Assembly: GCA_021323775.1 (NCBI GenBank)
Contig: JAJPKK010000160.1
Span: 1-58,862, forward strand
DNA from: Hyphomicrobiales bacterium
GTDB taxonomy: Bacteria; Pseudomonadota; Alphaproteobacteria; Rhizobiales; Xanthobacteraceae
Length of the DNA: 58,862 nt
Reading direction: 5' to 3'
The position numbers were made by a program, and so were the translations under genes. Below, in pieces: positions 1-58,862 of the stretch (its first letter is position 1; each line of letters begins with the position of its first letter). Under the pieces are notes generated by a model. It had not been told where the DNA came from and did not search any database. It saw nothing but the letters and a program-made list of their open reading frames with translations.

Positions 1-724
1 ATCTTGCGGCCAGCAGCCGGTCGGCGACTTTGGCGAGGGCGCCTGGATCTGCCGCCATCGCCGCCGGCACCGCGGCCTCGGCAGATGATGGCATCCGCAC
101 ATCCGCAACGAGCGGCTGCTCTTGCAGCCAGGCGTCGTAGCACATGTAGACCGGCCCCTGCGGCTCCGTCATCATCGCCGCATAGGCGCGCGCAAAAGAG
201 TCCGGCACTCCCTCGATGCTGCCGGGCTGATAATCCCACTTAACGTAGTGGCGGACCTGTTCGCCCTGAACGTTGGCCGTGTGGATCCAGTCGATGAAGG
301 GCCGGCGCTTGCTCTCATCCATGGGGCCGGTGGCGCCGATCACGAAAATGGGCGCGCGGTCCATATAGGCATAGTAGATGCCCATCGTCGCGTGAAGCAA
401 CCCGACCACGTCGTGGACGATCGCCACCATGGGTTTGCCGGTCGCCTTGGCGTATCCGTGAGCGATCTGCACCGCGATCTTCTCATGCTGACAAAGCAGC
501 ATGGGCGGATTGTTGCCGCCGTAGTTGACAAGCGAATCGTGCAGGCCGCGGTAGCTCGCCCCTGGATTGAGGGCGATATACGGGAATCCGAACTGCTTGA
601 TCAGGTCGACGATGACGTCCGATTGCCAACGTCTTTTGGCGTATGCACCCTTTCGACTGGTTTCGCTGTCACCTCTCTGTGCATCTGTCGCGATCTCATT
701 CATGTCTTGCTCTTCGGCATTCAT
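1..724 (-). CDS. Thiamine pyrophosphate-binding enzyme (acetolactate synthase-like), N-terminal part
   Basis: This is the first 241 codons of a TPP-dependent enzyme that runs off the left edge of the window. The N-terminal pyrimidine-binding domain is clear: residues 37-57 resemble the family's opening helix and NPG turn, and the motif CQHEKIAVQIAHGYAK supplies the expected catalytic Glu at about residue 81. The conserved stretch GATGPMDESKRRPFIDW follows. The ATG overlaps the TGA of the upstream gene as ATGA, so the two are translationally coupled. Family members decarboxylate or ligate 2-keto acids. The coupling to a Bug-type receptor suggests an imported organic acid as substrate, which is inference. 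The PP and FAD/middle domains lie outside the window, so the subfamily cannot be decided. Confidence 0.85.
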   Translation of the reverse strand, partial: MNAEEQDMNEIATDAQRGDSETSRKGAYAKRRWQSDVIVDLIKQFGFPYIALNPGASYRGLHDSLVNYGGNNPPMLLCQHEKIAVQIAHGYAKATGKPMVAIVHDVVGLLHATMGIYYAYMDRAPIFVIGATGPMDESKRRPFIDWIHTANVQGEQVRHYVKWDYQPGSIEGVPDSFARAYAAMMTEPQGPVYMCYDAWLQEQPLVADVRMPSSAEAAVPAAMAADPGALAKVADRLLAAR

Positions 725-1758
725 GATGCATCGAACGCCTTAGCGACGAGATCGACTATATTTTTCGGAGTCTTGATGATGGCGTCGCTGTATTTCTGCA
801 CCTCGACGCCCGGCGTCGGCTCGATATAGATGCTGCGCTTTTGCGCGTCGGCGAGAAAATCTTTGTCGACCACCACCTTGTCGAACGCGGCGCGCAGCGC
901 TGCCACCCGGTCGGCCGGAACGTTCTGCGGGGCCAGCAGCGCCCGGCCGATGGCGGCGCCGGCCGACACGAATTCGATCGCGGTTTTGGCGGTCGGATCC
1001 GCCACGATCTCCTGCATCAGCGGCACGTCTGGCAGCTCTGGCGTGCGCTTGAGGCCGGCCTGCAGCAGCGGGATAAAGGTCCCGTTATCGATGTTATCCT
1101 TGTCTTCGGCGCGCCAGGAATTCCATGCTTTCGAAACGAGATCGACCTCCCCGCGCAGCAGAGCGAGCGTATAGGCGGACGAGCCGTCATAGCCGCAGAT
1201 GATGTTGAGCGGCATCTTGGCGAGCACCTTGAGGGTTGCGGGATACTGGAAGCTCTGCGACGCGCGGCCGCTGCAGCCCACATTGGTCTTGCCCTTGAAC
1301 AGGTCTTCGGCTGAAGCGAGCCTGGAGCCTTTGTGCACCATGAAGGCGGTATTCACCGGCGCGAACGAGCCGATGTAGCTCATCTTGGTGACGTCCCAGC
1401 GCCCCTGCGCCGGATCCATGAGCTGCACATACGCGATGGTCTCGGGAAATAGCGAGATCATCGAGCCGTCTTTCGGTCCCTTGGCATAAAGGTAGGAAGC
1501 CGCCTTGGAGCCGGCGCCGCCCGGCATGCTCTGAACGATCACGGTCGGCTTGCCGGGAATATATTTGCCGATGTGGGCAGCAGCGAGCTGCGCGTAGAGG
1601 TCGTAGGACCCGCCGGGCGGATGCCCGATCAGGATTGTCAGCTCGTGGCTCTTGTAGAAGTTCTCGACCGTCTGGCCTGCGGCCGGCACTGCGATGCAAA
1701 TTGCCGCCGCCGAGGCAAGCGCCGCCGCGACAAGGCTCCGCCGAGGGAAAGCCGTCAT
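721..1758 (-). CDS. Bug/TctC-family periplasmic substrate-binding protein
   Basis: This 345-residue exported receptor is related to the tripartite tricarboxylate transporter (TctC/Bug) family, which captures carboxylates or related small molecules in the periplasm. Residues 1-29 form a signal peptide ending near PAAG. The early motif LTILIGHPPGGSYDLYAQ and the following PTVIVQSMPGGAGSKAASYLY are typical of the family. The chosen ATG has AAGGAG five bases upstream; a longer reading from 1884 lacks a ribosome site and would bury the signal peptide. The stop overlaps the start of the TPP enzyme. No TctA or TctB membrane gene is nearby, so it is an orphan receptor, as is common for Bug proteins. 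Confidence 0.88.
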   Translation of the reverse strand: MTAFPRRSLVAAALASAAAICIAVPAAGQTVENFYKSHELTILIGHPPGGSYDLYAQLAAAHIGKYIPGKPTVIVQSMPGGAGSKAASYLYAKGPKDGSMISLFPETIAYVQLMDPAQGRWDVTKMSYIGSFAPVNTAFMVHKGSRLASAEDLFKGKTNVGCSGRASQSFQYPATLKVLAKMPLNIICGYDGSSAYTLALLRGEVDLVSKAWNSWRAEDKDNIDNGTFIPLLQAGLKRTPELPDVPLMQEIVADPTAKTAIEFVSAGAAIGRALLAPQNVPADRVAALRAAFDKVVVDKDFLADAQKRSIYIEPTPGVEVQKYSDAIIKTPKNIVDLVAKAFDAS

Positions 1759-2062
1759 GGATGTCTCCTTGGTCGTCTTTGATGATTGCTTAATACTGAT
1801 GAAGCGCCACCGCAACGGGCGTGATCTCAGCAAGCGCGTGGCCGCGAAGCCCCTCCCGTTACCTTCACTTGTGAGCGCGGGCATCTCGCCTGCCCGTTGG
1901 CACGCATAAAAGATGCGTGCGGACGCGCGCGCTCAGGGGAGGGCAGGGAGCGATGCCGCACCGAAATGACGCTTGATCAAGGGCGTGAACGGGCGAGAAT
2001 CCGATCGAGCACCAGCGGCGTCTGCGATATTGCAAGCAAAAATTGCCGGAGGAGGAAACCAA

Positions 2063-3151
2063 ATGACGACACGCAGAAGCTTCCTGAAAGGAGCGGGCGC
2101 GGCAGGCATTACCTTCTGCGGCTGCGGCCGGCGGGGCGCCGCACGCGCTCAGGAGCCTGAGCACCGCCTGCCGGTCATGATCAAGGGCAAGCGGATCAAG
2201 ACGATCGACGTGCACTCGCATTGCTTGTTCCACGACGCCGTCGATCTGATGGGGGATGAGGCGCGCAATGTGTTCGTGCCAGTCAAAGGCGCGGAAAACC
2301 AGTACATCGTCATTGCCGAGCGCCTCAAGCAGATGGACGCAATGGCGATCGACATGGAAGTGCTGTCCATCAATCCGTTCTGGTATCGCAAGGACCGCGA
2401 TACCGCCGCCGCAATCGTCAAGATGCAGAATGAGAAGCTTGCGGAGCTGTGCGCCTCGCAACCCGAACGTTTTGCAGCCTTTGCATCGCTGGCCCTGCAA
2501 TTCCCCGATCTCGCGGTTCAGCAGCTCGAGGATGCGGTGAAAAAGCTTGGTCTGCGGGGCGCGCAGATCGGCGGCAGCGTAGCCGGCGAAGACTTTTCGA
2601 ACCCCAAGTTTCACCCGGTCTGGGCGAAGGCCGAAGAGCTGGGCGCCGTGCTGTTCATTCACCCACAGAGCACGCCGGAGCTTGCCAGGCGCTTCCAGGG
2701 CAGCGGCTGGCTGTCGAACACGATCGGCAACCCGCTCGATACCACCATCGCGCTTTCGCACCTGATCTTCGAAGGCACGCTCGACCGCTTCCCCGGGTTG
2801 AAAATTCTGGCGGCGCATGGCGGCGGCTATCTCGCCTCCTACGCGGCGCGCTCGGATCACGCCTGTTTTGTGGCCCCGCCCGGCGCATGCAATCCGGACA
2901 TCAAGCTGAAGAAGCAGCCGACGGAATATTTGCGTCAGCTCTATTTCGACGCCCTGGTCTTTACTCCGGAGGCGCTGCGCCATCTCGTGGCGCAGGTCGG
3001 CGCCAGCCAGGTCATGCTCGGCAGCGACCACCCGTTCGTGTGGGAGCAACATCCGGTGGATCGCATCTTCGCGGCGACGACCCTCGCCGACGACGAGAAG
3101 GCGGCGATCCTGGGCGGCAACGCCGCGCGGCTGCTGGGGATCAAAGTGTAG
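2063..3151 (+). CDS. Tat-exported amidohydrolase (ACMSD-like)
   Basis: This is a 362-residue metal-dependent amidohydrolase of the amidohydrolase_2 family, related to aminocarboxymuconate-semialdehyde decarboxylase. It starts with a twin-arginine signal (TTRRSFLKG) and a hydrophobic stretch to about residue 30. Metal-binding features are the HSH pair at residues 51 and 53, a His in VLFIHP, the motif AAHGGGYL and the Asp in GSDHPF. The ATG is preceded by GGAGGAGGAAACC. It is divergent from the Bug receptor and TPP enzyme, so they may share a pathway. A paralog without the signal lies at 40013-41083. The reaction is probably decarboxylation or hydrolysis of a carboxylated ring or ring-cleavage product; the substrate is unknown. 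Confidence 0.88.
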   Translation: MTTRRSFLKGAGAAGITFCGCGRRGAARAQEPEHRLPVMIKGKRIKTIDVHSHCLFHDAVDLMGDEARNVFVPVKGAENQYIVIAERLKQMDAMAIDMEVLSINPFWYRKDRDTAAAIVKMQNEKLAELCASQPERFAAFASLALQFPDLAVQQLEDAVKKLGLRGAQIGGSVAGEDFSNPKFHPVWAKAEELGAVLFIHPQSTPELARRFQGSGWLSNTIGNPLDTTIALSHLIFEGTLDRFPGLKILAAHGGGYLASYAARSDHACFVAPPGACNPDIKLKKQPTEYLRQLYFDALVFTPEALRHLVAQVGASQVMLGSDHPFVWEQHPVDRIFAATTLADDEKAAILGGNAARLLGIKV

Positions 3152-3159
3152 TTTGCAAT

Positions 3160-3735
3160 TCAGCCGAGCAACGTATCGCGGTAGACATCCTTGACAAGAC
3201 AGGTAAGGCCGAACTCCTGCAGGGTGAGTTCGTCAGCACCATAGAGCGCCTGCGATTGCCAGCCTTCGGCGGTACGGCGGTCAAAGGTGATTTCAATACG
3301 GTCCTGGCGGACCAGCAGAATGCACGTGCAGGACGGATGCGCGCGGTAGATGTCCCGCTTGCTTTCGATAACGCTCTTGTCGCTCTCGGATAGAATTTCG
3401 GCCACGAGGTAGAAGCGATCCGCGTAGCGCGGGTCCGGATTTTCATCTTCCCGGATCACTGCCACGTCGGGTTCCGGATCGTAAGGCACGGTGGATATGA
3501 TGTTCACGCCGATATCATGATAGGCCGTCAATGCCGGATTGTGCCGCCTAAGCGCGGCATTGAGGAGCGACTCCAGGTTACTCGCGATACGTTGATGGCG
3601 ACGATTCGGCGGAGTCGTCATCATTGGTACGCCCTCGACCAGTTCCCAATGTTCCTCGTCCGGCCGTGACGCAAGCCATGCACGGAACGAAGCAACCGAG
3701 AGGATCGGGGTACGCTGGCGCAGGGCGCCGGTCAT
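3160..3735 (-). CDS. Uma2 family endonuclease-like protein (DUF820)
   Basis: This 191-residue protein has the Uma2/DUF820 restriction-endonuclease-like fold. Typical elements are the N-terminal LSVASFRAWLASRPDEEHWELVEG segment, the PNRRHQRIASNLESLL helix, the core Asp in PEPDVAV and the following VAEILSESDKS. The family has a PD-(D/E)XK-type core but its cellular role is poorly defined. The start at 3735 has GGAGATAAAGGTC before it; an ATG at 3768 is also possible. It is convergent with the amidohydrolase, with only eight bases between stops. No toxin-antitoxin partner is visible next to it. Confidence 0.8.
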   Translation of the reverse strand: MTGALRQRTPILSVASFRAWLASRPDEEHWELVEGVPMMTTPPNRRHQRIASNLESLLNAALRRHNPALTAYHDIGVNIISTVPYDPEPDVAVIREDENPDPRYADRFYLVAEILSESDKSVIESKRDIYRAHPSCTCILLVRQDRIEITFDRRTAEGWQSQALYGADELTLQEFGLTCLVKDVYRDTLLG

Positions 3736-3956
3736 GACCTTTATCTCCACTTGCTCCGGCGGGAGCATGGGAAGCATAGCCACGGCCAACAGCGCAACAA
3801 GGTACATAGAGGCAGCACGTTGTCGCGGGGGTAGCGGTGAGTTTCATCCGCGGTCACGACGACGTGAAGCTAGCCATGGAACGACTGGGAATAAACCCTC
3901 CCCCTGGACAGTCTCCCCGGCAGTCGGCCCCTTATCGGCCACGAGGGAGAGAGCAT

Positions 3957-4907
3957 ATGGCACAGAGTGAACAGGACAGCATTGACCGGCGCGGCGCATT
4001 GGAATGCATGATCTGGGCCGGAACCGGCGTGTTATGGACGATGGTCGGCGGCGTACCGCGGTCATCGTCGCTGCTCGGAATTTCGGAAGCGAACGCGCAG
4101 GCCGCCAGCGGCTTCACGTTTCTGCAGATTTCCGACAGCCACATCGGCTTCAAAGCGCCGGCGAATCCGAATCCGATGGCGACGCTCGAGGAGGCTATCG
4201 CCAAGGTCGGGGCATTGCCGCAAAAGCCCGCCTTCATGCTTCACACCGGCGACATCACTCATTTATCCAAGCCCGATGAATTCGATAACGCCGATCAGGC
4301 GATCGGCAAGGCGCGGCTCGACACCTTCTACGTTCCGGGCGAACATGACATCGTCGATCCGGACCTCGGCAAGGCCTACCTGGAGCGCTACGGCAAACGG
4401 GTCCAGGCCAAAGGGACGGGCTGGTATTCATTCGACAAGAACGGCGTGCATTTCGTCGGCCTGGTCAACGTCGCAAACCTCAAGGCGGGCGGCATGGGCG
4501 CGCTCGGCGCCGAGCAGCTTGCGTGGCTCGCGGACGACCTGAAAGGCAAATCGGCGTCGACGCCGATCGTGCTGTTTGCCCATATCCCGCTGTGGACCGT
4601 GGCGGAGAACTGGGGTTGGGGAACCGACGATGCCGCCCAGGCGCTCGGCCTCGTCAAGCGTTTCGGCTCGGTGACGGTGCTCAACGGCCATATCCATCAG
4701 ATCATGCAGAAGGTCGAAGGCGCGGTAACGTTCCACACCGCACGCTCCACGGCCTTCCCGCAGCCGGCCCCTGGCAGCGCGCCGTCGCCCGGCCCGATGC
4801 GGGTGCCCGACGACAAGCTGCGCACGGTCCTCGGCATTACCACCGTCGAGGTGAAACGAGGCACTCAGCCCCTTGCGATCACCGACAGCGAACTCGTCAA
4901 GGCGTGA
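3957..4907 (+). CDS. Exported calcineurin-like metallophosphoesterase
   Basis: This is a 316-residue metallophosphoesterase. An N-terminal DRRGALECMIWAG segment resembles a Tat signal, followed by a hydrophobic stretch ending near NAQA. The metal-binding blocks are DSH in QISDSHIGF, GD in LHTGDITHL, GEHD where most relatives have GNHD, FAHIPLW and the GHIH of LNGHIHQ. The ATG at 3957 follows GAGGGAGAGAGCAT; an earlier ATG at 3837 would add 40 residues that do not look like this family. A small cupredoxin follows on the same strand, and the pair probably acts together in the periplasm. The substrate is unknown. Confidence 0.87.
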   Translation: MAQSEQDSIDRRGALECMIWAGTGVLWTMVGGVPRSSSLLGISEANAQAASGFTFLQISDSHIGFKAPANPNPMATLEEAIAKVGALPQKPAFMLHTGDITHLSKPDEFDNADQAIGKARLDTFYVPGEHDIVDPDLGKAYLERYGKRVQAKGTGWYSFDKNGVHFVGLVNVANLKAGGMGALGAEQLAWLADDLKGKSASTPIVLFAHIPLWTVAENWGWGTDDAAQALGLVKRFGSVTVLNGHIHQIMQKVEGAVTFHTARSTAFPQPAPGSAPSPGPMRVPDDKLRTVLGITTVEVKRGTQPLAITDSELVKA

Positions 4908-5066
4908 TTCCACGACTGAGGCCTATAGCGGATCCCGGTCACGTTGAACCAAGTGTCCAGGGTCATCGCCGGGCTCGTCGCTTTTGGGAATTCATCCGGG
5001 GGCCATCCACGCCTCGCTTAATGAGGCTCAACAAGAAGGACGTGGATGCCCGCGACCATCATCCAT

Positions 5067-5101
5067 CCCTTGCCCTCGCCCCCTTGCGGGGAGGGTAAGG
5101 G
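5067..5101. repeat. GC-rich palindromic intergenic repeat
   Basis: An inverted repeat has arms CCCTTGCCCTC and GAGGGTAAGGG around a short GC-rich loop, between the metallophosphoesterase and the cupredoxin. Similar hairpins occur at about 5844-5883, 10325-10460, 33246-33292 and 42185-42230. No T-run follows, so it is not a standard terminator. Confidence 0.6.
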
Positions 5102-5176
5102 AAGGGAACCGGGGCGGGCATAACGCGAAGGACGGGTCGGTCGGACCCCACTCCCCAGCAACGAAGGCACTCTCAC

Positions 5177-5512
5177 ATGTCTCTCATATACGACAGCCTC
5201 CGCGCATTCGCGGCGGGCGCGGCGGTGTGCTGCGCTGTCTACGGGGCGCTCGCCCAGTCCGGCGAAACGCACCTCACCATCGACAATTTCACCTTCAAGC
5301 CCGACGTCATCACGGTCCCGGCCGGAACCAAGATCGTATGGGAGAACGACGACGACATTCCGCATTCGATCGTCGAGACAACGGGCAAGTTCCGCTCTCC
5401 CGCGCTCGACACAGAGGATAAATTCAGCTTCACCTTCGATAAGGCCGGCAGCTACGAATATTTCTGCGGCCTGCATCCGCACATGAAGGGCAAGGTTGTC
5501 GTGATGCCGTGA
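5177..5512 (+). CDS. Periplasmic cupredoxin (plastocyanin/amicyanin-like)
   Basis: This 111-residue blue-copper protein has a signal peptide of about 26 residues ending near GALA. The mature part is a single cupredoxin domain. All four type 1 copper ligands are visible: His in DIPHSIV, then Cys, His and Met in YFCGLHPHMKG near the C terminus. Such proteins carry single electrons in the periplasm. It lies downstream of the exported metallophosphoesterase, about 270 bases away with a palindromic repeat between them, so co-transcription is possible but not shown. Confidence 0.9.
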   Translation: MSLIYDSLRAFAAGAAVCCAVYGALAQSGETHLTIDNFTFKPDVITVPAGTKIVWENDDDIPHSIVETTGKFRSPALDTEDKFSFTFDKAGSYEYFCGLHPHMKGKVVVMP

Positions 5513-5572
5513 ATCCTATATTTCGATACAATGATCCCCTTCTCCAAAGTCATGGCCGAGCTGGTCTCCATT

Positions 5573-5802
5573 GGCGCTAACTTAACGCAGGCGCTGACCC
5601 AGAGATTCCATCGCCTGAAGATGCAGGACCGCATTGATCGCTTGGATGCCGGAAAGCCTGGGCTGCAACGGCTGTCAAGGGCGCTTCGCGCCGCGGAGCG
5701 GGTTTACCCCTTGACAGCCGTTGCAGCCAAGGCTGCTTGCTCTGCAAGCGATCAAGGCGGTCCTGCATCTTCCGGACAACCGAAACGCGCTAAGTTAGCG
5801 CC
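5573..5802. repeat. Large imperfect palindrome (about 230 bp), MITE-like
   Basis: The two halves are inverted copies. GGCTGCAACGGCTGTCAAGG at 5661-5680 matches exactly in reverse complement at 5709-5728. GAAGATGCAGGACCGC at 5617-5632 matches at 5757-5772, on the same centre near 5694. The outer ends GGCGCTAACTTA and TAAGTTAGCGCC are also inverted copies, with a small indel in one arm. The only open frames are chance frames that mirror each other. It follows the cupredoxin stop directly and could act as a transcript-end hairpin, or be a non-autonomous mobile element. Confidence 0.8.
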
Positions 5803-5843
5803 TATGGGGCTCGTCCCCGCCCTCCGCGTCTTGCTTGCTTCCC

Positions 5844-5883
5844 CCTCCTACCCTCCCCCGCATGCATCGGAGGGTAGGGAGGA
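5844..5883. repeat. GC-rich palindromic intergenic repeat
   Basis: The arms CTCCTACCCTCC and GGAGGGTAGGGAG surround a GCATGCAT-type loop. It has the same general form as the hairpin at 5067-5101 and lies upstream of the transporter-like gene. Confidence 0.55.
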
Positions 5884-5983
5884 GAAGCCCGGCGACAAGC
5901 GCGAGCATGACGACAACGGATGTGATTCGTTCTCAAGGAACATGCCATGTCGCGTCCGTGCTGCATTTCGCGATGTCATGTGA

Positions 5984-6784
5984 ATGGCGCACCCTAGATC
6001 CCGATCGGCCGCATGCGTCGCCGTGGCTCTCGTTTTGCATGTCGCGCCGGCCGGTGCGGCCAAAGAATGCACGCAGACGGGTGCACCGATCGCGACCGAC
6101 CGGCCGGACGTCACCAATTCCAGCGTCGTTGTGCCGGTCGGTAGCCTGCAGAACGAGAACGGAGCCAATGTGAGCGGGCATACCGGCGCCGATATCTTTG
6201 ACGGCGCCAATAGCCGCTGGCGCCTCGGCATTCTGCCCTGCTTCGAGGTATTGATTGACCTGCCGAACTATCAGAGCGCATTCCACGGCCCTGGCGCTTC
6301 GGGCTTCGGCAACGCGGCCCCGGCGTTCAAATGGCAGATCAGTCCGCTGCCCGGCAAGGTTGATCTCTCGATGACTGTTGGAGCCGGGGTCCCGACCGGG
6401 GCCTTGGCGGTCGCGGGTCGTGGCGTGCAGCCCTATCTGCAGTTTCCGTGGTCGGTGGACCTCGGCGACGGCTGGGCGATTACCGGCATGGTGACCAATT
6501 TTTTCACACCAGAAAATACCGCAAACAAGTATTCCAACCAATCTACTTTCGTGATCGAAAAGGAATTCGGCGAGCGCTATTTTCTGTTTGTCGAGTATGT
6601 CGGCGACTTGCCGGTCAACGGCGGCGCCAGCCACCTCTTCAATTCCGGCGGCGGCTATCGCATCACCGAAACCCAGCAGGTCGATTTCCACATCGGATTT
6701 GGCCTCAACCGCAATGCGCCGACTTATATTTTTGGGGTGGGGTACTCGTTTCGGCTGGATGGGCTGTTTAAGTCAAGGCTCTGA
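5984..6784 (+). CDS. Outer-membrane transporter-like protein (MetA-pathway phenol degradation family)
   Basis: This 266-residue exported protein has a signal peptide of about 25 residues ending near AGAA. The motif IATDRPDVTNSS just after it is characteristic of the transporter-like family (Phenol_MetA_deg) of outer-membrane beta-barrels. The rest alternates glycine- and aromatic-rich strands and ends with VGYSFRLDGLFKSRL. Family members are often near aromatic or hydrocarbon catabolic genes, but direct evidence of substrate is scarce. It stands alone here, about 470 bases after the cupredoxin. The start is the first ATG with a plausible signal peptide. Confidence 0.7.
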   Translation: MAHPRSRSAACVAVALVLHVAPAGAAKECTQTGAPIATDRPDVTNSSVVVPVGSLQNENGANVSGHTGADIFDGANSRWRLGILPCFEVLIDLPNYQSAFHGPGASGFGNAAPAFKWQISPLPGKVDLSMTVGAGVPTGALAVAGRGVQPYLQFPWSVDLGDGWAITGMVTNFFTPENTANKYSNQSTFVIEKEFGERYFLFVEYVGDLPVNGGASHLFNSGGGYRITETQQVDFHIGFGLNRNAPTYIFGVGYSFRLDGLFKSRL

Positions 6785-6835
6785 GCGCCGCTTTTGCGCC
6801 GCAGGGGGGCAGTCGTCCGTGAAGAATCGGATTTT

Positions 6836-6986
6836 ATGCTGTGGCCGATTTTGGCCGCGCGAGGATCGCTACGGGACGGGCACTAAAGTCCTCAGGCGGC
6901 TGACGACGCCCTCTATGCTGTGGCTGGTTTTGGCGGCGCGAAGACCGCGACAAGGACGAGGCACAATAAAAATCTCAGCCACCTGA
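6836..6986. repeat. Imperfect tandem duplication in an intergenic region
   Basis: A segment starting ATGCTGTGGCCGATTTTGGC at 6836 recurs in diverged form as ATGCTGTGGCTGGTTTTGGC at 6915. Each copy is about 65-70 bases, and both end in a CAGCC-type or CAGGCGG-type motif followed by TGA. There is no gene in this stretch of about 235 bases. Confidence 0.5.
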
Positions 6987-7019
6987 TGGGCAACGGTGCG
7001 AAGAGCGGCGTCGCCCACC

Positions 7020-7553
7020 CTACGGAGCCTGGCCCTGCGTCTTCAGACTGGCCAAAATCTCCTCCAGCGCGCCGTCCGCGAGGGCGCGGATCTCATCATG
7101 GGTGCGGTCCTGGATCGGGTGCGCAACGAATACCACCGCAGGATCGTAGCCGAGGGCCTGGCTCTGCGCCGCCGCCGCGACCTTGAATTCCATGGTCGCA
7201 ACCCCGACCGCCACAACGCCTAGCTGCTCAAGTCCCCTGAGGTCATGCATACAGCACGACGTGCAGGAGCCTCAATCAGCCAAGCCTTCGACGACCAGGT
7301 CGCATTCGGACTTGATCTGCTGCTTCAATTCAAGCGGCGCCAGATGGGCGAAGTGCTTCTTGCGATAGCGCTTCACCACATGGCCGCGGCCGGTCAAAAG
7401 CTCATCGAGGCGGTCCAGAAACTCATCGCCGCGCATCTTCGCGATGTCGAGGAGGCCGATCGTCTTTCCGGCGATCGATTGCGGCCGCACCAGGCGCGGC
7501 TGCATAGCCGGCGCCGTCTCGGCTGTGGGATCGAGGAGAATGTTTTCCGGCAT
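7020..7553 (-). CDS. UGSC-family selenoprotein with in-frame TGA (Sec) at codon 94
   Basis: Read through the TGA at 7274-7272, this gene encodes 177 residues. The first 93 (ILLDPTAE at the N terminus, then GKTIGLLDIAKMRGDEFLDR and VKRYRKKHF) match the N-terminal half of the UGSC family, named after its Sec-Gly-Ser-Cys motif. The codon after EGLAD is TGA, followed directly by GSCTSCCMHDL in the same frame. The next stop comes only after a complete C-terminal half (VAVGVATMEFKVAAAAQSQALGYDPAVVFVAHPIQDR). The TGA thus sits exactly at the motif position, which argues for selenocysteine rather than a frameshift or pseudogene. The start lies two bases after the upstream gene's stop, with AGGGAG nearby. 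The biochemical function is unknown; the Sec and Cys residues imply a redox role. A standard caller would report two short ORFs. Confidence 0.87.
7227..7241 (-). promoter_or_regulatory. Candidate bacterial SECIS hairpin downstream of the UGA
   Basis: On the coding strand CTCAG-GGGAC-TTGAG can form a five-pair stem (one G-U) with an apical loop that begins with G. The loop is about 35 bases after the UGA, near the outer limit usually accepted for bacterial SECIS elements. GCTG before and CAGC after could extend the stem across a one-sided bulge. A closer hairpin, GCAC-GTC-GTGC, has its loop only 11 bases from the UGA. Which one SelB would use cannot be decided by eye. Confidence 0.4.
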
Positions 7554-7555
7554 CG

Positions 7556-9055
7556 CTATCTGATCTCCCTGGTTACCGGTTCGATGCTGCCTCTTCCGCC
7601 GATCGACGGGATGATGGCGGAATATTTGCCGGCGTAGCCGCCGGCACGGATGATATTGAAGGTGCCGTTCTTGAATTTGGGAACCAGGTTGTCCGGGTCG
7701 GACTTCTCTTCGGCCGTCAGTCCGGTCAACCCCGCGCGCCCCGGCGCCACCTCGCGAACTGGGATTTTCAACAACTCCAGAAGCTCCTCCCTCACCCGCG
7801 CTTTTGACCAGCCGGCGTCATAAAACACGATCGCGTGTTCCCGCGCGATCGCCAGGAAGGCCTGCACCCCGATGATGTGGCCGGTGCCGTATATGGCGCG
7901 GATGCAGCCGGCATAGGAGCGGCATAAATCCTCCGGCCGGCGCGAAACGTGATCGATGATTTGGCTGATGCCGTCGCCCGGAAATATCGTGACGGTTGAG
8001 GCATCTGGCGAATAGCCGAGCGACACAGCGTAGGATTCCCACCGCGGATCGTCCTCGTCCTCTGCGAAGCAGAAGGAGTATTTCGCCGGGCTGCCGAAGA
8101 CCGAGCGATCGATCTCGCCCGGCCGCCCGCCGCCCACATTGCGTACGACGAGCTGCAACGTACGGCCGATGGCCGCATTGGCGCGGTTGCCCTGACCGAA
8201 GACGTTGCCCTTTGCATTCATGCCAATGGCGCGCGCGATCGGCCCGTTGACCATCACCACCGGGGTGCAGGCGTTGGTGGTGGCGAGCACGCCGTGAAGC
8301 CCGAAGGCCGGCATCAGCGCGGCCTCGACCGCGGTGAGCACCACAGGCATGTATTCCGGCCGGCAGCCCGCCATGACGGCGTTGATGGCGACTTTCTCGA
8401 CCGTGCATTCCGCATAGTTCGGCGGGATCCGGCCTATGATCTCCTGCGGGGCGCGCGTGGTGCCGTCGAGCATCTCAAGAACGCGCTCCTCGGTGGGCGG
8501 CACTACCGGCAATCCATCGCTCCAGCCGCGCTCATAACAGGTTTCCACCGGGTCGGAGAGCGCCGGCACCGTAATGCGGCGAGATGCAAGCCCGGTGTTG
8601 CCGTATTTCACCTTGAGGCGCACCGGCATGCCCGGGTCCATGGTTTTTGATCCGCAGCCCGGCCGATGTTCCGGCAACCCGTCGCCAAGCGCGGGGATCC
8701 CGGTGATCGCTTGCCATTCCGACCGCCGCCAGCCGACCACGCGCGCCTCCTCCTGCCCATCCCTCAGACGGATCAGGGTAGGCACGGTGTCGATGCTGTA
8801 TCGGTAAGAGGCCGCGAGTGCGCTGTCGTCGCTCGCATGCGAAAAGCCCTTGGCAAAGGTCACATCGTCCTGAACGTGCACTTCAAGCTTCCCGCCTGAA
8901 CGTGCGGCGAGCTCATCAATCTCGCGCAGCGCTGGCATCGCCAGAACGCAGGTCGGACAGTCCTGCTTGACGAAGGCAATGAATGTTCCGGCCGCAAGTG
9001 CCGGCCTCTCGTTGGTTTCGATATCTGGAGCAGCGTCTTGCATCATGGCCGCCAT
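7556..9055 (-). CDS. Thioredoxin-like domain fused to a long uncharacterised domain
   Basis: This 499-residue protein is the first gene of an operon with the UGSC selenoprotein (two-base gap). Residues about 20-115 are thioredoxin-like, with a CPTC active site at residues 33-36 after FIAFVKQD and a cis-Pro-type TVPTLIRL. The remaining roughly 350 residues start at DPVETCYERGWSDGLPVVPPTEERV and contain conserved-looking blocks (NAVMAGCRPEYMPVVLTAVEA, ARAIGMNAKGNVFGQGNRANA). I cannot name this domain's reaction. The pairing suggests that the thioredoxin-like part reduces or receives electrons from the selenoprotein. The start is uncertain: ATGs lie at 9055, 9046 and 9043, and upstream codons overlap a repeat. 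Confidence 0.75.
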   Translation of the reverse strand: MAAMMQDAAPDIETNERPALAAGTFIAFVKQDCPTCVLAMPALREIDELAARSGGKLEVHVQDDVTFAKGFSHASDDSALAASYRYSIDTVPTLIRLRDGQEEARVVGWRRSEWQAITGIPALGDGLPEHRPGCGSKTMDPGMPVRLKVKYGNTGLASRRITVPALSDPVETCYERGWSDGLPVVPPTEERVLEMLDGTTRAPQEIIGRIPPNYAECTVEKVAINAVMAGCRPEYMPVVLTAVEAALMPAFGLHGVLATTNACTPVVMVNGPIARAIGMNAKGNVFGQGNRANAAIGRTLQLVVRNVGGGRPGEIDRSVFGSPAKYSFCFAEDEDDPRWESYAVSLGYSPDASTVTIFPGDGISQIIDHVSRRPEDLCRSYAGCIRAIYGTGHIIGVQAFLAIAREHAIVFYDAGWSKARVREELLELLKIPVREVAPGRAGLTGLTAEEKSDPDNLVPKFKNGTFNIIRAGGYAGKYSAIIPSIGGRGSIEPVTREIR

Positions 9056-9092
9056 GATAGAGCGGAATTCAATCGACGGGAATCGCGTTGCA

Positions 9093-9235
9093 GGGTGGAC
9101 AAGGCGAAGCGTGCCCACCCCTCGGAACATCGCGCGCCGGTGGGCACGGCGCACCGAAGTAGGGCTTGCCCGACTTCGGCAGTCAATGGCGCCGAAATCG
9201 GCAACAGCCGATTTCGGTTGCGCCTCTGCCCACCC
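9093..9235. repeat. Palindromic intergenic repeat with GGGTGG-C-AAGGCG arms
   Basis: The element is bounded by GGGTGGACAAGGCG and GCGCCTCTGCCCACCC. It contains a perfect hairpin CCGAAATCGGC-AACA-GCCGATTTCGG at 9192-9217 and the block GCCCGACTTCGGC. The same modules recur at 46459-46597, and related outer arms occur at 37910-38006 and 44594-44654. Confidence 0.65.
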
Positions 9236-9259
9236 TGCGGCTGGGGGAAGCAACGTGGG

Positions 9260-10192
9260 CTACTTACGCCACGGCAGCGCTGATGCGCTCTCGACGAACG
9301 CCCAGCACCCGACGCCGAGCTCGTCCGGAAACCCGGCAATGACGCGGCCGGCTTGGCGCTCGAACGCGACATGGCCTGCCTGCAGGCAGGCCACAACCCG
9401 TTCAAGTGACGTGACGGCAATTCCGTAGGCGGCCATGAAGGGCAGATCGGGAATCGCGAGCCCCGGGAAAAGCCGTGCCAGCGATGCGGCTGAGACGATT
9501 TGCACACGGCCGCGGTCAAGACGAAAGGCCATGCCGCACTGATTGGCATATGCGTCGCGGTCAAGGAAGCGCCGGAAGCGGCCGGCCGCCTCCTCCATGT
9601 CGGCCGGCGCGATGACAAGGTCCAAGAGGCCGATCGCGCCGTTGGGGTGGGTGAGCCATCGCGGCTGCCAGACCGTGCGCTCCGTAAGGTGCGTCAGCGC
9701 CTGGATGCGGCCTTCAGGCATCTCGCCCGGCGCGGCACGTACCACCCTGAACGCCGCGATATCCTCGCCGGACGGGGTTTCGACCGGGCGCTGCATCGCG
9801 ATAAGCGGCTGCATGCGAAATCCCGATTGCGCCAGCCGCGCATGAGTGGCGGCCGCATCAGCGACCGCGAAGGCTGCGAGGTGTACGCCACGATAGCGTT
9901 TCGTCCCTGCATCGAACTCCCGTGCAAGGGGCGTGTCGGCAGTCCGAAACAGCACTTCAAGATAGCCGCGATCCAGCATGCAGGTGATGTTGCCGGTGCC
10001 GGTCGGTCGCGGCGGACCGCCGGCGGGATCGGGATTGACCTGGATCGAAATCGACGTGGGCGCGAAACCCGCGCGGGCGAGCGCACGGCTGGCGCTCTCG
10101 GGGTCGGCGACAAAATGGGCGACGTGATCAAGGAAGATCTCGGCCCCGATCGGCAGCCGGCGATCGATTTCGACGATTTGAGAACTTTTCAT
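9260..10192 (-). CDS. VOC-family glyoxalase-like protein
   Basis: This 310-residue protein belongs to the vicinal oxygen chelate superfamily, closest in appearance to the glyoxalase-like domain group. The first domain opens with FLDHVAHFVADPESASRALARAGFAPT and a substrate loop with GTGNITCMLDRGYLEVLF. A second half begins at NGAIGLLDLVIAPADMEEAAGRF and ends with a hydrophobic PWRK tail. Metal ligands are plausible at His in LDHVAHF and Glu in YLEVLF. No catabolic partner is adjacent, and the substrate is unknown. The ATG at 10192 is preceded only by a weak GGAC; the frame upstream is repeat sequence and not coding. Confidence 0.78.
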   Translation of the reverse strand: MKSSQIVEIDRRLPIGAEIFLDHVAHFVADPESASRALARAGFAPTSISIQVNPDPAGGPPRPTGTGNITCMLDRGYLEVLFRTADTPLAREFDAGTKRYRGVHLAAFAVADAAATHARLAQSGFRMQPLIAMQRPVETPSGEDIAAFRVVRAAPGEMPEGRIQALTHLTERTVWQPRWLTHPNGAIGLLDLVIAPADMEEAAGRFRRFLDRDAYANQCGMAFRLDRGRVQIVSAASLARLFPGLAIPDLPFMAAYGIAVTSLERVVACLQAGHVAFERQAGRVIAGFPDELGVGCWAFVESASALPWRK

Positions 10193-10530
10193 TTCGATGT
10201 CCGGGTTTCGTGACGCAGCCCTTTCGTTATGGCCACGCTTGCGATGGCCACAACGCTTTTCCCCTCCCCGGCGAGGATGGTGAGAGGGGCGCCCGGCCAC
10301 TTGCTCCGTGGTTTCAGACAGCCCCCTCCCTAACCCTCGCCCGCAAGCGGTTGTGGGGAGGGGTCGGGGGGGTGGGGGTCGGCCAAAGTGGCCCCGCCCT
10401 TGCCCACGGCACGCCCCCAACCTACCGCCCCCTCCCCCTCAAGCCCCCACAAGGGGGAGGGAGTCGCAGGCGGCTCGGCCGCCGGTTGCCATGGCGCTTA
10501 TGAGGATGGCCCTTGCCTGCGCCAGCCCGG
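10193..10530. other. Intergenic region filled with GC-rich repeats
   Basis: These 338 bases hold several CCCTCCCC/GGGGAGGG-type inverted segments, for example CCCTCCCTAACCCTCGCCC paired with GGGGAGGGG near 10326-10362 and CCCCCTCCCCCTC paired with GAGGGGG-like runs near 10428-10462. They resemble the hairpins at 5067 and 5844. I see no credible gene. Confidence 0.55.
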
Positions 10531-12285
10531 CTACGGCAGCCCGAACACCGCCACGAATGCGGAGGGCTGGTAGAGCACGGCGCCGCGCAGCCCCGCATCG
10601 CCGCCGGCCACCACGGCGACGTATTGCCTGCCGCCGACCGCAAAGGTCATGGGCGGCGCCGTGATGGGCGTGCCTAAGCTGGAACTCCACAACTCCTTGA
10701 TGGTGTCGGCGTCGTAGGCCGAAAAGCGGCCGTTGGAATGCCCGGTGAAGACGAGGTCGCCGTCAGTCGACAGCATTCCGGACTGGTTCGGCACCGGATA
10801 GGTTGTCTTGCCGACGATCCTGCCGGTGCGCACATCGAGCGCCCACAGGGCGCCGTGCGCTGCCCCGCGCCCCTGCTCCTGGCAGCACATGCGCAGGCCG
10901 ACCCAATCCTTCTTCTCGTCCATCGGGGTTTGCACGACCGTCCCGCCCGAGCAGCCCTCGGCGCCGGACACGTATGCGATCATGCGCCTGGCGTCGAAGG
11001 TTGGCGGAAAGAATGTCGGCGAGCCGTTGTACCAAGGACAGGCCTCCTGCCCGGGCTTGCCGCGGCGTTGGCCGATCCCGGCATAGCGCTGCACCTCGCT
11101 TGCGGGGTCGTAGTCGAGCGGCTTTCCGGTCTTGGGGTCGATGCCCTTGGTCCAGGTCACCTTCTCCTGGTATTGGTCGGCGCGTATGAACTGGCCGCTT
11201 GCGCGGTCGAGCGTGTAGTAGAAGCCGTTGCGGGAGAAGTTCGCCACTACCTTGCGGTTTTCGCCGTTGATCGTGGTTTCGTAGAGCATCTTCGGACTTG
11301 GCGTGTCGAAATCCCAGTGTTCGTTGGGCGTCTCCTGGAAGAACCACATGATCTTGCCGGTGTCGGCATCGACCGCGAGCGTGCTCGCCGTGTAGAGATT
11401 GTCGCCGGGGCGAAACTCCGGATCGAAGGTCGGGAACGCGTCGCCAGTCCCGAAATAGAGAAGGTTGGTGGCGGGGTCGTAGGAGGCGGTCTGCCACACG
11501 CTGGCGCCGCCGATGCGCCAGGCATTGTGATTGTCCTTCCAGGTTTCGGAACCGGGTTCGCCCGGCGCCGGAATCGTGAAGGTGCGCCACACCAGCCCGC
11601 CGGTCTTGATATCGAAGCCGCCGATCCAGCTCCTGGTGCCGAGCGAGCCGCCGGTCGATTCGCCCTGAATGAGGAGTTCGCGCCCGCCCGCGGTTTTGAC
11701 GGCCAAGGGCGCGCCGGAGAACCCTTGGGTCTTCGACGGGGTGCCGGTCTTGGGGTTCATCGGCGCCGCCGCCTGCACCTCCCAGACCACCTCGCCGGTG
11801 TCCCGGTTGAGCGCGATGAGGCGGGCGTCATAGGTGGAAAGGAATACGTTGTTGCCGTACATGGCGAGGCCGCGGGTCGTCCGCGACACCCGGATTTTCG
11901 GATCGTAGCGCCACAGGGGGATCGCTTCCTTCCCGCTGCGGACGTCGAATTTCATTACCCGCGACCAGGTGTCCGTCACGTACATGTAGCCATCGTCGAC
12001 GAGCGGGGTGGATTCCTCCTTGCCGCGCAGCGTGCCCCCCGTCGAGCGGCCGCCGATCGAGAATGTGTATTTGAGTTCAAGACTCTTGACCGTGTCGCGG
12101 TTGATCTCCGCGAGCGAGGAGTGGCGGGAATTATCGTAGTCGCGATGGATCATCAGCCAGTTTTGCGGCTCGTCCTTTGTATTCAGGAGCCGCTGAGGCG
12201 TCACGTCGGCCGCGCTTGCCGGCATGGCAATCACGGCGAGGCCAAGCGGCCATAAGGCGGCGAGTGTTGTTGTTTTGTGAGGCAT
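10531..12285 (-). CDS. PQQ-dependent (quinoprotein) alcohol dehydrogenase-like protein
   Basis: This 584-residue periplasmic protein has a signal peptide ending near ASAA and an eight-bladed beta-propeller of the PQQ dehydrogenase family. Such enzymes oxidise alcohols or aldehydes with PQQ and Ca or lanthanide. Propeller W-motifs are visible (LIALNRDTGEVVWEVQ, AVDADTGKIMWFFQ, LWALDVRTGRIVGK, FSAYDADTIKELWSS). The segment TPNEHWDFDTP carries the usual active-site Asp region. The vicinal Cys-Cys pair of classical methanol dehydrogenases is not present near residue 100; a CC occurs much later in LRMCCQEQGRG. No cytochrome c domain is fused or adjacent, so the electron acceptor is unknown. Confidence 0.85.
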   Translation of the reverse strand: MPHKTTTLAALWPLGLAVIAMPASAADVTPQRLLNTKDEPQNWLMIHRDYDNSRHSSLAEINRDTVKSLELKYTFSIGGRSTGGTLRGKEESTPLVDDGYMYVTDTWSRVMKFDVRSGKEAIPLWRYDPKIRVSRTTRGLAMYGNNVFLSTYDARLIALNRDTGEVVWEVQAAAPMNPKTGTPSKTQGFSGAPLAVKTAGGRELLIQGESTGGSLGTRSWIGGFDIKTGGLVWRTFTIPAPGEPGSETWKDNHNAWRIGGASVWQTASYDPATNLLYFGTGDAFPTFDPEFRPGDNLYTASTLAVDADTGKIMWFFQETPNEHWDFDTPSPKMLYETTINGENRKVVANFSRNGFYYTLDRASGQFIRADQYQEKVTWTKGIDPKTGKPLDYDPASEVQRYAGIGQRRGKPGQEACPWYNGSPTFFPPTFDARRMIAYVSGAEGCSGGTVVQTPMDEKKDWVGLRMCCQEQGRGAAHGALWALDVRTGRIVGKTTYPVPNQSGMLSTDGDLVFTGHSNGRFSAYDADTIKELWSSSLGTPITAPPMTFAVGGRQYVAVVAGGDAGLRGAVLYQPSAFVAVFGLP

Positions 12286-12557
12286 GTGTTCCCCTCCGGT
12301 GATCGGTAATCAGCGATCAGTCATCAGCGACCAGTGATCAGAGCGAGAGGCCAGGGAGACCACTCAGCAATCAGGTTATGCCCCCGCTCCTGGAGCCCGA
12401 TTACTGGTTCCTGACTCCCGATGTCTGCCACACGGAAACCATAATCGCACGACCGCGCGCCAGTCTGTTCATACCGCTATGCGGCGGCCGGTTCTCCGGA
12501 TAATATGGATAAATTGTGTTGCGGCTGGGAAGCCCTATCCTGACGGGAGATTAGCTG
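12286..12557. other. Intergenic region with a reiterated ATCAG/GATCAG motif
   Basis: Between about 12300 and 12342 the short unit ATCAGnGATCAG or its variants repeats several times (GTAATCAGCGATCAGTCATC and onward). Similar simple-sequence runs are common upstream of genes in this group. Apart from this I see no gene or clear promoter in the 272 bases. Confidence 0.45.
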
Positions 12558-12758
12558 GTGACAATAAAAGCTGATGTGGTGGCTTTGGCTCGTCTCATTC
12601 GTTATGCGGAAGAGGAGGCTATGCGCCTGGGCGTGTCGGGAGTTGTGGTTGAGTGTCTCCGCATGGCAGGCATCGAGCTCACCAATACGATCGAAGGGGG
12701 GAGTTCGGGGACTCCGGAGGGAAGCGCCGAGACGCCGAAGGCAGCTCGGATGAATTGA
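12558..12758 (+). CDS. Small hypothetical protein
   Basis: This is a 66-residue protein starting at GTG with GGGAGA seven bases upstream. The first 40 residues look like an amphipathic helical pair (ADVVALARLIRYAEEEAMRL and GVVVECLRMAGIELT). The tail is low-complexity, rich in Gly, Ser, Glu and Pro. I do not recognise a family. It stands alone between the PQQ dehydrogenase (opposite strand) and an XRE regulator. The helical pattern and ribosome site favour a real gene, but no function can be given. Confidence 0.5.
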   Translation: MTIKADVVALARLIRYAEEEAMRLGVSGVVVECLRMAGIELTNTIEGGSSGTPEGSAETPKAARMN

Positions 12759-13091
12759 GTGTCAGCCCCTGCCCGAACATTGCACCCCCGCGGGCTATTC
12801 TCGTCGTCAAATGTTCAGTCTGGGCCAAACGGTTAGAGGTATTTCGATACTCCATCCCGGCACCGCGAGCACACCCCCCGGTCCTCCTCGCCGTCGCGAG
12901 GAGGCCCAGGGTACAGGGCTTGTCCGGACGTCTCGCACCGCGAAATGTAATGGTGTGATTTCATGAACGTAGACGTTGAGTAAAATTACGAATACGTTTA
13001 AGTAATTCATCCTGGAGCCGGGCACTACACCTGCTCGAGTCCGGTCTAAACTTGGTCAAGTCTAACGTCAGAGAAAGTAGCGGTGCGTTAA
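12759..13091. other. Intergenic region, nothing recognised
   Basis: These 333 bases are less GC-rich towards the right end, close to the XRE gene. I see no credible gene, terminator or palindrome. It probably contains the promoter of the regulator. Confidence 0.4.
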
Positions 13092-13475
13092 ATGCCTCAT
13101 CCAATCGATGTGATCGTTGGAAAGCGTATTCGGTTGCGTCGGTTGCAACTGTCGCTTTCGCAAACCGACCTTGGACAAAAGCTTGGTGTTGCGTTTCAAC
13201 AGGTGCAGAAATACGAGAAGGGAACCAACCGGGTCAGCTGCAGCCGGCTCTACGAGATCTCGAAGATACTTGACGTCCCCGTGACATATTTCTTTTCCGC
13301 TTCGGGTGATGCCGGCATCGAAGTCGCCGTCGCGGAACAGTTTGACGTACCGGAACTCAAGGATGGTTTTCGGCTCATGAGCGCGTTCCGGCAAATCCAG
13401 AACAATGCCGTCCGAAAAAACATCATTGCTCTGGTAGAGACCGTCGCCACGGCCGCAAAGGCCGACGCGCCCTGA
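13092..13475 (+). CDS. XRE-family transcriptional regulator
   Basis: This 127-residue DNA-binding protein has a helix-turn-helix at residues about 8-62: VGKRIRLRRLQLSLSQTDLG, KLGVAFQQVQKYEKGTNRVS and LYEISKILDVPVTYFF. This arrangement is typical of rhizobial XRE regulators. The C-terminal half has an acidic middle and a helix (AVRKNIIALVETVATAAK) that may dimerise. No strong ribosome site precedes the ATG, so translation could be leaderless or weak. The target is unknown; no adjacent gene is clearly its partner. Confidence 0.88.
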   Translation: MPHPIDVIVGKRIRLRRLQLSLSQTDLGQKLGVAFQQVQKYEKGTNRVSCSRLYEISKILDVPVTYFFSASGDAGIEVAVAEQFDVPELKDGFRLMSAFRQIQNNAVRKNIIALVETVATAAKADAP

Positions 13476-13591
13476 TGGCTGGCAGCCCCGCGTCCGGGGG
13501 AGCGTAGGGAGGGGCTTGCTTCGCGGCGCCCTATTTTCGCGCATTCGGAGGGCGATATTCCGCCATCCGGCAGCTCGAACATCAGTGTCGC

Positions 13592-14506
13592 ATGTCCGAA
13601 GACCTCCCTTTCAATCGCACGCTCAATCTCGCTCCGGGGGTCGTCGACCACGTCGCGCCGGGCGTGCGGCGCATCTTGGCCGACAATCCGGGGCCGTTCA
13701 CCTTCAAGGGGACGCTGAGCTACATCGTCGGCCACGGCCGGGTCGCGATCGTCGACCCGGGCCCCATTGATGCGCGCCACACGGCGGCGCTGCTCGATGC
13801 CGTACGCGGCGAGACGGTGACGCATATCATCATCACTCACACCCATCGCGATCATTCTCCGGGGGCCGCGCCTCTCAAGGAGGCGACCGGTGCGCCGACA
13901 TTTGGGGAGGGGCCGCATCGCGCCTCGCGGCCGTTATTCATCGGCGAGACCGAACGGCTCGACGCCGGCGGCGACACCGGCTTCGTACCGGATCACCGCC
14001 TCGCCGACGGCGATGTGATCGCGGGAGACGGCTGGGCGATCGAAGCGATCGCAACGCCGGGCCACACGGCAAATCATATGGCGTTTGCGCTCAAGGGCAC
14101 CGAGGTGCTGTTTTCCGGCGACCATGTGATGGGCTGGTCGACTTCGATCGTGGCGCCGCCAGACGGTTCGATGCAGGATTATATGGCCTCGCTCGATCGG
14201 CTCGCCAGGAGGCCGGAGACGGTTTACCTTCCCGGCCACGGCGACGTCATCCGCGACGCGCCAGCCTTCGTTGCCCGCTATATCGCGCACCGCCGCGGCC
14301 GCGAGGCGTCAATTCTGCATCGCCTTGGCAAAGGCGAAAGCGACATCCCTAGTCTGGTGCGGGCGATTTATATCGGGCTCGATCCGCGGCTTGCGGGCGC
14401 CGCTGCTTTGTCGACGCTGGCGCATCTGGAAGATCTGACCGCGCGCGGACTGGTCGCCACTGACGGTGCGCCGTCGATTTCCGGCCGCTACCGCTTGCCG
14501 CCCTGA
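13592..14506 (+). CDS. Metallo-beta-lactamase-fold hydrolase (LACTB2-like)
   Basis: This 304-residue metal-dependent hydrolase has the family signature HTHRDH at residues 83-88, with further metal ligands in TPGHTANH, SGDHVMG and the PGHGD near residue 215. The last 70 residues look like the winged-helix tail of LACTB2-like proteins (LAGAAALSTLAHLEDLTARG). Relatives act on RNA or thioesters, so the substrate is uncertain. The gene is convergent with the DUF1499 gene, and the two 3' ends overlap by 19 bases. The ATG lies just after TGTCGC with no clear Shine-Dalgarno. Confidence 0.86.
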   Translation: MSEDLPFNRTLNLAPGVVDHVAPGVRRILADNPGPFTFKGTLSYIVGHGRVAIVDPGPIDARHTAALLDAVRGETVTHIIITHTHRDHSPGAAPLKEATGAPTFGEGPHRASRPLFIGETERLDAGGDTGFVPDHRLADGDVIAGDGWAIEAIATPGHTANHMAFALKGTEVLFSGDHVMGWSTSIVAPPDGSMQDYMASLDRLARRPETVYLPGHGDVIRDAPAFVARYIAHRRGREASILHRLGKGESDIPSLVRAIYIGLDPRLAGAAALSTLAHLEDLTARGLVATDGAPSISGRYRLPP

Positions 14507-15339
14507 CCCGGCTTTGCAAACGCTTTCGGGGCCAGTTTCGGCCGCTCCTCCCGCTCGGGCCTTTCAGGCGTCGCAGCATCGTCGATGTCGTCAAGCAGGG
14601 CGAGCACGCGCGCCGCGTTGGCGCCGAAATCCCTGGCGCCAAAGCGCGACGCCGAGCGGATATCGATTTTCGCACCGTCGCGTGTCGGTCGGATGCGCAC
14701 GACCACGTCATCACGGAAACCCATGATCGGCGTGCGCGCTATCGCCTCGATGTGTCCATCGCGATTAGAGAACGGCGCTTGCGCATCGACCACACGCCAT
14801 TTGCGTTTGGTGATGACCGCGAGGACTCCGTCATACGCGGCCCTGGGGCTCACGCTGACAAGCAGCGGCTCGATGTCGGGCCAGGTCTCCTTCTGCAGTT
14901 GCGCAGTGGAAAGGCCGGGGTAGAGGCTGCTGTTCGGCGGCCGCAGGCGCGCCACCACCTCGAAGCGAGGCGGATCGACGGCGTCGGTGGTGATGTCGGT
15001 GATCGGGGGAAGCCCATATCCGACATAGGCAAGGTAGCCCGGATAGGCGAGAAGCCCGACGCCGATCAGCACCGCCGTGATGGCCTGAGCAAAGCCCGGG
15101 CCGCCATTGTTCCAGAGCACGACAAACGACGCGAGCGCCAACAGGATCGCCAGCACGGAAAGCGCAAGCGCGGCCCCGAAGGTAACGAGCACAGGGACGA
15201 CCTCCAGCAAGTCCGCCTGCTCGATGATGACAGCCAGCGCCGCCACCGCGAGAGAGAAAACCGCGATCCGCCGCGCCCAGATGGCGAGCCGCGAGGGGGG
15301 CGCCTCCAAAACGCGCAGACGGGCCATGACCACGGACAT
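14488..15339 (-). CDS. DUF1499 membrane-anchored protein
   Basis: This 283-residue protein has three predicted membrane segments in residues about 20-115 and then a soluble DUF1499 domain. Recognisable parts are WPDIEPLLVSVSPRAAYDGVL, the KRKWRVVDA strand and the MGFRDDVVVRIRP-GAKIDIRSASRFGARDFG block. The C-terminal tail is charged and Pro-rich. The function of DUF1499 is unknown. It lies just downstream of the M48 peptidase gene (six-base gap) in a likely operon with the DUF898 gene. Confidence 0.85.
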   Translation of the reverse strand: MSVVMARLRVLEAPPSRLAIWARRIAVFSLAVAALAVIIEQADLLEVVPVLVTFGAALALSVLAILLALASFVVLWNNGGPGFAQAITAVLIGVGLLAYPGYLAYVGYGLPPITDITTDAVDPPRFEVVARLRPPNSSLYPGLSTAQLQKETWPDIEPLLVSVSPRAAYDGVLAVITKRKWRVVDAQAPFSNRDGHIEAIARTPIMGFRDDVVVRIRPTRDGAKIDIRSASRFGARDFGANAARVLALLDDIDDAATPERPEREERPKLAPKAFAKPGQGGKR

Positions 15340-15345
15340 CTAAGG

Positions 15346-16458
15346 TCATCCCTCAGTACAGATGCTCTTGAGCGCTTCCCATTCGGGAGGGGTCAGCAGG
15401 GCTCTCGTCTGCGACGGCCGCCCGATCCTGGCGATGGCGTCCGCGCGCTCCTGTGCTTGCGGGTGGTCGAGCAGGAAGTGCGGCGCCACGGCTTTGCCGG
15501 AGATGCGTAGCAGGATGGCGCCAAGCGCGCGAGGGTCGCCGCCCACCTTGTACATCAGCCGGGCGCCGAATTCATCCGCCGCTGCCTCCGCCGAACGGGA
15601 ATAGGCCGTTTGCAGCACCGTTCTCGCGCCGATGACCACCGCGCCGCCGCCGGTGAAATCGCCGAGCAGCATGCCAAACAGCAAGGAGAGCCCCGCAGCT
15701 TCCAGCACCGACTTGGTGCCGTCGTGGTGGTCCACGTGTCCGATCTCATGGCCGAGCACGCCCGCAACCTCGTCGACCGAAACCGCCTTGGTCAACAGCC
15801 CGTCGAAGACATAGATACGCCCGCCTGGCAACGTGATGGCGTTGACGTCGGAACGACGCACCACAAGCGCGTGCAGCGGCAGGGGCAATTCGGCCGCCCC
15901 CTCCAAGGCAGCGACGAGCTTCGCGAAGGCCGCACGGGCGGCGGCGGCCCGGGGGGAGTCGCCGGCGCCGCACTCGAACGGCTTTCCCCTGGCCGAGGTG
16001 GCGAGCATTTGCCGCACCTGCATGTCGATGGCGGCGCCAAGGCGCATCTCAACGGCGACCGGCAGATGCGGCGCAATGCGATCGGCAAGCACCGGCACCC
16101 CCCAAACCGCGCCGCCGATCAACGCGGCGATCGCAGCAAGGCTGACGCCCACAACCTTGAGGCGGGTCGCCCGATCGGTGAGACCGGTTCGGTCGGCCGG
16201 GTTGGCGCGCGCCAGCAGCGCCGTCGCCAGCGCCTGATCATGGATTTCCAGCCGCGCCGTGGTTTTGGCGTTGGCGAGGCCGACTCGCAGGACGCCTGAC
16301 TGCGTCGTCAGCGGCGCGATGTCGGCAAAATGCCACCGCGCCTTGAGGCAGCCGCCCGGGCCTCGCACTTCAATGGCGTCGCTGGCGATCTCCACCGCGA
16401 CCTCGCGGCGGTTGCTGGTGATGCCGTCATAGAAAATGGCGGTTCCGGTTGTCGTCAT
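15346..16458 (-). CDS. M48-family membrane metalloprotease
   Basis: This 370-residue zinc protease has a cytoplasmic beta-rich N-terminal part, one membrane segment near residues 100-125 (VVGVSLAAIAALIGGAVWGV), and then the peptidase domain. Catalytic motifs are HEIGH in GVLGHEIGHVDHHD and the Glu in SAEAAADEFGARLM. The preceding INAITLPGGRIYVF-like block (VNAITLPGGRIYVFDGLL) is typical of M48. Such proteases are involved in membrane-protein or outer-membrane quality control. It lies ten bases downstream of the DUF898 gene, a pairing seen in other proteobacteria. The start is the ATG at 16458; an upstream codon would extend into the neighbour. Confidence 0.9.
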   Translation of the reverse strand: MTTTGTAIFYDGITSNRREVAVEIASDAIEVRGPGGCLKARWHFADIAPLTTQSGVLRVGLANAKTTARLEIHDQALATALLARANPADRTGLTDRATRLKVVGVSLAAIAALIGGAVWGVPVLADRIAPHLPVAVEMRLGAAIDMQVRQMLATSARGKPFECGAGDSPRAAAARAAFAKLVAALEGAAELPLPLHALVVRRSDVNAITLPGGRIYVFDGLLTKAVSVDEVAGVLGHEIGHVDHHDGTKSVLEAAGLSLLFGMLLGDFTGGGAVVIGARTVLQTAYSRSAEAAADEFGARLMYKVGGDPRALGAILLRISGKAVAPHFLLDHPQAQERADAIARIGRPSQTRALLTPPEWEALKSICTEG

Positions 16459-16468
16459 GTTCCGCTGC

Positions 16469-17794
16469 TCAGATGGCGCCGGCACCGAGCGCATCGGCGA
16501 GGCCTTCGCCCACCGCAGAAGCCGTCGCCTCGCCGGCTTGCACGTGGTCGAGCGCCACGATGCCTGAAATCATGACCGACTCCACAGCCGCCTGCCACAG
16601 CCGCATTTTTACCACGACCTGATAGATAGTCGACACCCCGAGGATGTAGATCACATAGGCGACAATACCCGCCACTGCTGCGAGGATCACATCCGGGCCT
16701 GCGACTCCGTCGCGCAGGATCGACGCCGATGTAAAATTGCTGGAGGCGTGGGCGAGGCGGAGCACGAGCAGGGCGACGACGGCGAACGCGATCGAGAACA
16801 GCGCCACGTAAAGCAGGTAACGCAGATAGGCAAAATAGTAGCGTCGCATCTGCAAGTCCGATGCGGCAACGGCCCCGCCGATACGCACCCCGCCGAGCCA
16901 CCACCGCATAACGATGGCCTGGTAGGCGGGGTACAGGATGACGGCGAACAACATTGACCAGGTTGCCGCAGCCGCCAGCGCCCCGATCCCGACCATCGTC
17001 CGCTCATTGCCTTTCATCGCGGCGTCAAAGCTCGCGACATTGCCTCGCCCCAGCGCCTGCATGACGGCAGGCCAGTCGATGAGCGCCGCGGCCGCGACCA
17101 GGCCGGCTGCGAGCGGGCCGATGACCGCAAGCCAGATCAAAACGCCGCGCCAAAACAGGCGCCCGGCGCTCCCCGCAAAGCTGCCGCCGAGGCTGCCGTA
17201 AAAAGTATTGCGCATCTTGTAGCGTTCGAGGTTCGCCGTCGCCCAGGGCGAGGCAAGGCCGAGCGTCAGGGCGATGGCAAGCCACCACAGCATCGCGCGC
17301 AGCGCATAGCGTACGGCCGAACCGCTTTGATGGAACCGCAGGCCGCGAAACACCGTGCGGGTGAGGCGGTACCGGCGGGCCCGGAAGGCCGCGTATTGGC
17401 CGAAAGCGGCGAGCACCACGAACGCCGCGATGCCCGACAACGGGCTGAGGATTCCCAACTCCAGCGACGCCGCGAACAGCAACGCGTAAACCGGCGCCAG
17501 GATGCCGACTGCGATCAGGAACCCGATCAGCAGTTCTATCGGGGTGCCGGTGTATTCGAGCGTTTCGCCGTCGACTTCGGTGCTCGCCCACAGAAACCGG
17601 CGCATGTCGGTGAAGAGCCAGAAGCGGTAGATGCCAAGCGTCACGGCCTGCAGCACGCCGCCGCGGATCATCAGCCGCCAATAGTCGCCGCGATGTCCGA
17701 CGAAGCGGAGCCGGACAGGCGAGCGTGGTGGAGGCAGATGTGCATCCGCCGGCGCCGACGTCGACGACGAGTCAACACGATCGACAATTGTCAT
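16469..17794 (-). CDS. DUF898 (YjgN-like) polytopic membrane protein
   Basis: This is a 441-residue membrane protein of the DUF898 family. The start has the family signature RLRFVGHRGDYWRLMIRGGVLQAVTLGIYRFW, followed by several hydrophobic helices. Repeated short blocks such as LGLASPWATANLERYKMRNT are also typical. The C-terminal 60 residues carry a further membrane helix and a helical tail. The molecular role is unknown. It is the first gene of an apparent operon with M48 and DUF1499, suggesting a shared envelope function. The ATG follows a GGCGGGGGGTGAAGC ribosome site. Confidence 0.88.
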   Translation of the reverse strand: MTIVDRVDSSSTSAPADAHLPPPRSPVRLRFVGHRGDYWRLMIRGGVLQAVTLGIYRFWLFTDMRRFLWASTEVDGETLEYTGTPIELLIGFLIAVGILAPVYALLFAASLELGILSPLSGIAAFVVLAAFGQYAAFRARRYRLTRTVFRGLRFHQSGSAVRYALRAMLWWLAIALTLGLASPWATANLERYKMRNTFYGSLGGSFAGSAGRLFWRGVLIWLAVIGPLAAGLVAAAALIDWPAVMQALGRGNVASFDAAMKGNERTMVGIGALAAAATWSMLFAVILYPAYQAIVMRWWLGGVRIGGAVAASDLQMRRYYFAYLRYLLYVALFSIAFAVVALLVLRLAHASSNFTSASILRDGVAGPDVILAAVAGIVAYVIYILGVSTIYQVVVKMRLWQAAVESVMISGIVALDHVQAGEATASAVGEGLADALGAGAI

Positions 17795-17919
17795 GCTTCA
17801 CCCCCCGCCTAAGTGAATCGTCACGCGAAGCGAATTCGTGTGGCAGCGAAGGCTTGGATAAAACATGTAGCCTGGTCGAGGCAGCCCGTGCCATCGCAGT
17901 CTGCCCGCATCGTAGTGCA

Positions 17920-17979
17920 TTAACGAGTACAAAGCGCCGGGAACGCGGCGATGGTAGCAAGCATGGTTCTTCGCAGCAT
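17920..17979 (-). CDS. Possible leader peptide or signal-peptide remnant (19 aa)
   Basis: The frame MLRRTMLATIAAFPALCTR is preceded by GGGGGAAGGCCAT, a strong ribosome-binding sequence. It reads like the start of an exported protein that stops early. It may be the remnant of a lost secreted protein or a short leader upstream of the DUF898 operon. Its length and lack of homologs I can name keep confidence low. Confidence 0.25.
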   Translation of the reverse strand: MLRRTMLATIAAFPALCTR

Positions 17980-18046
17980 ATGGCCTTCCCCCTTTCTTGA
18001 ATAAAAGATGAGCGTAAGTGAACGCGTACGAAGCAGCCTATTCCGG

Positions 18047-19672
<1,626 letters not shown>

Positions 19673-19881
19673 GGCGTTTCCCCACAATGCAGCGTGCCCG
19701 TCTTGGCGGGCCTTGTCCGGATCCTCGCGTTCAGGGATCCTCCGCGGAGGAGCGTAGTCGTCCGACTGTCACGGTTCAATCACAATTGGAGCGCGGGCGT
19801 TCCGCCGCGCTACCGTCCCGTCGCACGGGGATGGGTTGAGCGAAGCGAACCCATCCTGCCGCCGATAGGCGCCGGCGGAAT

Positions 19882-21012
19882 TCATGCAAATCGCTTGAGC
19901 AAAAAACGCGAAATATCGTGATGCGTGCCGCCCGCGACGGCGAGGTCAGCAAGGATTTCGCCGATCACCGGCGCGAACTTGAAGCCGTGGCCGGAGCATG
20001 GCGCCGCGACGATGATGCCGGGGCATCCGGGCAGTCGATCCACGATAAAATCGCTGTCCGGCGTCATCGTGTAAAGACAGGTCTGGGCGGCGACGAGCCG
20101 GCCGTCGGCCTCCGGCAGATGCGCCTTGAGCATCTTTCGGATTGCGGCCTCATCCGCGGCCGAAACCGTGCGGTCATGGCGGTCAGGATCGGCCGCCTCA
20201 TCGAGATGGTGGTGCTTGGCGACCTTGACGCCATTCGCGTCGGCCGGGAATCCGTAGAAAAGACCATCAGGATTTTGCAGCAGAAACACCGGGAAACGGC
20301 CGGCCGCGAAAACGGCGCGCGCATGGTTTGCCGGCGCGAACCAGCCCACCACCTGGCGCGTCACCCGGATGGGCGCGGGGAACTGCGGCAGCAGCGATTT
20401 TAGCCATGGTCCGGCCGCCACGACGGCGCATCCGGCGAGAACCTCGCCGCATTCCGTCGTCGCCCGCACGCCGTCACCGTACGGTTCGACCGCAAGGACC
20501 TTCTGCTCCCTGATGATTTCCGCGCCGTGACCCGACGCGAGCTCCTGCAGGGCCTCGATGGCCCCCTCTGCCCGCACGATGCCGCCGTCCGGCTGAAACA
20601 CGCCGATGAAATCGTCCGGCACGCGAAATGCCGGAAAGCGCTTCATCAGGCTTAGCGCGTCGAGGATTTCATGGGGCAGGCCATGCAGCCGCGACGAGCG
20701 CAGCGTGCCGGCGACGAGGTCGCTTTCGGGCGCCCCGATTTCGACAATGCCGGTAATCGTCAGGAGCGACCGACCTGACTGCGCCTCAAGTTCGCGCCAT
20801 AGCGCATAGGCGGCGCGCAGCAGCGGCACGTAGGACGGATGTTCGAAATAGCCGAGCCGGATGACGCGGGTTGTGCCGTGCGATGAGCCGCGATCATGTC
20901 CGAGTGCAAAGCGATCGATCCCGACCGCGCGGCAGCCGCGCCGAGCGAGCGCCGCAAGCGCTGCGCTGCCCATGACGCCGAGACCGATGACTGCGACGTC
21001 GAAGGCGGGCAT
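19882..21012 (-). CDS. solA: N-methyl-L-tryptophan/sarcosine oxidase-like FAD enzyme
   Basis: This 376-residue flavoprotein belongs to the monomeric sarcosine oxidase/SolA family. It has the dinucleotide fold VAVIGLGVMGSAALAALARRG, the family segment DRFALGHDRGSSHGTTRVIRLGY, and the covalent-flavin Cys region in VAAPCSGHGFKFAPVIGEIL. It oxidises an N-methyl amino acid to the amino acid, formaldehyde and peroxide. It follows the HWE kinase gene closely (the kinase TGA is nine bases upstream of the ATG at 21012), so the two may be co-transcribed. The exact N-methyl substrate cannot be read from sequence. Confidence 0.82.
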   Translation of the reverse strand: MPAFDVAVIGLGVMGSAALAALARRGCRAVGIDRFALGHDRGSSHGTTRVIRLGYFEHPSYVPLLRAAYALWRELEAQSGRSLLTITGIVEIGAPESDLVAGTLRSSRLHGLPHEILDALSLMKRFPAFRVPDDFIGVFQPDGGIVRAEGAIEALQELASGHGAEIIREQKVLAVEPYGDGVRATTECGEVLAGCAVVAAGPWLKSLLPQFPAPIRVTRQVVGWFAPANHARAVFAAGRFPVFLLQNPDGLFYGFPADANGVKVAKHHHLDEAADPDRHDRTVSAADEAAIRKMLKAHLPEADGRLVAAQTCLYTMTPDSDFIVDRLPGCPGIIVAAPCSGHGFKFAPVIGEILADLAVAGGTHHDISRFLLKRFA

Positions 21013-21020
21013 TATCGGGA

Positions 21021-23666
21021 TCAACTCGCCTGTCGCTTTTCCGGCGAGCGTTCAACTTCCGCTTCCACTCTTTCGGTTGTCTCCAGCGCATTCGCCGACG
21101 GGCAGGTCAAAGTCCAGGTGGCCCCAGAGGGCGCATAGTTGAGGCGAACCTCTCCGTCAACGCTGCGCTCGACCATCAGGCTGACGACCGTGCTCCCAAA
21201 GCCTCGCTGCGTTGGCGCCGAAACCGGCGGACCGCCCCGTTCGGTCCAGTTCATGGTGAAAGCGTCGGCATCATTTCGCCAGCAAACCTCTACTGAACCG
21301 GTCTCGTTCGAAAGCGCCCCATATTTGCTCGCATTGGTGGCGAGTTCGTGCAGCGCGAGCCCCACAGCTTGCGCGGCGGCCGGGTTGAAGCGCAGCTTGG
21401 GTCCATGCATCAAGATGCGAGAACCGATGAGATCGGCGAATGCCGCAAGCTGAGCGCGCACCAGGTCGGCGATGCCTACGCCGACCCATTCGTTTCGCAC
21501 CAGCAGGTCCTGGTTGGCCGCGAGCGCATGCAGGCGTTCCGTGAACCGCGAGCGGAAGTCTTCGGGGCTCTTGGCGGCGGTCTGATGCGAGATCGCCTGC
21601 ACAAGGCTGAGCATGTTCTTGGCGCGGTGATTGACCTCGTGCATCAGCAGATTGAGGTGCTCCTCGTGCCGTTTACGATCGCTGATGTCGCGTATGACGG
21701 TGGCTAACTGATTGGGATTCCCCTTCCGGTCGAAAAGCAGGAAGGCCGAATAGATCACGTCGAACTTTTCGCCGGATGTCAGGTTTCGCAGCTTCATTTC
21801 GGCCACGGCTTGGCCCTGCCGGCGAACCGTCGGCATAAATGTGTCATTGAAGTACTCCAGCGACTCCGGCGCAATGAATTCGCTGACGTGCGACCCGCAG
21901 GAATCGCGCTCGGGGTTGCGGCCGCTCATGCGTTTTCCAGCAGAATTGATGTAGCTGATGCGTCCATCAAGGCCCGTAATGGCGATGAACTCGTATGAGC
22001 GCTCAGCCAGTTGAAGGAGGTCGTCGCGCGCCTGCTCGACTCGCGCCAGCGCTTCCGCGCGCTCGGCGCGAACGCGCGCTACCTCGGCCTCGTTCAGTGC
22101 GCGGCGGCGGTCCTCCACCGCGCTCTGCCATCGACGTGACAGACCGTAGGTCAGCGCCGCGGCAGCGAAGGTGACCAGTCCGAATGGAACGATCTGACGC
22201 AGCCACCTTGCGCGAACGAGGACGACATCCAGGCCGTAGATCGCATAGACGGGATAATGCCCGACCTTGCGGAACTGCCACAGGCGCTCGACGTGATCGA
22301 CGCCTGAGGGCGCAATCGTTCCGGATTCGGCCTCGCCATTCAGGAGCCGCATTGTCACGCCGTCTTCGCGGAGTCGGAATCCGACAGGATCGGCTGGGGG
22401 AGGGTACAAAGCCAACGCCATTCCGTCGGCGCGCGCCAGCGTTAAGGCATCGCGTGGCGACGCTTTGACGGCGGAGAGCTGCCGGAAGGCGTCGATCGAC
22501 ATATACGCGACCGCGATGACGCCCGTCGCAGGATCGAGGCGGCTGATCGTAAAGCCAATGGCGCCAAACGGCATGGCAGGGATGACCTCGCCAATGAAGA
22601 CGCCCTTATAGCCGTCGTGGAGCGCCTCGAAATAATCGCGCTGCGAGACGTCCACATCCGGCGCCGGGAAGCCCCGGCTCGATGCGATCACCCGCCCCGT
22701 ATCGGAACGCACCAGGACGATCGCGTCCGACGTGTGGGTGTGTTCGTCGATCTGCGACATGAATTCATGGACCGAGCGGTCGGCGGCAATGTCCGCGGCG
22801 CCGCGCCCCTTCACGTGATCGAGCACCGCTTCGAGCGCGGTCTCCTGGATTTCGAACACCCGCTGCGCGTATTCGGAGAATGAGGCCGCGGTACGCTCAG
22901 CGCTCGCGCTGGCGTCCGCCTCGACGTTGCGCCAGCTCCACCCCGCAAACAGCGCAAAAATCAAAAGCGGCGCCAAGAATTGCGACAGGAACAGGCGAAA
23001 CTCGCCCGGGCGCAGCGGCGACGACGATTGGCCACGGATCAGCACAGCAGCACAGATCGCGATCAATGCAGCGACCGTCGGGAGCGCAACAGAGTTCAAG
23101 AGAAGCAATGAAAAGAGATCGATGCTGAGAAGATGGCTTAGAAGCGCAGTTGCTCCGATAGCGCCGGCGCCCGCAGCCAGGAAGCGCGCCGCATCCACCA
23201 GACGCGAAATTGGGAGAAACGCGGCAGCCGTCCCGGCCAATAGCACGGCGAGGGCGGCGGCGGGCGACATGCGGAGATCGAGAAATGGCGAGCCTGCTCC
23301 CGGAGCGGCGAGTGGGGGCCAAGATTCCAGCGGAAAGTGCGCGCCGAAATCCTGCACGAGGTTCAAAGCGCCGAGAAGAGCGGCAATTGCACCGAAGGCG
23401 ATCCGCCAGCGCGACGCCAGCGGGAGCTGCGGCAGGATGGCGGACGCAATCAGGAGGGCAGCCAGCGCGGTGACGGGCTTCATGCTGGCGAGATGCGGCT
23501 CCCAATTCGTTGCCAGAGGAAGCCCGGCCAACCAGCCGACCAGCGCGACGACGCCAACTGATCCCGCCGCGGCGGATGCCGTACAGGCAACCAACCGCAG
23601 AACGCCCAATTGAGGTCCGCCGTTTTGCGCGGGCCGTCCGGATTGAGCTTTATGCACGTTGCGCAA
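21021..23666 (-). CDS. HWE-family sensor histidine kinase with membrane, cache-like and PAS domains
   Basis: This is an 881-residue sensor kinase. Residues about 20-230 contain several membrane helices. An extracellular sensor follows (about 240-490; FSEYAQRVFEIQETALEAVL and SQRDYFEALHDGYKGVFIGEV resemble a double-Cache domain), then a membrane helix, a coiled coil, and a PAS domain (LAERSYEFIAITGLDGRISYINSAGKRM). The HWE core has the phospho-acceptor region HEVNHRAKNML (His about 680), the N box HELATNASKYGAL and the W-E motif in MNWTERGG. No receiver domain is fused or adjacent. The start is TTG at 23666 or GTG at 23657. HWE kinases commonly feed alphaproteobacterial general stress pathways. 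Confidence 0.88.
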   Translation of the reverse strand: MRNVHKAQSGRPAQNGGPQLGVLRLVACTASAAAGSVGVVALVGWLAGLPLATNWEPHLASMKPVTALAALLIASAILPQLPLASRWRIAFGAIAALLGALNLVQDFGAHFPLESWPPLAAPGAGSPFLDLRMSPAAALAVLLAGTAAAFLPISRLVDAARFLAAGAGAIGATALLSHLLSIDLFSLLLLNSVALPTVAALIAICAAVLIRGQSSSPLRPGEFRLFLSQFLAPLLIFALFAGWSWRNVEADASASAERTAASFSEYAQRVFEIQETALEAVLDHVKGRGAADIAADRSVHEFMSQIDEHTHTSDAIVLVRSDTGRVIASSRGFPAPDVDVSQRDYFEALHDGYKGVFIGEVIPAMPFGAIGFTISRLDPATGVIAVAYMSIDAFRQLSAVKASPRDALTLARADGMALALYPPPADPVGFRLREDGVTMRLLNGEAESGTIAPSGVDHVERLWQFRKVGHYPVYAIYGLDVVLVRARWLRQIVPFGLVTFAAAALTYGLSRRWQSAVEDRRRALNEAEVARVRAERAEALARVEQARDDLLQLAERSYEFIAITGLDGRISYINSAGKRMSGRNPERDSCGSHVSEFIAPESLEYFNDTFMPTVRRQGQAVAEMKLRNLTSGEKFDVIYSAFLLFDRKGNPNQLATVIRDISDRKRHEEHLNLLMHEVNHRAKNMLSLVQAISHQTAAKSPEDFRSRFTERLHALAANQDLLVRNEWVGVGIADLVRAQLAAFADLIGSRILMHGPKLRFNPAAAQAVGLALHELATNASKYGALSNETGSVEVCWRNDADAFTMNWTERGGPPVSAPTQRGFGSTVVSLMVERSVDGEVRLNYAPSGATWTLTCPSANALETTERVEAEVERSPEKRQAS

Positions 23667-23694
23667 TAGCCAAGGTTCTTCTTTCTCTCATCTT

Positions 23695-23723
23695 TGTGTA
23701 GTTTCAAGTATATGAAAATTCAA
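23695..23723 (-). promoter_or_regulatory. Candidate sigma-70-type promoter for the HWE kinase
   Basis: On the coding strand TTGAAT, a 17-base spacer and TACACA lie about 30 bases upstream of the kinase start. It is a visual match only. Confidence 0.3.
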
Positions 23724-23753
23724 TGCAAGTTTTTCTTTAGAGGAAATTCAACA

Positions 23754-23791
23754 AATAAAGCGGCCGTGTCGCCGCAGGCGCCGCTTTGTTT
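23754..23791 (-). terminator. Hairpin with flanking A/T runs, likely rho-independent terminator
   Basis: AAAGCGGC (23758-23765) and GCCGCTTT (23780-23787) form a stem that extends with A-T and T-G pairs. T-rich sequence lies on both sides, so it could end transcripts in either direction. It lies downstream of the small ORF at 23839-23985 and upstream of the HWE kinase, both on the minus strand, and so may separate the two units. Confidence 0.6.
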
Positions 23792-23838
23792 CCTTTAATC
23801 GCTTATCGTTCCCGTTTATTGTTTCATTGAAAAATTCG

Positions 23839-23985
23839 TCATTCCTCCGGCACCGGGACAATTTGAAACGGACAGTGCGTCACTTTGACCGCAGACGACG
23901 AGGGCAGGGCATTACGCACGGCCGGACTGGCCGTAGCGATGATTAAGCCGTTTGTGAACTGCTGCGCCACAGCATCGCCGCGCAT
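23839..23985 (-). CDS. Small hypothetical protein (48 aa)
   Basis: The frame from ATG at 23985 encodes MRGDAVAQQF, continues with NGLIIATASPAVRNALPSSS and ends THCPFQIVPVPEE. The mix of residues looks protein-like. The terminator-like hairpin about 50 bases after its stop supports a real transcript end. There is no clear ribosome site, and longer starts up to 24060 exist. The function is unknown. Confidence 0.4.
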   Translation of the reverse strand: MRGDAVAQQFTNGLIIATASPAVRNALPSSSAVKVTHCPFQIVPVPEE

Positions 23986-24058
23986 TACAGAATATGCTAC
24001 CAGAAATCTTCGCGCATCCCTCCGGACCGGTCTCCCGCAATTGCTGAAGCTGGCCAAC

Positions 24059-24859
24059 ATGAGAATTGATCAGCCGATCGCGATCATCGCCGCCGTCGTC
24101 GGCCCCGCTCTCGCACTGATCGCCTTGAGCCGCGGCGCTGCGGCGCAATCGGCGCAGGATGCAGCGCCCACTGCCTGCCAGATGCGTCTGTCGGAGGGCC
24201 GCGCGGTCTTCAAGCCCCTGGGCGAACTTGGCGGCCCTGGCGGGTGCGGCGGGCCCGACATCGTCCAACTGGAACGGATCATTCTGACGGATCGCACCGA
24301 GGTCGCAATCGAGCCGCCTGCGACGCTCCGCTGCGAGATGGCGGAGGCGGTCGTCTCTTTCGTGCGTCAGGACTTGGCGCCGGCCGCGGCCGCCATGGGT
24401 TCGGCCCTGAGCGCAATCGAAAACTTCGATTCCTACGAATGCCGCGGCCGCAATCGCGTGGCAAACGCCAGATTGAGCGAGCACGGTCTCGCCAACGCCC
24501 TCGACATCCGTTCGATCCGGCTCAACGACGGCCGCGTCGTGCGGCCGGCTGATGCGGAGGCGCCGTCGGAGTTTCGCGTCGCCATGAAAGCCGCCGTTTG
24601 CCGCCGCTTTACCACGGTCCTCGGCCCCGGTTCGGACGGATACCACGAAAATCATATCCACATCGATCGCATAGAGCGGGCCAGCGGTTACCGTTTGTGT
24701 CAATGGGACCTGCATGACGGGCTGCACTCCTATGCGTTGCAGTCGTTCGTCACGTCCTCCCGCGCTCATGCGGCGACAGTTCCGGTGCCGCTGCCGCGGC
24801 CCCGCCCGTTCGCCGCCGGCGCGCGTGCGGTGCTCCTGCCAGAAGAGAGCCGTCTTTGA
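24059..24859 (+). CDS. Extensin_C-family exported protein
   Basis: This 266-residue exported protein has a signal peptide of about 30 residues (IAIIAAVVGPALALIALSRGAAA). It then carries the Extensin_C domain common in alphaproteobacteria, which resembles D-Ala-D-Ala peptidases. Visible conserved parts are the ELGGPGGCGG block, SYECRGRNRVANARLSEHG, the LANALDIRSI block and GYHENHIHID, which supplies the metal-binding His residues. Cysteines are spaced for disulfides. A cell-wall role is likely, by fold. The chosen ATG at 24059 gives a clean signal peptide; the frame is open upstream. Its stop overlaps the next gene's ATG by one base. Confidence 0.82.
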   Translation: MRIDQPIAIIAAVVGPALALIALSRGAAAQSAQDAAPTACQMRLSEGRAVFKPLGELGGPGGCGGPDIVQLERIILTDRTEVAIEPPATLRCEMAEAVVSFVRQDLAPAAAAMGSALSAIENFDSYECRGRNRVANARLSEHGLANALDIRSIRLNDGRVVRPADAEAPSEFRVAMKAAVCRRFTTVLGPGSDGYHENHIHIDRIERASGYRLCQWDLHDGLHSYALQSFVTSSRAHAATVPVPLPRPRPFAAGARAVLLPEESRL

Positions 24860-26244
24860 TGAATGTGCTTAGCAATCTCGCCGTCCGCGACATCGAAACC
24901 CTGGTTCACCCGTATACCAACCTGGCGACATTCCGTGACACGGGCCCGCTCGTGATCGAGCGCGCCCGCGGCGTTTATGTCTACGACACCGACGGCAAGG
25001 ACTACATCGAGGGCATGGCGGGGCTGTGGTGCACGGCGCTCGGCTACGGCAACGAGGAGCTGGTCGAGGCGGCAGCCGCGCAGATGCGCAAGCTCTCCTT
25101 CGCGCATCTCTTCACCGGCCGCAGCCACGATCCGGCGATCGAACTGGCCGAGAAGCTCAAGGAGATCGCGCCGGTTCCGGTCTCCAAAGTGTTCTTCTGC
25201 AGTTCCGGCTCCGAGGCGAACGACACCCAGATGAAGCTCGTCTGGTACATGAACAATGCTCTCGGCCGTCCCAGGAAGAAGAAGATCGTGAGCCGCCAGC
25301 GCGCTTATCACGGCGTCACGGTCGCCGCGGCCTCGCTCACCGGTCTGCCCGCGAACCACGCCGATTTCGACGTGCCGATTGCCGGCGTCATCCACACCGA
25401 CTGCCCGCACTACTACCGCAACGCGATCGACGGCGAGAGCGAAGAAGATTTCGCCACCCGGTTAGCGCAGCAACTCGAAGGATTGATTCTCCGCGAGGAT
25501 CCCGACACCGTTGCCGCCTTCATTGCGGAGCCGGTGATGGGGGCCGGCGGCGTCATCGTGCCGCCCGTGACCTATTTCGAGAAGATCGCGCAGGTGTGCG
25601 AGAAGTATGATCTCCTGATGATCGCGGATGAAGTCATTACCGGCTTCGGCCGGCTCGGCCGCATGTTCGGCTGCGAGGTGGTGGGCTATCGGCCGCACAC
25701 AATCTCGATCGCGAAGGCGTTGTCTTCGGCCTACCTGCCGATCGCCGGCGTACTGGTGCCGCAGCGCATGTACGATGCGCTCGTCGATGAAAGTCGGAAG
25801 ATCGGCGCTTTCGGTCATGGCTTTACGTATTCGGGTCATCCGGTGGCGGCAGCGGTTGCGCTCAAGACCCTTGAAATCTTCGCCCGTGACTGCATCGTCG
25901 ACAAGGCGGCGGCGCTGATGCCGCAGTTCCGCGCCGGTCTGAACCGGCTGGAACAGCACCCGCTGGTGGGCGAGGCGCGCGGCCTCGGGTTGGTGGGCGG
26001 AATCGAACTCGTGGCCGACAAGCGCACCAAGCGCCCCTTTGATCCCAAGCTCGGCGTTGCGATGCGCTGCGTCGCCGCCGCTCAGGCGGAAGGCCTGATC
26101 GTGCGCGCATTGATCGGCGACACGATATCGCTCTGTCCGCCGCTGATCATCTCGGCGCAGGAGCTGGAGCTGCTGTTCGAGCGGCTGGGCCGCGCCCTCG
26201 ACCGGACGCTCGCGTGGGCGAAAAGCGACCGGCTGGTGGATTGA
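24859..26244 (+). CDS. Class III PLP-dependent aminotransferase (omega-transaminase family)
   Basis: This 461-residue aminotransferase has the class III signatures SSGSEANDTQMKLVWYMNN, the Asp region LLMIADEVITGFGRLGRMFG and the PLP Lys in ISIAKALSSAYLPIAG. The GHGFTYSGHPVAAAVAL block is typical of beta-alanine or polyamine:pyruvate aminotransferases. It moves an amino group from an omega-amino compound to a keto acid. The ATG overlaps the extensin-like TGA (TGATG), implying coupling, although the two products have no known link. The exact donor cannot be assigned. Confidence 0.9.
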   Translation: MNVLSNLAVRDIETLVHPYTNLATFRDTGPLVIERARGVYVYDTDGKDYIEGMAGLWCTALGYGNEELVEAAAAQMRKLSFAHLFTGRSHDPAIELAEKLKEIAPVPVSKVFFCSSGSEANDTQMKLVWYMNNALGRPRKKKIVSRQRAYHGVTVAAASLTGLPANHADFDVPIAGVIHTDCPHYYRNAIDGESEEDFATRLAQQLEGLILREDPDTVAAFIAEPVMGAGGVIVPPVTYFEKIAQVCEKYDLLMIADEVITGFGRLGRMFGCEVVGYRPHTISIAKALSSAYLPIAGVLVPQRMYDALVDESRKIGAFGHGFTYSGHPVAAAVALKTLEIFARDCIVDKAAALMPQFRAGLNRLEQHPLVGEARGLGLVGGIELVADKRTKRPFDPKLGVAMRCVAAAQAEGLIVRALIGDTISLCPPLIISAQELELLFERLGRALDRTLAWAKSDRLVD

Positions 26245-26245
26245 T

Positions 26246-26379
26246 TGTAGGGGCGACCCCTATAGCCCCGACCGCTATAGCCCCCTTTTGCGAGCGGCAG
26301 ATGATGTATCAGCGTACGATTTGCGGCTGTCCGAAATCCGCCATATGGGCGCCGGGCGGCCACAATGGTCGCCCCTACA
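26246..26379. repeat. MITE-like element with 13-bp terminal inverted repeats
   Basis: Perfect inverted ends TGTAGGGGCGACC (26246-26258) and GGTCGCCCCTACA (26367-26379) bound 134 bases between the aminotransferase and the L,D-transpeptidase. The interior also holds CTATAG-CCCCGACCG-CTATAG. No coding capacity is evident. Confidence 0.6.
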
Positions 26380-26414
26380 TCAGCTTACGCCGGCCGGCGG
26401 AAATTACGACGTTT

Positions 26415-27083
26415 TTATTCCCGTCCCAGCCCGCCGCTGAGCGCCACTTTGGGGCTGAAGGGCGAATCCCCCTGACCGGGCGCCAGCACCACAACAGGGG
26501 TGCCGATCTTCACACGGCTGTAGAGGTCGATCACGTCCTCGTTGGTAAGGCGGATGCAGCCCGACGAGATAGCCTGGCCGATGTATTCCGGCTGGTTGGT
26601 GCCGTGGATCCTGTACAGTGTGTCTTTGCCATTGGCATAGAGATACAGTCCGCGGGCGCCCATCGGGTTCTGCGGACCGCCCGGGACATGCGCCGGAAAC
26701 GGGCCGAGGCGCTGCTGCTCACCGGGAGTCGGTGTCCAACCGGGCCACTCCGCCATGCTGCCGACCTTCGCGACGCCGGACCACCCCTGCGCTTCCTCCC
26801 CGACCGTCACCCCGTAGCGGATCGCCTTTCCGCCAGGCTGGACCAGGTAAAGGAAGCGATTGTCCGGGTCGATCAAGATCGTTCCGGGCGCTTCCTTGCG
26901 GTGATAATCGACGATGTGACGCTGGAACGGTTCGGGGATGCGGGCCTGGGCGTAAGGCGCGCGGGCGAGCAATTCCTTATCGTGCGGCGTCATCGCTGCG
27001 GTCGGCGCAGGCTCCAGAGTCGCCTGGTAACATCCGCCCAGCAGCAATCCAACACCAAGGATCACAAACCTCCATGACGCCAT
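26415..27083 (-). CDS. L,D-transpeptidase lipoprotein (YkuD family)
   Basis: This 222-residue cell-wall enzyme begins with a lipoprotein signal (VILGVGLLLGGC, lipobox Cys about residue 18). The YkuD domain spans residues about 65-210. The catalytic motif is complete: HGTNQPEYIGQAISSGCIRL holds the His and the SGC Cys. Earlier parts include YLVQPGGKAIRYGVTVGEE. It makes or anchors 3-3 peptide cross-links in peptidoglycan. A GAGGGG ribosome site precedes the ATG. The gene stands alone, on the opposite strand from the aminotransferase. Confidence 0.92.
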   Translation of the reverse strand: MASWRFVILGVGLLLGGCYQATLEPAPTAAMTPHDKELLARAPYAQARIPEPFQRHIVDYHRKEAPGTILIDPDNRFLYLVQPGGKAIRYGVTVGEEAQGWSGVAKVGSMAEWPGWTPTPGEQQRLGPFPAHVPGGPQNPMGARGLYLYANGKDTLYRIHGTNQPEYIGQAISSGCIRLTNEDVIDLYSRVKIGTPVVVLAPGQGDSPFSPKVALSGGLGRE

Positions 27084-27448
27084 CACGCACCCCTCGCTGC
27101 AACGCCACAATTTCAACTGGCGCACATAAAGCATAGTGGAACCTTATGTTTGATTCCAGTTTCGCCGTGCTTCACCATGTTCAATCCGCAAATCTGTTGC
27201 AGTCGCGCACCATAGAACGTAAGCTATTGAAGCCTTTATATAATTGGTTATGGTTATTGCACGCCTGAACGTGGGTTGCGGCAGGCGCGCCCATGGTGGG
27301 CGTGTTCCCCGCGGGACGGGAAACCGGCTCCGAGCCTGCAAGTATCGGAAAGACGTCAGTGGTAGTCAGCGATCCGAACCTTACGAGGCTCGCGATCGAT
27401 CAATCAATACATCGAAGCGGGTGGCTCTCGGGAGCCTCCGGCAGCCCC

Positions 27449-28201
27449 TCACACATACTGCCCGCCATTGATATGCACTTCGGCACCGTTCACATAGGAC
27501 GATACCTCCGTGCACAGCACATAGATGATTTTCGCCACCTCGTCGGTGGTGCCGAGCCGGCGCAGCGGAATCTGCGCCACGATCTTCTCAGTCCCGGGCG
27601 ACAGGATCGCGGTGTCGATCTCACCGGGCGCGATGGCGTTGACGCGGATGCCGCGGGGCCCGAAATCGGACGCCATTTCGCGGGTCAGCGAGGCAAGCGC
27701 CGCCTTGGAGGTCGCGTAGGCCGAGCCCGCAAACGGATGGACGTGAGAGCCTGCAATCGAGGTGACGTTAACAACCGCACCTTTGGCGGCTTCAAGCTCC
27801 TCCACCAGGCCGCGGGCCAGCATAATGGGGGCGAAGAAGTTCACCTGGAACACCTGCTGCCACATCTCGTAAGTGGTATCCATCGTGCCCAGGCGGCTGC
27901 CGCCTTTACCCTTGGGGGAAATTCCCGCGTTATTGACGAGCGCGTGCAGCTCGCCTGAGAGACGCCGCTTGATTTCCTTGATAGCATCGAGCGTGCTTTG
28001 AGGGTCGGCGAGATCGACCTGGATGTGGTCCTCCGGTCCCATCGCCCATGGACAGTTCTCCGGAAAGGCGTGCCGCGAGCAGGTGATGACCCGCCACCCG
28101 GCGGCGGCGAAGCGTTTTACAGTGGCGTGCCCGATGCCGCGGCTCGCTCCGGTAAGAAGCAGTGTGCGCCGCGGCTGATTGGAGGCGGAGGCGTTCTGCA
28201 T
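27449..28201 (-). CDS. Short-chain dehydrogenase/reductase
   Basis: This 250-residue SDR has the NAD(P)-binding motif TGASRGIG, NNAG in ALVNNAGISP, a Ser in VNVTSIAGSH and the catalytic YATSK. The substrate loop and the C-terminal VNGAEVHINGGQYV are standard for classical SDRs. The ATG at 28201 is preceded by GAAGGGACC; the frame extends upstream into repeat DNA. The substrate is unknown. It lies upstream of no related gene; pdxH is next on the same strand, about 220 bases upstream. Confidence 0.88.
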   Translation of the reverse strand: MQNASASNQPRRTLLLTGASRGIGHATVKRFAAAGWRVITCSRHAFPENCPWAMGPEDHIQVDLADPQSTLDAIKEIKRRLSGELHALVNNAGISPKGKGGSRLGTMDTTYEMWQQVFQVNFFAPIMLARGLVEELEAAKGAVVNVTSIAGSHVHPFAGSAYATSKAALASLTREMASDFGPRGIRVNAIAPGEIDTAILSPGTEKIVAQIPLRRLGTTDEVAKIIYVLCTEVSSYVNGAEVHINGGQYV

Positions 28202-28325
28202 GGCGTTGACCGTGAGGGTCCCTTCTGCGGGTGTGCCGGCATTATATAGGGGTTGTGCATCACGCGCCCTACGAGGCCGCGAATCTTTTTGCGGGGGCCG
28301 ACTGCGGGCCCGGCAAATCCTGCAG

Positions 28326-28411
28326 CCCGGGTTGAGCGTTAAGCAAAACCCGGGAGCGGCTTTGCAGCCTCTGACCCGGTGGTCCCGGATTTCGCTGACG
28401 CTCAATCCGGG
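28326..28411. repeat. Pair of CCCGG-type palindromic repeats
   Basis: Two neighbouring palindromes occur: 28326-28354, with CCCGGGTTGAGC ends, and 28384-28411, with CCCGGATT and AATCCGGG arms around TCGCTGACGCTC. The second form recurs at 29781-29807 and 36044-36070. They lie between the SDR and pdxH. Confidence 0.65.
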
Positions 28412-28424
28412 CTGCGCTCGGCCG

Positions 28425-29066
28425 TCAGGGATAGAGCCGCGTTTTCGTCCACGCCTCGCCCACGGCCGCGCGGCGAAACTCGATGCGGTCGTGCAGGCGG
28501 AACAGCCGCTCGTGCCAGAATTCCATCACGGTGGGCGCGATCCTGTAGCCGACCCAGAATGGCGGCCGCGGCACCGGTCCGACCGCGAATTGGGCAGCTT
28601 TGAGCGCGATCGCCTTTTCGAAGGCGTAGCGGCTTTCGAGCGGGCTTGACTGCCTGCTGGCCCAGGCGCCGATCTGGGATGACCGCGGGCGGCTCGCGAA
28701 ATAGGCGTCGGCTTCGGCCGCACTCACGGCTGCGACCGCGCCGCGCAGGCGAACCTGGCGGCGCAACGATTTCCAGTGAAAGGCGAGGCTGGCCTTGGGG
28801 TTTGCGGCCAGTTCGCGGCCCTTCTGACTTTCCTCATTGGAATAGAACACGAAGCCGCGCTCATCGAACCCCTTGAGAAGGACCATGCGCACATTGGGCA
28901 TCCCGGCCGCATCGACGGTGGCAAGCGCCATTGCCTCCGGATCGCTGGGCTCAGCGCGCTTTGCCTCTTCGAACCAGGCCGCGAACAGCCGCAGCGGCTC
29001 ATCGGCCTCGGTAAAATCACCACTCCTTAACCGGGCGGGATGTTCAATGGGGACGGTGTCGGACAT
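28425..29066 (-). CDS. pdxH: Pyridoxamine 5'-phosphate oxidase
   Basis: This 213-residue FMN enzyme oxidises pyridoxine or pyridoxamine 5'-phosphate to PLP. Matches along its length include [25 protein letters not shown], the [14 protein letters not shown] block, [16 protein letters not shown] and the C-terminal [16 protein letters not shown] plus TKTRLYP. The length is normal for the family. The gene is divergent from the lipoprotein and DnaJ genes; the starts are about 85 bases apart. Confidence 0.95.
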
Positions 29067-29150
29067 CTTGCGGGGACTTCCCTAGTGACCGGTTTCATGC
29101 CGGGCCCTGCGTATCGGGTTGCGTATCGTGGGTCCGCTTATAGTATATGC

Positions 29151-29663
29151 GTGGCATCGCGCCTATGGCGGGCGCTCCGCCCGCTCGGGCGGCGGCGAAC
29201 AGCCGAGCCCGTTCGGGGGCAGGGAGCAGCGACGGCTCAGTCGCAGCTTAAAATAGCGCTTACGGCATTCTGCGGCGCCGGCATTTTGCTTGTTGCCGGC
29301 GCTTGCGGCATGCCGGCGCCATTCGGATTCTCGAGCCACAATGGCAGGGCCGATTCCGGTTCGATCGACCTGATTTCGGCGCTCAGCATTGGGGCGTTCA
29401 CGGGCGACGATCTCGAGGCCGCGAGCGCTGCAACCGCGTCGCTGCTCGATCGCCGCAACGGCGGAGCATGGGAAAATCCAGCGACCGGCGCCCGCGGCAC
29501 GGTCACGCCGCTCGCCGCTGTTTACCGGGATAATGGCGTTGAGTGCCGCGACTTCCTCGCGAGTTACGTGCACGAAAAGGCGGAAGCATGGATGCAGGGC
29601 GAGGCCTGCCGCAACCGCGTTGGGCGATGGGAAGTGCGCAGCCTCAAGCCGTGGCGGCGATAG
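29151..29663 (+). CDS. RT0821/Lpp0805-family surface lipoprotein
   Basis: This exported lipoprotein has a hydrophobic signal LKIALTAFCGAGILLVAGAC whose Cys fits a lipobox. It then shows GRADSGSIDLISALSIGAFTGDDLEAASAATASLLD and the conserved C-terminal part ENPATGARGTVTPLAAVYRDNGVECRDFLASYV. This matches the outer-membrane surface-antigen-like family. The start is doubtful: GTG at 29151 is used here, while ATG at 29097 or 29040 would give longer forms. The signal would then be internal, so a later non-ATG start is also possible. The function is unknown; it may be envelope structure. Confidence 0.72.
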   Translation: MASRLWRALRPLGRRRTAEPVRGQGAATAQSQLKIALTAFCGAGILLVAGACGMPAPFGFSSHNGRADSGSIDLISALSIGAFTGDDLEAASAATASLLDRRNGGAWENPATGARGTVTPLAAVYRDNGVECRDFLASYVHEKAEAWMQGEACRNRVGRWEVRSLKPWRR

Positions 29664-29780
29664 CGCCGCTCTGGGGACTGGGGTATGCGCCGCCCTGCTC
29701 TGCCTCTCCGCAAGCGCCGATATAGCCGGCATTGAGTGGAGGGACTGGAAAGGGCGGGCCGCCCCAGGAGCAGTCCCGGT

Positions 29781-29807
29781 CCCGGATTTCGCTCCGCTCA
29801 ATCCGGG
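29781..29807. repeat. CCCGG-type palindromic repeat
   Basis: CCCGGATT and AATCCGGG arms surround TCGCTCCGCTC. It is the same form as 28384-28411 and lies between the lipoprotein and the DnaJ-like gene. Confidence 0.65.
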
Positions 29808-29939
29808 CTACAATGGAATGGGCGGGCTGCCTCGCGACAGCGTCCATGACGTGATTGCGTTGCGAAATTGTCGCATTGCCCCCACATTGGAACCGGACAG
29901 CCGGGGCTGGATGCCGGCGCTGGAGCGGAGAAATTTGCG

Positions 29940-30929
29940 ATGCGCGACCCCTATGAAATCCTGGGGGTGAAAAAGAATGCGGATGCGGCAGCGATCAAGA
30001 GCGCATATCGTAAGCTCGCCAAGAAGCTGCACCCCGACGCCAACAAGAATGATCCCAAGGCTGCTCAGCGCTTCGCCGAGCTCAATTCGGCCTACGAGAT
30101 CCTGGGCGAGGAAGACAAGCGCCGCGCTTACGATCGCGGCGAAATCGACGCAGAGGGCAAGCCGAAATTCCGCGGCTTCGAGGGCTTTGGTCCTGGAACT
30201 GGTTTCGGTCGCGGCGCACGCGGCGGCCCGGATTTCAGCTTTGAACATTTCTCATTTGGGCCGGAGGGCGTGCGGCGCTCAGGCGGTCCGGGCGGATTTT
30301 CCAGTTTCGATGATTTGCTCAACAGCATGTTCGCCGGCGGCCTTGGCGGCGCTGCGCGCGGCCGCTCCCGGGTCCACGCCGGCTTTGCGCCCGAGGAGAT
30401 GGAGCCTGCCGGCCACGATGTCACGGCCGAGGTCACCATTTCGCTCACTGAAGCCGCGAACGGCACGACCCGGCGCGTGCACCTGCCCACCGGCAAGGAG
30501 GTCGATGTCAAGATTCCGGCCGGCCTCGCCGAGGGCAAGCAGATCCGCCTCAAGGGGCAGGGATTGCCTGGTCCGGGCGGAACCGGCGACGTTCTGATCA
30601 CAGTCAGGGTGGCGCCGCATCCCTACTTTGTGCGCGACGGCGACAACCTGCGCGTCAACGTGCCGATCACGCTTTATGAGGCGGTCCTCGGCGGCAGGGT
30701 GCGGGTGCCGACGCTGGACGGCGCCATTGAGCTCACCATCCCGGCGGGCACCACAAGCGGGCGCACCTTCCGGATCGCCGGCAAGGGAATGCCGGCCAAA
30801 GGCAAGGCCGGGGATTTGTACGCCACGGTTGAGATTGCGCTTCCCGACAAGAGCGACCCGGATCTTGAGGAATTGATGCGCAAGTGGCTGCGCGAGCGGC
30901 CTTACGATCCGCGCACGGACTTAAGGTAG
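29940..30929 (+). CDS. DnaJ-like chaperone (CbpA type)
   Basis: This 329-residue J-domain protein has the J domain at residues 1-65 with the HPD motif in KKLHPDANK, a Gly/Phe-rich linker, and then the two C-terminal beta domains (EVTISLTEAANGTTRRVHLP and LRVNVPITLYEAVLGGRVRVPTLDG). The Cys-rich zinc finger of DnaJ proper is absent, so it is CbpA-like. It stimulates DnaK ATPase and delivers substrates. The ATG at 29940 begins MRDPYEILGV; the frame is open 24 codons upstream but without homology. Confidence 0.92.
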   Translation: MRDPYEILGVKKNADAAAIKSAYRKLAKKLHPDANKNDPKAAQRFAELNSAYEILGEEDKRRAYDRGEIDAEGKPKFRGFEGFGPGTGFGRGARGGPDFSFEHFSFGPEGVRRSGGPGGFSSFDDLLNSMFAGGLGGAARGRSRVHAGFAPEEMEPAGHDVTAEVTISLTEAANGTTRRVHLPTGKEVDVKIPAGLAEGKQIRLKGQGLPGPGGTGDVLITVRVAPHPYFVRDGDNLRVNVPITLYEAVLGGRVRVPTLDGAIELTIPAGTTSGRTFRIAGKGMPAKGKAGDLYATVEIALPDKSDPDLEELMRKWLRERPYDPRTDLR

Positions 30930-30993
30930 CGGCTGCGACTCGCGGACTTGCGCTCAACCTGCCCCGTGAGCCGGGTTGCAGCCGGGTCCGGCC

Positions 30994-31212
30994 TCAGCCA
31001 TGGCCCTGACGCGCCACCCAGCTGTTGCCGAGTTTCACGTAGGAGCGCTTGACGGCGGCCCATGCGATCCGGGCGGCCGCCTCTTCCTGGCGCGGGTCTC
31101 CAATATGGGCCTCGAAGGCATGATTAAATGCGGCGCGGTAGATGTCCTGGGCATGCGGCGGCAGGTGGCGCGAGACCGAATCCGGCAGGTCCTCGTTGGT
31201 GCGATAGGGCAT
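30994..31212 (-). CDS. chaB: ChaB-family protein
   Basis: This 72-residue small protein starts MPYRTNEDLPDSVSRHLPPH and continues with DIYRAAFNHAFEAHIGDPRQEEAAARIAWAAVKRSYVK, which is the ChaB domain. ChaB is annotated as a cation transport regulator, but its mechanism is not well established. The ATG is preceded by GAAGAGGCTCAGCCG. No ChaA antiporter gene is adjacent. It converges with the DnaJ-like gene. Confidence 0.85.
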   Translation of the reverse strand: MPYRTNEDLPDSVSRHLPPHAQDIYRAAFNHAFEAHIGDPRQEEAAARIAWAAVKRSYVKLGNSWVARQGHG

Positions 31213-31581
31213 CGGCTGAGCCTCTTCTTCGGGATGCGCTTGAGTGCGAAGGCGTGATGAGCCCCCCTCACCAATGCGGAAGGCATCTCGCATTGCCCAT
31301 CGCCGCGCAATCCGAGTCTCTACGTAGTGGGCCGGCGCGGCATAGCAACCGCCGGCCGCCATCGGCCGCCGTTAAGGCATCGCAGCACGCAGGGCGCAAC
31401 AAGCGCGGCGCATTGCGGCGCGTTATCACCGAACGCGCCCACCAAGATCGAGGTGGAGCGCCTTTCGCGCCGGGGCGGCCCAATGCACTGCGCTTATTGC
31501 GCCCTGGGGGTGCTCAGAGCGAGTCTGCGCATCCGAGACCGGACCAGCGTCAAGCAAACCTCACGCGCCGGGCCGGTACCC
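31213..31581. other. Intergenic region, nothing clear
   Basis: These 369 bases lie between ChaB and the DUF3551 gene. There are open frames on both strands but none with homology or a ribosome site. A GC-rich stretch with GCCGGCGCGGC occurs. I see no terminator. Confidence 0.4.
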
Positions 31582-31857
31582 TCATTGGTCGGAGCTGCGC
31601 TTGGCCGGCTTGCGTCGAGCCGGCGTTGTGCGGTCTCCCTGATTCGCGGGCTCCGAGGGTCCGCGATAGGACGGATTTTGGAAGCACAGACTGCCAAATC
31701 CTCGCGAGGAGCTTGCCGCACACTCCTCGCGACTCGAATAAATGCACTGCCTGCTGCCTGCGTCTACCGTGCACCATGGATATTCGACGGCGTAAGCTCG
31801 GCCGGACCCAGCCAAGGCGGCAGACGCCGCCAATCCGGCGGCTATCAATTTTCTCAT
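31582..31857 (-). CDS. DUF3551 small exported protein
   Basis: This 91-residue protein has a signal peptide (IAAGLAASAALAGSGRAYA) and then the DUF3551 domain, with VEYPWCTVDAGSRQCIYSSREECA and FGSLCFQNPSY. The four cysteines match the family's disulfide pattern. DUF3551 is abundant in Bradyrhizobium relatives and has no assigned function. GAGGGAAACAGC precedes the ATG at 31857. The C-terminal tail is basic and low-complexity. Confidence 0.85.
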   Translation of the reverse strand: MRKLIAAGLAASAALAGSGRAYAVEYPWCTVDAGSRQCIYSSREECAASSSRGFGSLCFQNPSYRGPSEPANQGDRTTPARRKPAKRSSDQ

Positions 31858-32023
31858 GCTGTTTCCCTCCCCACACCTGCGACTATAAAATCCGCTATAC
31901 ACCATTGGCGCGGATATTGGCTATCTCACATCGAGATCTGCACTCATCGGAGCCGCATGGATCGCGAAAAAATTCCCTGCAAAATTGCCGCCGGGAGGGA
32001 ATCTGGTTCGCGCGCCCCCCTTC

Positions 32024-33361
<1,338 letters not shown>

Positions 33362-33503
33362 TCAATGCCGCTGTCTCCTTGCTCGGTCAATTGGCCTCCG
33401 TGTCCCGGTGAGGCCCGGCGTCCCGCGATCAGGTTGACGAGGGGCCCTTGCCCCTCGGAGATATGTGGCGTTTGCCCACAAAGTAGTAGCCCATTGCCAG
33501 GAA

Positions 33504-33521
33504 ACGTCATACTTTTGACGT
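33504..33521. promoter_or_regulatory. Dyad ACGTCA-N6-TGACGT, candidate operator
   Basis: A perfect six-base dyad with a TACTTT spacer lies between the divergent thiolase and the PhaR-like fragment, 48 bases upstream of the fragment's ATG. It could be a binding site for PhaR or another regulator. No evidence beyond symmetry and position. Confidence 0.4.
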
Positions 33522-33568
33522 GGATGAACAAAACGCTACCAAGATGTGACCGGGATCAGAAGCAAGCC

Positions 33569-33784
33569 ATGGACCAGCCCGGGCAGCCGATGTTGATTAA
33601 AGGATATGCGGGGCATCGTCTCTATCGTCCTGCGACCGGTGCCTATCTGATCCGCGACGATCTCATGACGCCGGGGGAAAGCGGCGAGAACTTTGTCGTC
33701 ATCGACGCGGACAGCGGAAATGACGTGACCGCGTCGTATCGCCCGATCATCGTACAGCTAAGAACAATCATCGCAGAGCATTGA
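33569..33784 (+). CDS. PhaR-like N-terminal domain fragment (71 aa)
   Basis: The product MLIKGYAGHRLYRPATGAYL followed by GENFVVIDADSGNDVTASYRP parallels the DNA-binding N-terminal domain of PhaR (VIKKYANRRLYNTGTSTYV, GEDFVVYDAKSSEDITRSV). It stops before the second half. It ends seven bases before the phaR ATG, so it looks like a diverged, shortened duplicate. ATG at 33524 would give a longer N terminus. It could be a small regulator or a decaying copy. Confidence 0.6.
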   Translation: MDQPGQPMLIKGYAGHRLYRPATGAYLIRDDLMTPGESGENFVVIDADSGNDVTASYRPIIVQLRTIIAEH

Positions 33785-33789
33785 ATGCC

Positions 33790-34380
33790 ATGGCCAAACC
33801 CGACGAGCCGATTGTCATAAAGAAGTACGCCAATCGGCGGCTCTACAACACCGGGACCAGCACTTACGTGACGCTGGAGGATCTCGCCTGCATGGTCAAG
33901 AACGGCGAAGACTTCGTTGTCTATGACGCCAAATCGAGCGAGGACATCACGCGGTCTGTCTTGACCCAGATCATCTTCGAGCAGGAGAACAAGGGCGGCC
34001 AGAACCTTTTGCCGATCACGTTCCTGCGTCAGCTCATTCGCTTTTACGGCGACAGCATGCAGATGCTGGTGCCGCGCTATCTTGAAGTTTCGATCCAATC
34101 GCTCGCCCGCGAACAGGAGAAGTTCCGCCAGCACATGACCCAAGCCTTCGGCGCCGGTCCATTCGCTCCGCTGGAGGACCAGGTGCGGCGAAACATGGAA
34201 ATGTTCGAGCGGGCGTTCGCCATGTTTGCGCCCTTCGCGCGGCGCGAGGCCCAGCCTGGCGAAAGCCCGAAGGGCGAAGGTCCAAAGCCGGCCGGTCCGA
34301 GCAACGAGATCGACGATCTCAAGCGCCAGCTTGATGACGTGCAGAAACGGCTGGATAAGCTGAGCGAGACGAAGGGCTGA
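33790..34380 (+). CDS. phaR: Polyhydroxyalkanoate synthesis regulator PhaR
   Basis: This 196-residue protein represses phasin and PHB-related genes by binding DNA and PHB. The N-terminal DNA-binding domain is residues about 6-65 (IVIKKYANRRLYNTGTSTYVTLEDL). A second domain, LLPITFLRQLIRFYGDSMQM, follows. The C-terminal third is Pro/Glu-rich and ends in a short coiled coil (DDLKRQLDDVQKRLDKL). It is downstream of a truncated PhaR-like copy and divergent from the thiolase. The ATG at 33790 is used; a TTG lies nine bases upstream. Confidence 0.92.
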   Translation: MAKPDEPIVIKKYANRRLYNTGTSTYVTLEDLACMVKNGEDFVVYDAKSSEDITRSVLTQIIFEQENKGGQNLLPITFLRQLIRFYGDSMQMLVPRYLEVSIQSLAREQEKFRQHMTQAFGAGPFAPLEDQVRRNMEMFERAFAMFAPFARREAQPGESPKGEGPKPAGPSNEIDDLKRQLDDVQKRLDKLSETKG

Positions 34381-34387
34381 AGGGGGG

Positions 34388-35968
34388 TCAATACCCTATC
34401 GCGCAACCGTCCTTGCGGCCGTCCGACGCGCCGATCAGCAAGCCGCGCCGCCAGTCGATGGCGACCGCCTGGGCGCCGCCCCAGGGCCGCTCCCGCACCG
34501 CGACCCGGTGACCGCGCTGCGTCAATCCGTCGATCGCCGCCCCTGAGATTCCACGCTCAACGATGGTGCCCTCGCCCTCGTAAAATACGCGCGGCTGGTC
34601 GATCGCAACCTGCAGATCCATACCGTAGTCGACGAGATTGGTGATCAGGTGGGCGTGTCCCATCGGCTGGAAGTGCGCGCCCATGACGCCGAACGCAAGT
34701 TCGCACCGGCCGTCCCGCACCCCAAGCGCCGGAATGATGGTATTCATCGGGCGCTTCGATGGCCCGATCGCATTGGGATGGCCCGGATCGACGACGAAGC
34801 AGGCGCCGCGATTGTGCAGCAGGATGCCGCTCTTCTCGGTGGCGATGCCGGCGCCGAACTCGCTGAACAGCGAATTGATGAAGGATACTGCCATGCGGTC
34901 GCGGTCGACCACTGTGAGATACACGGTGTCGCCGCCGGGTGTCGGCGCCGGGGGCAGCTTTGCGCGCTTGCGGCGGTCGATCTTGCCGGCAAGCTTCCGC
35001 GCAAAGCCCTTGTCGATGAGCGATGAGGCGTCAACGCGCATGAACGCCGGATCGGCCACGTGGGTATCGCGGACCGCGAAAGCCAAGCGGGCGGCCTCAA
35101 GTGCGATATGAAGGCGCTCCGCGCCATTGGGATCGAGTGAGGCGAGATCGAAATTCTCCAGGATATTGAGCAGCACGAGGGCGGCGAGCCCCTGCCCGTT
35201 GGGCGGCAGCTCCACGACGCTAAGCCCGCGATAGTCCGAGGTAACCGGGGTCACCTCCTCGCCGCGGTGATTGGCGAAATCCTCCCGGGTGAGCCAGGAC
35301 CCGCGCGGCGCCAGCGTCTCGACGATCTCGGCGCCTGCCTCCTCGTAAAAGGCTTTCGGCCCGCGCGCTGCGATGGCTTTCAAGGTGGCGGCCAGGGCCG
35401 GAAACCGCATGATATCGCCCGCCGCCGGCGCTCTCCCGTCAATGAGAAAATGCCGGGATGCTCCCGGATCGGCGCGTAATGCCTGTGCCGAAAAGGCCCA
35501 GTCATAAGCCACGCGCGGCGCCACGGGAAACCCGTATTCTGAATAATGGATCGCGGGAACGAGGGCGCGGTCAAGCCCGAAACGGCCGTGACGTTGGAGT
35601 ATTGCCCACCACGCCTCGACCGCGCCTGGCACCGTGACTCGGTGGGGCGAATGCGACTCCATGGCGCGCACGCCTTGGTCCCAAAGGATGTCGGCCCGGG
35701 CCGCCGCGGCGGCGCGGCCTGAACCATTGTAGCCCCAGATTGGCGCGCCAGGCTTGGCCACGAGGCAAAAGCAGTCGCCGCCGATGCCGGTCATGTGGGG
35801 CTCGACCACCGCAAGCGTCGCCGCTGCCGCGACCGCGGCATCGGCCGCCGTGCCGCCGGCCTTGAGGGTGTCGATGGCGACCTGGCTCGCCAGCGGATGC
35901 GAAGTTGCCGCCATGCCGTCGCACGCGTACACCGCGGAGCGGCCTGGGCTGTGAAAGTCGCGAGGCAT
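34388..35968 (-). CDS. Gamma-glutamyltransferase family protein
   Basis: This 526-residue Ntn hydrolase resembles gamma-glutamyltranspeptidases and acylases. The self-cleavage Thr is in PGGDTVYLTVVDRD at about residue 350. The segment ETTHHxx-type start is replaced by ATSHPLASQVAIDTLKAGGTAADAAVA, normal for bacterial members. The family has PPNGQGLAAL and a C-terminal GASDGRKDGCAIGY. It lacks an obvious signal peptide, so it may be cytoplasmic. The substrate is probably a gamma-glutamyl or related amide. It converges with phaR, with seven bases between. Confidence 0.88.
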   Translation of the reverse strand: MPRDFHSPGRSAVYACDGMAATSHPLASQVAIDTLKAGGTAADAAVAAAATLAVVEPHMTGIGGDCFCLVAKPGAPIWGYNGSGRAAAAARADILWDQGVRAMESHSPHRVTVPGAVEAWWAILQRHGRFGLDRALVPAIHYSEYGFPVAPRVAYDWAFSAQALRADPGASRHFLIDGRAPAAGDIMRFPALAATLKAIAARGPKAFYEEAGAEIVETLAPRGSWLTREDFANHRGEEVTPVTSDYRGLSVVELPPNGQGLAALVLLNILENFDLASLDPNGAERLHIALEAARLAFAVRDTHVADPAFMRVDASSLIDKGFARKLAGKIDRRKRAKLPPAPTPGGDTVYLTVVDRDRMAVSFINSLFSEFGAGIATEKSGILLHNRGACFVVDPGHPNAIGPSKRPMNTIIPALGVRDGRCELAFGVMGAHFQPMGHAHLITNLVDYGMDLQVAIDQPRVFYEGEGTIVERGISGAAIDGLTQRGHRVAVRERPWGGAQAVAIDWRRGLLIGASDGRKDGCAIGY

Positions 35969-36043
35969 TGCCTTTTATGTCCGGGAATACACGTTGAGTT
36001 GCGCCGATTCTCACCCGGGTTCGGTTGCCTTGTTGGCGGGGGC

Positions 36044-36070
36044 CCCGGATTTCGCTGTGCTCAATCCGGG
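36044..36070. repeat. CCCGG-type palindromic repeat
   Basis: CCCGGATT and AATCCGGG arms surround TCGCTGTGCTC, between the membrane protein and the gamma-glutamyltransferase gene. It matches 28384-28411 and 29781-29807 apart from the centre. Confidence 0.65.
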
Positions 36071-36102
36071 CAACAGGTACGGAAAGGGATGCGCCGGCGT
36101 CC

Positions 36103-36537
36103 TCAGGCGCCGGCGCCGCCACCGCCACCCGCTTCATCCAGCAGGACGTCGCGGCGGGCGATGGCGGCCCGGATGCTGACACTGAAGCCGGCGGCAACGT
36201 CGACGAAGCTGACGACAAGCAACAGGAAAAAGGTGCTGGACACCACCGCCTTGACGGTCAGGAACTCAATCAGCATGCCGACGAACAGGACCATCGAGAG
36301 CACGTGATCCAAGATGGTGCGCCGGCCCGAGTGGCGCGCGGATCTGAGCAAATCGATCATGAGAATGAGAACCGAAGCCGCAACGATCGCGTCGCCTGCG
36401 GTGATCGCCCATTCCCCTCCTGAAATCATGTGAACACGCCAGATTTCGTTGTTCCACGAGAATTCTGGCATGAAGAGCGCCACGATGTTGTAGAGTGCGA
36501 ACGGCAAAATCAGCAGCGGCACGCTGGTGGGCAACAT
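36103..36537 (-). CDS. Small membrane protein of unknown function
   Basis: This is a 144-residue protein with four predicted membrane helices: PLLILPFALYNIVALFM, TAGDAIVAASVLILMIDLL, VLSMVLFVGMLIEFLTV and TFFLLLVVSFVDVAAGF. The tail is Gly-rich. I do not recognise a named family. It has a GGAGGTCGGCCCC ribosome site at the chosen ATG. It is about 90 bases from rpmF on the same strand, so it may be co-transcribed. The function is unknown. Confidence 0.78.
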   Translation of the reverse strand: MLPTSVPLLILPFALYNIVALFMPEFSWNNEIWRVHMISGGEWAITAGDAIVAASVLILMIDLLRSARHSGRRTILDHVLSMVLFVGMLIEFLTVKAVVSSTFFLLLVVSFVDVAAGFSVSIRAAIARRDVLLDEAGGGGGAGA

Positions 36538-36624
36538 GGGGCCGACCTCCGAAGGAAGCGGTGCGACGGGCCCCGGCACCGCTCTTTGGCGCCCTCGGAA
36601 GTAACCCCTCAGACCAAAGGCCGT

Positions 36625-36810
36625 TCACGCTTCGGTTTTCGGCTTAAGAACCTGGCGGCCGCGATACATGCCGGTCTTGAGGTCGATGTGGTGGGGACGG
36701 CGCAATTCGCCCGAATCCTTGTCTTCTACGTAGGTTGGCGCTTTCAGGGCGTCGGCCGAGCGGCGCATGCCGCGTCGCGAGGGCGACGTTTTCTTCTTGG
36801 GGACAGCCAT
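36625..36810 (-). CDS. rpmF: 50S ribosomal protein L32
   Basis: This 61-residue protein begins [21 protein letters not shown] and ends [17 protein letters not shown], which is diagnostic of bacterial L32 of the alphaproteobacterial type. A good AAGGAGACCCGCT ribosome site precedes the ATG at 36810. It is a part of the large ribosomal subunit. Confidence 0.97.
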
Positions 36811-36955
36811 AGCGGGTCTCCTTGCGGCCCTTGGAAGTGGCCCTTGGAACAGCACGGTGCACGCCCGCGCTCCCAGGACAGAGCGCGGACAGGGTGGGCG
36901 TGATGAAAGCCGGGCTTATAGTGGATGAACTGTCGAGTGGCTAGGGGCAAAGCAA

Positions 36956-37873
36956 ATGGCAAAGCGAACCAAGGGAACCGTCGGCGTCGTCGGGTTGGGC
37001 ACCATGGGCGGCGCTTTTGCGCGTCACCTCGCCGCAGCCGGCTGGCGCGTGCTCGGCTTTGACATTGATGCCACCCGCAAGCGCGCGGCAGCCCGCGCCG
37101 GCGTCGCAATCACGCCTTTGGAAACCCTCGCCGCGGCTGCGCCAGTGATCATCCTGAGCCTCCCGAACCCGCAGGCGCTCGATGCCACGGTCGCGGCGAT
37201 CACCCGGCAGCAGCTTTCGCGGAAGATCGTCGTCGAGGCGAGCACGTTCAAACTTGAGGACAAAGAGCGCGCCGAGGCCGCATTGCGCAAAGCCGGCCAC
37301 GCGATGCTCGATTGCCCGGTGAGCGGCACCGGCGCCCAGGCTGCCGTCAAGGACATTGTCATTTACGCGAGCGGGGACGCCGAGGCGATCGCCAAGACCA
37401 CGCGCATATTTTCCGACTTTTCGCGTGCGACCTACAATGCGGGCGCTTTCGGCAATGGCAGCCGCATGAAATACGTGGCGAACCTGCTGGTCACGGTCCA
37501 CAATGTCGCCGCCGCCGAGGCGATGGTGCTGGGCATCAAATCGGGGCTCGATCCGCAGATGATCTACGACTTCGTCCGCACCGGCGCCGGCGCCTCGCGG
37601 GTGTTCGAATTGCGCGGGCCCATGATGGTGCGGGACCGTTATGACGATGCCAGTATGACCATCAAGCTCTACCACAAGGACATCGCGGTGATCGAAGATC
37701 ATGCCGCCAGGCTGGGAGTGCCGACGCCATTGTTTTCCGCCAGCATTCCAGTTTACTCCGCCGCCCTCTCGATGGGATATGGCGAGGAGGATACAGCGTC
37801 GGTGTGCGCCGTGCTGCAGACGATGGCGGGGGTCAGGCGCGATAAGCCCGGCAGGCGCGCGAAACGACGGTGA
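36956..37873 (+). CDS. Beta-hydroxyacid dehydrogenase (3-hydroxyisobutyrate dehydrogenase family)
   Basis: This 305-residue NAD(P)-dependent dehydrogenase has the dinucleotide motif VGVVGLGTMGGAFARHL, the substrate-binding segment LDCPVSGTGAQAAVKDI and the catalytic Lys in NGSRMKYVANLLV. The family oxidises 3-hydroxy acids such as 3-hydroxyisobutyrate or tartronate semialdehyde. The C-terminal helical domain is complete. It is divergent from rpmF, with 145 bases between. The substrate is uncertain. Confidence 0.9.
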   Translation: MAKRTKGTVGVVGLGTMGGAFARHLAAAGWRVLGFDIDATRKRAAARAGVAITPLETLAAAAPVIILSLPNPQALDATVAAITRQQLSRKIVVEASTFKLEDKERAEAALRKAGHAMLDCPVSGTGAQAAVKDIVIYASGDAEAIAKTTRIFSDFSRATYNAGAFGNGSRMKYVANLLVTVHNVAAAEAMVLGIKSGLDPQMIYDFVRTGAGASRVFELRGPMMVRDRYDDASMTIKLYHKDIAVIEDHAARLGVPTPLFSASIPVYSAALSMGYGEEDTASVCAVLQTMAGVRRDKPGRRAKRR

Positions 37874-37909
37874 TGTCTTATTTCGAATATTTTGGACGCG
37901 ATGATGGGC

Positions 37910-38006
37910 AAGGTGGGCAAAGGCGAAGCGCGCCCCCGCGGATACGGCGCGGAGCCTGTCATCAGGCCGGCCAGAGGCCGCACCCGTTCGCGCCTTTGTC
38001 CACCTT
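37910..38006. repeat. Palindromic repeat with AAGGTGGGCAAAGGCG ends
   Basis: AAGGTGGGCAAAGGCG at 37910-37925 recurs in inverted form as CGCCTTTGTCCACCTT at 37991-38006 (one mismatch). The interior is GC-rich. It is related to the elements at 9093-9235 and 44594-44654. Confidence 0.65.
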
Positions 38007-38064
38007 ACCCAACTGTGGAATAGGATCGAAACTCTAAAATGCCGGTGGGCTTCAGGAGCAGCTC

Positions 38065-39888
38065 ATGTCCTTGGGCGAGAACACGCCACGCAGCGGTCGC
38101 AAGACGCATCAGCCGCGCAGCGGATTTCGCGACGGCATGCATATCGACTGGGACGTTCCGATTCCCATGGATGACGGCGTGGTGCTGCGGGCGGACGTGT
38201 ACCGGCCCGCGAAGGTGGGAAAATTTCCAGTGATCCTCAGCTACGGCCCCTATGCCAAGGGGCTCGCGTTTCAGGAAGGCTATCCGAGCGCGTGGCAGCG
38301 CATGGCGAAGAAACATCCGGATGTCGCCGCGGGCTCGACCAACAAGTACCAGAACTGGGAGGTGGTGGATCCAGAGAAATGGGTGCCCCACGATTACGCC
38401 TGCGTGCGCGTCGATTCGCGCGGCTGCGGCTGCTCGCCGGGCGTGATCGACCACTTCTCGCCCCGCGAGACCAAGGACTTGTACGACTGCATCGAATGGG
38501 CCGGCGTGCAGCCGTGGTCGAACGGCAAGGTCGGCCTTAACGGGGTATCGTATTACGCCATCAACCAATGGCACGTGGCGTCGCTGCAGCCGCCGCACCT
38601 CGCGGCCATCTGCGTATGGGAAGGGGCGGCGGACTGGTACCGCGACATGACCCGTCACGGCGGTATCTTATGCACCTTCTGGAAGAACTGGTACGACATG
38701 CAGGTCAAGACCGTGCAATACGGCGCGGGCGAGCGCGGCAAGCGCTCGCCCGTGCACGGAGAACTCGTGTGCGGACCCGAGACGCTCGGCGAGGATCAGC
38801 TTGCCCGCAACCGCACGGATTTGGGTGGCGACATTCTCGCCCATCCACTCGACGACGCTTATCACCGCGCGCGCTCGCCCATATGGGACAAAGTCGTCGT
38901 GCCGCTGTTTTCCGCCGCCAATTGGGGCGGCCAGGGTCTTCATCTGCGCGGGAATTTCGAGGGCTTCATGCAGGCCGCGTCGCGGCAGAAATGGCTCGAA
39001 GTCCACGGCGGCGAGCACTGGACGCATTTCTACACGGACTACGGCCGCAGGCAGCAGTTGCGGTTTTTCGACCATTTCCTCCACGGCAAGGACAACGGGT
39101 GGGACAGGCAGCCTAAGGTCCTGCTCCAGATCCGCCATCCGGGCGAGAAATTCGTCGCCCGCGCCGAGAACGAATGGCCGCTAAAGCGCGCCCGATGGAC
39201 GAAGTTTCATCTTGACCCGGCGGACGGCATGCTCAAGACCAGCGCCACCGCCGGCAAGGCCACGCTGAGCTTCGCCGCGATGGGCGACGGCGTGACGTTC
39301 ATGACCGCCCCGCTCGCAGAGGCGACGGAAATCACCGGACCCGTCGCTGCGAAGCTCTTCATATCGTCGTCGACCAGCGATGCTGATCTGTTCCTGGTCC
39401 TGCGGGCGTTCTCCCCGGATCTCAAGGAAGTGGTGTTCCAGGGCGCCATCGATCCCCACACTCCGATCGCCCAGGGCTGGCTGCGCGCCTCGCACCGCAG
39501 GCTAGACCTTGCGCGGTCGCTGCCTTACCGCCCCTATCATGCCCACGATATCGAAGAGCCGCTGCGGGAGGGCGAGGTCGTCGAACTCGACATCGAGATT
39601 TGGCCAACCTCGATCGTGGCGCCCGCCGGATACCGCATTGCCCTCACCATTCGCGGCAAGGACTACGAATATGGCGGGGCGAGCGGCGGCAAGCTTTCGA
39701 ATTTCAAGAACGAGCTGACCGGCTGCGGCCCGTTCCTGCACGACGATCCGCAAGACCGCCCGCCGGAGATCTTCGACGGCGTGACCACGCTGCATTTCGG
39801 ACGGAAGACGCCGAATTACCTGCTGCTGCCGATCATACCGGCGAACCCGGAACGCAAGCCCACCGGCATTGTGAGAAGCAAGCGGTAG
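38065..39888 (+). CDS. CocE/NonD-family hydrolase
   Basis: This 607-residue hydrolase is related to the cocaine esterase/X-Pro dipeptidyl-peptidase group. The N-terminal alpha/beta hydrolase domain begins VPIPMDDGVVLRADVYRPA; the nucleophile Ser is in GLNGVSYYAINQW and the preceding VRVDSRGCGCSPG is typical. His in EHWTHFY is a candidate catalytic His. The C-terminal X-Pro dipeptidyl-peptidase-type beta-jelly-roll domain starts near residue 390 (GPVAAKLFISSSTSDADLFLVL). It hydrolyses an ester or amide; the substrate is unknown. It is followed by an amidohydrolase about 125 bases later. Confidence 0.9.
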   Translation: MSLGENTPRSGRKTHQPRSGFRDGMHIDWDVPIPMDDGVVLRADVYRPAKVGKFPVILSYGPYAKGLAFQEGYPSAWQRMAKKHPDVAAGSTNKYQNWEVVDPEKWVPHDYACVRVDSRGCGCSPGVIDHFSPRETKDLYDCIEWAGVQPWSNGKVGLNGVSYYAINQWHVASLQPPHLAAICVWEGAADWYRDMTRHGGILCTFWKNWYDMQVKTVQYGAGERGKRSPVHGELVCGPETLGEDQLARNRTDLGGDILAHPLDDAYHRARSPIWDKVVVPLFSAANWGGQGLHLRGNFEGFMQAASRQKWLEVHGGEHWTHFYTDYGRRQQLRFFDHFLHGKDNGWDRQPKVLLQIRHPGEKFVARAENEWPLKRARWTKFHLDPADGMLKTSATAGKATLSFAAMGDGVTFMTAPLAEATEITGPVAAKLFISSSTSDADLFLVLRAFSPDLKEVVFQGAIDPHTPIAQGWLRASHRRLDLARSLPYRPYHAHDIEEPLREGEVVELDIEIWPTSIVAPAGYRIALTIRGKDYEYGGASGGKLSNFKNELTGCGPFLHDDPQDRPPEIFDGVTTLHFGRKTPNYLLLPIIPANPERKPTGIVRSKR

Positions 39889-40012
39889 TCCAACGGTTCG
39901 GCAGGAGGGGTTGAGCAACAGCGAAACCCATCAGGACGTTCCCAAGCGGCGACGCTGGTAGCGGTTTCGCTGCGCTCAAGCCGCTCTGCAAGGAACCCAA
40001 GGAGGACCCCGA

Positions 40013-41083
40013 ATGCCCCAGGATTGGAACCGTTACGGACCGACCGCCGCGCGCCCGCAAGGCGCCAGGCCCGGGCGGGCGATGCGGCCGCAAAGCGTGA
40101 CCGTCGACATCCATTCGCACATCGCAATTCCGGAGGCGGCGGAGTTCGTCAAGCCGCACCTCGATCCGGCGACCATTCCGTTGATCAATTTCGCAACGCC
40201 GCAGACCAGGGGGCTCAATGCGCGCCAGGACAGCGACCGCCGAGGCCTGATGACCCGCCACGAGCAACGGCTTGCCGATCTCGACGCCATGGGCATCGAC
40301 CTGCAGCTCGTGATGTGTCCGCCGCCGCAGTGCTATTACACGGTTCCACTGGAGATCGCCGTCAAAGCCGCCAGGATGATCAATGACGGCATCGCCGGCT
40401 ATGTGGGGAAACGGCCTGACCGCTTTGTGGCGCTCGGGGCCCTGCCGATGGCGGACGGCAATGAGGCCGCGGCCGAACTTGAGCGCTGCATGGCGCAGCT
40501 CAGGTTCAAAGGCGCGCAGATTCTCACCAACGTCGCCGGCAAAGAACTGTCCGACCCCGCCTTCGCGCCGTTCTGGAAGAAAGCCGAGGAACTCGGCGCC
40601 GTCGTGCTCATCCATCCCAACGGCTTCACCGAGGCGCAGCGCTTCTCCCGCTTCTACTTAAACAACATCATCGGCAATCCCTTGGAGACCACGATCGCGC
40701 TGCACTATCTTATCTTCGACGGCGTGCTCGAACGGCACCCCGATCTCAAGATCGTCGCAGTCCACGGGGGCGGCTATCTGGGCGCCTATCCGGGCCGCAT
40801 CGACCACGCCTGGGGGGCGCGCAGCGACGCCAAAGGCGACTTGCCGAAGCCGCCGTCGAGCTATCTCAAGAAGATCTATGTCGACACGGTGGTATTCACG
40901 GCGGAGCAGCTAGCCGCGCTGGTCGCGACGTTCGGGAGCGACCACCTGCTGATGGGAACGGACTACCCCTATGACATGGCCGAATATGACCCGCTGCAGC
41001 TTCTCGCCGCTACCGCAGGTCTCGACGACACCAGCCGCGCCGCCATCGCGGGCGGCAACGCGAAGAGGCTCTTCGGGCTGTGA
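40013..41083 (+). CDS. Cytoplasmic amidohydrolase (ACMSD-like)
   Basis: This 356-residue amidohydrolase_2 protein has the metal motif HSH in VDIHSHIAIPEAAE, His in VVLIHPNG, VHGGGYLGAYPGR and the Asp in MGTDYPYDMAEYDP. It resembles the protein at 2063-3151 closely (shared IGNPL-TTIAL-LIF-G-L-R-P-LKI block) but has no signal peptide. It is likely a decarboxylase or hydrolase of a ring-cleavage or aryl compound. It follows the CocE/NonD gene on the same strand, suggesting one catabolic unit. The start follows AAGGAGGACCCCGA. Confidence 0.9.
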   Translation: MPQDWNRYGPTAARPQGARPGRAMRPQSVTVDIHSHIAIPEAAEFVKPHLDPATIPLINFATPQTRGLNARQDSDRRGLMTRHEQRLADLDAMGIDLQLVMCPPPQCYYTVPLEIAVKAARMINDGIAGYVGKRPDRFVALGALPMADGNEAAAELERCMAQLRFKGAQILTNVAGKELSDPAFAPFWKKAEELGAVVLIHPNGFTEAQRFSRFYLNNIIGNPLETTIALHYLIFDGVLERHPDLKIVAVHGGGYLGAYPGRIDHAWGARSDAKGDLPKPPSSYLKKIYVDTVVFTAEQLAALVATFGSDHLLMGTDYPYDMAEYDPLQLLAATAGLDDTSRAAIAGGNAKRLFGL

Positions 41084-41325
41084 ATCGCCTTTCGCCCTCA
41101 TGGCCGCGCTGGTCAGTCAGACTTGATTGTCCGTCCTGCCATACTCAGAAACTGCGGAGAGTTCGAACGGGCTCGGTGTTCAACTACAGTTGACCGCGAC
41201 AATGAGCTGTAGCAGCGTAAATTCGTCTCAACGATAATAACCGATCGCGATGAACAATATCGGTTCTAGCCCTGCCCTCACGGCTTGCAGGGGAGGCCGG
41301 GAAACGGGACTTGAGGGAGCGGGAC

Positions 41326-42177
41326 ATGCCCAACTTCGATTCACGCAATGCCTTTCTTGCAGCCGCCATTTGGTCCGGGCTCAGCCTGATGGCGGCGGGG
41401 GCGATACATGCTGGGGAACCCGGCGGGTCAATGCCCGATTTTTCGTCCAACGACGCGGCGTGGGTCCTTGCTAACCTCGACTACATCGCCGTCCCGGGCG
41501 GGCCCAGCCCGACCCGAAACGATCCGGCCCACCCCTACGTCACCAACAACGTCTTTCGCGCCACGGGAGCGCAGCCGTCGTTTCGCGTTGCCGATCTCGC
41601 CAATCCCAACATCAAGCCCTGGGCCAAGGAGATCATGAAGCGGGAGAACGACAAGGTGCTCGCCGGCGGCATCCCCTATGGGGCACGACAGAGTTGCATG
41701 CCGGCAGGAGTCCCGGCTTTCATGGCCTTCGCCGTTGTCGAGCCGATCCACTTCATGCAGACGCCGAAGCAGGTGACGATGATCTTTTCCGGCGATGCGC
41801 AGGTGCGCCGCGTCTATCTCGACGTGCCGCATTCGGCGAACCCAAGGCCGTCCTGGTACGGCGAGTCGGTCGGCCACTACGAGGGCGACACCCTGGTGGT
41901 GGACACCATCGGAATGAACGACAAGACCTATCTGGACAATTTTCGCACGCCGCACACCGAGAAGCTGCACGTGGTTGAACGCTATCGACTGGTTGACGAG
42001 GGCAAGACGCTGCAGGTGACTTTCCGGGTGGAGGATCCGGATACGTTCTATGAGCCGTGGTCGGCCATCAACAATTTCAAGCGGGTCCAGATGCCCATGC
42101 ATGAGGAAGCCTGCGCCGAAAACAACCAGCATTTGTTCGATTACCACATGCCGGTTGCGAGCAAGGCGGACTTCTGA
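41326..42177 (+). CDS. Uncharacterised periplasmic protein, copy A
   Basis: This 283-residue exported protein has a hydrophobic N-terminal signal ending near AIHA. The mature part contains conserved blocks: DPAHPYVTNN, QPSFRVADLANPNIKPWA, the run VRRVYLDVPHSANPRPSWYG, SVGHYEGDTLVVDTIGMNDKT and DNFRTPHTEKLHVVERYRL. A paralog is at 56269-57114. I recognise the pattern as a broad family of exported proteins of unknown function but cannot name a domain. The ATG has a GAGGGAGCGGGAC ribosome site. It sits about 70 bases upstream of a NosR-like gene, so a redox role is possible but unproven. Confidence 0.75.
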   Translation: MPNFDSRNAFLAAAIWSGLSLMAAGAIHAGEPGGSMPDFSSNDAAWVLANLDYIAVPGGPSPTRNDPAHPYVTNNVFRATGAQPSFRVADLANPNIKPWAKEIMKRENDKVLAGGIPYGARQSCMPAGVPAFMAFAVVEPIHFMQTPKQVTMIFSGDAQVRRVYLDVPHSANPRPSWYGESVGHYEGDTLVVDTIGMNDKTYLDNFRTPHTEKLHVVERYRLVDEGKTLQVTFRVEDPDTFYEPWSAINNFKRVQMPMHEEACAENNQHLFDYHMPVASKADF

Positions 42178-42247
42178 ACAGCCCGCGTTTCCTCCTCCAC
42201 CCCATCCCTCCCCGACAGCGGGGAGGGAGACACACCGGACATGCCAC

Positions 42248-44485
42248 ATGCAATTCCCTGCGCAGGCGGTCATCCCTTCCAAGATCGTGACGCTGGTCGC
42301 GTGGATTCTGCTGGCGCTGGTCGTTGCCTCGCCCGTGCTCGCAGAAAAGGGCAAGCTGCGCGAGCGGCTCACTCCCGAAGTCATGGCGGTGGTCTATCCT
42401 CCCGGCGCCGACCGGCTCGGGCCGGAGGAGGGGTCGCCGCCTGCGATCGCCGTCTATAAGGGCGACAAGGTCGCGGCTTATGTGTTTTCGACCCTCGATA
42501 TCATTGCGGCTCCGGGCTATTCGACGACACCCTTTGATGTCATCGCCGGCGTCGATCTCGAAGGCCGGATCACCGGGGCCAAGGTGGTGTTCCACAACGA
42601 GCCCTATATCGTTCACGACCCGCAGCGCCAGCGCTTGCTTGATACGTTCCTGGCCCGCGAAGCTGGCAGGCCGCTGCGCGGCGGCACGAACGTTCTGCCG
42701 CCGGACTTCGTCGCCGGCGCCACGATCAGTACGCGCGCCATGCGCGCCGCCATCAGCATCACGGCAGGACTTGTGCTGCGCCCGCGCCTGGCGCGGCCCC
42801 CTGCGGCCGTTGCAGCCTCGGGGGGCGGGGCTCCGGCCCCGGCTGCGACTGTCGATACCGAAAGCTTCAGCCGCAAGTCCTGGGACGCGCTCGTCGCCGC
42901 CGGCGCGGTCGCGCGCCGGCAGGTCACTTCAGGCGAAGTCGCGGCGGCGCTCGCCAACGCCGGTGCGCCCAATGTCAAGCTCGACGTGCCGCTCGGCCGC
43001 CCGGATGACCTCTATATCGAATTTGCGACCGCGCTGTTCACGCTGCCCACCATCGGCGGCAACCTCATCGGCATGCTGAACTTCGACGAGTACAGGAACA
43101 AACTGCCGAACGGCGCCAGCGCGATCTTCGTCGCCTCCCGGGGGCGCTACAATTTCCTCGGCTATAAATTCGGTCAGGACGAAACGGGCCATCGCTTCGA
43201 CCGCCTGCGCGTGGTTCAGGACGGAAAGACCTTTGAGTTCGTCCAGGACAACTATCAGTGGACCAACCCCTTCGCCGAGGGCATCCGCGGGATGGAGGAC
43301 GCCGCGCTGTTCGCGCTGCCTGCCGATTCGGGCTTCGACCCCACAAAGCCGTGGCGGCTGGAACTTCTGGTCAACAGCGCAGAGGGTCCGCCTGTGACGG
43401 TCGCGTTCGGGCTCGACTATCGCCTTCCGGACTTGCAGGTCCTGGCCAAACCTGACGATGCGCCAAGCGAGCGTCCCACCCAGCCTGTGGTCGCCGATCA
43501 AGCGGGACAAGCGAGTGCCGGAGACGCTGACGTCAGCGATTTTCAGTTGCCTCTGGACGTTGGGTCGCCGGTCCCCGCCTGGGTCGAGGCGTGGCACGAC
43601 GCCCGGGGGAATGTTGCGATTCTGGCGCTGCTGCTGACGGTTCTTACCCTGATCTTCGTATTCCAGGCGCAGTTGGCGCGCTCTCGGCTCGCCCACCGGC
43701 TGGTGCGCAACGGATTTCTGCTGGTGGTGCTGGTCTGGCTCGGCTGGACCGCGGGCGTGCAGCTCTCGATCGTCAACGTCATGAACTATCTCATGGCGCC
43801 GTTCAATCGCTTCGATTATGGCTTCTACCTCGCCGAGCCGCTGATGGTCATCATCGCCGGCTACACGCTCCTCTCCGTGGTGTTGATCGGACGCGGCGTG
43901 TTCTGCGGCTGGCTGTGTCCGTTTGGCGCGCTGCAGGAGCTGCTCGCCCAGGTGTCCCGCGCGCTGCGCGTGCCGCAATGGAGCCCGCCGGCCGCGCTGG
44001 AGAAGCGCATGTGGCTGGGCAAGTATATCGCCGCCGCAGCGGTGCTTGTGCTGGTGATGACGCAGATCGACCCATCGGGGGCGACGCTGGAGATCGAGCC
44101 ATTCAAGACCGCGATCACCTCAAAATTCACGCGCGCCTGGCCTTATGTGGTCTATGCCGGCGCGCTCCTGGCGATTGGGCTGTTCTCCGAGCGCGCCTAT
44201 TGCCGCTTCCTGTGTCCGCTGGGCGGCGTGCTCGCATTCCTTGACCGGCTGCACCTTCTCAATCTGCTCAAACGCCGTCCGGAATGCGGCAATCCCTGCC
44301 ATTTGTGCGAGCGGTCGTGCCCGGTGCGGGCGATCGAGAAAACCGGCAAGATCATCACCGCCGAGTGCTTCCAGTGCCTCGATTGCCAGGTCGAATACTA
44401 CGACGACAAGCGCTGCCCGCCGCTGGTGCAGGCCGCAAAGCTGCGGGCCGTTGCGCGCCCCGCCGCCGTGGGCGCGGAGGGATAG
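42248..44485 (+). CDS. NosR/NirI-like flavin and iron-sulfur membrane protein
   Basis: This 745-residue protein combines a periplasmic FMN-binding region with a membrane polyferredoxin. A signal-like helix opens the sequence. The FMN_bind part includes PPAIAVYKGDKVAAYVFST and a covalent-flavin-type site in PDFVAGATISTRAMRA. Several membrane helices follow from about residue 450. Cys pairs FCGWLCPFGALQELL and YCRFLCPLGG precede two ferredoxin clusters, CGNPCHLCERSCPVRAIE and CFQCLDCQVEYYDDKRCPP. NosR feeds electrons to nitrous-oxide reductase, but no nos genes are here. It probably transfers quinol electrons to a periplasmic partner, perhaps the upstream protein. Confidence 0.85.
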   Translation: MQFPAQAVIPSKIVTLVAWILLALVVASPVLAEKGKLRERLTPEVMAVVYPPGADRLGPEEGSPPAIAVYKGDKVAAYVFSTLDIIAAPGYSTTPFDVIAGVDLEGRITGAKVVFHNEPYIVHDPQRQRLLDTFLAREAGRPLRGGTNVLPPDFVAGATISTRAMRAAISITAGLVLRPRLARPPAAVAASGGGAPAPAATVDTESFSRKSWDALVAAGAVARRQVTSGEVAAALANAGAPNVKLDVPLGRPDDLYIEFATALFTLPTIGGNLIGMLNFDEYRNKLPNGASAIFVASRGRYNFLGYKFGQDETGHRFDRLRVVQDGKTFEFVQDNYQWTNPFAEGIRGMEDAALFALPADSGFDPTKPWRLELLVNSAEGPPVTVAFGLDYRLPDLQVLAKPDDAPSERPTQPVVADQAGQASAGDADVSDFQLPLDVGSPVPAWVEAWHDARGNVAILALLLTVLTLIFVFQAQLARSRLAHRLVRNGFLLVVLVWLGWTAGVQLSIVNVMNYLMAPFNRFDYGFYLAEPLMVIIAGYTLLSVVLIGRGVFCGWLCPFGALQELLAQVSRALRVPQWSPPAALEKRMWLGKYIAAAAVLVLVMTQIDPSGATLEIEPFKTAITSKFTRAWPYVVYAGALLAIGLFSERAYCRFLCPLGGVLAFLDRLHLLNLLKRRPECGNPCHLCERSCPVRAIEKTGKIITAECFQCLDCQVEYYDDKRCPPLVQAAKLRAVARPAAVGAEG

Positions 44486-44593
44486 GGAGTAACGGCACCT
44501 GGCGCAGCCGATGTCATTTGCGCGGCGGCCCTGCGTGCCTTGGCCCACGCCGGCCGACCTTGCCTCTGTCCAGCAATTGCGCCGACAGACTGC

Positions 44594-44654
44594 GTGGGCA
44601 AAGGCGGAAGCAAGTTCGTGCCAGCATCGCAACGCCTCGGCCGCCTTCGCCCAC
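44594..44654. repeat. Short palindromic repeat of the GTGGGCAAAGGCG group
   Basis: GTGGGCAAAGGCGG (44594-44607) and CCGCCTTCGCCCAC (44641-44654) are inverted copies with one mismatch. It ends two bases before the stop of the FAD monooxygenase gene. Confidence 0.6.
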
Positions 44655-44655
44655 C

Positions 44656-45870
44656 CTACTGCAAAAACTCCAGCGTCGCAGTTTCCCGAAGCGTCGCCTC
44701 CGCGGCGCGGAACCGGGCGGCATTGGCGCGCTCTTCTGCGGTCGCCTGGCGCGGCTGCAGGCTGGCGCCGAGCGCGCGGGCGCGCGCGACGATGCGGCGG
44801 CCGAACGGCACCTGCGCCGCTTCCATGGCCTTGAGCGCCGCCGCGATGTCGTCGGTACTCTCCAGCGCCCGCATCAGCGCAAGCGCGTCCTGAGCCGCCT
44901 TGACGACGCCGGCGCCCACATGCGGGCGCGCCACGAAGGCGGCGTCGCCGATGAGGGCGACGCGGCCGAATGCCATGCGGGGCGATTCGAGATCATAAAT
45001 CGCCTGCAGGATCGGCCGGTCGACCAGTCGGATCAGGTCGCGGAACTGCGCGGCCAGCACGGTCTCGGCGGCCTCGCGCATGTCCGCGATGACCGTGCGA
45101 GAAACCAATGGCGGCGGGATCGAGAGCGCGTGGAGCGTCCCCCCTTCGTCGGTCAGCAGCCGCTTAAGCTCGATTTCATCGGCGGGCCGATACCACACCA
45201 GATTGTAGCGCCGGCCGCCGGGGCGCAGCTCATTGTCAGGTCCTGCGACCGGATAGCCGAGAATCTGCTCGCCCGGCGGCAGGCAGAATGACAGGTGGTC
45301 GAACACCTGCGCGTGCAGGTCCGGCGCGATGGCCTGCTCCGGCACCAGAGCCCGCCACGCGACGTAGCCGGCATAGATCGGCGTCGCGTCGGGAAGAAAT
45401 TGCGCGCGCACCGTCGAGCGCAATCCATCGGCGCCGATCAGCACATCTCCCTCGGCCACCGAACCGTCGGCGAACCGCGCCGCGACGCTGCCGGCGTACT
45501 CCTCGACCGCGACCAGCTCCTTGCCGCCGCGATAGTGCGCCGCCGGAAAGGCGCGGCGCAGCATGTCGTAGAGGCGGTCCCAGGCCGTGAGCGTCTGCCG
45601 GTACGGATATTCCAGCTTGAGCCGGCCGTCGCGGTCGAAGAAGCGCCGCGTCTCAACCTCAACGCCGAGCCCTTGTCTCCACCCGATCCCGGCTGCGTCG
45701 AGCGCTTCCCCTAATAGTTCGTGCGTGACGATGCCGGCGCCACGCCCGGCAAGTTCGGCGTCCGCGCGCTCATAAATGTCAACCGCGAATTGCCGGCGGA
45801 GCAGCAACCCGGCGAACAGGCCTGCGAGCGATCCGCCGATCACGATTGCGCGACGGACAGACGCATTCAT
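44656..45870 (-). CDS. FAD-dependent aromatic monooxygenase
   Basis: This 404-residue flavin monooxygenase has the N-terminal FAD fold AIVIGGSLAGLFAGLLLRRQ, the DG-type motif DVLIGADGLRSTVR and the later VALIGDAAFVARPHVGAG. It is most like 2,6-dihydroxypyridine or salicylate-type hydroxylases, which add one oxygen to an activated ring. The ATG at 45870 has GGAGGCGAA before it; a TTG further upstream is less likely. It is divergent from the cupin and liv genes, so imported aromatic or heteroaromatic compounds are plausible substrates. The exact ring is unknown. Confidence 0.88.
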   Translation of the reverse strand: MNASVRRAIVIGGSLAGLFAGLLLRRQFAVDIYERADAELAGRGAGIVTHELLGEALDAAGIGWRQGLGVEVETRRFFDRDGRLKLEYPYRQTLTAWDRLYDMLRRAFPAAHYRGGKELVAVEEYAGSVAARFADGSVAEGDVLIGADGLRSTVRAQFLPDATPIYAGYVAWRALVPEQAIAPDLHAQVFDHLSFCLPPGEQILGYPVAGPDNELRPGGRRYNLVWYRPADEIELKRLLTDEGGTLHALSIPPPLVSRTVIADMREAAETVLAAQFRDLIRLVDRPILQAIYDLESPRMAFGRVALIGDAAFVARPHVGAGVVKAAQDALALMRALESTDDIAAALKAMEAAQVPFGRRIVARARALGASLQPRQATAEERANAARFRAAEATLRETATLEFLQ

Positions 45871-45976
45871 TTCGCCTCCGGTCACGACATCCGATCGGCG
45901 CGCTTGGTTTATGGCTCCGGGCAAGGTATCAAATTAATTACGGCCTTCGCCATAAGGGCGATCAGGGAGGAATTCG

Positions 45977-46423
45977 ATGGCCTTGACGATGTCCGACAAG
46001 CCGGCGACGCGGATCGACCGGAGCGAATGGCCGGCCGCGCTCAGGCAGGAGTTTGCGCGCGAGGCCGAGAGCCCCAATGGATGCGTCGGGAGCGAGCTGG
46101 TCTCGGAAACCGACAAGGTCCGCGTATGGACGATCAGGCTCAAGCCCGGACAGCGGTTCGGCTTCCATCGACACGTGCTCAACTATTTCTGGACCGCCAT
46201 CACGCCGTGCCGCGGCCGCCAGCATCTGATGGACGGCACGACGGTCGAATACGCCTACGCGCCCGGCGAGACCCGCCATGAGAGCTATGGGCCCGGCGAG
46301 TTCAAGGTGCATGACCTTGAGAATATCGGCGACGGCGACATGGTGTTCATGACCGTGGAGTTTCTCGACAGCGCCAACGCGCCGCTCGCGCTTCCGGATG
46401 AGATCAGGCGCAAGGCGGCGTGA
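45977..46423 (+). CDS. Cupin-domain protein
   Basis: This 148-residue single-domain cupin has metal-ligand candidates in GQRFGFHRHVLNYFWTA and a second strand block around TRHESYGPGEFKVHDLEN. Cupins of this size are often dioxygenases, isomerases or binding proteins. A good AGGGAGGAATTCG ribosome site precedes the ATG. It is about 100 bases from the divergent monooxygenase and 210 bases upstream of livH, with a repeat between. It may act on a product of the monooxygenase. Confidence 0.8.
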   Translation: MALTMSDKPATRIDRSEWPAALRQEFAREAESPNGCVGSELVSETDKVRVWTIRLKPGQRFGFHRHVLNYFWTAITPCRGRQHLMDGTTVEYAYAPGETRHESYGPGEFKVHDLENIGDGDMVFMTVEFLDSANAPLALPDEIRRKAA

Positions 46424-46458
46424 GGTGGGAGATTGAATTGGGTTACGGCAACAGCGGT

Positions 46459-46597
46459 GTCATCGCCCGGCTTGACCGGGCGATCCAGTAAACATCGGCC
46501 GCGGGTTACTGGATGCATCGAAATCGGATGTTTCCGATTTCGACAATTTAATGCCGAAGTCGGGCAGGCCCGACTTCGGGTCAAGCCGGGCAGTGAC
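46459..46597. repeat. Composite palindromic intergenic element
   Basis: The ends are inverted copies: GTCATCGCCCGGCTTGACC and GGTCAAGCCGGGCAGTGAC. Inside are ATCCAGTA and TACTGGAT, an ATCGGATGTTTCCGAT hairpin, and GCCGAAGTCGGGC-AGGCCCGACTTCGG. The last two modules also occur at 9093-9235. It lies between the cupin and livH. Confidence 0.7.
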
Positions 46598-46635
46598 ACG
46601 CAGATAGGTGGTCGGGTGCGATCGGGGGAAAACTG

Positions 46636-47505
46636 TTGTCCTACGACCTGCTGCTCAACGCTGTGACGGCCGGGGTCCTGCTCGGCGGGTTCTATGCGGC
46701 CGTGACGGTCGGGATCTCGATCTCGTTCGGCATTCTCGACATCGTCAACATCGCGCACCCGGCGTTTATCATCCTCGGATCCTACATCGCCTATATGGTC
46801 AACTCGCAGTTTGGCCTTGATCCGATTGCAGCGAGCATCATCGCGCTGCCGGTTTTTTACGGACTCGGCGCGGCAATCTATCAGATTTACTACCTGTCAT
46901 TTGAAAAACGCGGCCAGGAACCGATGCGCGGCCTCGCGTTCTTTTTCGGCATCCTGTTCATCACCGAGGTGACGTTGGTGCTGGAATTCGGGGTCGACTA
47001 CCGCTATGTCCAGGCCGGCTACATCGAGCAAAGCTGGCATCTCGGCATCGTCGACCTGCCGCTGCGCATGCTGGTGCCGTGCCTGATGTCGCTCACCATG
47101 CTGGCGGCGCTGCAGCTCTTCCTGACCCGCACGTTCACGGGCCGCGCCATCATGGCGGTGGCCCAGGATCAACTCGCCCTGCAACTGATGGCGGCTAATC
47201 CGATCCGGATCAAACGCATTGCGTTCGCAATCTCGATTGCAACCGCGTCGCTGGCCGGGGCATTCCTCATCATCATTCAGCCGGTCGAGCCGTCGATCGG
47301 GCGCGACTATATCGGCCGTGTGTTCGCAATCTGCGTGCTCGGCGGCCTTGGCAGCCTGCCCGGAACGCTCATCGGCGCCATGCTGCTCGGCATCGTGGAG
47401 AGTTTCACGGCGACCTTCTACGGCCCGTCGTGGGCGCCCGCGGTCTCGTTCGGGCTCCTGCTGCTGACGCTGGCGTTCCGGCCCGTCGGACTGCTGGGGC
47501 GATAA
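46636..47505 (+). CDS. livH: Branched-chain amino acid-type ABC permease LivH
   Basis: This 289-residue permease starts at TTG with GGGGAA just upstream. It has eight or so membrane helices. The family motif GGFYAAVTVGISISFGILDIVNIAHPAFI is near the N terminus and the EAA-like loop GRDYIGRVFAICVLGGLGSLPGTLIGA is near the end. It pairs with LivM to import amino acids or structurally related amides and acids. It is followed at once by livM, livG and livF. Confidence 0.93.
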   Translation: MSYDLLLNAVTAGVLLGGFYAAVTVGISISFGILDIVNIAHPAFIILGSYIAYMVNSQFGLDPIAASIIALPVFYGLGAAIYQIYYLSFEKRGQEPMRGLAFFFGILFITEVTLVLEFGVDYRYVQAGYIEQSWHLGIVDLPLRMLVPCLMSLTMLAALQLFLTRTFTGRAIMAVAQDQLALQLMAANPIRIKRIAFAISIATASLAGAFLIIIQPVEPSIGRDYIGRVFAICVLGGLGSLPGTLIGAMLLGIVESFTATFYGPSWAPAVSFGLLLLTLAFRPVGLLGR

Positions 47506-47508
47506 GCC

Positions 47509-48474
47509 ATGGGCCCGATCGCGCGCTCCGCCATCCCGAACTGGGCCTTTATCCTGATCTGCATGGCTGTCGCGGTGGCGGTGTTCGTCGCAGTGCGCGC
47601 GGCCGGCAACGACTATCGGTTCTTTTCGGGCTACACGGTGTTGCAATTCATCGTGCTGGCCACGGCATGGAACATCCTCGGCGGCTACACCGGCTACGTG
47701 AATTTCGGCACTGCGGCATTCTTCGCATTGGGCGCCTATTCCACGGTGTTCTTTCATAAATCGTTTCCGCTCTCGATCCCGGTGCTGATCGTTATCGCGG
47801 CGGTCGCATCGGGGCTCGTCGGGCTCGGCATGGGCTACCTTACGATTCGTCTACGCGGCGCGTTTTTTGCCATAGCGACGCTCGCGCTTGCGGTGGTCCT
47901 GCAGACTCTGGTGGTCAATTGGAACTATGTGGGCGGCGCGCGCGGCGCCTACGTCATCCGGCCTCAGGCAACCGAGATCCTGCAGCTGCCTTACATTCAG
48001 TATCTATTCCTGATCATGCTGGCGCTCGCCGTGATCGCGATTGTCACCGCGCGCATCATCGAACGATCGAAACTCGGCTTTGGTTTTGCGGCTATCCGCG
48101 ACGACGAACTTGCGGCCGAAGCCTCGGGCGTGCCGACCCTCAAGCTCAAGCTTATCGCCACCACGCTCTCAGGCGCCCTGATGGGCATGGCCGGGGCGCC
48201 GTTTCCGTACTACATCGGCTACCTGCAACCGTCCTCTGCCTTCGGGCTCGAGTACACTGTCAATTCGATCGCCATGCCGATGATCGGCGGCACCACCAGC
48301 TGGGTCGGCCCACTGATAGGAGCGGTTCTCGTCGGTCAATTGCAGCAGGAGCTGACCGTAAGGATCTCCTCGGCCGTCAACCTCCTGATCGTCGGCCTGC
48401 TCCTGGTCGGATTCGTGATTGTTGCGCCGAACGGCCTCATCGGGGTGTGGCGGCGTTCTCCTTCGAAGAAATAG
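47509..48474 (+). CDS. livM: Branched-chain amino acid-type ABC permease LivM
   Basis: This 321-residue permease begins after a three-base gap. Typical parts are ILGGYTGYVNFGTAAFFALGAYS, the GMGYLTIRLRGAFFAIATLALA segment and the loop GGTTSWVGPLIGAVLVGQLQQ. It forms the membrane channel with LivH. The operon has both permeases and both ATPases but no adjacent binding-protein gene. Confidence 0.93.
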   Translation: MGPIARSAIPNWAFILICMAVAVAVFVAVRAAGNDYRFFSGYTVLQFIVLATAWNILGGYTGYVNFGTAAFFALGAYSTVFFHKSFPLSIPVLIVIAAVASGLVGLGMGYLTIRLRGAFFAIATLALAVVLQTLVVNWNYVGGARGAYVIRPQATEILQLPYIQYLFLIMLALAVIAIVTARIIERSKLGFGFAAIRDDELAAEASGVPTLKLKLIATTLSGALMGMAGAPFPYYIGYLQPSSAFGLEYTVNSIAMPMIGGTTSWVGPLIGAVLVGQLQQELTVRISSAVNLLIVGLLLVGFVIVAPNGLIGVWRRSPSKK

Positions 48475-48477
48475 ATC

Positions 48478-49215
48478 ATGGCGGCGGCGCAGCTCCTCGA
48501 AGCGGAAAGGCTCTGCAAGCGGTTCGGCGGCTTCGTCGCGCTCGACGAGATCGATCTTTCCGTCACCGCCGGCGAACGGGTGGGCCTGATCGGCCCCAAT
48601 GGATCCGGCAAGAGCACGCTCGTCAACTGCCTGTGCGGCGCCCTCGTCAACGAGGCCGGGACGGTGCGGTTCGAAGGGCGCGACCTTAACGGGCTCACCG
48701 CCCACCAGCGCACCCGCCTCGGCTTGGCGCGCAGCTTCCAGCTGCCGCGCCCGTTCGCCAGCATGACGATCGCTGATAACCTCAAGGTGCCGCTGCTCTA
48801 CGCCATCAACGCGCGGCGTAAGCCGCTGACCGAGGCCGAGATCGCAACGCGCTGCGAGGAGCTGTTGACCCTCGTTGGCCTCGCCGAGCGCGCGCGGCGG
48901 CTGCCGCGCGATCTCACCCAGGTGGACATGCGCAAGCTGGAGCTTGCCCGCGCCATGGCGACGGAGCCCAAGCTCCTGTTTGCCGACGAAGCAATGGCGG
49001 GACTCTCCAATTCCGAGGTCAACGACATCGTAGCGCTGCTGATCCGGCTCAACGAGCGCGGCATCACAGTGATCCTCATCGAGCACATCATGCGCGCCGT
49101 GATGAGCTTCTCCCACCGTCTGGTGGTGCTGGTCTCCGGCAAGAAGATCGCCGACGGCCGCCCTGACGACGTGATGCGCGATAAGGAAGTCGAGAGGGCG
49201 TATCTTGGGCAATAG
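48478..49215 (+). CDS. livG: ABC transporter ATPase LivG
   Basis: This 245-residue ATPase has Walker A GPNGSGKST at residues 39-47 and Walker B LLFADEAMAGL. The usual LSxGQ signature is not present; the equivalent region reads LTQVDMRKLELARAMA, which is a divergent form. It powers LivHM uptake with LivF. The start follows livM by three bases, and its end overlaps livF by 11 bases. The rest of the sequence is normal for LivG. Confidence 0.92.
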   Translation: MAAAQLLEAERLCKRFGGFVALDEIDLSVTAGERVGLIGPNGSGKSTLVNCLCGALVNEAGTVRFEGRDLNGLTAHQRTRLGLARSFQLPRPFASMTIADNLKVPLLYAINARRKPLTEAEIATRCEELLTLVGLAERARRLPRDLTQVDMRKLELARAMATEPKLLFADEAMAGLSNSEVNDIVALLIRLNERGITVILIEHIMRAVMSFSHRLVVLVSGKKIADGRPDDVMRDKEVERAYLGQ

Positions 49216-49936
49216 CTTGACCATTGCGGGCGTCCATGCCGGCTATGGCGCGGTGCGCGTGCTGGCGGACGTATCCGTCAACGTCGGCGGCGGCGAGACC
49301 GTGGTGCTGCTCGGCACCAACGGCAACGGCAAGAGCACGCTCATGAAATGCATCATGGGCATCGTCCGCCCAAGCGCCGGCGCCATCGTCGCCGAGATCG
49401 AGGGCGAGCCATATGACCTCATCGGCCGCACCACCGAGGAGATCGTCGATCTCGGCATCGCACTGGTGCCCGAGGGGCGCAGGTTGTTCCCGCGCCTGAC
49501 TGTCGAGGAAAATCTGTTGCTCGGCGCGTTCCGGCCCAAGGCGCGCGCCCGGATCAAGGCGAACCTGGATTTCTGCTTTTCGGCCTTTCCAAGGCTGGCC
49601 GAGCGCCGGCGTCAGCTCGCCGGCTCCATGAGCGGCGGCGAGCAGCAAATGCTGGCGCTCGGCCGGGCCCTGATGCTGGCGCCGCGCATTTTGCTGATCG
49701 ACGAACCTTCCGTCGGCCTCGCCCCGGTGCTGGTCGCGCGCACGATCGACGCCATCCGGCAACTTAAGCAGCAATATCGGCTCACGGTGCTGATGGCGGA
49801 ACAGAACTTCCCGCAAGCGCTGCGCATCGCCGACCGCGGCTACGTGATCGTCCACGGCAAGATCGCATTCGAGGGCAAGTCGGCGGAGGAACTCAACAAC
49901 AACGATTTGATCCGGAAGTTCTATCTGGGGCTGTGA
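49205..49936 (+). CDS. livF: ABC transporter ATPase LivF
   Basis: This 243-residue ATPase has Walker A GTNGNGKST, signature MSGGEQQMLALGRALM and Walker B ILLIDEPSVGLAP. It starts at TTG inside the end of livG, with GAGAGGGCG upstream. There is no ATG early in the frame. It pairs with LivG. The order livH-M-G-F is intact, which supports a functional transporter that uses a receptor encoded elsewhere. Confidence 0.92.
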   Translation: MGNSLTIAGVHAGYGAVRVLADVSVNVGGGETVVLLGTNGNGKSTLMKCIMGIVRPSAGAIVAEIEGEPYDLIGRTTEEIVDLGIALVPEGRRLFPRLTVEENLLLGAFRPKARARIKANLDFCFSAFPRLAERRRQLAGSMSGGEQQMLALGRALMLAPRILLIDEPSVGLAPVLVARTIDAIRQLKQQYRLTVLMAEQNFPQALRIADRGYVIVHGKIAFEGKSAEELNNNDLIRKFYLGL

Positions 49937-49944
49937 AAGAGCTT

Positions 49945-50051
49945 AGCCCGGATGGAGGGGGCCCGCTTTGCGGTCCATAATCCGGGGCCAGCATTGCGCG
50001 TGGGGATAGGCCATTCCAGGATTTGGCGGACCCGGTGGCTCCATCCGGGCT
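49945..50051. repeat. Element with AGCCCGGATGGAG inverted ends
   Basis: AGCCCGGATGGAG (49945-49957) and CTCCATCCGGGCT (50039-50051) are perfect inverted copies around 81 bases. The right end runs into the hmgA stop codon, so it also forms the 3' end of both flanking transcripts. Confidence 0.65.
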
Positions 50052-51402
50052 ACTGTCGCTGCTTCTCAGGAAAATAACGCTTCAGCCCCTGCCACCCCTC
50101 GAAATAATCATGCTGCAGCTCGGAGGATTCCATCGCGTAGCGGGTGAGCCGCATGGCGAAGCGGCTTTCGAACATGAAGGCCATGGTGTTGTCGAGCTTC
50201 TGCGGCTTAAGTTCCGCCGCGCTCGCGCGCGCGAAGGTTTCGGCATCCGGCCCGTGAGCGCTCATGCAATTGTGCAGGCTGGCGCCGCCCGGCAGGAAGC
50301 CTTCCGCCTTGGCGTCGTAGACGCCTTTGAGCAAGCCCATGAACTCGCACATGACATTGCGATGGTACCACGGCGGCCGGAACGTATCTTCGCCGACCAG
50401 CCACCGTGGGGGGAAGATGACGAAATCGACATTGGCGGTGCCCGATATATCCGATGGCGCGGTCAGCACTGTGAAGATTGAAGGGTCCGGATGATCAAAG
50501 CTGATGGTGCCGATCACCATAAAGCGCGAGAGATCGTATTTATAGGGAACGAAATTACCGTGCCAGGCAACCACGCAGAGCGGCGAATGCGGGCTCTCCG
50601 CGGCCCACAGGTTGCCCTGGAATTTGGCCACAATGGTGCATGGCTCTTGCCTATCCTCATAGGCCGCCACCGGCGCCTGGAAATCGCGCGGATTGGCGAG
50701 GCCATTGGCGCCGAGGGGGCCAAGCTCGGGCAGACGGAACGCCTGCCCGTAATTCTCGCAGATGTAGCCGCGGGACGGGCCATCCGGCAGCTCGACGCGA
50801 AACCTTAAGCCGCGCGGGATGACGGCGATCTCGCCGTTGTCCGCGTCGAGGACGCCGAGCTCGGTGACGAAGCGCACGCGGCCCTGCTGCGGGACGATGA
50901 GCATCTCGCCGTCCGCATTGTAAAAAAAGCGCTCCGCCATCGATGCGTTGGCGGCATAGACGTGAACCGCCATGCCGGACTGGTCAGCGGCGCTGCCGCT
51001 GCCCCCGATGGTGATGATGCCATCGATGAAATCGGTCGGCTCCTGCGGGATCGGGAACGGGCTCCAGCGCAATTGCGATGGCGTGGCCTCGGTCTCGTTG
51101 AACGGGCCGGTGCGCAGCTTGCCGTTGTCGATGCGCCGGTAGGGCCTGTGCACCACAGAGGGCCAGATGCGGTAGGTCCAGGTGCGGCGGTTTTCATGGC
51201 GTGGGGCCGTGAAGGCAGTGCCGGAAATCTGCTCCGCATAAAGCCCGAGCGGCCCGCGCTGCGGGCTGTTGCGGCCGACCGGCAGGGCGCCCGGAACGGC
51301 TTCCGACTGGAACTGGTTGCCGAACCCGGACTGGTATGAGGCCGCGGCAGGAGGCGCCGCGACGTTCCTGCGTGATGGCTCAAGCTGCGTGGGGTGCGCC
51401 AT
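50050..51402 (-). CDS. hmgA: Homogentisate 1,2-dioxygenase
   Basis: This 450-residue iron enzyme opens the ring of homogentisate to maleylacetoacetate in tyrosine catabolism. Diagnostic blocks are [57 protein letters not shown] and [18 protein letters not shown]. The Fe ligands lie in the C-terminal HRNVMCEF and SAHGPD regions. The ATG at 51402 follows GGAGCAACTCC. It is downstream of hpd on the same strand, 262 bases away. The next enzymes, isomerase and fumarylacetoacetase, are not in the window. Confidence 0.95.
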
Positions 51403-51492
51403 GGAGTTGCTCCGGATCGTTTTTGCCCTGGCGGGCCAGTAGCCATAAACGTAGTTACAAGTGAGCCAAGCGTTAAGTCTTGTCGCCGCTCG

Positions 51493-51530
51493 CCTTCTGT
51501 CACGGGGCGAACCTTCTGTCACGGGGCGAA
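51493..51530. repeat. Exact 19-bp tandem repeat upstream of hmgA
   Basis: CCTTCTGTCACGGGGCGAA occurs twice in direct succession (51493-51511 and 51512-51530), 90-130 bases upstream of the hmgA start. It could be a regulator-binding pair or a simple duplication. Confidence 0.5.
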
Positions 51531-51664
51531 GTCGCGTTGGAGCGATTTGGAGGACCGGATCATGTTGCGCGGATCGCAGGGTCGGCGAAGCGCGTCAGCG
51601 CGTGCCCACCGATCCACGAAAAGGCCACGCCTGGCCGGCGCATCGCATCGCGCCTTTGCCTACC

Positions 51665-52765
51665 TTACGCCGTGAGGACACCGCGCCGTATCTGATCCTC
51701 CTCGATCGACTCGAACAAGGCCTTGAAATTTCCCTCGCCAAAACCGTCGTCACCTTTCCTCTGGATGAACTCGAAGAAGATCGGGCCGATCACGGCCTTG
51801 GAGAAAACCTGCAGCAGGATCTTGGTTTCCCCGCCGTCGACCACGCCCTCGCCGTCGATGAGAATCCCATGCCTCTTCATCCGCTCAACCGGTTCGGTGT
51901 GACCGCGCACCCGCTGGAAACTCCTTTCGTAATAAGCATCCGGCGGCCGGGGCATGAATTGCAAGCCGTTGGCCGCAAGCACGTCAGTCGCGTCGTAGAT
52001 GGCGTCGGTGCCGACCGCGACATGCTGGATGCCTTCGCCCTTGTATTCGCGCAGAAATTCTTCGATCTGCGACTTTTCGTCGGCCGACTCGTTGATCGGA
52101 ATGCGAATGCGTCCGCACGGGCTTGTCAAAGCCCGCGAGAACAGGCCGGTGAGCTTGCCCTCGATGTCAAAGAAGCGAATTTGGCGGAAGTTGAACAGCT
52201 TGCTGTAGAAGGCAAACCACTGGTCCATATTGCCGCGCCTCACATTGTGGGTGAGGTGGTCGAGATAGTAGAACCCCGCCCCTTTCGGCCGTGGATCGGG
52301 CTCCCCGGTCCATCGGAATTCCGCCGCGTAGGGCGAATTGCCGCCCCGGTGGCGGTCAACGAAATACAAAAGCGAACCGCCGATTCCAATAATCGCAGGC
52401 GCGTCCAAGGTCTTGTCGGAGCCGACATAGGGCTTAGCGCCGAGCGTTACGGCATGCTCGAAGGCATGCTTTGCATCAACGACGCGCCACGCCATCGACG
52501 GAGCGCAAGGGCCGTGGTCGGAAACGAAACGCGTCGCAAATGATCCGGGTTCGGCATTGAGGATGAAATTGATGTCGCCTTGGCGATAGACCGTGATGTT
52601 TTTGGTCTTGTGTCTCGCGACCGGCGAATACCCCATGCGCCGGAACAGCTTTTCGAGCTGATCCGGATGCGGATGAGCAAATTCGACAAACTCGAATCCA
52701 TCAGTGCCGGCCGGATTCTGCGGGCTGATCCTGGCGGGCGGCGCGTTGTGCGGAAAGGGACCCAT
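51665..52765 (-). CDS. hpd: 4-hydroxyphenylpyruvate dioxygenase
   Basis: This 366-residue Fe(II) enzyme makes homogentisate from 4-hydroxyphenylpyruvate. It has two VOC-type halves. Fe ligands are in LDHLTHNV, EGIQHVAV and the Glu of FFEFIQRKGDDGFGEGNF. The latter block is diagnostic. A GGAGGTTAT ribosome site precedes the ATG. It is upstream of hmgA and divergent from an AsnC-type regulator gene, with palindromic sites between the starts. Confidence 0.95.
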   Translation of the reverse strand: MGPFPHNAPPARISPQNPAGTDGFEFVEFAHPHPDQLEKLFRRMGYSPVARHKTKNITVYRQGDINFILNAEPGSFATRFVSDHGPCAPSMAWRVVDAKHAFEHAVTLGAKPYVGSDKTLDAPAIIGIGGSLLYFVDRHRGGNSPYAAEFRWTGEPDPRPKGAGFYYLDHLTHNVRRGNMDQWFAFYSKLFNFRQIRFFDIEGKLTGLFSRALTSPCGRIRIPINESADEKSQIEEFLREYKGEGIQHVAVGTDAIYDATDVLAANGLQFMPRPPDAYYERSFQRVRGHTEPVERMKRHGILIDGEGVVDGGETKILLQVFSKAVIGPIFFEFIQRKGDDGFGEGNFKALFESIEEDQIRRGVLTA

Positions 52766-52845
52766 ATAACCTCCACGGACTTGCGGTCGATCTTTTACTG
52801 CATTGGCGGCGCAATATCCGTGAGAAATGCGGGTTGTGACTCCTG

Positions 52846-52873
52846 ATCATGCATGATATTAGCATAATGTGCT
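52846..52873. promoter_or_regulatory. Candidate AsnC operator: two adjacent dyads
   Basis: ATCATGCATGAT (52846-52857) is a perfect palindrome, and AGCATAATGTGCT (52861-52873) is a second near dyad. Both are in the 128 bases between the divergent hpd and AsnC starts. Lrp/AsnC regulators usually bind such A/T-rich dyads near their own and target promoters. Confidence 0.5.
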
Positions 52874-52893
52874 GATCTATGCGATAACCTTGC

Positions 52894-53427
52894 ATGGACG
52901 AGTTCGACATCAAGCTGCTCAGGGCCCTCCAGGAGGACGGCCGGCTCACGAACAACGAGCTGGCCGAGCGGATCGGTCTGTCCGCCTCGCAATGTTCGCG
53001 CCGCCGGGCGGCGCTGGAGGAATCCGGTGTGATCGAGAGCTACCACGCGGTGCTCTCCGCCGAGGCCGTCGGCCTCAATGTGCTCGTATTCATCCAAGTC
53101 GGCTTGGCGACGCAGTCCCCCGACAGCGGTCAAGCGTTCGTCAAGCTGATCAACAGCATCGACGAAGTGCAGGAGGCCTTTTCGTTGACCGGCGATGCGG
53201 ACTTTCTGGTCAAGATGGTGGTGCCCGATCTCAAGACCCTTTCGCGCATCCTCAACGAAGTGCTGTTGCCGCACCGCAGCGTCGCGCATGTGCATTCCTA
53301 TGTCGTGCTCGACCGCGTGAAGCAGACCACGCAGTTGCCCTTGCGGTATCTATATGAGGCGCGTCGAACAAAGGGTGTCCGGCCGCGGGACTCCACAAGG
53401 CGGCGACGCGCTCATGGGCTCGCCTAA
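52894..53427 (+). CDS. Lrp/AsnC-family transcriptional regulator
   Basis: This 177-residue regulator has the N-terminal winged helix-turn-helix (FDIKLLRALQEDGRLTNNEL, GLSASQCSRRRAALEESGVI) and the RAM ligand-binding domain (LNVLVFIQVGLATQ; SIDEVQEAFSLTGDADFLVKMV). The C-terminal 25 residues are basic. It is divergent from hpd and probably controls tyrosine degradation in response to an aromatic amino acid or intermediate. The ligand is inferred from the neighbours, not seen in sequence. Confidence 0.92.
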   Translation: MDEFDIKLLRALQEDGRLTNNELAERIGLSASQCSRRRAALEESGVIESYHAVLSAEAVGLNVLVFIQVGLATQSPDSGQAFVKLINSIDEVQEAFSLTGDADFLVKMVVPDLKTLSRILNEVLLPHRSVAHVHSYVVLDRVKQTTQLPLRYLYEARRTKGVRPRDSTRRRRAHGLA

Positions 53428-53574
53428 TCGTGGCCGAAGCAAACCGGAGAACAGGCCAAGACGGTCAACTTCCCATGTGCTGAGCCAAGCAACGCGAAAG
53501 TTGCGGCTGGGCGAGCACCGAGAGTTGCGGCGCTTCGAGACCTCGATCGAGTTCTCCGGATCTACGAAGCTGCG

Positions 53575-53724
53575 ATGCGCAGATTTGGCGACGCAGAGAG
53601 TTTCGATCCTTCGGCCATCTCATATCATGTGATCGGCGAGCACATGACCGGCAGCAAGCGCTTATTCTGCAAGGGCAAGCCGTCTGACGGCTCGAATCGC
53701 CGTCCGCCCATTGGGGGTGTGTGA
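53575..53724 (+). pseudogene. Possible remnant ORF
   Basis: The frame stays open from about 53431 to the TGA at 53722-53724. It reads LRIYEAAMRRFGDAESFDPS and then SYHVIGEHMTGSKRLFCKGK, which looks protein-like, but no start codon with a ribosome site precedes it. The first ATG (53575) gives 49 residues. It may be the tail of a lost gene. The remaining intergenic bases to 53778 hold nothing I recognise. Confidence 0.25.
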
Positions 53725-53778
53725 AATCCGGGTGAGAGTGATGCGGTGTCGCTTAATTTGTCGCTTAACTTGGACGCC

Positions 53779-56019
53779 TCACTGCACGGCTGGTCCGGCG
53801 TGTGACTGGATCGTGGCTGTGCGGTGCAGGTTGGGCTCGATGGTCGCGGCGCTGGCGCCGAAGCGCGCGCGGTAGACCTGCAAATTCTCCATGACCCGCT
53901 GGACATAGTTGCGCGTCTCGGAGAATGGGATGCGTTCAACCCAATCCACCGCATCGACCTTTGGATCGCGCGGATCGCCGTGCTGCGCCACCCATTGTTG
54001 GACTCTGCCGCGGCCGGCGTTGTAACCGGCAAATGTCAGGATGTACGAACTGCGGTATTCGTTGAGGAGGGCTGCGACCTCGGCGGTTCCCATCTGGATG
54101 TTGTAGGCTGGGTCGGATACGAGCCGGTTCCAGTCATAGGAGATGCCGAACCGTTTTGCCGTATCGCGGCCCGCTTCCGGGGTAACCTGCATCAGCCCGA
54201 CGGCCTTGGCCGGCGACATATCGCGCTGATCGAAGGCGCTTTCCATTCGCACGATCGAATAGACGATGCAGCGATCGAGCTTGGACCCGACGGGGCTGTA
54301 GGTTGGCACGCCGATGTCGGGGAAAGCGTAATGATCGAGCGGGAGGCCTCTCCCGAGCGCCGTCTTCCCGATGAGCAGCATCGAATGGGCGTCGTTGTGC
54401 TGCGCCGTGAGATCACCCAATGCGGCAAGCAGCGCGGCGCTGTTGCTCTCTTCAGCGAGGTTGGCCACGAAAGACCGGAGAAGGTCGATTTCGCCGATCG
54501 CATAGAGCATCTCGGCGGCGCGCACGAGTTCGGAGTCCTCCCTGGACACCGGTGCAGGCGGCGGGCGGAGCACCGCCATCTCCTCAAGGCCGAGCCGGGC
54601 GCGCGCTAGCTGGCCGTAATAGGCGGTCGGAAATCGAGCAGCCTCCTCGTACTGCGCACGCATCTCGTCGAACTGGCCGGCCGCTTCAGCAGCGCGGCCG
54701 CGCCAGTAGGCGGCGCGCGCACGGACGACCGGATCGGCCGAGCCTTGATCGACGTCCGCGAAGTGCCTGAGCGCAGTCGCCGGATCGCCGAGAAAGCGCA
54801 GCGCGATCCAGCCGGCCATGAAGTGGTAATCGGCGCGGTAATAAGGATTGGCCGGCGGCGCGGCGTCATGAACGATGCGATATGCCGTCCCCGCATCGTC
54901 GAGATCGATGAGCTTGCGGGCGAGTATGCGGCGCTCGCGCCACCACTCATCAGTGTCCTGACGCTGTAAATCCTCGCGTGAAGCGGCGAGGGTCAGCTTG
55001 ACCGCTGCCGCGATATCCAGTTTGGGCGTTACGATGCGGCCGCGCACGTTTGTGCCGGGCGAGTCGTTGCGCAGCAGCCAGTGCAGACGGCACAAGGCGT
55101 ATCCCAAATCTGACCGCACGTCGCCGCCGACGCCGTCCAGCAACGCGCCTGCCTTGGTGGACTTGGCCGCCACGGCGCTGCAGGCCTTGACGATCGCCAC
55201 GTGATCGTCGTCGACATGCTTTGCGGCGCGCATCGCGGCGCCAAAATCCTTGGCGCCGATGCGGCGGTCCATGCGCGCGACGTGGTCGGCGCGGGTCAGC
55301 ACGCCGGGGAATGCGGCGAGCACCGCGGCTTCCAGCTCGGCCGACAATTGCTCCGACTGCCAGACCGCGCGAACCTTGCGTTCCGCGTCGGCGCGGTTGC
55401 CCTCTGCCATTTCAACGCGGGCGAGCGCAAGCCGACCAACCGCGCTGGCGGGGTTCTCACCGACGAAGCGGCGCACGGTGCCGCCGTCGCGGCGCTCATT
55501 CCACAACGCCGCCTCGGCGCGCCGGCGTATCAGCGGGATGCTCGGCCAGTCGGGATTCGCACGGATGAAGGCTGCATACCGCTCCAGGCTCGCGTTGGCA
55601 TCAGCGCGGCGCAGCAGCGCCCACTCGACGATTTTTTGCGCCAGCGGATTGCCGGCGGATGCCGCGAGTGCAGTTGCGTCACCCGCCTTGCCTTGGCGCA
55701 CCAACTCGATTGCCTGTTTGGTTGCAGCAAGATCCGGCGGCAGCGCCGGCGCCGTATCGGCAGATGCCGGTCTGCTTGCCGGCAGGGGCGCCGCGTGCGC
55801 GCTCTTGTGTTCACTTCGCCGGCCGCCGGCGCTGCGCTTTGCTTTTTCGCCTGAGCGGCCCTTGGCTTCTCGCGCCGATCGCCCGTTGTGGTGCTCCGCC
55901 TTGGCCGCTCTTCCGGCGAGCGCCGTCACATGCTTATGGCTGGCGGCAGTGACGGAGCCAGACGTCCCAAACGCGACGATCGCCAGCGCAAGCAGCCGGA
56001 CCGCGGTCCGATCCCCCAT
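53779..56019 (-). CDS. Soluble lytic murein transglycosylase (Slt70-like)
   Basis: This 746-residue periplasmic enzyme cleaves peptidoglycan. A signal peptide is near the start (AVRLLALAIVAFGTSGSVTAA). A long helical superhelix domain spans residues about 100-560, and the catalytic SLT domain follows: SIVRMESAFDQRDMSPAKAVGLMQV with the catalytic Glu, then AGYNAGRGRVQQW and VPFSETR-type (IPFSETRNYVQRV). The layout matches E. coli Slt70. The Lys/Arg/Ala-rich stretch after the signal is unusual. ATG at 56094 is also possible and has a GGGGGTAAGC site. Confidence 0.9.
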   Translation of the reverse strand: MGDRTAVRLLALAIVAFGTSGSVTAASHKHVTALAGRAAKAEHHNGRSAREAKGRSGEKAKRSAGGRRSEHKSAHAAPLPASRPASADTAPALPPDLAATKQAIELVRQGKAGDATALAASAGNPLAQKIVEWALLRRADANASLERYAAFIRANPDWPSIPLIRRRAEAALWNERRDGGTVRRFVGENPASAVGRLALARVEMAEGNRADAERKVRAVWQSEQLSAELEAAVLAAFPGVLTRADHVARMDRRIGAKDFGAAMRAAKHVDDDHVAIVKACSAVAAKSTKAGALLDGVGGDVRSDLGYALCRLHWLLRNDSPGTNVRGRIVTPKLDIAAAVKLTLAASREDLQRQDTDEWWRERRILARKLIDLDDAGTAYRIVHDAAPPANPYYRADYHFMAGWIALRFLGDPATALRHFADVDQGSADPVVRARAAYWRGRAAEAAGQFDEMRAQYEEAARFPTAYYGQLARARLGLEEMAVLRPPPAPVSREDSELVRAAEMLYAIGEIDLLRSFVANLAEESNSAALLAALGDLTAQHNDAHSMLLIGKTALGRGLPLDHYAFPDIGVPTYSPVGSKLDRCIVYSIVRMESAFDQRDMSPAKAVGLMQVTPEAGRDTAKRFGISYDWNRLVSDPAYNIQMGTAEVAALLNEYRSSYILTFAGYNAGRGRVQQWVAQHGDPRDPKVDAVDWVERIPFSETRNYVQRVMENLQVYRARFGASAATIEPNLHRTATIQSHAGPAVQ

Positions 56020-56268
56020 TCGCGCCCGCCGCTGTTGACCGGCGGCAGGCGTTTTCTTGCCGCAACCCAGAGCGGCAACACAAAACCGGCTCATGCTTAC
56101 CCCCGAGGCAGGGCTTAACTCAGTCCCTTCCTCCGCCACCTGCAGTCATGGCGACCGCAGCTGTGGCTGGACGACGCGCCGTCTCGCCATCAAGCTTCGG
56201 GACCAACTCTTCGTAATTGCCTCCGACTTGCTGAACGCTTGCTGAACGACCGGACCTCTCGCCGCCCG

Positions 56269-57114
56269 TCAGAACTCGGCTTTTTCGGCGGTCGGCAGCG
56301 GATCGGCGCCTGCGGTGAAAGGGTTGTTCATTTCGCCAGCGGCGCAGCGCCACTCGGCGAGTGTCGCCTCCACCCGCCGCGAGCGCTTGGTCACATGCAG
56401 CGGCTTGAGGAAAACCGCCGGATCGTCGATCAGGACTTCAGCCTCAAGGAATTTGCCGCCTTCGACCAGGCGAAGGCGCTCGACCACGTGCAGCTTTTCG
56501 CTGTGCGGCGTGCGGAAGTTGTCAATGAACGTCTTGTCGTTGAGGCCGACGGTGTCGATCACCAGCGTGTCGCCCTCATAATGTCCGACCGACTCGCCGT
56601 ACCAGGACGGCTTGGGATTCGCCGAATGGGGCACGTTGAGGTAGATACGGCGCACATCATTATCATGCTGCGCAATCATCCGGACCTGCGTCGGTGTCTG
56701 GACAAAGAACATCGGCTGTGCCGGGGTCAGAAGAAAGGCGGGCACGCCGGTCGCCCAGCAGCGCGCCGAGCGCGACCACATCGGCTTGCCAGCAAACACA
56801 TCCTCGTTCGCTTTCTTCAGCGCGTCTTTCGCGAATTGCGTCAGGTTGGGATTGTTGATGTCGGCGACGCGAAATGTCGGTTGCTCGCCGCGGTTGTTGG
56901 GCACATAGCGGTGCGCGGGGTCTTGCGTCACGGGCGGCGGGCTGCCCGGCAGCGGCGTCCATTCGGTGCCCACCGCGACCCACCCGGCATTGTTGGCCGA
57001 GAAGTCGGGCGGACTTTGCTGCGCGACCGCCGGCGCGACGCCTGTGCCGATGAGCCCGGCCAGCAGGCTGGCGGCGAGCGCATATTTGTGCTTGCTCCCA
57101 AGACGCGTGGGCAT
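56269..57114 (-). CDS. Uncharacterised periplasmic protein, copy B
   Basis: This 281-residue exported protein is a paralog of the one at 41326-42177. It has a signal peptide (YALAASLLAGLIGTGVAPAVA) and shares QPTFRVADINNPNLTQFA, VRRIYLNVPHSANPKPSWYG, SVGHYEGDTLVIDTVGLNDKT and DNFRTPHSEKLHVVERLRL. The function is unknown. The blocks suggest a conserved beta-rich domain. It stands alone between the lytic transglycosylase and the allophanate hydrolase. A GGAGGGAGGAAGCC ribosome site precedes the ATG. Confidence 0.78.
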   Translation of the reverse strand: MPTRLGSKHKYALAASLLAGLIGTGVAPAVAQQSPPDFSANNAGWVAVGTEWTPLPGSPPPVTQDPAHRYVPNNRGEQPTFRVADINNPNLTQFAKDALKKANEDVFAGKPMWSRSARCWATGVPAFLLTPAQPMFFVQTPTQVRMIAQHDNDVRRIYLNVPHSANPKPSWYGESVGHYEGDTLVIDTVGLNDKTFIDNFRTPHSEKLHVVERLRLVEGGKFLEAEVLIDDPAVFLKPLHVTKRSRRVEATLAEWRCAAGEMNNPFTAGADPLPTAEKAEF

Positions 57115-57435
57115 GGCTTCCTCCCTCCGTGCGGTCGTTGGCGCCGCAGCTTAGAAATTCGACTTGCCAGCATACCATAGCATCGCACGAGAATCGCACG
57201 TGGAGCTTTCGGCAAGGCACAAGTTTGCGCCCGGCATCGAATGGCATGCCGTTTGCTGGTCTTGTCCCCGGAAGGGGTCACGGAGCGTGCGCCGCAGGTT
57301 GGCCGGTGGCGACTATCGTCCGTGGTAAGACCACCGCGCCTGGTAAGATCATGATGGATTGCGGCAAACTTTGTTGGATCGCTCCAACATGGACCCGCGC
57401 CACCTGCGTCCGCTCGGAGTATTCAGCACCCGCCG
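57115..57435. other. Intergenic region between divergent genes
   Basis: These 321 bases lie between the periplasmic copy B and the allophanate hydrolase. They are somewhat less GC-rich near 57340-57380 but hold no gene, clear promoter or repeat that I can support. Confidence 0.35.
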
Positions 57436-58862
57436 ATGCCCGCCAGTGACGTCGAAACCATTGCCGAGATCACGGCCGCCTATCGGGCCGGCGCTGCCAC
57501 GCCGGCCGGCATCATGGCGCGCAGCTATGCCCGCATGCGCGCGCTCAACGATCCGGCAATCTTCATTTCGGTCCTTGACGAAAGCGAGGCCCTCACGGAG
57601 GCCCAAGCGTTGGAGGCAGCGGGAAATCGCGATCTGCCCCTGTTTGGCGTTCCGCTCGCCGTCAAGGACAATATCGACGTCCGCGGCTTCGCGACCACCG
57701 CGGCTTGCCCGGACTTCGCGTATCGCCCGGCTGCAGACGCCGCCGCAGTCGCGCGGCTGCGCCGGGCCGGTGCGATCATCATCGGCAAGACGAATCTCGA
57801 CCAGTTCGCGACCGGCCTCGTCGGCGTGCGCTCTCCCTACGGCGTGCCCCGCAATCCGCTCGATCCGAAGCTCATTCCCGGCGGGTCGAGTTCCGGGTCT
57901 GCGGTTGCGGTCGCGACCGGCATCGTGCCGGCGGCGCTCGGCACCGACACTGCGGGTTCAGGGCGCATCCCGGCGTTGTTCAACAATATCGTGGGTCTCA
58001 AGCCGAGCCTTGGCCTCGTCTCTACGACCGGCGTCGTGCCGGCCTGCCGCACGCTCGACTGCGTGTCGATATTTGCCCACACGACGGACGACTGCTCGGC
58101 GGTGCTCGCCGTCATGGCGGGCTTCGATGACGACGATCCCTACTCCCGCCGCCGGCCCCTCCAAAGCCCAGGCGCTCCGCCGACCGTTCGTCTCGGCGTG
58201 CCGCAGCCCGGTCAGCGCCTCTTCTTCGGCGACCGCCGGGCCGCCGCCGACTACACGCACGCGCTCGACCGGCTGGCGCGGCTCGGCGCCGTGATCGTCG
58301 AGATCGACATCGAGCCATTCTACGAGGCTGCGCGGCTGCTCTACGAGGGCCCCTGGCTGGCGGAGCGCTATGCGGCCACCCGCGACTTCATCGCGTCCTC
58401 GCCCCAATCAATGCATGGGGTGACGCTTCAAATCATCCTCGACGGCGCCCGGCCGTCAGCGGCCGATGCCTTCACGGCATTCTATCGGCTCGAACAACTG
58501 CGCCGCACCGCAGAGCGCCAGTTTGAGGCGATCGATGCGTTGGCGTTGCCGACCGCGCCGACGCTCTATACGGTCGACGAGGTTCTGGCCGATCCGATCG
58601 GGCTTAATTCGCGGCTCGGCGCCTACACAAACTTCGTGAACCTGCTCGATTTGTGCGGGCTTGCCCTGCCGGCGGCGCTGCACGCTGGCCCTTCCGGACG
58701 AGCACCGTTCGGCATCACGCTGATGGCGCCCGGCGGCAATGACGGCCTTGTCGCGGCGATCGGCCGCCGCTTTCACGCCGACGTTTCGCTGCCGCTTGGG
58801 GCGCTCGACCGGAAGCACCCGCCGTCGGGCCCGCCGCTCCCTGCCCTCCCCCGGCCGCGGGG
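57436..58862 (+). CDS. atzF: Allophanate hydrolase (amidase-signature), 3' truncated by the window
   Basis: This gene starts MPASDVETIAEITAAYRAGA and runs off the right edge after about 475 codons. It has the amidase signature with the Ser-cisSer-Lys triad: Lys in GVPLAVKDNIDVRG, GGSSSGSAVAVATG and GTDTAGSGRIPALFNN. The sequence resembles allophanate hydrolase, which splits allophanate to ammonia and carbon dioxide in urea or cyanurate breakdown. The later domain that distinguishes AtzF is partly out of range, so plain amidase remains possible. No urea carboxylase gene is in the window. Confidence 0.82.
   Translation, partial: MPASDVETIAEITAAYRAGAATPAGIMARSYARMRALNDPAIFISVLDESEALTEAQALEAAGNRDLPLFGVPLAVKDNIDVRGFATTAACPDFAYRPAADAAAVARLRRAGAIIIGKTNLDQFATGLVGVRSPYGVPRNPLDPKLIPGGSSSGSAVAVATGIVPAALGTDTAGSGRIPALFNNIVGLKPSLGLVSTTGVVPACRTLDCVSIFAHTTDDCSAVLAVMAGFDDDDPYSRRRPLQSPGAPPTVRLGVPQPGQRLFFGDRRAAADYTHALDRLARLGAVIVEIDIEPFYEAARLLYEGPWLAERYAATRDFIASSPQSMHGVTLQIILDGARPSAADAFTAFYRLEQLRRTAERQFEAIDALALPTAPTLYTVDEVLADPIGLNSRLGAYTNFVNLLDLCGLALPAALHAGPSGRAPFGITLMAPGGNDGLVAAIGRRFHADVSLPLGALDRKHPPSGPPLPALPRPR

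Follow-up and report, generated by a model that had tools for sequence, protein, structure and literature searches.

A UGSC-family gene with an in-frame TGA and its thioredoxin-fused partner in a Hyphomicrobiales bacterium

UGSC proteins and the closest described systems

In the PrdB and GrdB systems of proline and glycine reduction, PrdA and GrdE are the pyruvoyl-forming partner subunits. The motif of GrdB is given as UxxCxxC in a passage of a 2026 review, which also lists UGSC among the families with largely uncharacterised functions (PMC13188914). UGSC proteins themselves are among the commonest selenoproteins of aquatic metagenomes, with 255 sequences reported in passages of the 2008 Global Ocean Sampling survey (PMC2398784), while a passage of another paper puts UGSC at 8.2% of selenoprotein genes (PMC9402790). 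The 2008 passages also describe an arrangement called UGSC/Unknown_1, in which the UGSC protein is fused to an unnamed conserved domain (PMC2398784). Within the passages covered of seven papers (PMC2398784, PMC13188914, PMC9312934, PMC7539508, PMC5029168, PMC9402790 and PMC9669993; supplements and most subscription journals lay outside this scope), UGSC was linked neither to PrdB homology, nor to a thioredoxin-fused partner, nor to obligate pairing.

Here we describe a UGSC locus in a Hyphomicrobiales bacterium (assembly GCA_021323775.1, contig JAJPKK010000160.1). The window, i.e. the whole stretch of DNA that was analysed, has a length of 58,862 nucleotides.

The UGSC gene and decoding of its TGA codon

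The UGSC frame starts with the ATG at 7553 on the minus strand, runs through 93 codons to a TGA at 7274-7272, and continues with 83 sense codons, beginning GSCTSCCMHD, to the TAG at 7022-7020. The TGA at codon 94 is the single interruption of this 177-codon frame. The features of the gene are as follows.

7020..7553, minus strand: UGSC selenoprotein gene, 177 aa with putative Sec94; motif U94-G-S-C97-T-S-C100
7272..7274, minus strand: in-frame TGA, codon 94, very probably read as selenocysteine; TGA at the same codon in the relative L036, TGC or TGT in the Cys relatives
7242..7260, minus strand: apical SECIS-like hairpin, 7-pair stem, 5-nt loop UGUAU, loop starting 19 nt after the UGA

Translated through the TGA, the complete frame matched the Pfam model PF24696 (UGSC) with E 1.3e-38 and 133.3 bits (cut-off 25) and the NCBIfam model NF041046 with 136.2 bits, above the cut-off of 125. 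Each half also matched PF24696 alone: the N-terminal half at positions 2-92 of the profile (E 1.1e-14) and the C-terminal half at the adjoining positions 94-171 (E 4.1e-15). The split frame of the original prediction, with a TGA falling on the key residue of the UGSC motif, is thus real, and it lies on the minus strand. Members of the family have Sec or Cys as the first residue of [UC]-G-S-C, and codon 94 is a TGA followed by GSC; when the frame was aligned with UGSC proteins, their Sec/Cys position coincided with this codon. A profile search of the source genome at E 0.001 found no second UGSC match. Judged by its sequence, the window gene is a new member of the known UGSC family. The expectation that ordinary annotation would give two fragments is not a necessity, since NF041046 already catalogues the family as a (seleno)protein; ordinary annotation need not miss the gene.

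The machinery for selenocysteine, for which a search had been proposed, turned out to be complete. The source genome has selA (554.8 bits), selB (410.4 bits) and selD (426.5 bits), each over its cut-off, as well as a tRNA-Sec gene (selC, 74.5 bits) called by ARAGORN as tRNA-SeC with anticodon tca. The selC gene is located 731 nt after selA on the same contig, while selB and selD are elsewhere. The cut-off of the tRNA-Sec model was also passed at two other places in the source genome and in 5 of 14 control genomes; the model alone being unspecific, it is the ARAGORN call and the position next to selA that carry weight.

The nearest relative, L036, comes from a separate genome (G017); its protein is 66% identical and has the TGA at the same codon, while the next relatives have Cys codons there. 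A sequencing error at 7272-7274, named in the original prediction as grounds for abandoning it, is therefore unlikely, as is a pseudogene. Downstream of the TGA, the window gene and L036 differ at 69 bases, 38 of them in third codon positions (16/15/38 by position over 79 codons); upstream, the differences are 32/24/47 by codon position over 92 codons.

A UGSC tree of 122 rows (21 Sec, 100 Cys, one neither), made by a quick search and having several long branches and unsure deep joins, placed the window gene and L036 as sister to 24 Cys rows. It required at least six Sec/Cys switches, three of them forced by starred branches. In addition, of 13 genomes that have a Sec copy, 11 contain selA (the window's own genome and 10 of 12 others), compared to 5 of 19 that have Cys copies only (Fisher's test, 0.003). 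The two Sec-copy genomes in which selA was not found were G266 (85% complete) and G014 (99% complete); the latter (L164, L049) has a UGSC gene with a TGA and a 9-pair hairpin.

Two further arrangements were seen among the loci. In genome G046 (L165, contig C185), selA has two TGA-bearing UGSC genes on its own strand at distances of 1.3 and 3.1 kb, a layout which suggests that selenoprotein and machinery travel together. An Actinophytocola sp. contig (L076) has three UGSC-like copies, at 434 (minus), 7001-7456 and 9956 (plus); at the aligned catalytic codon, one has a TGA with a 7-pair SECIS-like hairpin, one a Cys codon and one ACC.

Bacterial SECIS elements follow a rule of spacing and loop, with the hairpin shortly after the UGA and a G in the apical loop. 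The window hairpin has both, being just after the UGA and having a G in its apical loop. The 59-nt fold around the TGA (7222-7280) had an energy of -29.3 kcal/mol with z -3.70, and none of 200 shuffled sequences folded as low. Conserved guanosines in the SECIS loop are mentioned in a passage of the 2008 survey (PMC2398784).

For comparison between genes, we required an uninterrupted stem of at least five pairs with GU in the loop and a loop start 18-20 nt after the codon, a criterion fixed only after the first fold results were known; the scan tried loops of 3-6 nt starting at 17-22. The counts leave out three copies that had been retrieved twice, entries repeating an identical stretch of 57 bases, and one ACC row. 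Such a hairpin followed the codon in 21/21 distinct Sec genes and in 4/98 distinct Cys genes, counts that are not independent events because the Sec genes are related. The stem alone, with at least six pairs, was present in 20/21 Sec genes and 11/98 Cys genes, and the pairing was kept between Sec groups although the letters of the stem differed. Single 45-nt folds were less telling, with z below -2 in two of nine Sec genes (the window and L036) and three of 20 Cys genes. Rfam at gathering thresholds had no matches over the window, a result that says little about bacterial SECIS hairpins.

The sel genes, the alignment at codon 94 and the SECIS-like hairpin after the UGA bear out the original reading: codon 94 is very probably read as selenocysteine.

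The partner gene and its thioredoxin domain

The gene immediately upstream of UGSC was not part of the original prediction, and it carries most of the functional information.

7556..9055, minus strand: partner gene, encoding 499 aa when read from the ATG at 9055; its stop codon precedes the UGSC ATG by 2 nt
8696..9007, minus strand: predicted thioredoxin domain of the partner, residues 17-120, CPTC at 33-36
7559..8578, minus strand: partner core domain, residues 160-499, without Pfam or NCBIfam match

The start at ATG 9055 was chosen by hand, the mechanical ORF starting at TTG 9253. The core is a conserved domain, with DGLP, Cys231 (59/59 rows) and Cys329 (57/59 rows), for which neither Pfam nor NCBIfam gave a credible match. 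Pfam likewise showed no known reductase component in the partner, pyruvoyl-forming subunits included. A sequence search of the partner against solved structures found mostly thioredoxins, with a best E of 0.074.

The pairing with UGSC was constant. The partner core was matched in all 80 named UGSC loci and in 29/29 of the loci L022-L050. We searched 296 genomes of the same family with the profiles of the partner core (E 1e-10) and UGSC (E 0.001), and the partner was present in exactly the 32 genomes having UGSC. All 44 UGSC hits had a partner hit on the same strand at most 325 nt away (the distance between profile matches), while one of the 45 partner hits was an extra copy beside another partner hit. 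Because UGSC served to find the loci behind the partner profile, these counts may overlook distant relatives of the partner that lack UGSC. Between the window and a 15-kb stretch of the nearest relative, the shared genes were the pair with its shadow ORFs and, besides these, a single weak far hit (27% over 220 aa).

Natural fusions of UGSC and partner in one open frame were found at ten loci (L032, L033, L039-L043, L046, L049 and L050); the count is limited to loci whose open frame spans both parts, other flags being artefacts of frame extension. Together, co-occurrence and natural fusions strongly support the view that UGSC and its partner would form a two-subunit enzyme. The partner core is probably the Unknown_1 domain of the 2008 survey (PMC2398784). 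The novelty of the locus is a constant, unnamed partner protein that accompanies UGSC and is fused to thioredoxin in the window.

The predicted structure of the window partner had a mean pLDDT of 90.2 and a thioredoxin domain at residues 17-120. Among the 50 structure matches listed, this domain aligned with Z 9.7-10.5 and rmsd 1.9-3.8 over 83-119 residues; in the model, the domain is of thioredoxin topology with a CxxC (CPTC). Since the rows that VIA-align listed for this thioredoxin-bearing model were of thioredoxin type, the partner core was barely tested there.

Other partners have a pair of cysteines at the C-terminus. In the chosen 59-row alignment, 21 rows had the thioredoxin domain and lacked the C-terminal Cys pair; the remaining 38 comprised 31 ending in CxxC or CxxxxC and seven ending in neither. 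A recount over 107 distinct loci (97 separate partners and ten fused) found the thioredoxin domain in 26 separate partners and the C-terminal Cys pair in 59; the two never occurred together, and 12 separate partners lacked both. The 26 are 25 found by script plus the window's own copy (L021), whose second DGLP misled the script, and among the 12, L074 is truncated at the end of its contig. The ten fused loci had neither module. In four UGSC rows the Cys three residues after the catalytic one is missing (CGTS in L032 and L033, CGSS in L031 and L034). These rows, together with the fused and separate partners lacking a reductant module, mean that resetting of the active site by a built-in thiol would not be universal.

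Relation to PrdB and GrdB and possible chemistry

Profile comparison connected UGSC to the proline reductase subunit. The UGSC profile (60 sequences) aligned with ten PrdB-like sequences over 98 columns with E 3.2e-7 (for one comparison) and probability 93.1, the Sec/Cys positions and active-site residues being matched; the PrdB-like set came from the window's class, so that clostridial PrdB and GrdB stood outside this comparison. Eleven alignments served as controls (nine clusters of neighbouring genes, the fumarase set and the partner set), and none of them scored better than E 0.019. The window motif U94-GS-C97-TS-C100 spells UxxCxxC. Against PF07355 (GRDB), UGSC gave no match at E up to 10 (HMMER filters drop most matches above about 0.1), and in NCBIfam at 0.001 the window protein matched NF041046 alone and not the curated PrdB model. 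We therefore call UGSC a remote relative of PrdB/GrdB rather than a member. Searches of solved structures by sequence gave no credible match for UGSC (best E 0.076); for the PrdB-like set they gave one designed protein (2e-5 over 33 residues), which we judged to be chance.

The PrdB-like proteins deserve a separate remark. Twelve of them from the window's class (L135-L146) were collected, of which 11 have a TGA at the active site and one (L145) a Cys codon. The TGA motif is U-P-x-C except in L140 (UPLD). All five that were scanned matched the D-proline reductase model TIGR04483 (PrdB) with E from 2.1e-52 to 1.1e-24, below its cut-off. Perhaps these proteins are a selenoprotein group of their own.

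On this basis we lean towards reading the pair as a selenoenzyme of two subunits, a reductase that is fed by thioredoxin and is broadly of the PrdB/GrdB type; the reductase chemistry is what we infer from the comparisons. The UGA, with the hairpin behind it, very probably places selenocysteine in a U-x-x-C-x-x-C active site. The substrate may then sit at the interface of the UGSC subunit with the partner core and be attacked by the selenolate, which in its oxidised state would be joined to Cys97 (or Cys100) as a selenenyl-sulfide. Resetting this bond would fall to the thioredoxin domain that the partner itself carries, through its CPTC, and thioredoxin reductase would in turn recharge that domain. 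In other branches, the C-terminal CxxC or CxxxxC tail of the partner may reset the active site.

Neighbouring genes within 7 kb on either side were surveyed at the 80 named loci, with crude longest-ORF calls, single-linkage clusters and one scanned representative per cluster; relatedness of the loci was ignored in the counts. A thioredoxin reductase cluster (motif CA[TV]CDG) appeared at 14/80 loci, LysR at 38, CoA-transferase III at 34, TctC at 24 and acyl-CoA dehydrogenase at 13. The window itself has no gene in the thioredoxin reductase, CoA-transferase, LysR, TctC or acyl-CoA dehydrogenase clusters, and a scan of eight window genes found none of these kinds. In other bacteria, the genes nearby are suggestive of carboxylate or CoA-linked metabolism, and from them our guess for the substrate is a small carboxylate or a carboxylate-derived compound.

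Several other features of the window were noted in passing. The ORF at 724-1884 (minus) was considered as a TctC binding protein; it had no Pfam match, so this is not claimed. An intergenic repeat occupies 6835-6980, just past the 3' end of the UGSC gene; the 73 bases of it that start at 6900 recur on contig C110 of the source genome (92%) and at 6835-6903 (77%). The ORFs at 5531-5983 (plus) and 5577-5768 (minus) overlap on opposite strands and encode similar peptides (MQDR[IL]DRL...), so that they look more like an inverted repeat than like genes.

The strongest competitor to a reductase, though an unlikely one, is a non-reductive enzyme (a lyase, racemase, transferase or hydrolase). The selenolate would then act as nucleophile or acid/base, and the role of the thioredoxin domain would be limited to guarding the selenolate against oxidation. 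The model of the natural fusion L043 (pLDDT 86.5, pTM 0.88) is consistent with such an enzyme: the UGSC part is built of five alternating strand/helix units, the third strand being followed by the catalytic Cys, and the structures listed as matching it are Rossmann/flavodoxin-like (Z 8.4-10.3), a common arrangement, and include folds of varied function such as PurE and a cobalamin-binding photoreceptor, among others. The rows that lack the resolving Cys and the fused forms that lack a reducing module point the same way. Conversely, both cysteines after the Sec/Cys position are kept in the displayed rows of the thioredoxin-bearing clade, and the remote homologs of UGSC are reductases.

Less probable again is the reading put forward in 2008 that UGSC is a thioredoxin-like thiol oxidoreductase, which would act on disulfides of proteins or small molecules. 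A thioredoxin-like fold was proposed for UGSC in 2008, in a passage of PMC2398784, and the UxxC motif is present. The strand order of the fusion model, with its Cys after the third strand, argues against this function, and no thioredoxin appeared among the 50 matches listed, which fell mostly on the UGSC part (others may exist beyond these 50). Besides, the profile similarity leads to PrdB-like proteins, and the thioredoxin domain sits on the partner instead. As to the fold alone, the Rossmann/flavodoxin-like matches listed make the 2008 proposal somewhat less likely.

We give little credence to a partner core that would be a class I fumarase-like hydratase with UGSC as its redox regulator. 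Fumarate hydratases were the top non-thioredoxin Foldseek hits of two models, the best rows having E 8e-4 to 3e-3, probability 0.5-0.85, TM 0.17-0.33 and rmsd 14-18. An hhalign comparison with 12 PF05681 sequences gave E 0.8 and probability 0.1, and the fumarase set has three invariant cysteines compared to two conserved in the partner core. The Foldseek hits being weak and unsupported by the profile comparison, this candidate was rejected.

That the TGA is an ordinary stop, as it formally is in table 11, and the gene is broken or two fragments is scarcely believable given the UGSC matches of both halves, the sel genes, the TGA in L036, the hairpin, the excess of third-position differences and the Sec/Cys switches.

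Returning to the reductase that we favour, its likeness to D-proline reductase PrdB and to GrdB (TIGR04483, TIGR01918, PF07355) lies in remote homology with aligned Sec/Cys and in the UxxCxxC motif of both. Unlike the subunits of the Prd and Grd systems, UGSC is unrecognised by PF07355, and its partner has no detected relation to Prd or Grd subunits. A comparison by analogy only can be made with class I ribonucleotide reductases, in many of which C-terminal Cys-pair tails reduce the active site, according to a passage of PMC9669993. A CxxC or CxxxxC tail likewise ends 59 of the 97 separate partners, while the window partner differs in having the thioredoxin domain and no tail.

A broader proposal, which we put forward as a tentative possibility, is that UGSC and its partner may be a separate and widespread selenocysteine-reductase branch, a non-clostridial counterpart of proline/glycine reductase. 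In this branch the partner core would be a new catalytic domain, and the reductant would be part of the enzyme itself, either as a thioredoxin domain or as a Cys tail like that of ribonucleotide reductase.

With respect to UGSC/Unknown_1, the passages of PMC2398784 mention no obligate pairing, thioredoxin fusion or relation of UGSC to PrdB. With the UGSC family as catalogued (PF24696/NF041046), the window gene shares the curated models, the U-G-S-C motif and the Sec/Cys exchange, and nothing excludes it from the family. What the window adds to that family is the thioredoxin-fused partner. The constant partner, the built-in thioredoxin and the remote relation to proline/glycine reductase make the function of a common selenoprotein testable.
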